64,000 nt of DNA, from positions 51,468,841-51,532,840 of the forward strand of contig CM055095.1 in assembly GCA_029204225.1 (NCBI GenBank), read 5' to 3'. The DNA comes from Diphasiastrum complanatum. Its lineage: Eukaryota > Streptophyta > Lycopodiopsida > Lycopodiales > Lycopodiaceae. Shown piece by piece: positions 1 to 64,000 of this stretch. Below the pieces are notes generated by a model. The model was not told the DNA's origin, ran no database searches, and saw nothing but the letters and a program-made list of their open reading frames with translations. The stretch's first letter is position 1; every line of letters begins with the position of its first letter. A program made the translations under genes and the position numbers.

Positions 1-2290
1 AAAACATGAACATTCGAGTGCACAAGATGAACAGGATGAGTGGATGAAGTAGTAGGCCTTGGGAATGACAATTTGTGTGCTTTTGCCAAAGCACATGCTT
101 CACAAGCCTTGTCATTATTTGCCAAATATTTAGACAAACCAATAATCTTCTCCTCCTTGATCATGGATTGCATGGATATAAATTTGGGATGGCCCAACCT
201 TTTGTGCCAAAGCTCCTCCTTGGACATCACAAACTTGGTCATCAAACCACAAAGATTAGCTCCATCATTAGTATCCAACTTAAAGAGTCTTACAAATATT
301 GTCCCTCTTGCTACCGCTTTTTCATCCCTCTTGATCAAGCAAGCATCCACACAAAAATCAACTTGAAGACAATCACCAAGCATTTGACCAACACTTAGAA
401 GATTCTTAGTGATATTTGGCACAAATAGAATACCATCTAGCTTTAAGATCTTGGTGGATCCTAGATCTATTGGCACACTACCAATTTCTTCAATTTTACA
501 CTCATATCATTTGCAATATAAATGTACTTTCTAGTGCCATCATAGATGAGAAAAAAAATCCTCTTTGACTAGTCATATGAGAACTAGCACCACTATCTAT
601 TCACCAAGGATTTTCACCTTTAGAGCTAGAAGCAGAGTAAATTGACATCATAAGTGATTCTTCCTCTTCACTCTCCTCTCCATTCTTGCTTACCAAAAGT
701 CTTTTTCTTCTTGAAGCATTCCGAAGCAAAATGCCCCTTCTTACCACAATAGAAGCACTTCATCTTGGATTTGTCCTTCTTGCCACTTGTTGATGATTGT
801 CATGCATCATCACTCTCCTACTTGACCTTGTCCTTCTTCTTTGAATGTGTCTTCCCCTTGCATTTGCCTTTGCCTTGGATGATGAGTGCCTTCTCTTCCC
901 CTTCCTTTGCCATGATTTGCCCCATCCTAGCAAGCTTGAGCTCATGCCTACTCTCCTCGACCACCAATACACCTTGTAGGCTCTCCATGGATGGTAGCTC
1001 CCTTGAATAGCATAGGATTGAAGAAGGTTAGATAGATTCTCATTAAGACCATTCAACACAATTTGAACAAGCTCTTGAGACTTAATGGCATCACCAATAC
1101 ATGCAAGCTTCCAAATGTAATCCTTTACCCTCAAAACATAATTTTGGGCACTCTCTGCCATGTTTTGGAAAAGAATTTGGCTTCTCAAATTGAGAAGCCT
1201 TGAAGCTTGCAAAGTATCCCATGCCTTCTTGGCCAAGATGCAAGCTCCTATCTCCCTTCTGAGCTCATTAGACACATTCATCTTGATGCAATGCAAAGCC
1301 ATCTTTGATCTCTTCTTGAATCTAGTGGCATCTTGTAGGTTTTGAGGTTCTTCCTCAACCCCACTCACTATGTCAATGATGAGATCTTGTAGCACCAAGA
1401 TGTATTCCATTCTAATTTTCCATGTGGAATAGTTAGATGGAATCAATTTTTCACTTGCTTCCAATAGGTATGCCCTTATTGATATCATGATGAGCAAGAC
1501 ATGAGCACAAATCTCACACGTGTAAAATGACTCTAGAGATGAGTGTGTGACCTCCAAACAACTAGATTTGAACAAGATTCAAAGTGCTAGCAAGATCCAA
1601 TATGTTCTAGAGCACAAACTCTAGAATACACCAAAATCTAGTCCATGTGAAAAATGGATGTTCCCAAGATCCAACAAGCTTGACATTCCAAAATTGTTCC
1701 AAGGCACACAAAAATCAGACTCAATCACACCTATTGAACTCACACAAGCTCAAAAACTCTATTCTTGAGATCTAGATTGAAAAAGAAGAGATTTGAAAAC
1801 TATCTATATCATAGAATTTCACCCTCTTGATAAGCTTTGAGAGAAACTTCTAATTTTAGACATAACTCTCAATGAGATCAAGGTTATTGAATCGCAAAGA
1901 TCTAAAAAACACTAGGTGGGAACATCTACCTACCCTCAAAGATTAGATCCAAACATCGAAAAGATGCATCAACAACCCTTGATGCCTTAGTCTTCTCAAT
2001 CTACACTTTAAGCTCTTTCCATTAAATGTCTACTTTAACTCAATGGATCAAAAATGAGATTGCTACAAAATTTCAAAGTGGATGCAAATTACACATGGCC
2101 TGCACTTTACACACATTAAATGCTCAATATTGATCCAAGAAATCAATCAAATCTAGCTATCATTGGGCAGTTTGAAGCTAGGAGATAATCGAGATCGTAG
2201 AGCACTCTGAAACCTAGATTTTTCACACAAAATCTTGCTTCGTGATGATCTATCTACCTTGATCGTGCATGGATCTTGCTTTTGATACCA
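1..2290 (-). mobile_element. Ty1/copia retrotransposon relic, element A (gag-PR-INT part)
   Basis: Read on the minus strand the order is gag (about 1500 to 800), a CCHC knuckle near 705-780 ([14 protein letters not shown]), a protease motif near 520-620 (IDSGASSHM) and the GAG-pre-integrase region at 1-260 (HKRLGHPKF, then CEACALAKAHK). The element runs off the left edge, so RT and the 3' LTR are not seen. A degenerate primer-binding site (tgatacca) lies at 2283-2290. It is broken: TGG has become TGA just before the protease Asp, and there are frame changes between gag and the CCHC. The strand and family assignment is firm; the right boundary is inferred from the PBS and from the abrupt start of element B. 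Confidence 0.85.
760..1575 (-). pseudogene. copia gag (UBN2-type) of element A
   Basis: This open frame holds the typical plant copia Gag core. It starts near residue 40 with IPSNYSTWKIRMEYIL and continues with ALHCIKMNVSNELRREIG, a leucine-rich stretch and ELVQIVLNGLNENLSNLLQS. The first 30 or so residues before the core do not look like Gag and are probably leader read-through. The last third becomes basic and changes frame relative to the CCHC knuckle that follows at 705-780, so the Gag is broken. Family level is certain from motif order; it is not expected to make a working capsid. Confidence 0.8.
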
Positions 2291-2299
2291 TATTAAAGT

Positions 2300-3118
2300 T
2301 TATAAATTATGGGCCTTACAAAGATCCTCCACGTGCTTATCACCTTGATCTCTCTTCTTTTTTAAGTACTCACTCAAAAAATGTCCTCTGATTCCACAAT
2401 AGAAACATTTTAGCTTAGATCTATCTTTCTTCTTGCCAACAAAAGGAGAAGGCTCACCTTGATCTTGCCCTTTAGACCACTTGCCCTTTGAGAACATAGT
2501 CTCCTCCTCTCGAACTTGAGATGTGGAAGATGATCATCCTCTTGATAGGAGCCTAAACTCCTCATTCACCAAGATTTCTTGCAGGTCCTCCATACTTGGA
2601 AATGTCTTTTGAATAGCAAAACTTTAAACAAGATTATCATGATCATCCAATAAGTCATTAAGAACTACTTGAACAAGTTCTATCTCCTTAATGCTTTCAT
2701 CAATACATGCTAACTCATCATTGAATGTTTTAACCCTCAAAACAACAACATGAGCACTTTCATCATGCCTTTGTAAGCTTTGAAAGATTTGTCTCCTAAG
2801 GGTTAGAACCCTTGATGTAGATTTGGACTCATAAACTTTCTTTAAAGCTTCCAAAGCCTCACTAGATGTAGTGCACTTACCAATTTCCTTGAGAAGCTCA
2901 TTAGTCACATTCATCTTGATTATATGAAGAGCTTTCTTTGCCCTCCTATCATACCTCAATTGTTCTCGAGGCACCAAAGGTCTCTCCTCCACACCTATAG
3001 CAATGTCCATCAACTCATTGATCTCAAGGAGAGACTCCATTCTCACCTTCCAAGTTGAATAGTTGCTTGAGATAAGTCTATCATTGTTCTCCAACGTGAA
3101 GCTTCCATTTGTAGCCAT
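2300..3118 (-). pseudogene. copia gag of element B with in-frame stop
   Basis: The frame starts at 3118 with a Met and gives a clean Gag core (LISSNYSTWKVRMESLLEIN, then [14 protein letters not shown] and [16 protein letters not shown]). It stops at 2624-2626 with TAA exactly where element C has a Gln codon in NIVQS; reading through gives SFAIQK, the expected continuation. The downstream part in another frame holds the zinc knuckle (CFYCGIRGHF), where the expected last Cys is Tyr (SEYLKKK). The frame ends at 2300, next to the border with element A. Confidence 0.8.
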
Positions 3119-3695
3119 GTTGCAATGATTTGATCTTCTCTTTCAACCTGTTCCAATGCACTTAGCACTCTCTTGAAAGTCAAAAAATGAATCCAAAAAA
3201 AAATCACAAGATATGGAACCTCTCAAATCTCTTTCTTGCACAAAACTAGCAAAATCAACACGTAGAATTATGGCACATGATCACAACCTACAATATCATG
3301 AACTTGTGCACTCTCTAAGATTGAAACACACTCTTGAAAAGTCCATAAACTTCAAAATCAAGAGATCCTATCAATTTTAGGGTTTACACAAAAATGCATA
3401 TATCAAATCACACAAATTCTACATGCAAAAGCTAAAAACTTGATATAGAATCTTGAAGAATGATATAAATCCTTTCTTATGCATCAAAACTCGCCACAAT
3501 CCAACAAGTAGGGAGGGAAATCGGCCTACTACAAGTATTTTGACCTAAATTGAGCTTTGGATCAAAAAGATCCCCATTCTACACTTGAAAATGCTTGATT
3601 TTGACAAGGAATCACCCTAGCACACTCTAGAACTGATGGCGCCTCCAAATCACTCACTAGAATTGGCTTCTCCTCCAAATATAGCCTAAAACAAA

Positions 3696-3707
3696 GCTCT
3701 GATACCA
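3696..3707 (-). other. Primer-binding site of copia element B
   Basis: The 12 bases are the exact complement of tggtatcagagc, the initiator-Met tRNA 3' end match used by most plant copia elements. It abuts the LTR end at 3708, which fixes that LTR boundary. Confidence 0.8.
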
Positions 3708-4100
3708 TGTGAAAAATTAGATCATAAATATCTAATTTTGTCCTTTGATCTTTAGCTTATTTAGAGAGCACATCTAGTTTCATTACAAATGTAGAAATCA
3801 TGCATCTACTACACTTAGAATTTGAAAACTCAAGAAGAACTTGTCATAAACACTTAGATATGATAATTTATTGTTCATGTCCGTACAATAACAGTACTCA
3901 CACGTGTGGATCCATACACATAAAAAAAATAGCATTCTACACACAAAATTTCACTATATCACCACCAAAATACAAAAATTGATGTTAAAACCCAAAGAGA
4001 TATTTTCCATAAGAATGAACGAGAGAAGAATGAGAGAGATGGGATTCCTCCCACGCTTGTAGCCTATGTATAACAGGATCTTTTCCTATTTGAATGTTCT

Positions 4101-6097
4101 TATACAAGCTTATCAAAGTGGAGAACATCTGATTGTACAAGACAACAATTATAAAATAATTTGTATATATAGTTTTGACTATTTTAAAATTGAAATTTGT
4201 CTTTGTTGTGGATTGCGATTATTTTTTCTTTCAAAATATATTGAATGATGTTTGTCAATACCTAAGTTTGGAGTTCTATTTGTACAATATTGTATACAAA
4301 TGTTAAGTTTTTAACATTAAAAAAAAAATTAAAAGCTTTCAAAAAATACTGAAATCTTCAAGTTGTGCTTTTGAAAAAAAAAATTAATTGAATATTGTAA
4401 AAAAAAAATTAATTTACATATTTATGCAATTATTGTTCACCAATTCCATGAATTCATTTTTTATAATTTTCCATGATTTTAGTCCACAGTTTTATAGAGA
4501 GTAGTACTCACCCTAAATTTAAAACATTTGCACAATGTAACATTTTAAAAATATGAGATTTATTTGAGAAACTAAGATGCATAATTAACTAAATTTTTAA
4601 AAAATCATAAAAACTTTTTATAAACAAGTCTTTTCGCCATTTCTCATTTTAAAAGATTTCGCGTTATTGGCATTAATCTTTTCCGATCACAGTTTAAATT
4701 TTCACCAAATCTAGCTTTCATTTTAACTGAATACAAAAATATTTCTTTAAATTTGTAAGCTTGACATATCAAAAAGGCTAAGCTAGAGTCCAAGTTTAGC
4801 AAAGAGCAAGTTTCTTAAAAGACAAGTAACGATGACCAAAAGGGAACTCCACCCTTGCCTAGGACCTTGACAAAATTTGCAACGCATTATAGCATCATGC
4901 AGGGAGATCTAAACAAGTTGTATGTTCCAAAAGGCGACCATACACACATTGCATTCCAGATATGATTTGCGACTTCAAGTTAGTAAGTTAGCATTCGAGA
5001 TATAACTTGTAATTTCAAGTTACTAGGTTCTCGCAACAACAAAGTTCCATTTTTTTGTACATGGTAAGGCCCGTGCAGATTGGACCAAATAAACAATGCC
5101 GGTACCATCAAAGAGAAGCGCACATGAACTCTGCTTCGGAAAAATGTATTCTTGAAAGGCTGAACACAGTTATCCGAATGATCAGATGATAATATACAGA
5201 CTTGTGAGAGACTAAGAGAGGATTTTCTGTGTGAAACATAAACTCCGTCCTCAACTTGGTTATCTGATCATTTCTGTTGATAAAAAAATGATGCTCATTT
5301 CATACTTTTACACAGTTATTGATGCTTACAAAGATTAGATATCCTCTTTTGAATGTTGCTGCAGCTCCCATTGTCACAAAGAAGCTAACACGTCTAGTAG
5401 CATCATGTTGGAATTAAAAGGTATACCTGTGCAATCATTCAGGTAATATACCTTGTTTGATATCAATATTTCTTGAAATTCAAGTCAACAATGGTGAATC
5501 TTTTGGAACACAAGATTTGTCATATCTGCGAGCTCAGAATTGAACTTACTCATTGTGGTTTTTCAGAAATGTACTTTGTAAGCACAAAAGATTGTTTCTG
5601 GTAGTGATATCAATTGTGCTAATCCGCCACTTGAAGCAGCAATGGGAGCCCGTTAATTATTGGTCTTGAACTTCAAAGTACAGTTGACTTTTTCATCCCA
5701 AATTTGATCTCAGCAAATTCTACTAGTTGGTGCAAAGTATCTTGATGCAAGTAAAAGATGACAATTTACCACAGGTAAGTATTGACATAAATGAAAACCA
5801 TGAAATGACATCTGAAATCTTGAAACTCAAATTCAATGACAACCTTACCAAAAATATATTGATTTGTTAGGAAGTTGATAAACTCTGTGTAAAGCACCAA
5901 ACCCAAATATGGCTTTAAGCACGAAGTAATTAGACCGACCAGCAAAAATGGAATGGAAGCAGTAAACAGCTTAAGATATCATCAGGCCATTTGATTGGCT
6001 ATGGGAGTGTTAAACTCCGAGAGGGAAAAGTCAATCATTGTCTTCAATTTTAGGGAATGATGTCCTTGATGAAGGAAAAAGATCAGCTTCAATTATC
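4101..6097. other. Flank downstream of UBA3, no gene recognised
   Basis: The left part is very AT-rich with several A runs (4318-4400) and no open frame of note. The right part up to the UBA3 stop must contain the UBA3 3' UTR (minus strand, below 6098), but I see no clear AATAAA signal that fixes the polyadenylation site. Confidence 0.4.
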
Positions 6098-6352
6098 CTA
6101 TGTTGTATCCATCTCCTTGCTGAATGAAACCCGTACACGAAGAACACCATGTAATTTCTTATCATTAATGTTTAAAACACCACCAGAAGGATTTCCACCC
6201 ATTAATGATAGGAGAGAGAGCCGCAGGTTAGGTCTGGTCAATTCTTCCAAAATAGGTGGTGCTTGCATGTAGAGGTTGGTGCCTTGAAATGAGACACTGG
6301 GTCTTGACAATTTTGCTTTGAACCTTTGATCATTCAGTAGTGTGTCGATGCA
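6098..6352 (-). CDS. UBA3: UBA3 exon 9 (residues 352-435, UFD domain, stop)
   Basis: It starts after ttttccag and encodes the ubiquitin-fold domain that recruits the NEDD8 E2 ([20 protein letters not shown], then [11 protein letters not shown]). The stop TAG is at 6100-6098. Confidence 0.92.
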   Translation of the reverse strand, partial: CIDTLLNDQRFKAKLSRPSVSFQGTNLYMQAPPILEELTRPNLRLSLLSLMGGNPSGGVLNINDKKLHGVLRVRVSFSKEMDTT

Positions 6353-9300
6353 CTGGAAAACACACATAAGTTGGCACAAATACATCATAAGGAAAGCAAG
6401 TTCAAAGTTCAAACACTACAGCTGAGAGGCACATTTGTTATATAGAAATTTACCTGAATATAAAGCTTTCTGGAATGTCTCTTACATTGGGTAACTATTT
6501 GGACTTCAAGACAAGAAAATCTTATTTTGCATACCTCTTGCAAAGTGCAGGAGCAATCCACCTCAATAGGAACTCCTGGACTACACATTATACAGTTTGG
6601 GTCCTTCTCGTAAGACACAGTATGAGTGTAGACTCCTTGTGTTCCAACATACCTGCCCTCCATCATGAAATATAATATCAGTACTCATAAACTGCCTTAC
6701 GTATTTGCACAATAAAAGAACTCAAAACTTGAACTGTCTAAATCTATAAGCTGCCTACAAGTCACAAAATGTATTATGTCTTGTAGGGCGCATCAATTCT
6801 GGAAGCAGCTTAAGTTAAGATCAAAGCAAATACGCACATCATGTAATTGTCCATGCCTTTACTGCACATTGTTGCAATTTTCAGGGCTTCAAGAGCACAA
6901 ACAGCAGACACTATTGCGTTGGTGGAAGCAATGGCAGGAATGATGTTCTTCACCACACCCTGCAAAAGACAACTTTAGGATACTAACGACAATCATACAG
7001 CTACTTAGTTCTGAATGCAGGAAACCCGCAAAAGTAACACAGAATGTCTCAGGACCTGTTTGCATTGACAATTTTCAAGATGAAATCGGTCCCCCATCAG
7101 TGATATGCCAGATTATCATTTAAGGTATGACCGCTATGGCATCTTAAAATAAAGTGGAAGATGTATATGAAGTCCCTGAAAGAATCAAAAACTCTTAAGC
7201 CCGTGGCTACTAAATGCACCATTCATAACATGGCCCTTCTAATTTATTGAATGTTTATTGATTGAAAGCAACTCAGTCTGTTGAGCTTGAAACTGTCCAT
7301 GGGCCATTCAAAGAAAGCTCTTTCTAAAAAGCATTTGAACGGTCCATCATCATCAATCAGATAGCATGGGGCAAAGCACATATAAGACATCTGATAGCAT
7401 GGTAAGTTACCAGAAAAGTTGCCTGCTAGATGCCAATACAAACGATGCAATATGACAAGGTTAGAGAGCGTTATCAGGAATAGCCTAGCTTTCTGAAAGC
7501 CTTTTCTGGTGGCTGTTTTACTATCACTTACATAAATAAGAATGCCAAAACTGATAAATTGATCCCTTAAACACAACCAGCCCAAAGAAGTCTCTTCCTC
7601 TCAGTCAACTCAACCAAAAGTGCAGACCAAGTATGGAAAGCTATGATCAACCACTTGCCTATTGAGTTGATCAAACTAGCAACCAAGTGGTGGCTTATTG
7701 TGTTGCAAATAGGAGTCTGCAACATAATTTAAACTCCCATTCCATTTGTGTCAGCTTGATGCTATGGGATGCAACATCTGCCAACGTTCGACTCTCCCAA
7801 TAATGAGGTCCTTCAGTGGTACAAAGTTATAGTCAAGCTGTAACTGACAACCCTTCTGACCTTGGGTCCATAAATGGACCTTTATTTATTAAGTTGGGTA
7901 TTTTGCACAGATCTCCTCTATCAAGACATGTACCGAGTAGAGCACTACTATCGGACCACAAAAATGAGGTGTTGACCTTCACCCTGATTACATGGAGTCT
8001 ACGACCTTAATGACTAAAAATAGGCATGTGAGCCTTATTCTATTTGGCATACCTCAAATTAGGTGAACTAGATCATAGACTCAGTAAAACAGCTGTGAAG
8101 GTCTTCATCATGTCAATGCTTTACATTCAGTTCAAACTTCATTGATAATGTTACATCTCTTCTGGTGCTTTCAGTGCTTCAAGTGAGTTTGTCGTCATAA
8201 CTAAGTATCATAGCACATTCCTGCCAGTGGGAGAAAGAGGAAGCTACTTGCTGCAAACATGAGATTATCAACTATGGTGAACATATGGGGAAAGAACCCT
8301 AATTTCACATTTTTAGCTGAAGAGAGCAGTGGACACATAGTCTGTCATTGGAGAGTCTGGATAATTGACTGTACCTACTACCCAACATGGCTTCTCATGA
8401 TCAATAACTACATCCAACATGGAATATAATGCTAACTTGATAGGTCACTCGTGACCGCTGCATCTGACCTAGGCCCAGACCACTGACCATTTTAGTCAAT
8501 ACTCAGTTGAAAGTTCTAAATAATTGTACCCAACATGGGTTCTGTGAAAGATTTCAGATCCTTAAGATCCAATCTACTTGAATGATCTTTGGTTAGAAAG
8601 AGAAATACACTACCAATTTCACCAATGTAAAAAAATCAGCATCTACACACAATTTGAGATGCAAACACTAATAGAACTTGATCAAACTTGAATGAAATGA
8701 TTATGTACTGTTGCTATCTGTACAAAACCAGCAAGCTACTGTATTTCACACGTGTGGATCCAAAAATAGCAAATATAGATCATTCTACACATAGAATTGC
8801 AAGCAATCACCAAGATAGTGCACCAATGGATAGTAGAACCCAAGAGAACCATGTATAAGCATGAAATGAGATAGAGAAGAGAGAAGATGACTCTCTCCAC
8901 GAGTTACATCCTTTTATAGCAGGTCCAAACCCTATTTGGCCACTTGGCTTTCCCACCAAAATGCTAACCCTACCAATTTTGGGTCTAGATTCAATGTACC
9001 CAACTTATTCAAATTGAATCTACTCAAACTCGCATTCTATCTTTCCCACACTTTCAAAAAGTGTTTATTCAAATGAAATTTAGACTAATGAACTTTGAAA
9101 AGTCAACCTCTAAGTCTAAAACAAGCTTTGGCCTCAATATGCCAAATATGGAAATATTGCAAAATGTGATGAAACTAGTTGAATCTTTCACACTCCCTCT
9201 TCAACTAGTTTTAGCATAGACTTTGATAATACTCCAAGTGAAGTCCTATGCTTCATGAACAAGTCTTTTCCCAATGCTTTGGTGAAAATATCAGCTACAC

Positions 9301-12300
9301 ATTCCCTTGAAGACACATGTTGAAGCTCCACCTCCTTTGCAATGACTCGCTCCCTCACAAAATGATATTGTATCTCAATATGCTTGCTCCTAGCATGAAA
9401 GATAGGATTGGATGCCATTCTTTGAGCTGATTGATTGTCACAAAAGATGACTGGGCTCTCTGAAAAATCCAGCAAGTGAAGATCCTTGATCATCCTCTTG
9501 ATCCATACCATCTCCTTTGTGCAATGTGTAAGAGCTTTGTACTCGGCCTCACTAGATGACAATGAGATAGTGGCTTGTTTCTTTGACATCCATGATATAG
9601 CTCCATCACCTATGAAAATACAATAAGAACTAATGGATTTCCTATCCATTACATCTCCAGCATGGTCCGAATCTGAAAATCCAAAAAGATTAGGTGATGA
9701 TCCCTCATACAATATGCCAAAATCTCGAGTTCCAATGATGTACCTCAAAACTCGCTTTCCTAGCTTCCAATGCTCCTAGCATAGTTTTTGCCAATAGAAC
9801 TTTGATCCATCATAAGAATGATCTTCTTCCTAAGAATAGATCTCCTTTCAATGATCATGTAATGCTCAAAATAGAAACAACCATAATTGATATAGAGAAT
9901 AGTCTCCACTTGGGATGCTTCACTATTTCTTACATCAATTTTGCATGTAAAAATGTGACTAGAACATGCAGAATCAAATAAAATATAAATGAAATGATTC
10001 CACCATGCTTCCAACTCTGAACTCTCTGAAAAAATACAGCAAACAAACAATAAATGTGAGTGATCAACTTTTGCTTCCATGTCTCCTCCTCCTTTGTCCT
10101 TTGTTGCCTTGTATCCACCATGATACTCCATGAATGAGCCTCCATCTTCATCTTGCCACAAGAAACCATCAAACCTTGGAAATCCATGAGTAGGTGAGTA
10201 CATTAATGATGCAAATCCAGCACCACATGACTCCATAAACCAAGCAGTTTGCACTTGTCCATCTTCAAGATCTACTTGACACAAGAAAATGACCATGAAT
10301 TCACCAAAAATTGACAATCTCCAAGTATTGGCACCAAGTACCTCAACACTTGAGAACTTAGCCATGGATGAGTGACATAATGAACCTCCAATAGCTTCAT
10401 TTCTATCAGCAAAATCAGCCAAGAATGCTAGTACAAATCCAACATCAAAACAATGCTCACCAATGTAGCTAGTTTCACCATATCTTGACAATTTGAACAC
10501 ATCCACATGAAATTGCTCAAACATGAGATAGAACAAGTAAAGTAAACTTGAACAACACTTCCTTGTTGCTCCTTTGACCTTACTTGAGCCTTCAATATGC
10601 TGTAAAAACAGATCCATAACACCTTTGCCAATTACCTCTCCTTTGATGCTCTTGACTAGCTCAAATTGCCAACTTCCCTTTTGACTAGTTGAAGCACTTT
10701 GAGATCAACCTCTTGAACTTCAACTTGACCATCAAAGTCATTGAACAAACTTTGTTTTCCAGATCCATTACTTGATTTTACAGCAAGATAACATCCATCC
10801 ACTTGCATAGCTCCATGTACACAAGAAGATCTTCCAAACGATGTTCCACTCTTCATAAGAGATTGATACTCAAGATCCATTGCTTGGATCCACTCCTCTT
10901 CTTTCCTTGCTTGATCTACACTTGTAGGATCATCCAAAGAGGTTAGGAAAGCAACATAATTTCCAAAAACTACTTGCTTACCCTTTTGATCATATGTGAG
11001 CCTTGAAGGTACTTGTCTTTCTCTTGATGTTCTCCTTGGCTTTTGACTTGATGAAGGTCCATCATCACCACCATCCAAAGTAGAATCCTTCTCATCAACA
11101 TCAAGAATGTTAGATCCATCTACTTTACCAAATCATGCTTGAAGACACCTTTGGAATGTTTCCCTCATCAAAAATGACATCTCTACCAACAATCACTTTG
11201 TTAGTAGAAGGAATGTAAACCTTGTAGGCTTTACTCACCTCACTATATCCAACAAAAATACCTCTTCTTGAAGATGGATCCTCCTTGGTCCTATCATCAA
11301 GAATAATGTTGACAGAGCATGTGCATCCAAAGGTTCTTAGAAAGTTGACACTCGGCCTCCTCTTGAATAGCATCTCAAAAGGTGTCCTTCCATCCAAAAT
11401 AGCACTCGACCACCTATTGCACAAGAAATTGGCACACAACAAAGCTTGATCCCAAAATGGTTTGTCAAGATTAGCACTTAACCTCATAGCTATAGCACTT
11501 TCACATAAAGTTCTATTCTTCCTTTCAGCCACTCCATTTTGTTGTGGGGTTCTTGATGTTGTATACTCCCTCTTGATCCCATGCTCATCACAAAAGGCCT
11601 TGAACTTGTTAGATATGTACTCACCACCATTGTCACCTCTCAAGCACTTGATCTTTGTCGAGAATTGGTTCTCCCTTGCATTCTTGAACTTGACAAAGAC
11701 ATCATACACTTCATCCTTGCTCTTTAGTAGATAGATCCAACAAAATCTACTAAAATCATCAATGAATGTTACATACATCTTAGCTCCACTATTGCTAATT
11801 GTAGTAAATCCATGAATATCCGAATGTACAAGTTGAAAAGGCTTTGTAGATCTAGAAATAGATCTAATATAAGGTAGTCTATGTGACTTAGACAAAGCAC
11901 AAGACTCACAAACATGCTTGTCATTACTTAAGGAACTTGGAAGACCAATCACAACCTTCTTCCTTGCCATATAGATGGAATAAACAAGACATCCTCCAAA
12001 TGAACATTCCTATTTGTAGAGAGAGAAATAGGAATTGTGCCAATCCCTTTGATTGCACACTCACCATCATTGGCCGTGTAGATCACCCTCTTGTCATCTC
12101 CATATGCCAACAAAGAAGTGAAGTACTCTTTGTGAAAGGTCATGTGTGAACTTGCTTCACTATCAATCCACCAAGGATCTAGATCTCCATCATTAGCAAG
12201 CATACATGAAGACATCACAAAAGCATCATCATTTGCATCTTGCACATCCAAACCATCCTCATCAAGAGTAAGATTACCTTGCTTGTCTCCTTGATCTCTC

Positions 12301-15300
12301 TTCTTCTTGTAGCACTCACTTGCAAAGTGTCCTTTGATGCCACAATAGAAGCACTTGAGCTTTGATCTATCCTTCTTTTTGCCACTTGAAGAAGCATCCA
12401 CTTGATCTTGCCCTTTAGACCACTTGCTTTTGGTTGCCTTATTGCCCTTTGTGAACATAGCATCCTCTTGAAGTGTCGATGTAGATCCACCTCTTGCTTG
12501 AAGCCTATATTCCTCATTGATCAAGATCTCTTGAAGATCCATCAAACTTGGCAAAGTCTTTTGAATAGCAATACTTTGAACAATGTTAGCATGAGCATCC
12601 AACAAGCCATTAAAAATCACTTGAATAAGCTCGCCTTCCTTAATGCTTTCATCTATGCAAGCTAACTCATCATTCAATGCTTTCATTCTCAAAACAAAAG
12701 TACTTGGACTTTCTTCATTCTTTTGCAAACAAGAAAAGATTTGCCTTCTTAGAGTCAACACTCTAGAAGTAGACTTGGATTCATAAAGCTTCTTCAATGA
12801 ATTCCAAGCTTCCAAAGATGATGTGCACTTACCAACTTCCTTGAGAAGTTCATTGGTAACATTCATTTTTATCATGTGTAGAGCCTTCTTGGCCCTCTTG
12901 TCATACCTCAATTGATCTTGTTGTGTTGCTGGTCTCTCCTCCAAACCTACAACAATATCCAAAACATCATTCATCTCAAGAAGTGACTCAATCCTCACTT
13001 TCCATAATGAATAGTTACTTGAAGTAAGCCTATCATTGGCTTCCAACATGACTCCAATTGAGGTTGCCATGTAGCAATGACCTGATCTTCTCTTTCAACC
13101 TGCTTCAATGCACAAAGCACTCCTTTGAACAACAACAAATGCTTTCATAAGAAATCACCAAGATTTGAAACTATCTCACAAATTCTCTTCTAGCACTTAT
13201 CCAACAAATCAACACATAGAATCATGGAATCTTGATCAACCTATGATCTATCCTCAATCTAATGACTTTTGCCACTTCCTAAGATTGAAACGCACTCAAA
13301 TGAAGTCCAGCAACCTCACTAACTAGAGATCCAATCAAAATTAGGGTTTTGACAAAATCACAAAAAATTGACTATTCCAAATCTACATGCAAATGCTGAA
13401 GATATGCAATCTATAAGCCACCACTTAGGCTGAACCAATGATCCAAAAATCGGCCAAATCCAGCATGTGAATTCAAAAAACGGAATTGAACAAGTATATT
13501 GACCTATTTAGTGTTTTGATCTACAAAAGATCCAATCTACAAAAGCAAAAAATCCGATTTTGGTGTAGAATCCTCTCTAGCATGTTCTAGACTTGATATC
13601 TTCACCAAATCATTGATAGATCTGATTTTCTCCTTCATAACCTGAAACACAAGCTCTGATACCATGTGAAAGATTTCAGATTCCTTAAGATCCAATCTAC
13701 TTGAATGATCTCTGGTTAGAAAGAGAAATACACTACCAATTTCACCAATGTAGAAAAATCAGCATCTACACACAATTTGAGATGCAAACACTAATAGAAC
13801 TTGATCAAACTTGAATGAAATGATTATGTACTGTTGCTGTCCGTACAAAACCAGCAAGCTGCGGTATTTCACACGTGTGGATCCAAAAATAGCAAATATA
13901 GATCATTCTACACATAGAATTGCAAGCAATCACCAAGATAGTGCACCAATGGATAGTAGAACCCAAGAGAACCATGTATAAGCATGAAATGAGATAGAGA
14001 AGAGAGAAGATGACTCTCTCCACGAGTTACATCCTTTTATAGCAGGTCCAAACCCTATTTGGCCACTTGGCTTTCCCACCAAAATGCTAACCCTACCAAT
14101 TTGTCATGTGACAGCTTGTGTGTAACACATAGGCACTGAGTATTGAAAGCATCCCTCCTATATTTTTAACCAAATACTGCATCGCATGGAAAGAAAATAT
14201 TTACATTAACAAAAATAAATAAAAGGAAAATTGAACTAAAGATGGAAACAATTGTAGAGGGTAGAGATTATTTACTTCTATGGACAAAGACAATGGTCAC
14301 TACCTAGTCAGTTGGTTAAGTTGTCTTAGTACAAGGGTAAAAACCATTTCTAAATCCCAAAAGGTGACACACAAGACAACAACTTGCCTGTGTAGTTAGT
14401 AGCTAGATCTTGGGTACATGATCAACTAGACTGCTTCATGCACATGTAAAGTATGGTTCAAAAGGATCAAGATTCAAACCTTCAAATCGCAAATTTAAAT
14501 TTTGAACAACAGTCTCAAGGTTCAATTTTTAAGGGCCTCTGAATAACAGTATCAAAGCTCACTTTTTAAGTTAAGACTTTCGAGCTTGGGCATCTCATGT
14601 AGACTAAACTGCTATTTTGATGTTCATTTCTACACCTTATGTACCTTTCTTCAACCACTGTATAGACTTACAACAAGATCCCATCAATACTTTCCCAAAA
14701 AAAATTAAAACATATTTATTTTTCCTACTATGCTTACTCAGAACAAGGCAAGAAGAATTGAAGAGTTCAGCAACAACTTCCGTACAGATGCCAAAATGTT
14801 GTGTCACTAAGCTAGACACTACATTGGTAAGTGCTAAACCCTGAGCAATGAGTGCACACAATATTCGATTGCAGGTCCTGACTCCAGATGTACCGGCAAG
14901 TTGCAACAGCAACAACTTAATGTAGTCAAGACTTAAGCCTCAATACATATCAAAGGTTCAAACTCCATGTTTACCAGCTACAGTTCTGCAGTCCAGACTC
15001 AAAATCAAATTAATCAAGAACCAATGAAGATCAAAAAAATTCCAAATTTTTAAAAAATCTTTTTTTTTTATCTATTTCTATTTTCAGATTTATTTATCTG
15101 GTTAGTTTAAAATCCAATTCTTTCTAATTTCAGTCTAGCCTTTTTTATTTGATTCGAGTCCTTTCCATGATCCAGCTCCGTTCTAACCTTGATTCGATTC
15201 AATGAAACATCAGTGCCTACCATTGTCACAGAGCACCCAACCATTTCTACATCCTCCTTGTGAAGAAAGTAATGAAGGAGCTTAGTTATGGTGATAAATC

Positions 15301-18300
15301 AATCTTGAAACTCCTTGCAAAGAATTTGACAGCTGAAACAATCAATGAGATGGTGGTGGCAACTTTCCAACAGGGGTATAGACTATATCTTCACTGCCTG
15401 CAATGTGACTGAAATTTGAAATAATCTAAAGAATCAAATAGGCCTACATAAGTAACCTACCAGAAGTTCTTGTTTTATTGGGTTCTAGTTGTAACTCCCT
15501 TTTTGTGAAAATATTGACTAGAAGGAAAAGAAGAAATGCCTCAGATAAAGCTTCTCCAAGGTTCAAATTCAGTATGCATATGATTAGGCAAAGTTGTCTT
15601 CACACAATCTTGAGGGACCATTGATCCTTTCAACTTCAGTCTTCAACATGTTGATTACAAAGACCTTGTATCTAGCTAGGTTGATAGGCATTGTGAATAA
15701 TCATTTACTAGAGACATTATTCTCATCGATATTGCATGTTAGTTTTGTAGAAACCCGTCTAACATGAACAGCTATCAGAGTAGAATTAAGCTGATAAAAC
15801 CTTCAAAAACTCAGAATTGAGTTGCAGCCTAAAGAGTTCTGAACTACAAAATGAGTCCAATTGGAAGCATACCTGTGTCAGTGAATAAGTTACGCCACTG
15901 ATACAGAATTGAGTAGCCCGCTTTACAGCCTACATTCCCTCCACAGCCAAAAACAGCAAAGAAACTGTCAGTTTCACAGAATAAAGACAATCTCCAGTAT
16001 ACCATAAAACCAAAACCAGGCGCAGTCCTCCTTTGAGAAAAAGTAACAATGTAGTAGCACTAAAGAAGTGCAATGGTGGAAAATAGCTCATGATTGGAAC
16101 TGTGCATGGCTTTCTCCTTGCACTCAAATGAAAGGACATGGATGCATGTATGTGGCACCAAAAAGCACAATCTGGAGGATCGATCAATCCAGTTACTCCA
16201 GCATTCTCACAGTTTTTCTTGGTGGTAAAGATGGCAGCAAGATAGTAATGACCTGGACCAGCCCTTAATCTAGTAGCTTCAGGATTCTCGCCTCTCAAAG
16301 CCCCTTATCAGTCAAGACCCCACACTATCTTTCCACTGCTAAATGATAGATCCTTAGTCGCTACAGCCAATTTAAGTATTCACCACATGGTAGCAATGAA
16401 GCATAGGAGATGTTATTTGTGCACAAATCACAAAGAAAAGTGCTAACATAAAGACACGAGACAAAATGATTCAGAGACATAACAGCTTTGTCCTAAAAAA
16501 TCACACAGATGGCAAGACTTGCAATTTTTGTGATTTAACTGGTGGGAGTTAGTTGACGTAGCTACATCTCTTGAAGCTCTAAAAATGGACCACAGTTCAT
16601 GTCAATTTTCTTCTCGTGGCACACAAGAAAGCGTACTGCCAACTCTGAAACCCCCTTGCAATTGAAGTTACCTAGATAATCCTGAAATTATGGTCAGTGC
16701 ATGGGTGTTGGAACTTGGGGCCGTGATCCTCTGTAGCATGACTGTGAAGGGCCAACTGACAACCATTTGACATTTGATAGAATCTAGGCTTTACACTTAA
16801 GCATAGAGTACCACACGAGCCTCTGAAGAGAATAGCCCATCCATAGGACACCATTTTATTTGCCAAGTATATACATTCTCTCATTATTGTCTTAAAATGT
16901 AAAGCACATCGTAACAAAGTTAAAATTAATAGGCTCACAAATTGGAGCTTCAAGGTGCTTAAGAATAAAGTTTCTACATTGAATCAATCACCTGATTTCA
17001 AAATGGTAGGTATCTGTTGAATAAAGTAATAGTGATTCTTGCCCTTGATCCTTTGGTCAAGACATGCCCAATCTCATTCTGTTTTGGGGGAAAAGGAGCT
17101 TTATCAGAACTTGAAATAACAACCATATGTTCTGCATATAGATGCTAATTTTTCTCATAGTCATTTTCTTTTCCAGAAATGGAAGGATCATGCACAGTCA
17201 TTTGTCTGCATAATGATCAATCTTGGATGAATATCATCTCAAAAATCACATAGAAGGACAAAATACATCAAGACCACTCACAGTGAACCTTAAGTTGTGA
17301 GAGATCTGCTGTTGTTACCACCCTTGACTAGGGCTAATGATAAGCATATCAACATGTTCCAACAAGAGATGCTGCTTGACATACTTTACATCGTAGGGGG
17401 CCATGACACCTGTTTGCCACTTTGTAGTACCATGACACCTGTTTGCCACTTTGTAGTACCATAAAGCTCTTCAAATTCCTGCAACTCCTAGTTCAAGGGT
17501 TCCCTTACATTAGGTGATTGGCATCTCTTAGCTGATTGATATCTTTACCTTTTCTCTTAAAATTTCTTACAGTCCTTAGCTTCAGCTTATCTGATTTAAT
17601 GAATAGATTCAGAGTACTCTTCTATTATGGTGGTGATAAACTCCAACCAAAATCCATTGAGAGCTCATCAAACTTGCTTTTCCAGCTTTTTTAGAGCATT
17701 TTTCTCACTGCTGACATGACCAACCCCCTACATTCTACCGATATAGCCATCATACCCATTTCAATCATGAGCTTGGTGGTCTGGAAATAAAGTCCAGGAA
17801 CTCCTTGCACGACACTTATATTTCAGTACACTGATGTATGACATTTACATGCAATAAATACTTCAGTGACTTGTCAACCTTACTCACTTTTGTGATGACT
17901 AACTTGTTAAGGACCACCTCCATCCAAAGGTTGAGACATAGGCTTACACTTGTTAGAATACAAAGTAGGACTTTATGGGCAATGGGCATTTATTACAGGT
18001 ATACAAAAGAAGTTTTTTAATTACCAGCAAGGTACCTGCTCAAAAATCCACTTCATGTGCTCTGGACTATCAGAATCAAACTTCTCTCCAACACGATCCT
18101 GAAAAAGGCAGGTGCTTAATAGATGCTAGTTCCTCTCATCTATTTTGAATATGAGACACAACAGCACATTTTGAAAATGAATTGTTGCATGATAACAACG
18201 TCCAATTAAAAAATCAGTATTCATACCTGTCCCCATTGAATAAGGTGCACATACTCAATGCAGTGAGCAGGTGACCGAGGCGTCTCAGCTAAAGTACATA

Positions 18301-21300
18301 ATGGGAAGGTAATCTGAGGAGGGAAGAGCCATAAAGTGCACTGGAAGCATGGAGTTACTCCAGGTAAAATAACTCGAGCATGTCCTTTGAACCCCTCAGT
18401 CCCTCCATCGACCATTGGTTTTATAGTTGAGTAGTCCAATCCACCATCAGGCTCATACTCTTTCACGGATGACCCAAAACACACGCATCATCAAAGCAAC
18501 ATAATGTAAGAGCTTATGCAGTTACGTACGTGCTGTTATGTAGATTGGCATGAGTAGGCTGCACATTCAACTGCAGTTTTACGTTCAAACTTCAAAGAGC
18601 TAAACCCCAGAGAATTCAATAGCCCATCACACTACTTAAAAGCCCACTGAAAACTGCTAATTAAATCGACATGTATCAAGCATGCAGAAAATCTTTTGCA
18701 AGCACACGCCAGACATTTGTGTCACAATTTGACTCATATGAAAATTCGAAGGGGGCGTTTGAGCATATAAACCACCGTGAAGATGAGCCTATCATATCAC
18801 TTGCATTAAAATTGTACCTCACCATGATCCCTTTAAATATGACTTCATTTTCGAAGTTACGGTTTGCATCTATTGATTTCCCTAAAATCTCTCTTGAATC
18901 TTGAGAATCTGCCTTGAAAGGCTGAGTAGCTTAAGTCAAAACTATGGACACATGAGAGCTCACTATTTCTTTGTGAAATCCTAATCATGTTCAAATTCAC
19001 AATTTCCAAATAGGAGGTTTATTAAGATTATCAGGTGATCTTTAGAACAAATTATATGCATTATTCAATGTACTAGTTTCTAGGAACTTCAACATCCAAC
19101 GACAAAATCTCAGATAACCAAAATTATTTATGATCTTATCATACCCAAGTGTGTTATTTGGGTTTCAAGATATTCCTGAATGGCTTTCACATGAATTCAG
19201 CATTGACTGACACTTAAAGGACAACAAGCACTTTCAAGCTTAGAAGCGAGAGAGTTTATATGTTAAACAAATGCCAAACCACAACAGAATAAGTTAAAAC
19301 TTTGTTCTTGTTTTCCTAATTAAAAGTAACACCAGTTAGCTGTTAGTCCAACTCTCTTCATCCATATCCACGCTCTCCATCATGCACCACTTTTATTGGC
19401 CATATTTTCCACATCTTTATCTTGAATTTTTCCTCAAATAGCCAACCAACTTGGTAAAACATGACCTCAAATTTGCATATACTAAATAAGATGCTCCAAA
19501 ACATGTTTGCCAAAGGAACTATGTATACCACAAAAGCCACCAAAATGCATACGCTGAAGTAGAAGCACAAAAACAAAACGTGTCTAATAACCATGTATCA
19601 CAAAGTGATCCAAATAAATCAAGAGAACTTAATGAGTGCATCATCTCTGAAAATTTTGCCACAAACACTGACATCACATGACAACCACATGGACCAAGAA
19701 TGCCACATAAGGGAACAATATGAACCAGTGAACAACAAAAGGCCAATGGAACTCTTCTGTTGAAGCTACACTATTTACTCAAAGTAGGAACATGAACTGG
19801 ATACCTGAAGCATCCAATAAATGTAAAGGTTAACAAAAGATCTCTGCCACAGGTGATGAGATTCCATGCCAACTTGAGGGACCACAAGTGCCACCTAAAT
19901 GTAGTAGTGAAGAGGACAAATCTCATAGAATAGGAGTTTCGAGTATCAAATATCACCAGAAAGAAGTGACCCTGACAATACATGTAGACCCCAGGCTCAT
20001 TATATGAACCATGCATATCAATTAGTAGTCAGAATAACTGGCTCGAAATATACTTCTATATTAGAAGTCATAAGTGCAAAGCAGACCTATGACATGCAAA
20101 CCCAATAACCTCAAAATAGCGAAGTTTTTACAAATATAGAATCTCATTGGCAACCCACTACATATATATAGGCACCTTGAATCGACTGTAAAATGCTCCA
20201 TAATATGTGAGATCATGTGCCAACGTGACAATTTTTCCAGGAATTGTCATAGCAATGAATAGTCTGGAAGTGTTGTTGGACCGGTGTGATGTCGACAAAC
20301 CATGAAAGCAATACCTCTGCTTGAATTCCATATGCCTCATAACACCAAATCTTAGCTCTGTACCTGTGGCTACTTCGGATGTGCGTGTATTGCATCATAG
20401 TGCATCATACTGATCATTCATCTCGTGTATAAAATAATGAGACTGTTCTCAATGTGCATGTATCTCAAAACAATGATCCTAGAAGTTACCTATAATAACT
20501 GGAAGTGGCAAGACTGTTTCAAATTGATGATGATAAAGTAATTGTACTTGTGGATCATGTGTAGAGACTTGTTGCCAAAATAACACTGCTTAGTAATTTG
20601 CAACTCCAAGTAGTAACTGCCACCTACAAAGCTATGTCCTAAATCTGCTAACCTTTGTCCCCAATCATAAGTACATATGACGTCTATCTCTGTTACAACT
20701 TACAGCCTAGGTCATGTCCTTGTATGTATTATTTGTCTATATTGGCAATTAACAGAGTTTCTCTTTATGGTAGTGTAGAGCAACTCGTCCACAAAGATCC
20801 AGGACCGAATTAGAACAGCATAAAGAGGAGACCAAAACGTGGGCATCCATAGTGAAGAGCAATTCAACTAAAGATGAGACTCCTATGGCAACAATGATTT
20901 TAACTATTCATTCATAGGGAAAAAAATGAGGGAGAGCAGATCCCTCAACACTAGAATTGAATTCCTCTCTCTGATCTGTCTCTGTGCAGTGCTCGACTAG
21001 GCTGCTTTTGCTTTATAAACTTCCTATCAACGCACAAGTTTTTCTCTCTCTATTGCACATTGCTTCAACCAATCTTCTTCTCTCAGCACAATCTTCAGAT
21101 CTCTCTTTTCAACATGGAACAAGAATGATCAAATATCTCTCTATCTCAGCATACAAATTCAAATCAATGCTTCTAACTTGATTTCGACACCAATTGAAGG
21201 TTCCGCTTCAAGCACAAATTCAATCATGGGAGTGCCCAGGGTCCCATCCATACACCTTGAGGATAAAATTGTTGAGCGGTAATGGAATTCGTTCTTCAAC

Positions 21301-24300
21301 GACAACAGATGATTTGCAAGATTCCTTTGAAGATGTTGAAATTCAGTTTTTAAATAAGGCACATGAGGCGGGTCGAGAGAGAGCTTTACCATAGTTTCCA
21401 TGACTTACCTAGAAATCCATCCATTGTGATGAGATAAGTTCAGCAGATGGCAAAAGGTCAGGTGGGATCGCATGTTTTTCAAGAACCACTTACATCCATT
21501 ACTCCCTATTGTCGACCATGATGAAATGGCACACTTTACCTTTATGGACATACTCTTGGCCTGAAGACAATAGTGTTCATAGCCACATGCTACTTTTCTC
21601 CTGAGACCTCATATGCAGAGGACATTGACGCCTCTTTAACTATCATTTCTTATTCCAAGCACGGACAAGTTTTGCTCCTTGGAGATTTTACTACCAGGAT
21701 TCAGGGAGACATTGTTATACGTGATGTAGAGGCTAACCCCCTACGCATACATGTGCTTGACAATGAGGATCTTGGTATTCAAAGAGAATTAGCTGACAAA
21801 GATGGTCCAGTCACATATGGTGGGCACTTGCTGCGTGTAGGAGAATCACATGAGCTAGTCATATACAATGACCTTCCCATCTTGTCTTCATCAGGTGACT
21901 TCACTTGCCATCCCCACAGTGGCGAACATAGTATAGTTGGCTGTACCTCATGGGTTCATTATCCGTCATTCAACACATCTTTGATTCACGATCTCTCTTA
22001 CCACCCTATTCGACCACTCCTACCTTTCATTTTGTCTTGGTCCAGCTGCCATGCATTCACCCACAGCTACACCCCACAATGACGCCTTTGGTTCACCTAC
22101 ACCTTTGGTTCATCATACACCCCTCTCTACCAAGATTCGCTTCGCTCCCTACTATCCAATAGGCTGCAAACGCTTTTCCCACCAACCTTATAAATTGAAA
22201 TCTCATTCCACCTTTCCATGCAACACCTCGTATGACAAGGAATGTAGGCAATTCCACCTTCAAGTCAATGGTCATTCATACTCAAGTCTCCTTTCCACAC
22301 CTTCTCAATGACACCAAATGACAATATTGTCTTCACCACATGAAGAGAGCCCATATGATTTAATCTCTTATAATCGAAGATATTGTGGCAAAAACATAAG
22401 GCAACAAAGAAGAACATTATCTGCAAAAGAAATGCTTCATTAGAGTCAAGTGATATGCCTCCCAAAGTTTCGCTCAACTAAGAGATCGTTATTGTAAGGG
22501 AAAGTTACAACTTCACGGGAGGTTTCAAAGATGGACGCAAGTGATGACAAAGCTTCAAAAAAATTTGTCTATTTTCTTCATTTTAAGCTATTTTCATTTG
22601 AGAATCTACTCGAGAATGTGATTCTAATGAAATTGGATTCAAGAGAAATTTGGTTTTGCATGCCCTTTCGAGGCCAATCTCTTGTTATTAATGCATACTA
22701 TGGTCTTATTTCCACTGAATGGATACAATTATCTTCATTTGTTAGTGCTTTGCTTTTTGGTGAATTCTTCTTGCATAATGGAACTTTGGAGCTCGAGCTT
22801 GTTTCATCTTGCAGGACTTTTGTGTTGTAGGTGTACCACCAATAATTTGATTTCTCTCACTTTATGACAAAGTTTTCATCAAAAATGCTCTTCTTTGGCC
22901 TTTGAAATGAAAATCAACTTTTCAACACGTGAAAGTATGATTGTACAAAAAAAGGTACATGCAAACTTGAAAAACACTCAAAATGCCCAAACTTTCCATG
23001 TAAGTGTTGAAAAATACCATGAATTGGCAAGGAAAGTGAAAATCTCATTTTTGTACCATTTATTTTCTTGCTTGTATGACAGCATAATTCGGTACAAAAT
23101 GCTACTTTGCTAGTACAACATGTACTCAATCAAACATCTAAGTAACAGTGACAATTACTCAAGCAAAACAAACATGGGAGCAAGAGTTAAGAAAAATTGA
23201 GCATCTAATGTTCAAAACTTGCACTCCATTAGTGTATTGACATTTCATTCCCTTCAAAAATTGTAAAAGTAAGCTTTGGATCAAAATTTTGAGAATTTGA
23301 TTCAATCAAATTGATCTAAGCCTCGACCTTTGATGAAACTACAACTTTAGGAGGAAATTTGTACATGTTTCTGCATGTGCTTAATTGAAGACATACAAGA
23401 ATGGTCTGGGTCTTCCCTAGTCACTACTCATTGATCTTGATAATGACCACTTAAGTTGATTGCTTGTGTAAGAACTTTTACTTGGTGATGTGGATAGTCT
23501 TAATAAATCTAATTTTCCATTAGAGTCTCAATCTTGCTAAAGAAGCACCCATGTGTTGAACGCAACCTTGGCTCAGTATGAAAATGCTTCAGATCAACAA
23601 GGCCTACTATCAAATAACTAGCAGAATAAGGTCCAATTTTTCATCACCAAGGGTGTACTTGTGCCTCAAGTGATGCCGGATTCTCTAGTTGAACGTGGTT
23701 TGCAATATCTCTGAGAATTTGATCAGGTGGAAAGGATGGCCATCAAACATTGAAATGTGTGAATGTCTTGCTAAGACACCAAACATATCTACATTCTAAC
23801 TTATCATGAATATGTATTTATTTATAGACCAACTTGCCGTTTGCAGACTTAAGGAACCATCATTATACTCAATATCTTTACATTATACAAATAATATGAA
23901 AAGTCGCATTATCTACAAACATTGAATATCAAACATCGCATCCTAAAATAGTCAACTAAAGCTTAGAGTCAAAAAAAACAAATTGTGCAACCAGGAAATC
24001 ATTAATAATCATACAAAGCTCTAAGCAGTCAAAAATAGCACTGTTGACTACGTTCTTCAAAAGCTTATGGATTGAATTTAGAAATACCATTATGTCAAAT
24101 GCTAGAATAAAAAATGCAACAAAAAATCTCTAGGTTTTATCAAACTTGAAAGCATATCATGCAACTCTTGAAAAAAAGGTGGAAAACCTACATATTATTT
24201 GTACATGGAAAAAAATGTGCCATCGACCATGGCAGTAAAATTTCATACAGAAATAATAAAAGAATTTCAACAGACTCAAGACATCTTGCTACCATTATGC

Positions 24301-27300
24301 ACTGAGCAATAAATCTTCTATATCATCTATAAGCAATGAAGAAACTGTTTTATCAGTATTGATTGACATGCTGCATCCTACAAGGCAACCTCTTAGTCAT
24401 TTTCACCATCCGTCACGACTCTCACAAAATTATTTGACTTTAATTGTAGCCACAAAACTTGAAAGTTGACAGATGGTGTTTAGAGTAAGAAGAGCATCGA
24501 ATTTGTATATACTAGAAAATGAGGATGAAAGAAAGTCATTACCAAGAAAACTACAGACAACGGAGTTGATGTAGCTACGTGCTTCAAGTGAATCTAAACC
24601 AAGCATGATGATCTGAAACTGACGATAAAAGTCCACATCCTTTTCCTCAATCCGGCAAAAGTGTGCAGTAACCATCACACCTTTCACACGTTGCATAATT
24701 CTGTCAGCCGCAACTTGTGCCTTTGGCTTACCAACGTCATGTATTCTGGTCATAGTTAGAAGGCAAAAGGGAAACAAAAGTTAATAATATAATTACAGTC
24801 TTAAAAAGCTTCAATGACCTTTTTATAACAAAGAGGACATAACGTTCAAAAGATTACAATATCAAAAGACAAATTGACAGGCTTCCTGTTGAATAGCAAA
24901 GGGGTTCAAAAGTTTTCCGCTCCCAAAATAAACATAAGTCTTGTTGTGATCCAAAATATAAGAGAATTACTAGCTAACTGTTTGGATGTATCATGAAAGT
25001 ATGAGGTGCTGTTCCTCCTCACCAAGATGAAGGGACTAGTGCAATGCATCTTGATTCCATGGGTTCATATATTCTTAAATCCAGATAAGAGGAAAGTGTT
25101 AGGAGACAAGTTTGTGAAGAACATGAGGGAGCAGCATTTTTTTTAGCTACCTGTTTTGATATTATGTGAATTTATTGTCATGAAAAAGCACAATCACTGT
25201 GGACCAAAAAACAGAGAAGGAAGTATAGTAGTGGGTAGATCTTAGCAGTGTGAAGGCCATTGTTACTGGATTTACCAATTCAAACAATTTTGAATCACGA
25301 TTTTGATTCGAAACTGAATCGTCCAATTCAAATTGGAAAAACGCATTTTTAATTTTTGTAAAACTTTCTTATTTTCACAAAGTCAATTCGTTTCAGAAAG
25401 ACCTTGCCTGAAATCAATTTGCAAACTTCTCCTATATCTGATCCATTTGACTTTCTGAATCTGTGAGTAGTCATTGACTCAAGTGTAGTTAGTAGTTTGT
25501 GCACTAAGTACTAAGTAGCTGAAATGTACATGATATAGTTTGGTTACCAATAGAATTTAGGTATTAAAAATTAGCTTTGCATTGTTACTGAATTTGTGAT
25601 AAAATCATAACACTAGGCATGGGCAATTTTACAGCATTTTGTTTACGGCACTGAACCCACATTGTAACATCCAGAATCAAGAATCGGAATTCAAGAATTC
25701 GCTTCTTTTGTTGTGACACATAGCCAGCATCAATTTCTGATTTTTCAAAAACCCTAAAATCAATTCTCTTATTCTATTTTTTGGGGGACAATTTGAATCA
25801 GCTTATTATGCCTATGGGAACTATCCCAGTTGAATCAGCCTGGACACATTTCAGTTGGCCAAGGCACAAACTACAACTCCAGAATTGTTGCACCCTAGTT
25901 TTGGTGAACCTTTTTGTTAAGGTATTGTCATATATATGCATCCCATGGCGATGTGAAGTAATCTATAATATCAGAATGTACCTAGGATAGGTGCCAAGTG
26001 ATCAAATGTATAATTTGCTTAAGTGTAAACAAACCTGTTGCTCACCTCCTTAACAGCTTCAGTAGTCGAATGTCATGACAGCTTAGAGTAAACTAATGAA
26101 CTATTTACTCAATGGTTCTCTCTTGCCTTGCTGCCCACATAATTGCCTTTTTTGTTGTTTTAGATTACTTCTATTTTCGTTTGATTCCAATTCTGTTCTT
26201 GTGATTCATTTTAAGATTATTTCTTTGCGTTATTTTTGTATACGTATCTCATAGATGCGTCAACAAATCGTAATCTAAATCGTGATTCAAAAATCACAAG
26301 GGGGCTGTGAATCTATGGATATAATTCATAGTTGCAACTTGCAAGATAGTAAATTCACAAGCAGAACAAAGTTATTGCGTGCCTTAAAATATGCATTCCA
26401 TGATGTTTTTTGCAAGAGATACCTCATGGTCTACCTATCGCTCAACTTTTTATCTAGGTCAAATTATAACTTTTGAGGGAATGAAAATTGGCCCGACAAA
26501 GATAAGGATAGTAGTGGAATGGTCGATTCGAAAAACTGTTCAATAACTAAAGTCATTATCAGGATTTACAAATTTCTTCCAAAAATTCACTAAATCTTAT
26601 TCTAAAATTGATGCACCTCTTAGTAATGTTTTAAAGTGGGTTAGGACAAAGCCCACCTGTATATTGGAACGACAAATTGAAGTAGGGCTTTGAGAAACTC
26701 AAAGATTTGATCGTCTTTACTCCCGTATTGCATATATGATATCCGGATTTACCTTACATCATTAAAACTGACGCAAGTGATTCGGCTATAGGAGTAGTAC
26801 TTCTACAAGAAGGAAGATCGGTTGCTTTTGGAAGCAAGCAATTGAGTAATCCTCAATTGCGTTATACCACATACAAAAAGGAACTTTTTGGCGTCATACA
26901 TGCCATGAAATCATGGAGGCATTACCTATATGGTAATAAATTTACAGTTTGCACTAATCACCAACCCCTTAAGTATTTACTTAATCAGAATGACCTAAGA
27001 GGCAGAAAGGCATGTTGGGCTGACTCCTGAGCTTATGCAAGAATTCGACTTTAAGTACGTTATATCAAAGACATCTCAAATAGGGTTGCTGACTCACTAA
27101 GTTGAATAGGTGAAGTGAAGTAAACGAACTTTGCTTCACAAAACTATCTACAAACTTCTACCTCAGGGGTCTTTGTTAGAAAGACTCTTAATTTGGACCT
27201 ATTTGGCAACAAGTACAATCAGGCATGATGAGCAAGGATAGTAAGACCGATCTACAAGGTGCTCAGTCTTAGTTCAAGAGTGGAAAGGTAGATGATCACA

Positions 27301-30300
27301 TTTCCATCCGAAAGGGACCTTTGTTCAGGAGTGAGAAAATGTCATAATGCATCCATCGTACTTTAGAGTTAGTACGAAGGGACTTCTTTTGGCCAAAGAT
27401 GAAACTCTTCGTAGAGTCTCCATAGCGTACTACACATCATCATCATCATCATCATCCCCACCCTCTGAGTCCTCATAAGACGAAAACCCCATGCTCTTGC
27501 TCTCCTCCTCAATGTTCTCATCAGAACCACTGAAGTTGCTCTACAAATGTTGTGCAGCATGAGCTTGTAAAGCAACTTGAGTCACAAGTCCTACATACAC
27601 AAAATTGCAACTATTAATAAGTACCCAAGACTCGGGAAATACTAGGTAGTACACATTATCGTTAATACCCATTAAAAGTTACTGTCAAGTACATGAAAGA
27701 AATTAGAATTGAAATTCGATTTCGAATAACAAGATGGCAAGATTACAAGCCACAAAACGGCGTGCAATAGCTACAACCCAACAACGATCAATCTCGCCTC
27801 ATCCCAAATGGTCAACGACAAGACAACAATCTTGGATTGCCTTGATTGAGACACATTCGATCCACTCCACTCTACTAATGGGTTGGGAACAAATATTTGC
27901 TTGGGGGTGTTGTGAACATTTATGAGCCGCTCCAAGATTATAAATATGAATTCAAACTTGAACATAAACAATGCATCAAAGCAAATCACAGTTGCATTGG
28001 CAAACCGCAAATCACGGTTTGGTATTGCAGTTCTTGTTAGGGTTTTGACAATCACTTTTTTTTTTTAATTTAGTGGGCAATATGGGTATCAACTTGAAGC
28101 TCTTGATGAGAGCGGTGCATTTATGCATATGCAAGTTGCCAGTAGTTTCACGTACAGTATGGTCCATTTCAGGGTAGATATATAGCTGAAACAATGTGCC
28201 AAAAACCATCTCAAAAGAAAAGAAAAAAAAAAGTTTGAACAACGATTCTCTACCGAGAATCGAGAATCGAGATTCGCGAATCGCGATGGCCCAAGAATCG
28301 TGATTAATGGCAACCATGAAGCAAATATAGATCCGCTAAACCCTCAACCCTAAACCCAAATTTTCCATTGTTGATCTAGATTCTGAAGCCAGCTTCAAAG
28401 TTCAAAGCAACGAGCAATGAGCATTTAGAATGGGATGGCAAAGTTCAAACATCATGGGAGCATATCTCGAGATCTTCAGATTTTTTAACGATATGAATTG
28501 TGAGGGCCTTCAGTTTCTTGTTGACAAACCTCACCAAGAACTATGTCAATCAAGGACCTCTTTCACCAAAGGAAGAGTTGGACAAGACAAGACATATCAA
28601 GGGCAAGGAGAAATCATATCAAGGACATCTATGATTTTGACAGCAAAGGAAGACTAGTAGAATCTAGACATTGGAATTGTAAATACTAGTAATTGGAATA
28701 ATCGACATGGAATGATGAATGCAAAAGACTCAACTCTTTGAGGAGCCTAGATGATATACCTGCAATGTCCTCAATCAACAGGTCAAGGTTGTGTGCAGCG
28801 CATAAAGTCCAAAACATTCTACGGTGATTTGCAATCACCAAACCCCCATGGCCTCGCAATCGAGGCATTGTCAATAACAACTTGCACAACATTGTTGGCC
28901 CCACATCCTCAATCCCTTGCCTGACATGCGAGTACACGTGCTCACCTATAAAAATAAGAAATGAGCATCAGATTTCAAAATGTAAAATGTTTAAATTCTA
29001 ATAAACATTGACTCTTGAGCATTGAGCATCAAAAATGATTGAAATCTTTACTAGAGTCTAGCAATGAAACTTTTATGAGCATTGAACACTGAAATTTAAC
29101 GCATGTGATGTACTCAACTGAAACAATGGTGTCAGGTGCTGATGTGTCAATGGATCTCAAAAACATGGTCCCACACAGGAAGACACCAACATATAATGAT
29201 ATATCAGCTCTTGCGGTCACTCCAACCATCCGTCATGATAGTACAACTGAACTGTTTCCACGAACTACGAATGGGCTCTAATTCCTTGACCTTACTCCGA
29301 ACCTCCCTCTACAATGGTGGTATGTAATGACTCAATGCTAGGTCCATGATAGACACCCCCTATCAAGGCAACATGATCTCTCATTTCCCTCCAAGTTGGA
29401 GTTTTTGCTACATGGAAGTGGAGGTCACAAAGGTAGAAAAATGTTGTAATAGCCACGATAGCCTTAATTCTTGTTTGTTAGCTGAAATGAGCAGCCCTGT
29501 CGCCTCTAGAAGTAGAGGGGGGCGTGCGACGTTCCTAGCTAACTCCAATTAACCATATTGTACCACAAGTTAGCAAACCCCGTATGTGGTTAAGACTCGC
29601 ATAGAACCGATTAGGAAATACTAAATTGTTCCTAATAGAAATACAAAACATGTCAGTACTAAGCCAGTGGAGTGCATGCATGGTAGAGTTTATCCATAGA
29701 TAAATTGTGTTCCGAGACGTATAGTTCCAATCGCGTTCTGGAACGCTACGTTCCGAAATTTTAGGTTTGTTCCGAAGCGGAAGCTTTTGTTTTTCTAGAT
29801 TTTCTTTATAAATCTTTAGCTTTCTTAGAAACAATAAAAGCCTAGAAAGTTCCAAAAAGAATAATATCTAGATGTACAAGGGTTGTTCAATGTTATTCAA
29901 TGCTTTCGATGATCGAAAAATGTAGCAAAGTAACCTACTTCCAATCAAGTGCGTGTATGATTTAGTATTCCTATTAGGAATACTAAATTGAATATTGAAC
30001 ACCGATTAGCAAAACTGATTTATACATGTCGTTGCATCGAAACCAGGTTTGCTTTGCTATACGTTTTGATCATGCAAAGCATTGAATAACATTGAACAAC
30101 CCTTGTGCATCTACACTTCTATTAGGAACACTAAATTATACATAGTTTTGTTTTGCTACATTTTTTGATCACGCAAAGCATTGAATAACATTGAACAAAC
30201 CTTGTACATCTACACTATGCTTACAGGACCAATATTCTGCACCTGAAAAATGTTCTGACAAATTTGAAAGTCTTGTTGGGAATTCTTCTACCGAGTCGTA

Positions 30301-33300
30301 CCTTGTTGCACACCATGCAAGTATTATGTTCTATCTCTGAGTGCTAGATTAGGTGAAAGGGTCGGCTTGAGGATGATGATTCGTGGGAGAGAGTTGAAAG
30401 CATAAAGAAGAACCTCCCTAATTTCCACTTCTGAGGACAGAAACAGTTCAAGGGGGGAAGAATGTTACGTCCACATCCTGCATATAAGATTCGGCATTAT
30501 CCTAGTCTTGGATACATGGTACTCCAGTACGTGAGATTATTGGTTACGCCTCGTTATTCCGACCTAGGCGAGAATTTTCTTCGGATGGGAGAAGCACACG
30601 AGTTAGCCATCTTTAACGGCTTAGCGAGATGGTCGCGATCAGGTGATTTCAATTGCCACCCTCATAGTGGTGGTCACAGTGTTGTGGATTACTTTATGGG
30701 GCCACCATCTCTTTAACCACTCATCTCAAATCTTATCGTTTCCCCTACCACCATATCAGATCACTCCTTTCTCACATTGTCCCTTTGTTGTAAAGCTAGC
30801 TACAATTCCAAGCATTACTCCCGATGCCACTAGCGCCAACATTGTTCCCGGTGCCAACAGCGCTCCTGTTCCTCCTGAGACCACCGACGATAGTGCCGCT
30901 CCCAAAGTCCCAGCGCCACGACAACTAGAATGCAGCCAACACCAACTTCCTATGGCTCAGAAACATTGATCCGTTCTAGCAAAGTCCAGAGAGCTTAGAT
31001 CAATGGGTAATCACCTCACACGATCTAGGCATGATTAAAGGAAGCCACGGGATCAATAACATTTAGAGAGAGAACATGACTTTTTAGAGAGAGAAAAGTG
31101 TTCTTTACTAGATTGCTCTAAGCGCTTGCTGTGAGGGGAGGTGCTAAATCACACCATAACTATTAGGGGGATGCAGGTTGCAACTCAGGGCGAGCTCCAA
31201 CCAAGTCTCAACTCCCCTTCTAGAATATTGTCCTGGCGCTAGCCTTGGCATGTGTTACACACAAGCTCACAAACCCAAGTAAATACACAGAATTACCCAA
31301 CAAATTCGTCACTTTATTAATCTCAAGCAAATGTACATAGATCAACAAGCAAACATGAGAGCTCTACTGCAAGTCTCCTCCCAACCATAGCTGAATAGGA
31401 ATACAATAGGGAATGCCTGACAGGTCTTACACTATATCCCCTCAAGCACCCCTTAACCCTAACACATCCTAACGTCGACACATGGCAAACTCCATGCACA
31501 GTCGACACTTGCCACTTGGTAGTACCCTAACACATCTAGTAGGTGGACAGTCTAACACGTGTCACTCAGGCATTGGACCAAGTGTCCCAATGAGCATATG
31601 GCACGTCCTGTTGACCCGTCCATTGACCGTCCGACAAGTGTCACTCATGCACTGGACCAAGTGTCCCAGTGAGCATATGGCACGTGGCACGTTGACCAGT
31701 CAACCCTTGCTACATTTTAGGAGGGCAGTCTAGCAGACTCTCATGAGACCCAACACTCCCTTGGCCATCTCGAAATTAGTCACTATAACAGATATCTACA
31801 TTTCAATTTACCTATGTTTTATGGTACCTTTCGAATCGCCTTTTCGAACCGTGTTTGAATTGGGTTTGAATCGGGAAAGAATTGACTTCTCCAAGTTCGA
31901 ACCGGCGAATCGGTTTTACACTATATCCCCTCAAGCATCCCTTAACCCTAACACATCCTAACGTCGACACATGGCAAACTCCATGCACAGTCGACACTTG
32001 CCACTTGGTAGTACCCTAACACATCTAGTAGGTGGACAGTCTGACACGTGCCACTCAGGCATTGGACCAAGTGTCCCAATGAGCATATGGCACGTCCTGT
32101 TGACCCGTCCATTGACCGTCCGACAAGTGTCACTCATGCACTGGACCAAGTGTCCCAGTGAGCATATGGCACATGGCACGTTGACCAGTCAACCCTTGCT
32201 ACTTTTTAGGAGGGCAGTCCAGCAGACTCTCATGAGACCCAATACTCCCTTGGCCATCTCGAAATAAGTCACTATAACAAATATTTACATTTCAATTTAC
32301 CTATGTTTTATGGTACCTTTCGAATCGCCTTTTCGAACCGTGTTTGAATCGGGAAAGAATTGACTTCTCCAAGTTCGAACCGGCGAATTGGCTTTACACT
32401 ATATCCCCTCAAGCACCCCTTAACCCTAACACATCCTAACGTCGACACATGGCAAACTCCATGCACAGTCGACACTTGCCACTTGGTAGCACCCTAACAC
32501 ATCTAGTAGGTGGACAGTCTGCCGCGTGTCACTCAGGCATTGGACCAAGTGTCCCAATGAGCATATGGCACGTCCTGTTGACCCGTCCATTGACCGTCCG
32601 ACAAGTGTCACTCATGCATTGGACCAAGTGTCCCAGTGAGCATATGGCACGTGGCAACCACCAACTCAAAACATCCAATTATAAAGGGAACCACGGAGCA
32701 CGAATATCGCAAAAAATATAGTTTCCAATCATGTAATCCAATTCGTACAATTAGCAATGATTAGCATGATGGATACCTGCTAATCATGTACCTGCTATTT
32801 CAATCTAATCCAAATTCACCAATTCAACACATCCAATTCGTACAATGCACAATTGAATGAATTCTCACAATACAATAGGTACAATAGTAGCAGGTACCCA
32901 TCCAATGTACCTGCTACTGTATTGTGAGAACCAATTGTGCATTGTACGAATGAAATTGGATTACATTCTTACATTTCAAACGATTGTGTTTCAAAACAAT
33001 TTCTCGCTCTCAGAGCTCACCAAGTTTCAATCTTCTTAAATTATGACTTATCAATGATCACAAATTACAATAAGCACTAAAGTCACCAAGATGGAGATAG
33101 AAAATGAAATTGGATGAATCTACTTGATGCTAGTCTTTCTATGACATGTCTAAACCCCAAAAACCCATAAAAACAGTTTTTTTTTTAACCTAAAGAAGTT
33201 TCCCGTTTTGAACGTGAACCTCCTGTTTCGAACGCGTTTCGAAACGACGTACGAAACAGGACCCTAAAACATGACGTTCAAGCAACATAAACCTTTCTCC

Positions 33301-35784
33301 CACACTCATTTTCAACATCCACATAAACCCTAGTATGATGCGATATGTAAACATCTCCATATCCAAGTCAAACAAGCCCGAATACATAACCCACATCTCT
33401 TACATAACCTTCGGCGTCTATACGGTGGTACTTATCATCGAAAAAGGTGAACTCATGAGTGACTTATATTGTTAGGTCGAGTATGCCACTATCACAGCCA
33501 TTGAGAAACTGAGAGCCCGCCGAACATGGGATCTCGATGACTTAGAAGCTAAACTCCTAATTCATGTACTGACACATCCTTGCACCAACTTTGGCCATTT
33601 TACTTAGCCAACTTGTTATATTTGGTTTTCCTCTAACTTGGTGTACTGACATCATCCATCCCAATCAAAAGAATGGTGACCCTATGAAACCTCGAATTTA
33701 TCGCACTATCATGATAGGCCATATGGTGGCAAAACTCTAATGGCACCATTCTCCAAACAACAGGGAGTAGTGAGGCAGAGACTCGGAGACTATATGCATT
33801 AGGTCAATGATCAGGATGGTAGCATTAGCTATAGAGTTGGCGACATTCTTATCTCTACTCTATTATATGAGGATGGCGTGGCACTAATTTCACCTATAGC
33901 ATTGCAGAGACATTTGGATAGACTATGCTCATTTGGGGATATAGATGGAGTGACAATACACACCAGATAGACCCAAGTCATGACCTTTAACACCTCTAGG
34001 GCCTATATGCAGTCACAGACTTTTACTTTAAATGGTCAGTTATAAGGTACGAGAGGCTTGCATATGACAGCACCAATCATGATCAAGGGGCTTTCTTTTC
34101 AATAAAAGACGTTCAAAATGGTATTCTTCACCTTTCTAAATAGTCAAGCACGAAATAGTGAAGGCCTTCGAGTGGATCTTTTCAAGATAACTAAAGAGAT
34201 TTTCGCCCCCTTCATTATGGACTTGTTTAACCATGCTTATAAAGACAACTTTCTTGCTCCTTGGCAAATTAACATTATTGTTCCTATTTTTAAGAGTGAA
34301 GACAAGAATAATCCCTCTGACCATAGAACAATCATGATAACTCACTTTTTAGCAAATATACGGGGCAGCATTGTGGAGGAAAAACTTAATGCTTGAGCCT
34401 GTCATGTTGGGCCCATCGATCTCATATCAAGATCAAAGATGTGTGCCTTGATGATGTGCAAATAATTTCACCTGAGAGATAATACATGCAGGTTTCCACC
34501 ACTTAACAAAAGCATCTTTTTCTAAACAGTGTGACCGAGATTCAAATTCACAGCCATCTTCTTGGGGCTAAACGCTTGAGGGCAAGATATGTGCTGCCTC
34601 TTGAAAAGGTTGTTTCATCCTTTGCTTTTAATTTCTTGAGGCCCTGTTATGGCTCACAAGCCAATGGAGTTATATTCGCCGACAATCAGCCCACTGCTCA
34701 TCCATATCAGTGAGATTCTTGAACCAATGCAGAGGCAATTGCAAGAACTACTGTGGATAACAAACTAATGAAGCGAAAGATTGTTATTGTTAAAGAGGGA
34801 GTCACCGAATTGAAGCACAAGCATGATGAGCTCACATCGAGGAAGCTGCAACCTAACCACATTTGTTTACAGAAGAAGGGCCATCGAAAGTGACTTTACC
34901 AGGAAAACAGAGCAAGGCTTGAAACTTTAAACTAATGATTCTTATTTCTAGACTGCCATTTCTTCTCTGAAGTCAATTTTCCAGCAAGACAAACTACTAA
35001 AGTGCGAAGACCTAAATTTTACCAAAATAAACTTACCTGAAAAGAAACTGGCGATTAAGGTTGGATACATCAATTGTGTCCATATCTATGACATCAATAT
35101 TTCCAAAGCCTGACAATGCCAGGTCTTTAAGAAGCTCGCATCCTAGGCCACCGGCTCCAATCACCAATACTTTGCAGTCATTCTGGAGCAAGTCTCTGAG
35201 CTGCATGTACGTCCAGTCAATATCGTCAATCTATCAAGCAGCTTTTTGTAGAATCAATGGTGCATAAACACTCTCCATTGAGAAAGTTAAATCAGGAACA
35301 CATACAAACTGATACTTATGTCATAGTTATGATTGTCAGCTGAATGATTGGCTTCTACTGAAAGTTTAAAAACATCTCAGAAAGGATGCAAGAGAAGTAG
35401 CAAAACTAACATTGAGCATCTCTGGGGACTTAGGTTATCGGATTGCACATATGCAGATGTTTAACTCAGCAACATCGAAGTAGGGAAGCAATGCTAAAGC
35501 TCAAAACAAAAATCTACAAGACTACGACAAGTACATGAGTAATGCGCGAGGTTGAACTTGACTTCTGAATAGACTTGAAGCAAAAGAGAGTAAATTCAAC
35601 GAAAACAAACCAAAAGCTTTCTACATTTGCCAAATAAGAGACACAAAATCTCACAGAAAAGAGCCCGAAAATGAAGGCAAGTAAAAAGGACCTCGGCGCA
35701 AGGCTCAAATCCCGGACCAACGAGGTTGCCAGGCCGCAAAAGCAGACGATCGAGGTCGTGCCAACGCCCCTGGAGCTCCTCCAT
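6098..35784 (-). CDS. UBA3: NEDD8/RUB-activating enzyme E1 catalytic subunit (UBA3/ECR1), nine exons
   Basis: Joined exons on the minus strand: 35784-35692, 35200-35037, 24745-24543, 18459-18227, 18098-18036, 15929-15873, 6959-6838, 6652-6535, 6352-6098. The sum is 1308 bases, 435 residues plus TAG, close to the 450-465 usual for this family. The protein forms the heterodimeric E1 with AXR1/APPBP1, adenylates NEDD8/RUB and passes it to the E2 for cullin neddylation, in nucleus and cytosol. Visible signatures: nucleotide-binding loop [17 protein letters not shown] (44-60), [16 protein letters not shown] (70-85), Zn Cys pairs CFQC (191-194) and CIMC (332-335), catalytic Cys208 in [24 protein letters not shown] around residue 270, and a C-terminal E2-binding UFD domain ([17 protein letters not shown]). 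The start Met precedes the family N-terminus ([15 protein letters not shown]). Every junction is GT-AG and all codon phases close. Nothing in the exons looks broken. The exons were found by matching remembered family motifs, so an extra micro-exon cannot be fully excluded. Confidence 0.93.
6535..6652 (-). CDS. UBA3: UBA3 exon 8 (residues 312-351, second zinc pair)
   Basis: It reads [19 protein letters not shown] followed by CIMC, the second half of the structural zinc site, and ends CTLQE with donor gtatgc in phase 0. This part differs from the flowering-plant form I remember (CLVCGPG) more than other exons do. Confidence 0.9.
6838..6959 (-). CDS. UBA3: UBA3 exon 7 (residues 272-312)
   Basis: It encodes [20 protein letters not shown], the highly conserved helix region following SLTQ, then [20 protein letters not shown]. 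The donor is gtgcgt and splits a Met codon (AT | G). Confidence 0.92.
6960..8542. other. UBA3 intron 6, left part
   Basis: Intronic sequence between exon 7 and the copia element C. Short open frames occur by chance and match nothing I recognise. No transposon motifs seen. Confidence 0.5.
8543..9192 (-). repeat. 3' LTR of copia element C
   Basis: Ends are TG...CA with an 11-base inverted terminal repeat (tgtgaaagatt). A TATA-like ctataaaagg (minus strand) is at 8923-8914 and a CACGTG palindrome at 8749-8754 lies downstream of it in the R/U5 part. The pol stop codon TGA is formed by the first bases of the LTR itself (TGTGA). Confidence 0.9.
9188..9775 (-). pseudogene. copia RNase H / pol C-terminus of element C
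   Basis: It reads from [17 protein letters not shown] through [17 protein letters not shown], the [10 protein letters not shown] helix, [20 protein letters not shown] and VADIFTKAL, the classic copia RNase H order with the acidic residues (SDSDHAG, SEAEY, CDNQSA) intact. It joins the unrelated segment upstream at about 9775. On its own it lacks the polymerase domain. Confidence 0.88.
9776..10850 (-). other. About 1 kb of non-RT open sequence replacing the RT core of element C
   Basis: Where the seven RT blocks and the YVDD motif should lie there is instead a long open frame (10617-9760) rich in Phe, Cys, Tyr and Trp with no RT motif. In a different frame there are faint copia Gag-like words ([10 protein letters not shown]) and, elsewhere, a weak protease-like [11 protein letters not shown]; these are too weak to name the source. 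The flanks are ordinary copia: [17 protein letters not shown] before it and [12 protein letters not shown] (different frame) after it. It may be captured sequence or a rearranged piece of another element. Confidence 0.6.
10850..11990 (-). pseudogene. copia integrase and start of RT region of element C
   Basis: The integrase frame runs from 11970 ([26 protein letters not shown]) through [36 protein letters not shown] and [12 protein letters not shown], so the D, D and E catalytic positions are present, to [14 protein letters not shown]. After a stop and frame change comes the RT leader ([20 protein letters not shown]) where the copia sequence ends abruptly near 10850. Confidence 0.88.
11949..13070 (-). 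pseudogene. copia gag-protease of element C
   Basis: A 373-residue frame. The Gag core is at residues 1-200 ([45 protein letters not shown]), the CCHC knuckle at about 240 ([14 protein letters not shown]), and protease near 300 ([12 protein letters not shown]) where the usual DSGAS is DSEAS, a change next to the catalytic Asp likely to inactivate it. The frame leaves the protease early after VLFIPSI and abuts integrase sequence by deletion. Confidence 0.9.
13653..13664 (-). other. Primer-binding site of copia element C
   Basis: Exact 12-base complement of tggtatcagagc directly inside the 5' LTR. Confidence 0.88.
13665..14102 (-). repeat. Truncated 5' LTR of copia element C
   Basis: It matches 8543-8979 almost base for base, then stops at ccaattt and turns into unrelated sequence. 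The lost part is the upstream U3, including the TG end. Confidence 0.9.
14103..15872. other. UBA3 intron 6, right part
   Basis: No gene or transposon motif recognised. AT-rich with chance open frames only. Confidence 0.5.
15873..15929 (-). CDS. UBA3: UBA3 exon 6 (residues 253-271)
   Basis: A 57-base exon giving [19 protein letters not shown]. The acceptor aatgtag restores the expected AVK; a nearer AG nine bases in would drop these three residues. The donor is gtatgc. Confidence 0.88.
15930..18035. other. UBA3 intron 5
   Basis: No coding features seen. A 29-base unit (ccatgacacctgtttgccac plus nine more bases) is repeated twice head to tail at 17401-17458. Confidence 0.5.
18036..18098 (-). 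CDS. UBA3: UBA3 exon 5 (residues 232-252)
   Basis: A 63-base exon bounded by tttttcag and gtacct that supplies [14 protein letters not shown], the family segment after the catalytic Cys domain. Only 128 bases separate it from exon 4. Confidence 0.9.
18227..18459 (-). CDS. UBA3: UBA3 exon 4 (residues 154-231, catalytic cysteine)
   Basis: It encodes [19 protein letters not shown], the first zinc Cys pair (PCFQCTLW) and the catalytic Cys208 in [10 protein letters not shown], followed by [14 protein letters not shown]. The donor is gtatga in phase 0. Confidence 0.93.
18460..24542. other. UBA3 intron 3
   Basis: A 6.1-kb intron. Apart from the LINE piece at 21400-22330 nothing is recognised; the open frames at 22531-22830 and 22895-23113 are short and match no family I know. 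Confidence 0.5.
21400..22330 (+). mobile_element. LINE endonuclease-domain fragment in UBA3 intron 3
   Basis: The frame 21573-22082 carries an endonuclease/exonuclease/phosphatase pattern of plant L1-type LINEs: a CYFSPE strand, [12 protein letters not shown], and [20 protein letters not shown] followed by [17 protein letters not shown]. Related copies in other states of decay are at 30500-30960 and 60200-60900, where the same HELAIxNGL...GDFxCHPHSGG words recur. Start and end of the fragment are approximate and no RT follows it here. Confidence 0.7.
24543..24745 (-). CDS. UBA3: UBA3 exon 3 (residues 86-154)
   Basis: The acceptor is ttatgaccag-like and the donor is gtaatg. The frame gives [17 protein letters not shown], then [20 protein letters not shown] and [16 protein letters not shown], the crossing between the two halves of the adenylation domain. 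Both split codons (Arg86, Glu154) are completed correctly by the neighbours. Confidence 0.92.
25287..26292. repeat. Possible non-autonomous TIR element
   Basis: A 24-base block (ttttgaatcacgattttgat...) at the left recurs inverted at the right end (26269-26292) with about three mismatches, enclosing about 1 kb without coding. Words of the type gaatcg/cgattc are common in and around it. Boundaries and target duplications are not established. Confidence 0.4.
26480..27120 (+). mobile_element. Ty3/gypsy RT/RNase H fragment
   Basis: Across several frames it reads [76 protein letters not shown] and [17 protein letters not shown], the usual gypsy RT-tail and RNase H order, then [12 protein letters not shown]. 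Several frameshifts and stops make it inactive. Gypsy integrase words ([16 protein letters not shown]) follow at 27350-27423, so the original element was longer. Confidence 0.88.
27300..27428 (+). mobile_element. Ty3/gypsy integrase N-terminal fragment
   Basis: It encodes the HHCC-region words [20 protein letters not shown] typical of gypsy integrase linkers. It stops at about 27428, where an antisense hAT tail begins. Confidence 0.7.
27430..27560 (-). mobile_element. hAT transposase C-terminal acidic tail
   Basis: On the minus strand one frame reads [20 protein letters not shown] then a run of eight Asp (a CAT repeat on the plus strand). Acidic tails of this kind end many plant hAT transposases. 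It is in the same orientation as the DUF659 piece at 28690-29500, so both may belong to one broken element. Confidence 0.5.
28690..29500 (-). pseudogene. hAT transposase fragment (DUF659 domain)
   Basis: Words of the DUF659 domain appear in order across frames: [59 protein letters not shown], then [10 protein letters not shown] and the [20 protein letters not shown] block. Several stops and frame changes are present. The zinc finger upstream and the dimerisation domain downstream are not seen. Confidence 0.82.
29871..30214. repeat. Fold-back element with three related arms
   Basis: The arm at 29871-29930 (gatgtacaagggttgttcaa...) recurs as its near-perfect reverse complement at 30051-30113 and again, in the orientation of the second arm, at 30152-30214. 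The centre contains a short perfect palindrome around tagtattcctattaggaatacta. The RNA or single strand could form a stem of about 60 bp with a 120-base loop. No coding content. Confidence 0.7.
30290..30500 (+). mobile_element. Ty3/gypsy 3' end: pol tail, polypurine tract and LTR start
   Basis: The segment ends in a purine tract (ttcaaggggggaagaa) followed by tgttacgtccacatcc, a typical gypsy LTR start. The same block, diverged, is present on the minus strand at 48930-49115, which supports a real element boundary. The LTR is cut after about 40 bases by LINE sequence. Confidence 0.6.
30500..30960 (+). mobile_element. LINE endonuclease fragment in UBA3 intron 2
   Basis: The frame 30462-30716 contains [18 protein letters not shown] and [19 protein letters not shown], matching the C-terminal half of the endonuclease domain seen also at 21840-21940. 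It lacks the catalytic N-terminal half. Confidence 0.7.
31431..32655. repeat. Tandem repeat, 2.5 copies of a 478-489 bp unit
   Basis: Units begin at 31431, 31920 and 32398 with actatatcccctcaagca, and the third stops at about 32655. Each unit holds an inner pair of about 78-base repeats (ggaccaagtgtccca...gagcatatggcacgt) and a block ttcgaatcgccttttcgaac that also occurs at 62818-62890. Copies are well over 90 percent alike by eye; the second to third differ by an 11-base deletion among others. Confidence 0.88.
32832..32960. repeat. Short inverted repeat (hairpin)
   Basis: The left arm (attcgtacaatgcacaattg, then tctcacaatac and tagcaggtac) is mirrored by the right arm (gtacctgcta, gtattgtgaga, caattgtgcattgtacgaat) with a loop of a few bases. 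It looks like a small MITE or fold-back; similar words occur just to its left at 32730-32800. Confidence 0.65.
33480..33970 (+). mobile_element. LINE reverse-transcriptase fragment 1 in UBA3 intron 2
   Basis: Broken frames give [20 protein letters not shown] and MVAKL, corresponding to the RT region just before the palm motifs. Many stops. The strand is clear, the limits are approximate. Confidence 0.55.
34090..34400 (+). mobile_element. LINE reverse-transcriptase fragment 2 in UBA3 intron 2
   Basis: The 92-residue frame at 34118-34396 matches the RT N-terminal part: [20 protein letters not shown], then [20 protein letters not shown] and [17 protein letters not shown]. It covers the same RT segment as fragment 1, so two separate LINE copies or a rearranged one are present. 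Confidence 0.7.
35037..35200 (-). CDS. UBA3: UBA3 exon 2 (residues 32-86, ATP-binding core)
   Basis: It carries the Gly-rich nucleotide loop and the Asp-rich strand and ends inside the Arg codon after NRQFLF (AG | A). I chose the acceptor catgcag before LRDLLQND because it gives the family's usual length. A second in-frame acceptor 30 bases upstream (35230) would add ten residues ([10 protein letters not shown]). Confidence 0.88.
35692..35784 (-). CDS. UBA3: UBA3 exon 1 (residues 1-31)
   Basis: The exon begins at the first Met of the frame and encodes the short N-terminal segment that matches the family ([19 protein letters not shown]). It ends GCC GAG with donor gtcctt, in phase 0. About 175 bases upstream lies a GA run, typical of plant 5' regions. 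Confidence 0.9.
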
Positions 35785-35954
35785 CTCTCTATCCCTCCTC
35801 CCCCTGCCTCTCCCTCTCCCTCGCTGTGTGTGTTAAATAAGAGTGGCTGATATGACGTAGCCGTATCAAAGATGAGGAGGAACAAACGAAAGCGAACGAA
35901 AGCGAGAAAAGAAAAAGGAAAAAGGAAGATAATAGTAGAGATGCCAAAGCCAAA

Positions 35955-35958
<4 letters not shown>

Positions 35959-36011
<53 letters not shown>
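35959..36011. repeat. (CT)n microsatellite upstream of UBA3
   Basis: About 26 uninterrupted CT units. Confidence 0.95.
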
Positions 36012-36014
<3 letters not shown>

Positions 36015-36218
36015 GTCACGTAGGGGCTGCTTAACAAGTGCATGAGGTGCATTTGTACACACTATTATATCACCAATGCCAATGCATCTCTCACTTAAAA
36101 AAGACAAACAACATTAAAAAAAAAAATCATTGAGGGAGCATGGTGATAAAGATTGGACCAAGAAATGCATGTGGTACATTTTTTACATCGCCTAAGGCAA
36201 TAATATCAATGAATTTTT

Positions 36219-36350
36219 GGCCTTGCCTTGCAAAGCCAATACTATGTGTTAAGATCGGTCAACGGAGTTTTAAAAAAGGTCAACGTTAAAGAACAAATTG
36301 TGATAAAGGCCTCGATGTTTTGAGTTTAAACCTAGGTTAAAGGCCCAACT
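36219..36350 (+). repeat. Dispersed repeat copy 1 (inverted partner at 58007-58150)
   Basis: From ggccttgc through tgcaaag-caatactatgtg, ggtcaa-ggagtt and aac-ttaaaga it matches the reverse complement of 58150-58075 at roughly 80 percent, with weaker likeness for a further 60 bases. Family unknown. Confidence 0.65.
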
Positions 36351-39082
36351 ACCTCTCATGTAAGTGATCATGCATGCATGAAAACTAGCAAACTACAAAG
36401 AAAAAAAGTTAATTGCATGTACGCTTTGATTTTGCTTTTATTTAAGCGATATGCAATTGATCCATAGCAAGCATGCATCTCATTGACTATCTGCATGACA
36501 ATGCTTGTACATAACAAAATTTGCATGTACAAACCTGTGTGCATGTTAAGCGAAAGCTTCTTGTAATGTACCAATCTTTTTATTAGGCCCGTACTCCCTT
36601 CCAAATTTTTCACAAGTGAGCTCATTGATGGAGATGCATGTATTGACGCTTGTGGATAGTCAAGGTGGCCGTGAGCAACCACTCGGCTTGTCTCCTCAGC
36701 AAAGCATTGACATGTCACTATATGAAAGGCCAAAATATCTGGAGATTGGTGTCGATAGGTTGTGGCTTCTTAGATCCTCCATCTTGCGCTTGGAAGTGTT
36801 GATTGTCTGACAATAGACATGGTGTGTCATGGCATTCTTGATTGAGGGACAGACCAATGAAGAGCTCCTTGAAAGAGTCTTTGGGTTGTGCACATGACGT
36901 TGCAACACCCCACCAGCAAGAAACCCACATGAACATAATGGTAACTTTGTGTGTAAGGATGCAAGAATAAAAATCCTAGAAAGAATCCAATTTTCTTTTG
37001 TTGTTGTAGACCACGAAAAGTACAAGAAGGGTGTTGATCCAGTGTGAAGATTGGCACAAATCAATCATTGAGCCTTGTTTTTGTGGTTTTGGAGGGACAT
37101 AGGCTTATGTCTGTCTCTGCACATGGCATTTTTTCAAGGTTTTCTTCTATACAATCTTCACGTTTTGGCTTGCTTTACTTCACTTCAATGGAAATGCTTG
37201 TGGTCCTCATGTTACTGGCATTCACCTTATATAGCTTTTATCTTTAGAATTTTTTGTTTTTTTCAATTTTCTCTTCTCTTGTTTTCGATTGAATTCTACA
37301 TTTGAAACATCTGTTTTGCTACTTATTAGACTATTTGTAACCATTGGTGGTTATTTTTGGTGTTTTTTGAAGGCAAACTGTTTTATTTACCAAAGTGCTA
37401 AGATTGAAGAGTTATAGGCGACTGGTGTGCCTTGGATAATTCATGAGCATAGTATTTGCAATTTTGAGAAGGGTGGAGCGACAGGAACAAAGTTGTCAGA
37501 GTGAGGAACATTGCATTGGATGGGGGAGAAAAGGATTGAGAAAACGTTTAGATGTGAAGAGCAGAATTTAAGTGAAAAAAGAGTCAGCTCTTTGATTATA
37601 GACACTTATGCTATAACAAAATTCAAAGCGCTTGTGGCCTAAGCATTTGAGATTACTTCAAGAAAATTCAGTCATGACCAAAAGGCAAGCATAAGCATGT
37701 GATAAAAGCCAGCATGAGCTTCAGATATTGGGGAAACCTCGCAGATATGAATCCAATAACTAGTTGACTGGATTCTTTTTTGGAAGGTAATTAGATTGTA
37801 ACATCTTTCTTCATAGAAATGGCTTCTACACTCGGCTGCTCTTCTCAGGGTAATGCTTCATTTATTTTTTATCTTAATATGCAATGTTGGAAAAGTGGAA
37901 GGTCCAAGAATGATTTGTTTCCTCTGTGCAATGTATTGTGCTGATCAAATTTGAACTCGGTATATTTATTAGTTCTACTTGATCCTAACTTTGAAATCGT
38001 AAGGTATAGATGGTTGTTTTTTTTTTTCACAAAAGTAGTATTCATTTGTTGCCTATTATTTTAATTTAAGAACTTTTTGCAGGTTGGATGAGGAGTTGAT
38101 GGATTGAGATGTGAATTCTGAAAGTACTGTACTTTTGGACCATAAATGGATCTACAAAAGATCCACAAAAGTGATGGGATGCTTGCTTAACAATCTATCA
38201 AAAAACTAGACCCAAAAAAATCGATCTAGATTGGCAATTTGACAAACAACAAGCAAGAACAATCATCAAACATTGATCATAAATGGATCCGAGTTCACAC
38301 GTGTGAAATGAGGCCTGTTGTACGGCCTCCAAACAGAGAATGTTAGCGTTTCTTGTTAGCAATCCATCTCTATTGTTAGCCAGACTTGTTTGCTGCTACT
38401 CTATCTTCTCGTTCTCTCTCTCTATGTAGTATAGTGGGAGTGTGCCCCGCCTATCAGTCCTTTTAGCACATTACTCGGCCATGGTCTCGATCCTACCAAT
38501 GGTAATGGATGCTCAACTTCATTATTCGATCTGTCAGGACTGTTCTATCTGGTTCTCTACAATTATGCTTAAGATCTTGAATTCTTGCTTACAATTTGCA
38601 GATTATTTCTAAACTACTTCTACTCTACTGTGGAAAAGGAAACTATTCTACTGCACACAAAGAAACTTTTTTATCCTAACTATATAATCTACAAGGCATA
38701 ACAACCTATAACTACAACAAATGTTAATCCTACAAAGCGCTTACTACAATTATCACTCAAAAATTGTAGTAAAAACTTCTCAAGGAGCCAAGCACAAGGA
38801 AGCATCGGATCTGAGTGCTGAGTGTGATTCGCTTGCAAGCCCTGCACATCTACCTGATTCTAATCACAAAACCAATCCTGAGGAAGAAGAAAACAGCAGA
38901 CACATTCATACACATGTGCCCAAACAAATGCATGAACATGGAGCACAAAATGGAAATGCAAGTAGAAAGCTCTTCAATTAGTATTGCAACAACATTTCAG
39001 TACAATGTTTATGCTTCCTAAACTCGTGGACGAGGCTCCTTCTTATAGCCACGAGCTAGTTAACTCCAATACATAAAGTTTT
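36351..39082. other. Intergenic, nothing firmly recognised
   Basis: Contains only chance open frames. At 38130-38320 there are words shared with copia leaders (tcataaatggatcc, gttcacacgtgtgaaat), similar to 40845-40930, so a retrotransposon leader fragment is likely there, but I cannot bound it. Confidence 0.4.
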
Positions 39083-40036
<954 letters not shown>

Positions 40037-40725
40037 AAGATTATTAAAATATTATCTTCTTATCTCGAGTTTGGGACCATGTCCATGGTTATTTCATGTT
40101 GTACATAAAAGGTATGTGAATTGAGCACATAACCTTCTAGTATAGGTCAGATTTGAGTTAGGTAGATTCAATTTTGATGACATGCAGAAGTTTAGATAGC
40201 ATGCAATGTCATACTGTATGCATGCAACATGCAAAGTGATTTCTATGATCTACACATGTCTAGGCAATTTTATGAGTTGACATGCAGTACATGCAACATC
40301 CATGCTGCAGTTACACATGTGGATCTTTGGTAGGTGAATTGGTTCAGTTAAGTGGACTTTCCATGCAACTCCACTGTAGGAATTCGAGTCTCTCTCAAGT
40401 AGGAAAATCTTGGCATGTTTTTCCATATTTTGAATAATGAGATTTTGGTAATTTGGACTCATTCTCTCTCTACCCGAGTTCTCTTTCATTGATTTTCTCT
40501 CTCTACCCGAGAGCAGCTTGTTTTTCCCATATTGAGCCTTAAAATTATTTTTGACATTCAATTCTCATAGTGAGAAGTTAGATTTTTCAATTAGATGTAT
40601 GCCATTGTGCTCTTGCCATAGATTTTTCAAGTATATTGTTCTCTGATCAATCTTGTGCAATCACAACACCTCAGTAAGATCCTCTAGGGTGTGTGGTGAA
40701 GTTCACACGTGCTAAAAACTTCACA

Positions 40726-40737
40726 TGGTATCAGAGC
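40726..40737 (+). other. Primer-binding site of copia element D
   Basis: Exact tggtatcagagc immediately after the LTR end. Confidence 0.88.
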
Positions 40738-41324
40738 TTCATGCTTTGAAGAGGTGAGGGTGTATACATCAAATTATCAGTGCTTTTGCTTGCAGGAACT
40801 CGAATTTGGGAGAGGGATTCAAACTCGTTGAGAGACAAGCTATCTGTGGATCATAAGTGGATCAAAACAAGCCTGATCTGCTCCAACAAAGCCCTGTATG
40901 GACAGAGAGCTCACACATGTGAAATCAGCCCTCATTAATTGAGTGCTACTTCTCTAGATTTGAGAAAAATTGATGTTCTATAGCTTGTTGCATAGGTATT
41001 GAAGAGTAGAATGTGTTGCTTGTGTTTCTAAATAAATTTGATTTATTTTTAGAAGAGTTTTAGGCAATCAGAGAGTTGAGAGAGTACTCAACTTGTGGGA
41101 TATGCCATAGTGAACACACATCAGTTCTTTTCACCATTTTCATCAATTTTCACTGTCCATCAAGTAGAATTGGATAGAAGTGAGTGTTCTGAGGTCTTAG
41201 ACTTTTCATTTCACACAAATTACTGTGTTTGAGTTGAAAGTAAGTTCCTAGAGAGTTTTTCAGTTCTTTGAAACTCGTGGGAGAGATAGACTTCTTACTT
41301 GCATGTGTATTTTTTTTGGTGATT

Positions 41325-42310
41325 GAAGCAAGAATACTTCTAGATTGCTTAAACTTAGAAAACAAATATTTCTAAGTTATCAGAGAGTAGATGAAAGTGC
41401 TTCATCATATGTCATGAGAGTTAAGGATCTTCATCAAGAGTTAGCTGGTATTGGTGATGCCCTTAAGAACACCGAACTTGTTCAAGTAGTCCTTAATGGA
41501 CTTAGAGATGAGTATGACAATATTGTGTAGACTTATGTTGTCAGGGAGGATCTTCCATCCTTGGAGACAGTAGAAGGTGTTCTCATTGCTGAAGAAAGTA
41601 TGCAAGAGAACAAGATGTTGAGGATCAACAGACTTTCATTGAAAGATGGTGGAGATGACAAAGCACTCTTCATCGGAGACAAGTCAAGAGGCAAGGGCAA
41701 AGGACAACAACACTTCAAGAAGGACAAATCCAAGAAAGGTGGTGAGGATCAGTCCTCACAAGCTGCAACATCCAGTAGCAAGAAGAAGCTGTCAAAGATC
41801 AAGTGTTTTTTATGTGGCAAGAAAGGACACTATGCACCAAACTGTTTCAAGAAGAAGAACCAATCTAAGCAAGCTAATCTTACTAATGTGGATGAGTGTG
41901 AGGGTGTTGAGAGTGAAAGAGAGGATTCATTAATGATGTCTACTTTTTCATCTTTTCCTTTTAAGAATGAAGAAGTCTGGTGGATAGACAGTGGGGCTAG
42001 TTCCCATATGTCTAGTTCTAGGAAGTCTTTCACTAGTCTCATGCCATATCTAGGTGCAAAAAGATCAATCTATACTGCTAATGATGTAGAGTGTAAAATT
42101 GAAGGAGTAGGTAGTATTCCACTGCATGCATCATCATCAAAATCTTTTTGCTTACATGACGTACTTTATGTACCTAGACTAACTATGAATCTCAATTGGG
42201 TAGGACAGTTGTTTGATAGTGGATTGGATGTCAAGTTTCAAGTTGACAAGTGTATAATCTCAAGAGAAAATGAAGTTATTGCTAGAGGATCTAGAATTGG
42301 TAAGTTGTAA
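41325..42310 (+). pseudogene. copia gag-protease of element D, copy 1
   Basis: The Gag part starts inside the core (SRLLKLRKQIFLSYQRVDES) and reads to EYDNIV, where a TAG at 41528-41530 replaces the usual Gln; TYVVREDLPSLETVE continues in frame. Then come the CCHC (CFLCGKKGHYAPNC), and protease WWIDSGASSHMSSSRKSF to VLYVPRLTMNLNWVGQ. The frame ends TAA at 42310. The N-terminal 70 or so residues of Gag are absent. Confidence 0.88.
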
Positions 42311-42811
42311 AAACTAGATTCTAGGGAGAGTGCTAACATTTCAGATATTGCTTATGAGACCAAGATTCTTCATGAGGATCTGTGGCACAAGAGATTGGGT
42401 CATCCCAATTTCAAAGCCATGCAATCTATGGTCAAGGAAGGAAAAGCTGTTGGACTACCAAAGACACTGTCAAAGGAGCTTCTAGCTGAAGAGTAGAATG
42501 TGTTGCTTGTGTTTCTAAATAAATTTGATTTATTTTTAGAAGAGTTTTAGGCAATCAGAGAGTTGAGAGAGTACTCAACTTGTGGGATATGCCATAGTGA
42601 ACACACATCAGTTCTTTTCACCATTTTCATCAATTTTCACTGTCCATCAAGTAGAATTGGATAGAAGTGAGTGTTCTGAGGTCTTAGACTTTTCATTTCA
42701 CACAAATTACTGTGTTTGAGTTGAAAGTAAGTTCCTAGAGAGTTTTTCAGTTCTTTGAAACTCGTGGGAGAGATAGACTTCTTACTTGCATGTGTATTTT
42801 TTTTGGTGATT

Positions 42812-43797
42812 GAAGCAAGAATACTTCTAGATTGCTTAAACTTAGAAAACAAATATTTCTAAGTTATCAGAGAGTAGATGAAAGTGCTTCATCATATGTC
42901 ATGAGAGTTAAGGATCTTCATCAAGAGTTAGCTGGTATTGGTGATGCCCTTAAGAACACCGAACTTGTTCAAGTAGTCCTTAATGGACTTAGAGATGAGT
43001 ATGACAATATTGTGTAGACTTATGTTGTCAGGGAGGATCTTCCATCCTTGGAGACAGTAGAAGGTGTTCTCATTGCTGAAGAAAGTATGCAAGAGAACAA
43101 GATGTTGAGGATCAACAGACTTTCATTGAAAGATGGTGGAGATGACAAAGCACTCTTCATCAGAGACAAGTCAAGAGGCAAGGGCAAAGGACAACAACAC
43201 TTCAAGAAGGACAAATCCAAGAAAGGTGGTGAGGATCAGTCCTCACAAGCTGCAACATCCAGTAGCAAGAAGAAGCTGTCAAAGATCAAGTGTTTTTTAT
43301 GTGGCAAGAAAGGACACTATGCACCAAACTGTTTCAAGAAGAAGAACCAATCTAAGCAAGCTAATCTTACTAATGTGGATGAGTGTGAGGGTGTTGAGAG
43401 TGAAAGAGAGGATTCATTAATGATGTCTACTTTTTCATCTTTTCCTTTTAAGAATGAAGAAGTCTGGTGGATAGACAGTGGGGCTAGTTCCCATATGTCT
43501 AGTTCTAGGAAGTCTTTCACTAGTCTCATGCCATATCTAGGTGCAAAAAGATCAATCTATACTGCTAATGATGTAGAGTGTAAAATTGAAGGAGTAGGTA
43601 GTATTCCACTGCATGCATCATCATCAAAATCTTTTTGCTTACATGACGTACTTTATGTACCTAGACTAACTATGAATCTCAATTGGGTAGGACAGTTGTT
43701 TGATAGTGGATTGGATGTCAAGTTTCAAGTTGACAAGTGTATAATCTCAAGAGAAAATGAAGTTATTGCTAGAGGATCTAGAATTGGTAAGTTGTAA
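42812..43797 (+). pseudogene. copia gag-protease of element D, copy 2
   Basis: Same features as copy 1, including the TAG (43015-43017), so the nonsense mutation predates the duplication. The only change seen is FIRDKSRG for FIGDKSRG. Confidence 0.88.
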
Positions 43798-43837
43798 AAA
43801 CTAGATTCTAGGGAGAGTGCTAACATTTCAGATATTG

Positions 43838-44751
43838 CTTATGAGACCAAGATTCTTCATGAGGATCTGTGGCACAAGAGATTGGGTCATCCCAATTTCA
43901 AAGCCATGCAATCTATGGTCAAGGAAGGAAAAGCTGTTGGACTACCAAAGACACTGTCAAAGGAGCTTCTAGCTTGTAAAGCTTGTGTGTTGGCAAAATC
44001 ACACAGAAGGCCTTTTCCTAGATCAAGCATAAAAACAAGGCAACCATTTAAACTAGTGCACTCTGATGTTCATTTCTCATCAACTAAGAGCAAAGGAGGA
44101 GCAAATTGCTTTCTTTCCTTTGTAGATGATTATACAAGATATTCTTGGACCTATATGTTGTCTTCAAAAGCCATGGTCTATGACTCTTTTCTTACTTTCA
44201 AAGCTTATGTAGAAAAGCAGTTTTCTTTCAAGTTGAAAGCTTTGAGAAGTGATAGTGGAGGAGAATACACTTCCAATAAGTTTAAAGACTTTTGTGAGAG
44301 AGAGGACATTCAAAGAGAGTTTTCTTGTTCATATACTCCTCAACAAAATGGAGTTGCTGAGAGAAAAAATAGAACTTTGTGTGAATGTACAAAAGCCATT
44401 AGGCTAGAAGCTTCTCTGCCTAAAGAATTTTGGGGAGAGGCAGTTGCATGTGCAAACTATCTTTGTAATAGGCTTCCTAATCTTGCAATAGGAGGAAAAA
44501 CACCATTTGAGATGTTGTATAAGAAAAAGCCTAAGATAGATCATGTTAGGATTTTTGGCTGTGTATGCTTTGTGCATGTGCCTCTAGAAACTAGGAAGAA
44601 GGAAGATCCTAGTGCAGTTAAAGGAATTTTTGTAGGATATGCATCCACTAAAAAATCATACAAAGTATATCTTCCTTCTACTAACAAGAATTTTGTTAGT
44701 AGAGATGTGATCTTCCATGAAGATCAGAAGTTTAACTTGGATGATGCATAG
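43838..44751 (+). pseudogene. copia integrase of element D
   Basis: It reads HKRLGHPNFKAMQSMVKEGK, CKACVLAKSHRRPF, then VHSDVHF, FVDDYTRYSWTYML, LRSDSGGEYTSNKFKDF and [15 protein letters not shown], keeping the D, D and E catalytic positions, then GKTPFEMLYKKKPK and FVGYASTKKSYKVY. It stops with TAG just after the integrase C-terminal part; the RT that should follow is missing. The domain itself looks intact, about 290 residues. Confidence 0.9.
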
Positions 44752-44759
44752 ATCAAGGA

Positions 44760-45150
44760 GTCAAGCTCACATGAATCTTGATGCAGGAGGAACAACAATT
44801 GAAAACGGTGAAAGCTCATCGACAAAATATTGATGATCAGGCACTTGTGACATGCCAAAAGCAAGGCAAGGGCAAGGGCGGGAAAATGTTTAAACAACAA
44901 TTTTTCAAAATTCAAGAGGAAGAGGGAAAATCCAGCAAGACTAATAAGAAAGGTAAGTGCAATTTTGTCGATGAAGGTGAAGTCAAAGACTCTAGCATCT
45001 TCATATCAGTATTGTCATCAAACCATGAAGATCAAGCTTGGTGGATTGACTCGGGTCCCACTAGGCACATGACGGGCAACAAAGACTGGTTTAGTATCTT
45101 GAAGGAGCTACAATGGAACATCAATTTCAAGGGTTGTACAACTGTGGTGT
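44760..45150 (+). mobile_element. Ty1/copia gag-protease fragment, element E
   Basis: A different copia family joined to the end of element D: a Lys-rich Gag tail and a protease motif WWIDSGPTRHMTGNKDWF, where DSGAS is replaced by DSGPT. It runs directly into an AT/AG microsatellite. Confidence 0.75.
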
Positions 45151-45151
45151 C

Positions 45152-45154
<3 letters not shown>

Positions 45155-45226
<72 letters not shown>
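45155..45226. repeat. (AT)n(AG)n compound microsatellite
   Basis: About 18 AT units followed without gap by about 17 AG units. Confidence 0.95.
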
Positions 45227-45228
<2 letters not shown>

Positions 45229-45684
45229 AAATAAGTAGACCAAAGATTGAAAGATTTAAGACACCAAGGACAATCGAAAGGACAAAAGAGAGGTGTGTGA
45301 ATAAATGGTACAGATGGTTGTTATCTTAGGATACCGATGGAAGAAAAGATAGATGCGTGAAAGATATGAAATAGGATGAAGGTTGAGCTGATGGAGATGG
45401 AGATGAAAACACGGATGGAGACGATATAAATTTTTTTTTTCAACAAGGCTAGGAATTAACTCTCGTCCTCCTCACAATAGTTCGATGGAACTCCTTTGAG
45501 TCCTGCGAGGGTTATTTTGAGCCAATCGTCAAAAATTGAAGATTTTTGCTAAAATCGAGCACTTTTTAGGACTGTTTCTCTAAGATCTCAAGATCCAAAA
45601 GTTACTTCCCAAATAAACTCAAAAAGACATGAAAAAAGTGCATTTTTTGGTGTTTTTTTGGTAAAATTTTGAGATTTTCTGGGA

Positions 45685-46100
45685 ACTAACCTTTGCAGGC
45701 TCTTCTGTGCCACTATCTCAATGAGATGGAGCTGCAAAATTCTCTGCAAAGGTTACTTACCACATGAACTGAAAATTTTGTCGTCTGAGAGGGTTATGTC
45801 GTCTTTTTTGACCTGGGAAACCTTCGCAGAGGGACTTTTTCTAGAAACTAACTTTTGCAGACTCATCCGTGTCACTATCTCAATGAGATGGAGCTGTAAA
45901 ATTCTCTGCGAAGGTTACTCACCACAAGAATTGGAAATTTTGCTGTCTGAGAAGGTTTAGCCTTCATTTTTTGTCTTCTTTTTTTTTATCTTGGGGAGCT
46001 TTGTAGGGGCATTTTTTTGGGATCTAACGTTCGTAGACTTCTCTGTGTCCTTGTCTTAGTGAGATGGAACTTCAGAGAGCTCTACGAAGGTTAGTTTTGA
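45685..46100. repeat. Three imperfect tandem repeats of 160-175 bp
   Basis: Units start at 45685, 45846 and 46023 with a variant of aactaacctttgcagactc and share cactatctcaatgagatgga and ctctgcaaaggtta. Just downstream are a TATA-like ctatatatag (46172) and aataaaa (46218), so this may be the U3/R part of an LTR. Confidence 0.65.
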
Positions 46101-46259
46101 TTTTTGAATTTTTTTTTGTTTTTACAAGGGATTTTTGGCCAATAGAATTTGAGGCCAAAGCCCTAAAATCCACTATATATAGTGGTACTTTGTGAGTCAT
46201 TTTACATGTTCATTTCAATAAAACAGGTTGAACCTCTATCGAATTGAAATTGGATGTCC

Positions 46260-47635
46260 TTGCTATTCTTCCTTGCTCTATCTCTCATGTTTTATTTGAA
46301 TTTTGATATTGTTGGATTTGCTAATTGTTGGGATTGTTACTTTTTATACTTTTTTTGAGAGAAGGAAGAGAGAGATAAAAGTAAGTTTGATCTTTGGTTG
46401 AGTAGTGTAAAAGGATCATAGTGTTAATTGTTAGTGTTAATGTATTGTAGTGTTAATTGTGGAATCATAAACATGTGTATGAATTTGAACTATGCTATCG
46501 CTCTCATGGGAATGAATCTCTGCATAACACGTTAATCTTCTTCATCCTTTGATGTTTGAATGTGCTTGGATCTAGGGTTGAAGGAGGATAGGAAATACCT
46601 GCTACAACCATAAAAAATTATTAAGATGATGATGTTGAAATAACATCAATTTCTTGCTTCTAGAAATTTGTGTGCTTTTCAATAGGGGCTTGTTTTTTTA
46701 ATTTTGAATGGCTTTCTAAGTTTAGAATAGGGTGGCCAACAAGTACTCATCTACATTTTGATAGGTAGAAGTGTTTGCAAGTTAAAAAGTAGGTTGAAAT
46801 TATTAGTGCTTCGTGTAAATGAAGGTCGGAGTTTTTCTTTTGAAGTAGGGAAGTGAAAGCTTGGCTATTTTGTGGGCTGTCATGAAAATGTGGGCCAAGC
46901 AAATAGGTGCCCAACTTCAACTTTCAGAAGTTCTTTTAAAGTTTTGTTTGTGCCTAAATTCAAGTTGCCAAATATAGAGGAAGTTTTGGAAGGTTGCACA
47001 CTATGAAGTAGTGAAGGGTGTAAGCAACCCATCATAAGCTAAAACTACATTTCATTTTGGTTTTCAGGTTTTTTCACAGAACTTTAGTGACCTTCAATGG
47101 TTCTCTAGTCTATTCTTATGTTGGATTAAGAAAGATAGACTAAAAAAATTCTACTATATGTGAAGGGAAGCTTTTTACATAGAAGGTGGATATGATTTTA
47201 TAAAGGGTCTGTGAATTCTTTCTCTTCTCAACTTTTGGATTTAAAGAAGAAAGAGTATGAATTGCTCTTATCTTTTAAAGCAAATGTTAGTTCTCCTTCT
47301 ACATTGCTAGAAACATAGATGAAACCATTTTGAATTTTGGTTCTTGTAAATGGAAATTTGCCAACAAATTTAACAATGGTTCATTATGAGTGTTGTGATG
47401 AAAACCAAAAGAGGCACACAACATGTAAACGATAACTTGGATAAGTTATAGGTCATTTTCATGTGATTGAATTCAAAACTTTTTTTTGTTGGGATTGAGC
47501 TTATAAGTAGTAAGCTTGGAATGAGCTTGTGAAAAGAACATGCACTAGCTTACACTAAAGCATTCATAAGCTTATTGTCTTATTCTAATCTTAGTTTTCT
47601 TTGTTGTTGCTTTGAATACTAGAATCACAATCAAG
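46260..47635. other. No gene recognised; possible gypsy leader
   Basis: Lies between the putative LTR features near 46170-46230 and the gypsy gag at 47640. No PBS of the usual kind was found, so the link between them is a guess. Confidence 0.35.
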
Positions 47636-47639
47636 ACAC

Positions 47640-48560
47640 TCCCATGGATCAATCAACCTCTAATCGTACCTTTGACTTGTATAAACCTGATAGTGTGGCA
47701 CAAGCCCTACAACTCCTCTACCAACAAACTCAAGAGACAAACTAACAACTATATGAAACTAATGTAAATTACCAAGCTCTTGATTCTAAGTTGGCCAATT
47801 GACGAAAGCATGTAGTACCTCCTCCCATTGAAGTATATTAAGGGGAAAACAAAGAGAGGAGTCTACAAGTACTAAATTCATGGCTTAATATCTGGAATAA
47901 GTATTTCGCCGTGAATCTTTTATTCAAAAGTGAAAAACTCTCCACCGCTACTATGTTTTTGGATGGAAAAGCTTTAATATGGTGGGAGAACTTAGTAGCC
48001 AAAGGAAGACAAACCATTAACATGGGAGGCGGTTTGCTTAGCATTCAAGAAATACTTTCTTCCTTTGTTAGATGATTATTAACATTTTAAAAAAAGTTTG
48101 GGATGGACTATGACAAACGGCCTTGGGCAGTTTGTTCAAGACTTCTGTGAGTATCTTAATCCTCTTTATAGTGAAATACTTCCAAAGATATAGATGGTCA
48201 TGTTCATTGATGGTTTACCCAAGGACTATCATAGTGGATGTTTGAAGGAATCATCTCAACACCTTAGAAGATGCTATTAGGGTTGCAAAGTTTTGTGATG
48301 ATTCTCCTAAGCTGCATAAGAGTCATCACCCTAATGAGCAAAAAAAGAATTTCAATTTAAAAGGAAGGATAAGGAAGTTACCAATGAGACATCTTCCAAT
48401 CCTAATTCTAAGAAACCCAAACACAACCTAATAAACATCAAGTTGGTAAGAAGGACCTAGCAAAAGCTCGGAAGAAGAATTTTTGTTTCAAGTGCAATGG
48501 AGATGGTCACTATAATGATCTCCAAGTCGAGATCTTCTCAGATCATGTTACATGCAACTA
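47640..48560 (+). pseudogene. Ty3/gypsy gag relic
   Basis: Plus-strand frames with stops give a retrotransposon Gag: LNSWLNIWNKYFAVNLLF, KLSTATMFLDGKALIWWENL, then further on FCFKCNGDGHYNDLQ, a zinc knuckle with a lost final Cys. Order and spacing fit gypsy Gag. Frameshifts at several points. Confidence 0.72.
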
Positions 48561-48899
48561 GAAGGACACCTGTGGAGCAAAACCACCCAACCAAAAAAAT
48601 ACCCTAACCACTTCACCCCCAAGCCAAGGTGAATGAATACAAGAGATGAGGGGATCCTGGCATTTGAAATTAGAAAAGACAATGAAGAGATGAGCAAGTT
48701 CCATATACTCTCCAAGAACTAGAGAATATTCCCTCTAGGACCCCTCCATTCCTATCAAAAGCAATTGACCTCCTATTCTTGCACAAAAGTTGTCAAACAC
48801 CACGCAAAAGCTCCATAGGTCCAATTGAAGTACCTAGGCCCTCGTAAGATTATTAATTACATTACACCAAGCCTAAAATAATGTGGCATAACTAACAAT

Positions 48900-49115
48900 C
48901 TTATACACTGGAGTACCAGCTATCCATGTTAGGAATTATTCCGAATCCCACATATTGGACTAGGACGTAATATTATTTTCCCCCTGAACTACTTCTGTCC
49001 TCGGAAGTAGAAACTAGGAAAGTTCTTCTTTATGCTTTCAACCCTTTTTCATGAATCATCATCCTCAGTCCGACCCTTCCCCGAATCAAACACTCAGAGA
49101 TAGAATGATTTCTCA
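48900..49115 (-). mobile_element. Ty3/gypsy 3' end fragment
   Basis: The reverse complement aligns with 30330-30500: ctctgagtg...gggtcgg...tgaggatgatgattc, gaaagcataaagaagaac, tccgaggacagaa, a purine tract and the LTR start (tattacgtcc for tgttacgtcc). A second, more decayed copy of that gypsy family. Confidence 0.55.
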
Positions 49116-49699
49116 ATTGTTTATCTCTAGTTCTGAGCACTCTTTCAGGTTACAAAGATACACTAAGCGATAAATTCTCCAAGTGGGTAAGATCATCATC
49201 AGATCCAACTACACCACCTTCATGTAAACTTAATTTCAATCAGTTGACTTACTTTGAAGATCAAGTTTGTAAGCTAAAGAACCACTTTTCTTATAATCCG
49301 AAGTGGTCCACAATATTTGGTATGCACACAATAGATTTTGTGCATCACTAAGTCTAAAGATCAAGGAATTCATGGATCTGGACTGTGGGGGAGGGGTTGG
49401 ATTTATCTCTCTCTCTCTCTCCCTAATGCAATAGTTAATTTAGATTTATTCATGTTGTTACATATTTACTCACATTATTGCACAGTTTACAAAAATACAC
49501 GAGAATTGCAAATTGTATCTAGTCACCATAAGACTGAATGTTCGATTCAAACAACTATCGAATGTAACATTTGAACCTTTGTCAATCTCAACTCAAACTA
49601 ATTTGACTCCAGTTTGAATCGACAATTGTCAACTGTCTAATTATCTTAATACCACTCTTAATAAATATAGTTACTTGCTTAAACTAGTTTTAGCAATAT

Positions 49700-51437
49700 G
49701 ACAATGACAACAACCATGATCATTGCCTACCCAAGCGAGGCCCAAGTTCACAAAGTCAAGTTGAAAAATAAGTGTGTCGATATGGTCATCACCCAGTTCT
49801 CATATGTAGAGGACGAGCTTGAATGCAATGTCATGATTGCATCTTGATCATCTATGACTGATCCGACAACCAACATTTGTTGCAAGAGATTTTTAAACTG
49901 GTTAATGTGATTATAAAAAGAATCACTATTCGACATCTTGAGTGTGAAGAATTTTCTTCGTAGATGTAACTTGGTAGCTACATCTTTCACATCATATAGT
50001 AAGCTCAGGATGTCCCAAACTTCTTTTGAAGTTTTGGCTTCAACTATGTGGCCAATTTGAGTATATGATATATTGAGGTTAATAAGCGCGAAAGCTTTAC
50101 GATCCTCAATTTCCACTTTGAGTTGACTTTATCGTCTTCAAGCTTTACTTCGATGCCTGTAATAACATCCCACAACTCGTTGGCAATTAGCAAGGTCTTC
50201 ATCTTAAATTTCACAAATGATAATTGGATCCATTCAGCTTGTCTGCTATAAGACCGACTTTACTTTGAGAAACCATCAAGGACTTTAGTCTGTCGATTGT
50301 ATCGGTGACGTTAAGAAAGAGATACCGTGTTGTGCTACAATTGGAAATCAATTCTTTGATACTGAAACTGATAGTATGAACTGAAGAATATGATATCTAT
50401 TTGATATCGCAAAAGATATCAAGTATTAGAGCTCTGATATAACAGATTGCTTTGATATAACAAATTGCTCTGATATTATAAAGGTAATAGCAAATTAAAG
50501 AATTCGCTCTGATATCATATTGGAAAGAGATGATTAGATGAAAGAGAAAATAATTCAACAAAGTCGAAGTAGGTAAGCGCGACGGAAGAAACCTTCTTTC
50601 CTGTGCATGACTACACCTATCAGTATTGAACAAAAATAGTGATAGAAATCACGTTCAATCTTTAGCAACTAACTTTGAAATTGCTAACATATAAGTGATT
50701 ATGCAGCCAAACATAAAACATTGAATTATCAGACAAATAATAAGAGATTATCAGTTACAAAAGAAATATAGAGAAGCATTCATACTAACATGATACTGAA
50801 CGCAATTAAAGATAGATTGATTCAGTAAAAAGAAACAAATTAAAATGGAAATGAACACAAAGGAATTACGGATTAAAGCCGCGTCCTATGAGCTATCTCT
50901 GAGTAACTGTAACTCTCTCTGAATTAAGCACTTCCGCTAATAAGCAGTAAGCGCAATAGCAAACTCTAAATCAACCCTAAAGAACTAAGCTAGAATGCTT
51001 AAGAGTGTTTAAGCTTGAAAGCTTGAGAGATGCTAACTATGTTTCAATTCTTGATCATTCAAAAATGATCTGAGATGATGATAACGTAGAAACAATTATT
51101 TATACTAAAATAATGTGGCAACATCCAATTAGTAGGACAAGTAATTAGGTCATAGATCATAATGGCCAGTGGGCCATAGTGAGCTGGAATCCATCCAGTT
51201 GGTAATTCCTAGAGATTTACTTGCTGTAAGATTAGGGCAAGTCTTTAGCTTCAAGACGAGTGTCGTTGAAGTGGCCAAAGTCATCGAAGTGCCCGAAGTC
51301 TTTGAAGTTTGTCGATGATGTCAATAAACGTAGGAGCCACCTGGGAGCCATTTCCAAGTAGTTCTGCAAGTCTAGATAAATGAAGTTGGATGAAGATTAA
51401 AAGTTGATTAGTCGATTAGTAGGAGAGTAATCTAACA
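49700..51437 (-). mobile_element. Ty1/copia fragment, element F (5' LTR, PBS, gag)
   Basis: Minus strand: LTR from 51437 to 50518 (920 bp, begins tgttagattactctcc), a PBS-like gctctgatatca at 50506-50517, and a Gag at 50290-49748. The LTR family is that of 39083-40036. The left part and 3' LTR are not found. It inserted into the gag of element G, which resumes on its right side at 51438. Confidence 0.75.
49748..50290 (-). pseudogene. copia gag of element F
   Basis: The N-terminal words (SQSKVGLIADKLNGSNYHLW) are in one frame and the core (RKAFALINLNISYTQIGHIV, TSKEVWDILSLLYDVKDVAT, FYNHINQFKNLLQQML) in another. Related to the Gag at 53842-54275. Confidence 0.78.
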
Positions 51438-52380
51438 TTTTGAATAGTAAGACTTTGTACAATGTTAGCATGAGCATCCAACAAACCATTAAGAATAACT
51501 TGAACAAGCTCTCCTTCCTTAATGCTCTCATCAGTGCAAGCTAACTCATCACTTAAAGTCTTCACTCTCAAAACAAAAGTATTAGGACTCTCTTCTTTCT
51601 TTTGTATGCTTTGAAAGATTTGTTTTCTTAGAGTCAACACTCTAGAAGTAGACTTGGATTCATAAAGCTTCTTCAAAGCTTTCCAAGTCTCTCGAGATGA
51701 ATTGCACTTACCAATCTCCTTGAGTAGCTCATTGGTAATATTCATCTTGATCATGTGTAGAGCTTTCTTAGCTCTCTTGTCATACCTCACTTGATCTTGT
51801 TGAACCAAGGGTCTCTCCTCCAACCCTACAACAGTCAACCCATGCATTTCAAGAAGTGATTCCATCATCACCTTCCATTTAGAGTAGTTGCTTGAGGTAA
51901 GCCTATCATTGCTTTCCAACATGAATCCACTTGATGTAGCCATGTTGCAATGACCTGATCTTTCTCTTTCAACATGTTCCAATGCACAAAGCACTCTTTT
52001 GAAATACAACAAATGTATGGAACCTCTCAATTCTCTTCTAGCACTTATAACTAGCAAATCAACACATAGAATGAAGAAATCTTGATCAACCTATGATCTA
52101 CCAAAAATCAAATGAATCTTGCCACTTCCTAAGATTTAAACACACTCCACTGAAGTCTAGCAACCTCAAAAAATAGAGATCCAATCAAAAATAGGGTTTT
52201 GAAAAAATCACAAAAAAATGAATCTTCCAAATTCTAAGGTGCAATTGCAACAAACTTGATATAGAATCTTGTAGCCTCTAATGAAGCTTTCCTAATGCAT
52301 AGAAAATCGACCAAATCCATTAAGGCATGTGTGAAATCAGCCTACTTCAAGTTCATAAACCTAAATTGAGATCACCACCA
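51438..52380 (-). mobile_element. Ty1/copia fragment, element G (gag and leader)
   Basis: Its gag starts at about 51945 ([19 protein letters not shown]) and runs [41 protein letters not shown], where the LTR of element F cuts in. It is close to elements B and C. The sequence to the right is leader-like; no PBS or LTR was found before a plus-strand copia fragment begins near 52390. Confidence 0.8.
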
Positions 52381-52807
52381 TGTCGATTAATCTGAGGAAT
52401 GATTCCTTTATTCTGGAGCGACGCAACACATGACGAGTCATCAAGAATGGTTTACAGACTATTCCGCCTACAACATCAAAAGATTCATTCACTTCAGAGA
52501 CAACATCTCACATGAAATAGAAGGTGAAGGTATTATCAGACTAAACTTTCTACACTGACTGTCGAAACAGATACCAAATGTATTGTATGTCTCGAACCTG
52601 ACGACAAATCTATCGACGGTTAGTCATATTATTGATTTAGGACATAAGGTAGAGTTTGAGACAAATTCATGTCAAATTCTTGACAAAAGTAAAGGGTTTT
52701 TGCTCTCAAAAAGAGACAAGGATATATCTAAGGCTCACTCATTGTTATTCTATGACTGATCGTGCTATAGATCTGCTAATAAAGAATTGATTTGTCATTA
52801 TAGACTT

Positions 52808-53136
52808 TGTAGGAATTCGGTGGGCCTTCAACGGATACAACTTAAGCTTTCTAGTTCAGAGGTTGCACCGCGATGCAACTTAACCTTTCTGGTTCAGAGT
52901 TTGCACCAAAATCATGGAGCCTTTTGCCCCTTCCGTGAGCTGCGTTCCGGGATCCCGTCCCCGGACGCCTAGCCGCCCACGAATCCAAGTGCTCCCCCTT
53001 GTCCGCAAAGGGGCTGGTACCAGGGGACATTAAACACTTGGACATTTTTCACTTATATCCACTTTGAAAAAAGTCCCACTTCAACTTTTGGGATTTCTTT
53101 GAGTGTGGGTTGTGGCGCCACTTTGCCATTCCAACA
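52808..53136 (-). repeat. 3' LTR of the miniature element
   Basis: It contains two tandem 38-base units (caactta...gttcagaggttgcacc) near its left end and a GC-rich core with the palindrome cgggatcccg, unlike the AT-rich surroundings. Confidence 0.92.
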
Positions 53137-53182
53137 CTCCCCTCAAAGTGGAGCACAGGTCACGTTGCCTGCTCTGATACCA

Positions 53183-53511
53183 TGTAGGAATTCGGTGGGC
53201 CTTCAACAGATACAACTTAACCTTTATGGTTCAGAGGTTGCACCGTGAAGCAACTTAACCTTTCTGGTTCAGAGGTTGCACCAAAATTATGGAGCCTTTT
53301 TTCCCTTCCGTGAGCCGCGTTTCGGGATCCCGTCCCCGGACGCCTAGCCGCCCACGAATCCAAGTGCTCCCCCTTGCCCGCAAAGGGGCTGGTACCAGGG
53401 GACATTAAACACTTGGACATTTTCCACTTATATCCACTTTGAACAAAGTCCCACTTCTACTTATGGGATTTCTTTGAGCGTGGGCTGTGGTGCCACTTTG
53501 CCATTCCAACA
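53183..53511 (-). repeat. 5' LTR of the miniature element
   Basis: Same length and layout as its partner, with the PBS directly inside it at 53171-53182. Confidence 0.92.
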
Positions 53512-53779
53512 GACTTGGCCACCTTAATCATATGTCGATTGCTAATATGTTCAAGCGTTCTTTAGTTCTTGATTCAGACTACCGAATTGTCGACTCTCTT
53601 GTCTGCCAAAGTTGCATTGTAGGAAAGCAGACTAGAAGGCCATTTGAGTCAAATCAAGAACTTTTTTTCAAATATTTGCTAGACATGATTCCCATTGTAA
53701 AAGCTCCATTTTTTTTTATTTTCAACCTTCAACAACATGGTCATAACTCTTGGTAGAGTTAAATATGAGTGTGTCATGA

Positions 53780-54445
53780 TGTTCATCACCCAGTTTTCAT
53801 ATGTGGATATGATAACAGTGTCATCACTGTGTTTTGATCATCTATGACTGATCCGACAATGGCCATGTATTGCAGGAGGTTCTTGAACTGGTTAATGTGA
53901 TTATGTAGTGATCACCATTTGCCATTACGAGGGAGAAGACTCTTCTCATGAGATGTAACTTGGAAGTTACGTCTCTCACGTCGTATGTGGTGTTCAAAAT
54001 ATCCCAGACTTCTTTCGATGTATGAGCTTCAGAGACGTGGCCGATTTGCATATATGAGATGTTGAGGATGATCAACGTAAAGGCTTTGCTTTGCCATCCT
54101 TTAGCTTCCATTTGGATATTGTTGCGTTGTCTACTTTGGGTCTGAGCTCGACACTTGTGACAACATTATACAATTCCTTAGCCATTAGCATAGTTTTCAT
54201 CTTAAATGTCCACAGATGGTAGTTGGATTCATAGAGCTTGTTCGTGATAAGACTGGCCTTGCTTTGGGAATCCATGTGAAACTTAGTCTAAGTGATAATG
54301 AGAACTATTAGTGACTTAAGAAAAGAAAATCTAGTGATATTAACAGAATAAAACAATGATTTTTCTATCAAAAGATATAATCAATTCTATGGAAAGCTTT
54401 TGATATCAAGAAATTGAAATCAAATTACTATAAGCTCTGATACTA
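53780..54445 (-). mobile_element. Ty1/copia gag and PBS fragment, element I
   Basis: Gag at 54275-53842 (ASLITNKLYESNYHLWTFKM, then KAFTLIILNISYMQIGHVSE and TSKEVWDILNTTYDVRDV) in two frames, and a PBS with one mismatch (gctctgatacta) at 54434-54445. The LTR should start at 54446, but its right end is not clear. A sister of element F. Confidence 0.75.
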
Positions 54446-55064
54446 TGTCGAAAAAAAACTCCTTGGTGCATTTACCACGTCCATCGAATCAAATCGGAGT
54501 ATCAAGTCAAATCACTCGTTTGTCATAACTTTTTGGATACTAATCCAAATGACCTGCCATATGGATCAGATCAAATCTAAGACAATGCTCTAAAACCTTA
54601 TGTAAAGAAATTTGAAATAAAATCTCAAATCAAATCTGAAAAATTTAAACAAAGTGAAGGGAAATTTCTAATCACCTATTTTGATAGCTTTTGGAAAAAG
54701 TACAATAACTTTTGTCTCTCTTACCCAAATTGTTTGCAAAGTGGTGCAAATGAAAGCTAAAACAAAGCTCTACAAACGTATTGAATCAAATTTGAAATGA
54801 AAAACTAATTTGAATGTTGAAATTTGGTCTGAACAGACCTGAAAAATTCAAAGTTAGAAATTAGCCAAAAGAAAGCTACAAATGCAATAAACTTATCAAA
54901 TCTAATGAAATTCACATAGAATCATCATGAATTTAGGATCTATGCTCTGACACCAAAAAATTTCATGTGTCAAATCCCAAGCAAATAGCAATTACAAAAG
55001 CAGTAAAGCTAGAAACAAAAATAATACAAGACAATCATGATAGCATATCCATAGAAAGGCTTTA

Positions 55065-55078
55065 CACACACGCACGCG

Positions 55079-55150
<72 letters not shown>
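55065..55150. repeat. (CA)n microsatellite with CG core
   Basis: About 86 bases of alternating purine-pyrimidine, with a cgcgcgcgcg stretch at the left end. Confidence 0.95.
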
Positions 55151-55151
<1 letters not shown>

Positions 55152-56639
55152 GGATATTTTGATGTACTTTCTTTCCCCTTCTAAAGTCTTCTCCCCTTTT
55201 TCACCTTCACGATGACAAGCACCAATATAAATAGATACAAACCATCGACATCTAATCATCCAAGGAGGGGAGATTCTCTCCTTTTGACTCATTCATCTTT
55301 CGGGAGCTATTGGCTTCTCATTTGGTCTTGTTGCTCTATTGCATGGGGGAAACAAACCTTGGTTAGATTTAGTCTAATGGATGGGAGGATTGTCCCATCC
55401 TAGCTCTTTGAGACGTTCTTCTAGTTACATCCTCTGGATCTATGTAGGCTACATCTTAGGAGTTTTACAATGGTATTAGATCCTAGTTTGCTATGGATAT
55501 GATAAAGGAGAACTAGTTGTGATCTTTATGTTGCTGGCACCATTGTGAGAAAGATCCATGCTTGAGTTTTGAGTGTGCACGAGTTGTTTGAAGTTGACAT
55601 GATAATTAGAAAAATTAGGCTATAGTTTTTAGCTAATTGATTCTCTTACCACAACCCATTTTTTTTGCACTTGTTATGATTCCAAAATTTTAAATTTTTT
55701 AAGCTCTCTTTTGGATAAGTGGGTTTGGCTAAATTTTTTTGTATGCAAAGAATTGAGTCTGCGAAGTGAGTGCAAAATTTTTTCATAGGATGACCATGCT
55801 TGGAAAATCCGACCGAAAAATGATTGAAGTCATGGAAAACCATCTCATCAAAGTGCATTGACTAGTTTTTACTAATTCTTTTGCCATCATTGCTTGTTTG
55901 ACTAGTTCTCGATTGGTACTTGATCAAATCATCTAAAATTTTGATGCATGTTAAAGCACTATTGGGCATAGCTAACATCCTAATATGAGTGGATCCGGTT
56001 TAGTAGAGTGAGAACCATGCATCCAGGTTTATAGAAACTATACTAACCTTTTTAAAACTTGGAAGCACTAATTGGTCCTCCTTGAGTGGTGCATGATTGA
56101 TAATGTAAAACTCATAATAGCTGCCATAGAGTAGGGCGCCCATGCTTGTCAATTTTGGTCAATTGATTGATAATCAAGTGACAACGAAGCATTCGAAGTT
56201 CGAGCATTTTTTGTTTTGCTTGTCTTTTTGTCATGTTTGGGTTTTTGGTTTATTCTCTCTCATGTTCAGGGGATTATGGTCAAACTTTCACAATTACCTA
56301 ACACTAGTGGGGTGACCTAATTTTATTGAGTGGAACATGTGAAATGCAATTTGTTCCATGTGTGATAGCAATATGAAGTTTATTTTTTTTGAAAGGGAAA
56401 TTAAGTTTCTATTGGAAACTAAATTTAAAGCAAGTTACACATATACTTGTCATCATTAAGGAGCTAGTTATGGACATAACCTACATTGTAATGAGGTGTT
56501 TGCCATTTATTGGAAAGTATATATCTCATGCTTTGATTATTGAAGGATGGGAAAACCCATCAATGTACAAATAGATGAAAGCAAAAAGGAAGATAATGCC
56601 CATTGGCAAAGAGTAATTAAGCTAAAAAGCTTAGTAAAA
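55151..56639. other. No gene recognised
   Basis: Possible degenerate PBS (tggtattagatcctag) at about 55471 suggests a retrotransposon leader, but no LTR pair or coding motif supports it. Confidence 0.3.
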
Positions 56640-57360
56640 CATAAAATATTAAACTAATTACTCAAAACCTACTGCTTGATGTAAATCACTAACTAGAATA
56701 GTTGCAATAATAGGTAATGCATGAAGCTTCGAACTCGCCGCTCCTACAAATTGAGCTCGTCGAATAATTGAAAGTTCATGTAAACATTGCAATGCAACAA
56801 AAATACGTTGACGATAGAAAGATACAATGACAGATGGTAATGTTGCACTTTTTTTCTGGTGCTTCACAACAAGCTCAGCACATAATGACAAGAAGTCATT
56901 ACTTTCTTATGAAGACATCCATATGTTTCCAAAGCAAAGAGGATGAATTCTTCACCAGATGCACGATCATTATAATCTCTCTCTTTCTCTTGAGCTGCGT
57001 GGTGGAAGAATGATGAAGAAGGTCCTGTCGAGAGGGATCAACAATAACGACATCTCCAAGAGTACGAATTTCCTCATGAGAGAGAACAAGGTTAACACGT
57101 CGACGAGATGATTGCCCAGATGGCCCTTGCAAAATGTGTGTATGCTCTCGAACAACATGGAAGCCACTAATGAGCAATAGCTACAAGAACATCACGAATG
57201 GAATCATGTGACACTATACGATAACCACCTGAAAGGCACCGCATAAGATGAGTACCTAGAGAATCCAACACATGACCACATGAACACTTAGAGAGCGCCC
57301 CACTTAACATTGGATGTGGGAGTCCCAACTTGGTACGAAGGGCAGTGATAAACAAGTCAG
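56640..57360 (-). mobile_element. LINE ORF2 C-terminal region
   Basis: Minus-strand frames give, in order, ALRTKLGLPHPMLSGAL, the Cys/His knuckle CSCGHVLDSLGTHLMRC, GYRIVSHDSIRDVLVAIA, GFHVVREHTHIL, RRRVNLVLSHEEIRTLGDVV, DPSRQDLL, then FLSLCAELVVKHQK, SFYRQRIFVALQC and RRAQFVGAASS. This is the tail found after the reverse transcriptase in a family of plant LINE-like proteins. Two frame changes; no RT seen upstream (right). Confidence 0.78.
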
Positions 57361-58006
57361 ACGATCAATATCAAGCTTACAATCAAATTAAAAGCTGCAA
57401 GCTGGCAAGTTAATGATTCTAGCAATCAGACGGAAGAATATTTCGTTAACTGAAAAGTGACAGATGGGGCCAGGTGGGTACCATGAGGGAATTGCTTTAT
57501 TTGTGTGGACTCATTTAGTTTTAGTAGCTGCAACTCCTAGCCACCGATGGAATCTATAAAGCACATCACATACACAAACATAAAATTGGCCAACAAACGT
57601 TACAGGAACTGCCAAGCTACAAACCAAAAGCCTCATAATGAAAAGCAAGGAAAAAGGTGGCCTACTCCTCCGCATACCAAGGGTTTTCACCACGAGTCTG
57701 ATTTGATCGTGTGGCATAGCTATGTTGTCGTCTATAGGTCAGTCGCTGCACCATCTTGCTCTATCTTATCCTTCATGTTATCACGATTCTCTCTCACTCT
57801 CTCGCTCCCTCCTGAAAACCCCGACATTTCTAAAGGCGACAAAATAGAAGGGCATGGAATGTATGCCCCACCATCGACGACATCAGTTCTTTCCATCCAA
57901 CAGCTCTCTTTAAAACTCATCAACTACGGTCCACGACTCACATGCATAGAGAAGTAACCGCCATGCATAATAAAGCAAATGCTTTTTTTTTTAACACGAT
58001 TCATGC
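57361..58006. other. No gene recognised
   Basis: Chance frames only. Confidence 0.4.
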
Positions 58007-58150
58007 TACTTTAGCCCTAAATCAAGGTTTAAAACTTTAAAATTTGGGTTGCAAATTTGGGCTGCCACAATAATTAATCTTTAATGTTAACTTTTTGATA
58101 ACTCCATTGACCAACCTCACCACATAGTATTGACTTTGCAATGCAAGGCC
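58007..58150 (-). repeat. Dispersed repeat copy 2 (partner of 36219-36350)
   Basis: The reverse complement starts ggccttgcattgcaaagtca and follows the other copy through ggtcaatggagtt and aacattaaagatt. Confidence 0.65.
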
Positions 58151-58276
58151 GGGCCAACAAAAGGCATTATAGAAGTGTGCTTTGGTAACTAATAAGGAAT
58201 TCATTTTTTACTCTCGTTTGAGTAAATGAAGTCGGACTCCCCTTCATTACTTAAGAATTATAAAACATGCAACCAA

Positions 58277-58343
<67 letters not shown>

Positions 58344-58399
58344 GTGGGTATTGTGTGCAAGAGGAGAGAAGAAAGGTAAGCGAAGCAAAAGCAGCAGCT
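58151..58399 (+). promoter_or_regulatory. 5' region of the FYVE gene with GA run
   Basis: About 57 bases of pure GA (58283-58339) lie 60 bases upstream of the ATG. This arrangement parallels UBA3. No TATA box is obvious. Confidence 0.45.
58283..58339. repeat. (GA)n microsatellite upstream of the FYVE gene
   Basis: About 28 GA units. Confidence 0.95.
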
Positions 58400-58513
58400 A
58401 TGTTGGAGAAATTGGGATTGCCGCCAAGGCCTGCTGCAAGGGGTAGCAGCTGGGTTTTGGACGCCTCGCATTGTCAAGCCTGCGCCTCTCCCTTTTCTAT
58501 ATTCAATAGAAAG
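58400..58513 (+). CDS. First coding exon of a FYVE-type zinc-finger protein (partial)
   Basis: It encodes 38 residues: MLEKLGLPPRPAARG, then SWVLDASHCQACASPF and SIFNRK, followed by a good donor (aag|gtactt) in phase 0. The start and the C-x2-C pair match the N-terminus of plant FYVE proteins in which the next residues are HHCRRCGG. FYVE domains bind phosphatidylinositol 3-phosphate on endosomes. No exon with the next Cys/His residues was found in the remaining 5.4 kb, so the gene either has a very long first intron or this is an isolated exon copy. The good start context, intact frame and splice site favour a real gene. Confidence 0.72.
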
Positions 58514-59952
58514 GTACTTGCTACATCCAACCATGTTATTATATATGCCTCTAATCACAACAAACATTTGCTACCCATTTTCCAAATTTCCCAATTTAGT
58601 TGTTGGATCAGTGAATCTGCAGCTGATCCTCAAGTTCTGGGATCGCAAAATTCTAACCTTCTAAACTTGGAATTAGGCATTATTTTCTGCAGATCTTGAA
58701 ACGTTTGCTTTCTGGTTACTAGATACGTATGTCTTATTGATAAATTTATCAGAAGATCCGAATCATTCTTGAAGACCTTTTTCTGAAGCAATTTTGTCAC
58801 TTATTTGGCCTGCATCATAAAAGATCTAATTTACCCTTGAAATTAACTCTGGGTAAGTCTTCTAATTGCAAACGCGGTTGCAAATCAAGCTTCTATTGAC
58901 CATTACACTTATGTGATTTCTTGTGGCAAACCCGTGGCTTTAACTAGCAAGTATGGAAATTCCGTGTAAGATGGTTGCTATTGGATTTCTTTTATTTATG
59001 ATTTTTGACGAACAAAAATGAAAGCCAACAGCGCTGATTACATGAAAATGGTCTGTTAAGAGCAATAAATTTCATTGTTCTTACATAGTGAAGGCGGATT
59101 CTAAGCTGTGCTGCACTAAGCTGAATCACAAAATGAATAAGGGAAATGATGTTCTTTTTTTGAGGAACACCCTCCTGGTTCAAGAGGTTAGGAAAGGGGA
59201 ATTGAGAGGCCTTGCAAACTAGTTAGAAGTGATTTTGCTCACGGCCTTCAAGCAAAAGCATGTCAGGCCCGCTGCTGAGGCGTTGGGATGCAGATAACTG
59301 GCGAGCTTCTGAACTGACTCAAGCTATCATTTTATCTAGTGTGAATCCCACCATGACCTCTTCTCTTTCAGAATAAGACCTGCTGGAAAAGAAATAAAGA
59401 ACTAAAGGAATACCAAACTACCAAAACGAGAACTGTGAAACCAATTTTCAATCGTGAAATCGACTGGTATTGTAAGATCGGTACTCGAGGATTATTGGCT
59501 ATGAAGCAGCATTAAGAATAGTTTTCCAAGTCAAGAGTTTACATCTAAGGAATGACCCACAAAATTTCTTCAAAAGGTCATGGTCATGTGGACGATAAAA
59601 TAATTACTTTGAAAGTCTAGTCTAAGTTCCACTAAATTTTGCTATGGGTAGTAATGAGCTGAGATGCAACTAAGAAGTTCACAAGTTAAACCTTCAATGC
59701 TTTTGCTAGGTTTAGGAAAGCCCAAGCTTTAGGGAAGTTCCAAAAGAGCTCATCTTAAAGAAAAGCTACATAGAGTAACCATTTAAGAAGCTACTGACCC
59801 TCCAAAGGCTACCCATGGAAAAGCAAGCACCATGTAAGTAGGTTCAATACAAGGAAAGTTTGAAGTTGATTGCTTTAATAGGACGAAGTTCAAATCCCTC
59901 AGTTAGGTGGTAGAACTTGCTTATATTTATGGTGGCCAAAGGGAAAATGATA

Positions 59953-59986
<34 letters not shown>

Positions 59987-60199
59987 CCTTATTTTGAAAA
60001 AAACTCTCTTTGTGTTTCTCTATCTCTCTTGATCTCCCATTCCATTGTCTTGCACCATCAACCACCTCTTTGTATGAAAACTAAAATCATTGAAAAACTT
60101 ACACCACCTCTATTGGGGCTTGAGGTACTAGGAACGAGAGCCCCTTGAAGTCTTGTCAACAACCAGTGAGTATTAATTTTTGGCATTGTAACAAAATTC
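58514..60199. other. Presumed intron 1 of the FYVE gene, left part
   Basis: No coding motif. A CT run of about 28 bases is at 59956-59983. Confidence 0.4.
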
Positions 60200-62050
60200 A
60201 TTCTTCAGCGGTTGTAGGTGATTTATGGGATTTTATTGGATGGTGATACTTGGTGTTTTATGGAGACACATGAGAGTCGAGAGAGGTGCCTACCACTTTC
60301 TCTAGGCTCTCCCTGGGAATCACTACACCGTGATGAAATTTGTTCTACAGGGGGTATAGGTTCCCACAGGGGGGGGGGAGGGGTGTGGCATGTCTTTTGT
60401 GAGACCATCTACATTCAGCCATTCCATTGGTGACTAGAGATGACCTAGCATGTTTAATTGGAATATGTCTATGCAGATATCACATTTTGGCTTGGAATCA
60501 GATGTGTTCATAGCAGCATGCTACTTCCCTCTTATGTTGATGATGCTGATGCTTCTCCTTATGTTGATATCTCATTTGATATTATCTCCTTTTTAGAGCA
60601 TGGGCAATGGACATGCTACTCCTTGGCAACTTCAATTCCACAACCTTAGTGGAGATTGATCTACATGACTCAACTACATATCCACTATGTATATAGACAC
60701 TAGATGTTGAGGAGATTTGTAGCAGATAGGTCGGATCACCTCATATGGAGGCTACTTGTTGCATCTTGGAGAATCACATGAGCTAGCCATTTACAATGGC
60801 CTATCCAGATAGCCTTCTTCACGTGACTTCACTTGCCACCCTCATAGTGGCGGTCCACTCTCTCTCATTTCTCACATCTCAAATTTTATGATCTTTCCTA
60901 CCACTTTATCTAGTCATTCTTGTCCCTCCTTCCAGGGGTTAGACGCACCTTTATACCTCCTCTTCCCCTCATACATATATATATATATATATATATGCTA
61001 ATTGTAAACCCCATCCCATGTACCAAGGTGCCCTTAGTTCTCTTCTATCCCACATGCCATATGACATCACTTTGGAAAACCAAGCGGCCTATCTCTCATC
61101 CTTGCTTCATACTGCTGCTTCCATAGCTTTGCTAACAAACAATATAAACAAGCCTCTTATTTCCCCTGAGATACCTGGTATGATGAGGAATGTAAACAAC
61201 TTCAGGTCCTTGTCGTTCATACTCGTACCACCTCACCTCACCTCACCTTCTTCAAGACACTACCAAATAATATGACTCCCTATGTTGTTGTAAGAAGAAA
61301 GCCTACATGGAAGCTGAAAATAAGTGACTTTCTGATCTATTGTTTAGCTCTTCATTGGGATCCTTTTGGCGTGAGTTCTTGCCACATGCACTTCTTGCTC
61401 CTTTGACAAAACTTAATACTTGGGCATAATATGCATTTACTGTTAGAGTTCTATACGTTCATAGCCTAAACGGTTCATGATGCCATTGATAGTTTGAATC
61501 GTAATTGTGCTCGTGATATTGAGGATCTTGAGGCCGAACTTCTCATTCATGCTCGTGACCTATTATCACCTATCATTGCACAACTCAAATAAGGCAATCG
61601 TAGATGGTTCCCCTTCATCTTGGTGCACCAATGTCATCCATACCATTCACAAGTACCGTGACCCCATAAGACTTGAAAACTATTGTATCATCATAATTGG
61701 ACATGTAATGGCTAAGATCTATGGCTATGTTCTCCAAGATGTGGTAAGTAGCAAAGCAGAGAGTTGTGATTACATGCAAGATTTAGAGCTAACCATTCTA
61801 CATCAGACCATATCTTCACCCTTAGGTCTCTTATCGAGGAGGCTAAGTCAAGGAGAGAGCGTGTTTTTTGTTACTTTGTTGACTTCAGATAGGCACTTGA
61901 TTTTGTTCCCAAACATCTTATTCCAAGATTACGAGACCTCCAATCTTCCCAAGACACAAGAGTTGTTGCATCCTTTAAAACATCATGGAGAGGTGCGATG
62001 CATTGGTGTTATTAACAATGTAAACATTAAGGAGTGTTCGAAATAATGTT
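60200..62050 (+). mobile_element. LINE relic (endonuclease and RT parts)
   Basis: Endonuclease words at 60470-60860 (HGQ...LLGNFN-like, [30 protein letters not shown]) and RT words at 61500-61950 (IEDLEAELLIHARDLLS, PIRLENYCIIIIGHVMAKIYG, then SRRERVF and ALDFVPKHLI). The 179-residue frame at 61507-62046 spans parts of this in mixed frames. It carries an AT run at 60965-60997 and a G run at 60370. A relative of the LINE pieces in UBA3. Confidence 0.72.
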
Positions 62051-62999
62051 TAATTGTCGTAATGATGGTCTAAGTTAGAGTTTGATTGTAGTCAATAGTA
62101 TATGTGCATGAATATATGCACTATTTTGGTAGTGACAGTTATTTAACATGAATACTAGATTAAGAGCCTTATTATTTGTTAGTCAGTTGCTTTCCCAAAT
62201 TTAGACATAGGTCTCTCTAGCAAAATTTATATAATGGAGCATGTCCTACCACACTTGTATGGGACATAGTTGGAGTTCATCTTATCACTTGTGTTCTCTT
62301 CCATGTGTTTGGCTATTGTTTCCCCACAATAGGAATCTTATCTTGGTTACTTGTATGAACAAGTCAGTTTTTAACATGGTGTTAGAGCTTCGGTTCAAGA
62401 TTCGAGAGAGCAAGGGGATTCTCAACGAATGGAATCAATTCATGAGGGATTGATTCGGCCATCATTTTCGAAGGAGAAAGCGAGTGGTGTCCCTAGAGGC
62501 CCTAAAATTTGATTTTCTTTTACGAAGGTGGCAGCTGTGTGAGAACTGAGAAGGAGATCCAGCACTGTAAGAAGAAGGGCTGTGCATTCTGGGGAGGGGG
62601 CACGGACTTTTATATTGTACTTCAGGGTTTGAGATTGTACAACCAGACTGTACAACTGGACAACAAAGTCTGTTGATCATTGATCAATAACTACTGCAGG
62701 ATGTTTGTATGCCAATTTGGAAGAACCTACACTTGCAAGGCAGGTTGAATTGAGCAGATTTATTCCATGTTCCAAGGCTAGCAAAGTGTTTGCATTGTCA
62801 ACAATGTTTTATGGTACCTTTCGAATCGCCTTTTGGAACCGTGTTTGAATCAGCTTCTCCAGGTTTGAACCGGCGAATCGGTTTTAGGGTTTTTTCCACC
62901 CCTCCCTTAATTTCTACCCTTCAATTATGTCAAAAACAATTTTTAGTGTTAATGGGTAACATGTAGATTATATTCTCGAATTCGTGATTAATTGATAGT
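62051..62999. other. No gene; possible LTR end and a copy of the satellite block
   Basis: A PBS-like tggtgttagagc at about 62379 follows ttaaca, which may mark a decayed copia LTR to its left. At 62803-62890 a block (tatggtacctttcgaatcgc, then gaaccggcgaatcggtttta) repeats part of the 480-bp unit of UBA3 intron 2. Confidence 0.35.
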
Positions 63000-63527
63000 T
63001 GTTACGGCCCTAATGGGGGGTTTGTACCATTAGGGGGTTGCCTTAGATATAGGGGCCAGGCCTAATTTGGTCTATAGCTAAGCGGGAACTTAGGCTATGC
63101 CCACATGCAGTATCGGCATGTGTGTTGCATCCTAGTATGGGATAGGATGTACATGCACTATGTCTATGTATGGGTCTTTGCTATTGTGAGTTAGGGGTGC
63201 CTAAATGCAGTGGACATGCATGGGAGTTAGGCATGAGCTGATAGCACGCTTACATGTGGATTCATTGCATGGACAGGCAGGGGAGGGGCTTCTCTCTATA
63301 TATACCCACTCCTGTGTCCATTTGATTCATTGAGAGTTTGCGGCCGTTATGCTGTTGGATTGGTAAGCGCTTCCTATCATAGTGATTTGCCATACTCCCT
63401 AGTGCTCGGGGGCTGGATCGGACGGTCTAGGTTTGGTTGGGACGGTTTCGTCCACTGCACTCCCTTATTGTGTTTTTGACGCTCATTCTCTATTGGAGGT
63501 CTTGGGGGACGTTCTATTGGTATCAGA
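63000..63527 (+). repeat. Probable Ty3/gypsy 5' LTR at the right edge
   Basis: It starts tgttacggccctaatggggg, has a TATA-like ctctatatatac at 63294 and ends just before a perfect PBS tggtatcagagc (63528-63539). The end is not the usual CA (gttcta), so the 3' boundary may be a few bases off. The internal part continues past the window. Confidence 0.6.
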
Positions 63528-64000
63528 GCAGCCAATTGGAGTTTGTGAGCAGCTTGGTGTGGACCAAAGCGTGTGGAATTGTGTCCTCAGAAATCTGTGT
63601 AAATTCGGTAAATTGGTGGTCTTCCAAGTAGGTGTTCTGCCTTACTTTGATTGAGCCGATTTGGTTAGATTCTTTGGATGATTTACAGGATTTCAATTTC
63701 CAGATTTGACATGAAATAATGGATTCCTATTTTTTGCGGTTCTGATTTTTTGGTTTCAGGGCATGTTACTTGTATTGCATGGGACTCCGGAATCTTATTC
63801 CCGGTGGGGGACATAGAATGGAGTTTCCTGCAAATTAATCAGAATGGACTGTGTGTGTGATTGAGAACTGAGTTCTTGCTTTGATTATGGCATGCACTGT
63901 TGCAATTCTGATTTCTGTTTAGATTCAAGAAGGCCTGTTGTGAGCTAGTTCTTTGAAACTAAGTGCCTCATTAAACCAAAAAAAAGTAAAGAACTGTAAA
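63528..64000 (+). mobile_element. Start of the internal region of the right-edge LTR element
   Basis: Begins with the PBS; the rest is untranslated leader as far as visible, with no gag yet. Confidence 0.5.

Follow-up and report, generated by a model that had tools for sequence, protein, structure and literature searches.

A Diphasiastrum complanatum TRIM family with an extremely short internal part and mosaics with other LTR elements

Introduction

As described in the cited papers, TRIMs are LTR elements with a total size limit of <1000 bp (PMC3532108), among whose features a tRNA-Met PBS is counted (PMC4077149). Their internal part is typically 100–300 bp (Witte 2001, as cited in PMC4528315), a range rather than a definition, given that an internal part of 72 bp was accepted as TRIM in the maize element Wukong (PMC4528315). 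Internal parts of 77–80 bp are reported in bivalve TRIMs, of 85 bp in Helenus-1_SMo (PMC10886601), and of a median 82 bp in Asteraceae Cassandra. Most TRIM families have no known helper; in 48 plant genomes and GenBank, 278 of 289 subfamilies are reported to lack any retrotransposase-encoding relative (PMC4717578).

Here, we describe an element of this kind in the genome of Diphasiastrum complanatum, located in a 64,000-nucleotide stretch (the window). Like Wukong, it comprises two LTRs, a PBS, and a purine tract (PPT) without coding sequence, shows 5-bp target-site duplications (TSDs), and has relatives in the form of tandem arrays and solo LTRs; Wukong, set beside it by description only, measures 532 bp with 230-bp LTRs and the 72-bp internal part, versus 46–47 bp here (PMC4528315). 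Cassandra, as described, is similar in size and plan and also forms tandem arrays, but carries 5S in its LTR, for which no match was obtained here. SMART/FRetro129, from grasses, is reported to be gene-less, with TGT...ACA ends, a 5-bp TSD, and a proposed copia helper, as here, whereas its dimensions (292 bp, 85-bp LTRs, 122-bp internal part) differ from those of our element (704, 329, and 46 bp, respectively). Retrozymes share LTRs of ~330 bp (in Jatropha), a tRNA-Met PBS, a PPT, and a non-coding nature; however, they are characterized by a hammerhead, a 4-bp TSD, and an internal part of 300–600 bp, compared to no hammerhead match, a 5-bp TSD, and 46 bp here.

Structure of the Element

The element spans 704 bp (52808–53511 of the window) and, given its PBS is on the minus strand, reads from right to left, a direction that the first-pass annotation had not given. 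In this orientation, the order is TSD, LTR, PBS (TGGTATCAGAGC), ~26 bases, PPT (GAGGGGAG), LTR, and TSD. The 5′ LTR (53183–53511, minus strand; TGTTGGAATGG...CCGAATTCCTACA) and the 3′ LTR (52808–53136, minus strand; TGTTGG...CCTACA as read on that strand) are each 329 bp in length and align without gaps at 309 of 329 identical positions, with 20 mismatches (12 transitions and 8 transversions; K2P 0.064). The whole internal part (53137–53182, minus strand) is 46 bp, whereas most of the other copies that were read have 47 bp here. It opens with the PBS (53171–53182, minus strand), which follows the 5′ LTR without a spacer and which we take to be the complement of the initiator tRNA-Met 3′ end, and closes with the PPT region (TTTGAGGGGAG; 53137–53147, minus strand) directly before the 3′ LTR. 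In other copies, the commonest form of this region is TTTGAGGGGGAG, and the PPT itself most often reads GAGGGGGAG; the window core is without one G of the usual PPT, as are the near-identical duplicates L009 and L010. PBS sites with ≤1 mismatch number eight in the window against 0.30 expected. Comparison of the flanks identified the TSD GACTT on the left (52803–52807) and on the right (53512–53516).

The first-pass annotation had described two 329-bp LTRs with a 46-bp gap, a PBS, a purine tract, and the duplication gactt, and both alignment and flanks confirmed its coordinates exactly. It had also taken the locus for a complete transposed element and no chance duplication, which is borne out, as the repeat is too long to have arisen by chance, and the excess of PBS sites and the copies found genome-wide likewise rule this out. 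The internal content it proposed (a PBS, a PPT, and a few other bases) holds, with those other bases numbering ~26 rather than ~20.

Within the 5′ LTR, the likely TATA box is TATAAG (53427–53432, minus strand; counted by hand). A G+C-rich block from TGTCCCC onward (LTR positions 108–202; approximately 53310–53404 by hand, minus strand) is common to a second, otherwise different TRIM-like LTR discussed below, and U5 contains two tandem copies of a ~39-bp unit (approximately 53205–53282 by hand, minus strand). No Rfam family was found in the window at the gathering score (over 52700–53620 at E up to 5, only snoZ40, outside the element), and ARAGORN detected no tRNA in the window.

By the features examined, namely 704 bp with two LTRs, a PBS that we assign to tRNA-Met, a PPT, a 5-bp TSD, no coding sequence, and dispersed multiple copies, the element is a gene-less, non-autonomous TRIM, with an internal length of 46–47 bp where 100–300 bp is typical. 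A possibly new TRIM/SMART family had been suggested, of which TRIM is retained on the strength of features and copies, and SMART is dropped (704 bp vs. 292 bp). The internal part is indeed below the usual 100 bp, at 46 bp, but as a novelty this counts for less, since 72, 77–80, and a median 82 bp are on record. In the TRIM literature surveyed, mostly without full texts or supplements, no internal part <72 bp was met. The LTR_FINDER setting '-d 30' is presumably the least LTR distance. Given that it appears in one study with TRIM settings attributed to Gao 2016, shorter internal parts may well be listed already elsewhere.

Insertion Site, Age, and Neighbouring Repeats

When the flanks are joined with one TSD copy, the reading frame is open across the joint (HYRLGHLNHMSIANM...), and the right flank alone gives a gag_pre-integrs match (E 1e-5, 25.6 bits) below the Pfam cut-off of 28.4. 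The two together suggest that the insertion target was very probably a copia relic (53517–53660, plus strand). Substitution rates used for LTR dating are 6.5e-9 to 1.3e-8 per site and year, which, with the LTR K2P of 0.064, place the insertion at ~2.4 to 4.9 million years ago.

Two further repeats were noted in the window. A direct repeat with 1,487-bp spacing in a copia region (41000–42786) is 100% identical over the 300 bp shown, with a 249-aa ORF in each unit, and either arose by recent tandem duplication or reflects the assembly. At 31423–32689, a ~480-bp unit is repeated in tandem three times, and related sequence is present upstream of the L039 mosaic described below.

Genome-Wide Copies

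The 1.74-Gb host assembly was searched with a 45-bp core pattern covering most of the internal part (146 sites with ≤3 mismatches; reversed-pattern control, 0) and with the junction of the LTR end and the PBS (165 sites with ≤2 mismatches; control, 0). Both totals are complete counts, and the loci examined come from the matches listed. A search with the LTR gave 430 candidates, and the 40 that were scored contain 83 LTR matches. We read 60 loci, consisting of 39 around LTR matches, 20 further exact-core loci, and the window.

Among the loci read, paired TRIM LTRs are spaced 46–49 bp apart, mostly 47 bp. Gaps of 65, 70, and 82 bp (L072, L060/L061, and L017, respectively) consist of the 47-bp core plus pieces of damaged LTR, the 54-bp gap in L071 falls within a single LTR, and the 128–131-bp gaps in L065/L066 involve a different LTR. 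At one place in L015, two LTR pieces directly adjoin each other, with no core. Besides two-LTR copies, the family includes solo LTRs and tandem arrays. The core is exact at 27 of the 146 sites, 20 of them independent; sorted by eye, in a manual reading that covers exact cores only, these 20 comprise 12 plain two-LTR copies (some truncated), one array (L017), and seven mosaics at the LTR/PBS joint (L036, L044, L053, L058, L060, L065, and L067).

The first-pass annotation had proposed looking for other copies with the same core and different TSDs, and many were found, so that the element is no one-off. It had named a lack of other copies, or an internal part that is always longer, as evidence against its reading; the genome instead holds 146 core sites, with LTRs spaced 46–49 bp apart. 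The TRIM family is real, with an ordinary plan and an extremely short internal part.

Several TRIM loci recur with flanks 99–100% alike over 380–900 bp (C15:6202517, 6494502, and 6774718; C6:2227787 and 2554382; C8:11798578 and 25013893; and the C4 window with C1063 and C2059), and are either recent segmental duplications or unmerged haplotypes. For the analysis of TSDs, 15 duplicates were left out of the 60 loci, ten identified by flank BLAST (L009, L010, L013, L020, L023, L024, L026, L029, L038, and L040) and five judged by eye (L061, L064, L066, L068, and L072). From the remaining 45, we removed 13 that did not have both outer ends or were set aside by hand (L016, L035, L053, and L065), leaving 32 independent loci. 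Exact 5-bp TSDs, all different, were present at 12 of the 32, comprising six two-LTR elements (including the window), two tandem arrays, three solo LTRs, and the long mosaic L042. Three had TSDs with one mismatch and 17 had none, several of the latter being mosaics or arrays with true ends elsewhere. At shifted positions, used as a control, 0 of 255 were exact and 5 of 255 had one mismatch.

LTR Variation and a Second TRIM-Like LTR

In 13 two-LTR pairs, minor variants outside CpG were common to both LTRs in 27 cases, compared to a mean of 14.7 when the LTRs were re-paired, and 0 of 2000 shuffles reached 27. K2P was 0.054–0.093 within these pairs, against a mean of 0.080 between loci, in a sample that excludes the ten near-duplicates identified by flank BLAST and LTR pieces <200 bp. 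We considered and rejected the notion that paired LTRs are no more alike than strangers, since the K2P ranges overlap, yet pairs share minor variants beyond chance. Variant sharing and K2P fit normal copying, in which an element inserts with matching LTRs, during a brief burst that was followed by decay.

The ~39-bp U5 unit is present in one, two, or three copies, depending on the LTR. In six of the 13 pairs, one LTR is shorter by a U5 unit; no pair has two short LTRs. The idea that an element's LTRs are always of unequal length was dropped because long LTRs take the first ranks in the LTR search; L056 and L069, from the core-based sample, have two short LTRs.

A second TRIM-like LTR was seen in L065/L066, with pieces recognized by eye in L035, L053, and L016, and with hybrids between it and the first family. 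Its 276-bp form (L065) aligns to the majority LTR with a score of 111.2, compared to ≤65.5 in 200 shuffles. In both LTRs, the best shared stretch (TGTCCCCYGGTACC...) starts 27–28 bp beyond the first TATAAG base and runs to GGGATCCC, so that the spacing between TATAAG and this block is almost equal in the two. The conserved block behind the TATA motif is a probable RNA leader, and offers a lead as a candidate packaging signal. It is the only candidate found for the packaging signals that the first-pass annotation had placed in the LTRs, a placement that seems reasonable.

Mosaics with Foreign Elements

Two mosaics carry exact 5-bp duplications outside the whole structure. In L042 (ATGAC), two TRIM LTRs enclose 2,370 bp of mostly copia sequence which, by eye, runs from the TRIM PBS through a copia integrase piece, then a copia leader, gag, and integrase, to a joint with a TRIM LTR end, PBS, core, and PPT. 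For its last part, a profile search returned Pol_BBD, gag_pre-integrs, and, below threshold, rve. The two LTRs, at 329 and 291 bp, are one U5 unit apart in length, and among the loci read no other TRIM LTR pair encloses a truly longer internal part. L039 (GTAGG on both sides) is ordered as LTR_B (398 bp), PBS, TRIM core, TRIM LTR, pieces of which one is folded back, a tRNA-bearing LTR, parts of copia integrase and RT, PPT, and LTR_B (342 bp). Its domain matches are SH3_retrovirus (E 9.8e-33) and a sub-threshold RVT_2 (29.1 bits; cut-off 31.6), and its outer LTR_B copies align at 81%, largely gaps given their lengths of 398 and 342 bp.

In L036, which has two near-identical duplicates, and in L044, the TRIM core is joined to two parts of a single LTR element. 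This foreign partner has a PBS and PPT of copia type, and no coding part was identified in it; the outer flanks of L036, GTTGT and GTTGC, are at best a damaged TSD. Foreign sequence precedes the TRIM core in L046, with 75% DNA likeness to the copia relic of the window, and other foreign sequence stands directly before the core in L067. In L053, a piece of large-subunit rRNA (Rfam RF02543, 222.6 bits; L053:1092–1401, minus strand) is joined to an inverted TRIM LTR piece, along with a fold-back of the LTR end and parts of the second TRIM-like LTR. On its other side, we noted by eye that L053 runs into copia gag as in L042. Protein domains identify the partner as copia in L039 and L042 only, and DNA likeness does so in L046. 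Most mosaics have no visible TSD or were read short of their outer ends, and their joints fall repeatedly at the PBS, a ~12-bp stretch common to otherwise different elements.

The tRNA-bearing LTR of L039 (4010–4153, minus strand) is 144 bp in length and was also seen at C2:31007325–31007468 and C2:31012516–31012659 (L082, L083, and L084). It contains a tRNA-Thr(GGT)-like gene (ARAGORN; Rfam tRNA, 43.6 bits), and a genome search gave 1054 candidates, 40 of which were scored and were all 99–100% identical. One pair on the same strand, with its members separated by 5.2 kb, is flanked at both ends by GATAC; between the two lie a PBS-like site with one mismatch, a G-rich tract, and a stretch that by eye resembles copia RNase H, with stops. 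Such LTRs seem to occur on full-length copia, beyond the TRIM-sized Helenus. The only literature on tRNA-bearing LTRs that turned up, PMC10886601, describes them in TRIM-sized Helenus, with Selaginella the only plant.

Junctions Leading Out of TRIM LTRs

Exact LTR-end/PBS sites account for 51 of the 165, and 19 of these 51 are without a core among the core sites listed and lie outside the loci already read. We read eight of the 19, at 91 bases each. Diverged cores follow the PBS in L074, L075, and L077, and L076 is a rearranged TRIM. In L073, the TRIM LTR and PBS continue, by eye, into the gag found in L042, while L079 and L080 both lead into one shared leader and L078 leads into other sequence.

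A genome search with L080 gave 1957 candidates, the best 40 of which were scored, showing the leader to be very common. Eight of these 40 also cover the TRIM LTR end (two of them, on C15 and C4742, are 99% alike and possibly one place counted twice), and 32 start at or beside the PBS without a TRIM LTR. In the one leader copy read upstream of the PBS, there was no match to the TRIM LTR. We therefore regard L079/L080 as doubtful candidates for a long autonomous form, the leader belonging to an abundant element without a TRIM LTR upstream (one copy read), which from its PBS is presumed to be copia.

Proposed Mechanism and Alternatives

We consider it likely that the TRIM depends on RNA made by polymerase II, on tRNA-Met priming at the PBS, and on proteins supplied in trans by unrelated Ty1/copia elements with the same PBS. 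Polymerase II would transcribe the RNA from the putative TATA box in the 5′ LTR, initiator tRNA-Met would prime it at the PBS, and the proteins of unrelated Ty1/copia elements would package, reverse-transcribe, and integrate it. The joints coincide with the site of the second strand transfer in retroviral replication, at which plus-strand strong-stop DNA, with the PBS at its end, pairs with the minus-strand PBS. Should the strong-stop DNA (LTR and PBS) of one element pair with the PBS of the other's minus-strand DNA in the same particle, this wrong-partner transfer would produce either a foreign LTR, PBS, and TRIM core, or a TRIM LTR, PBS, and foreign leader, that is, joints at the LTR end and PBS, both ways round. 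Such a strong-stop switch appears the likeliest mechanism for most mosaics, which, as far as sequence can tell, point to template switching between co-packaged elements. Recombination after insertion could account for some of them, and the LTR differences in L042 and L039 need later loss.

The earlier proposal that the element was copied by the proteins of another gains support from the TRIM/copia mosaics, but the autonomous partner with matching LTRs was not found; among the loci read and the 40 of 430 LTR candidates that were scored, no TRIM-like LTR was seen on an autonomous copia, and so no single helper is named. The PBS is common to many elements, so a PBS joint does not tell which of them did the work. 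That one autonomous copia with the same LTRs moves the family, and sits among the 390 of 430 LTR candidates outside the scored set, is improbable, even with just 40 scored and with four of the eight junction sites read leading elsewhere (L073, L078, L079, and L080), given that the gag of L073 was already found in L042 and the leader of L079/L080 belongs to an element without a TRIM LTR upstream (one copy), L073 and L079/L080 being read as chimeras. We likewise think it unlikely that the mosaics arose only after integration, through ectopic DNA recombination or through nested insertion, in which case they would say nothing of a helper. Recombinant complexes do outnumber template-switching ones in Triticeae (20 vs. 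2; Table 1 of PMC1950507), and most mosaics here lack a TSD or were read short of both ends; however, in L039 and L042 an exact 5-bp duplication flanks the entire mosaic, joints recur at the ~12-bp PBS of otherwise different elements, and the rRNA piece and LTR-end fold-back of L053 are as expected of RNA-template errors.

Two further explanations concern the nature of the element itself, and we give both almost no credence. TRIMs in general are thought, according to PMC4717578, to derive from internal deletions, and the family founder may have been such a deletion; as a one-off deletion derivative of a longer LTR element, however, the locus is refuted by independent copies with the same 46–49-bp core and different TSDs. 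Cassandra, Helenus-like elements, and retrozymes, whose LTRs bear 5S, tRNA, or hammerhead sequences with a polymerase III or ribozyme function, are described as similarly small with a PBS and PPT, and a weak box-A-like stretch occurs near the LTR start. Nevertheless, there was no Rfam or ARAGORN match within the element, and we rejected Cassandra, Helenus (TRIMp3), and retrozymes for want of a 5S, tRNA-like, or hammerhead match in the LTR.

Under the preferred trans-acting copia mechanism, copia-bearing TRIM mosaics provide a way to list likely helpers from the genome alone. The 47-bp internal part indicates that little besides a PBS and PPT is needed between the LTRs for copying, and any packaging signal would lie in the LTRs or the ~26 remaining bases. 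It is quite possible, if still short of probable, that TRIM RNAs are packaged promiscuously by several unrelated LTR elements, including copia, with the tRNA-Met PBS as the crossover point, the mosaics as a record of the helpers, and the leader block as the packaging signal.

Comparison with Known Mosaics

Mosaics of this sort are already known in principle. The template-switching complexes of Triticeae, such as VejuL (Sabot and Schulman 2007, PMC1950507), are TSD-flanked fusions of two parents ascribed to jumps between co-packaged RNAs, and VejuL and BARE2 are both said to appear to have been formed by template switching (PMC1950507). The Triticeae complexes are joined through R (PMC1950507), whereas in D. 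complanatum the TRIM and different LTR elements are joined at the PBS.
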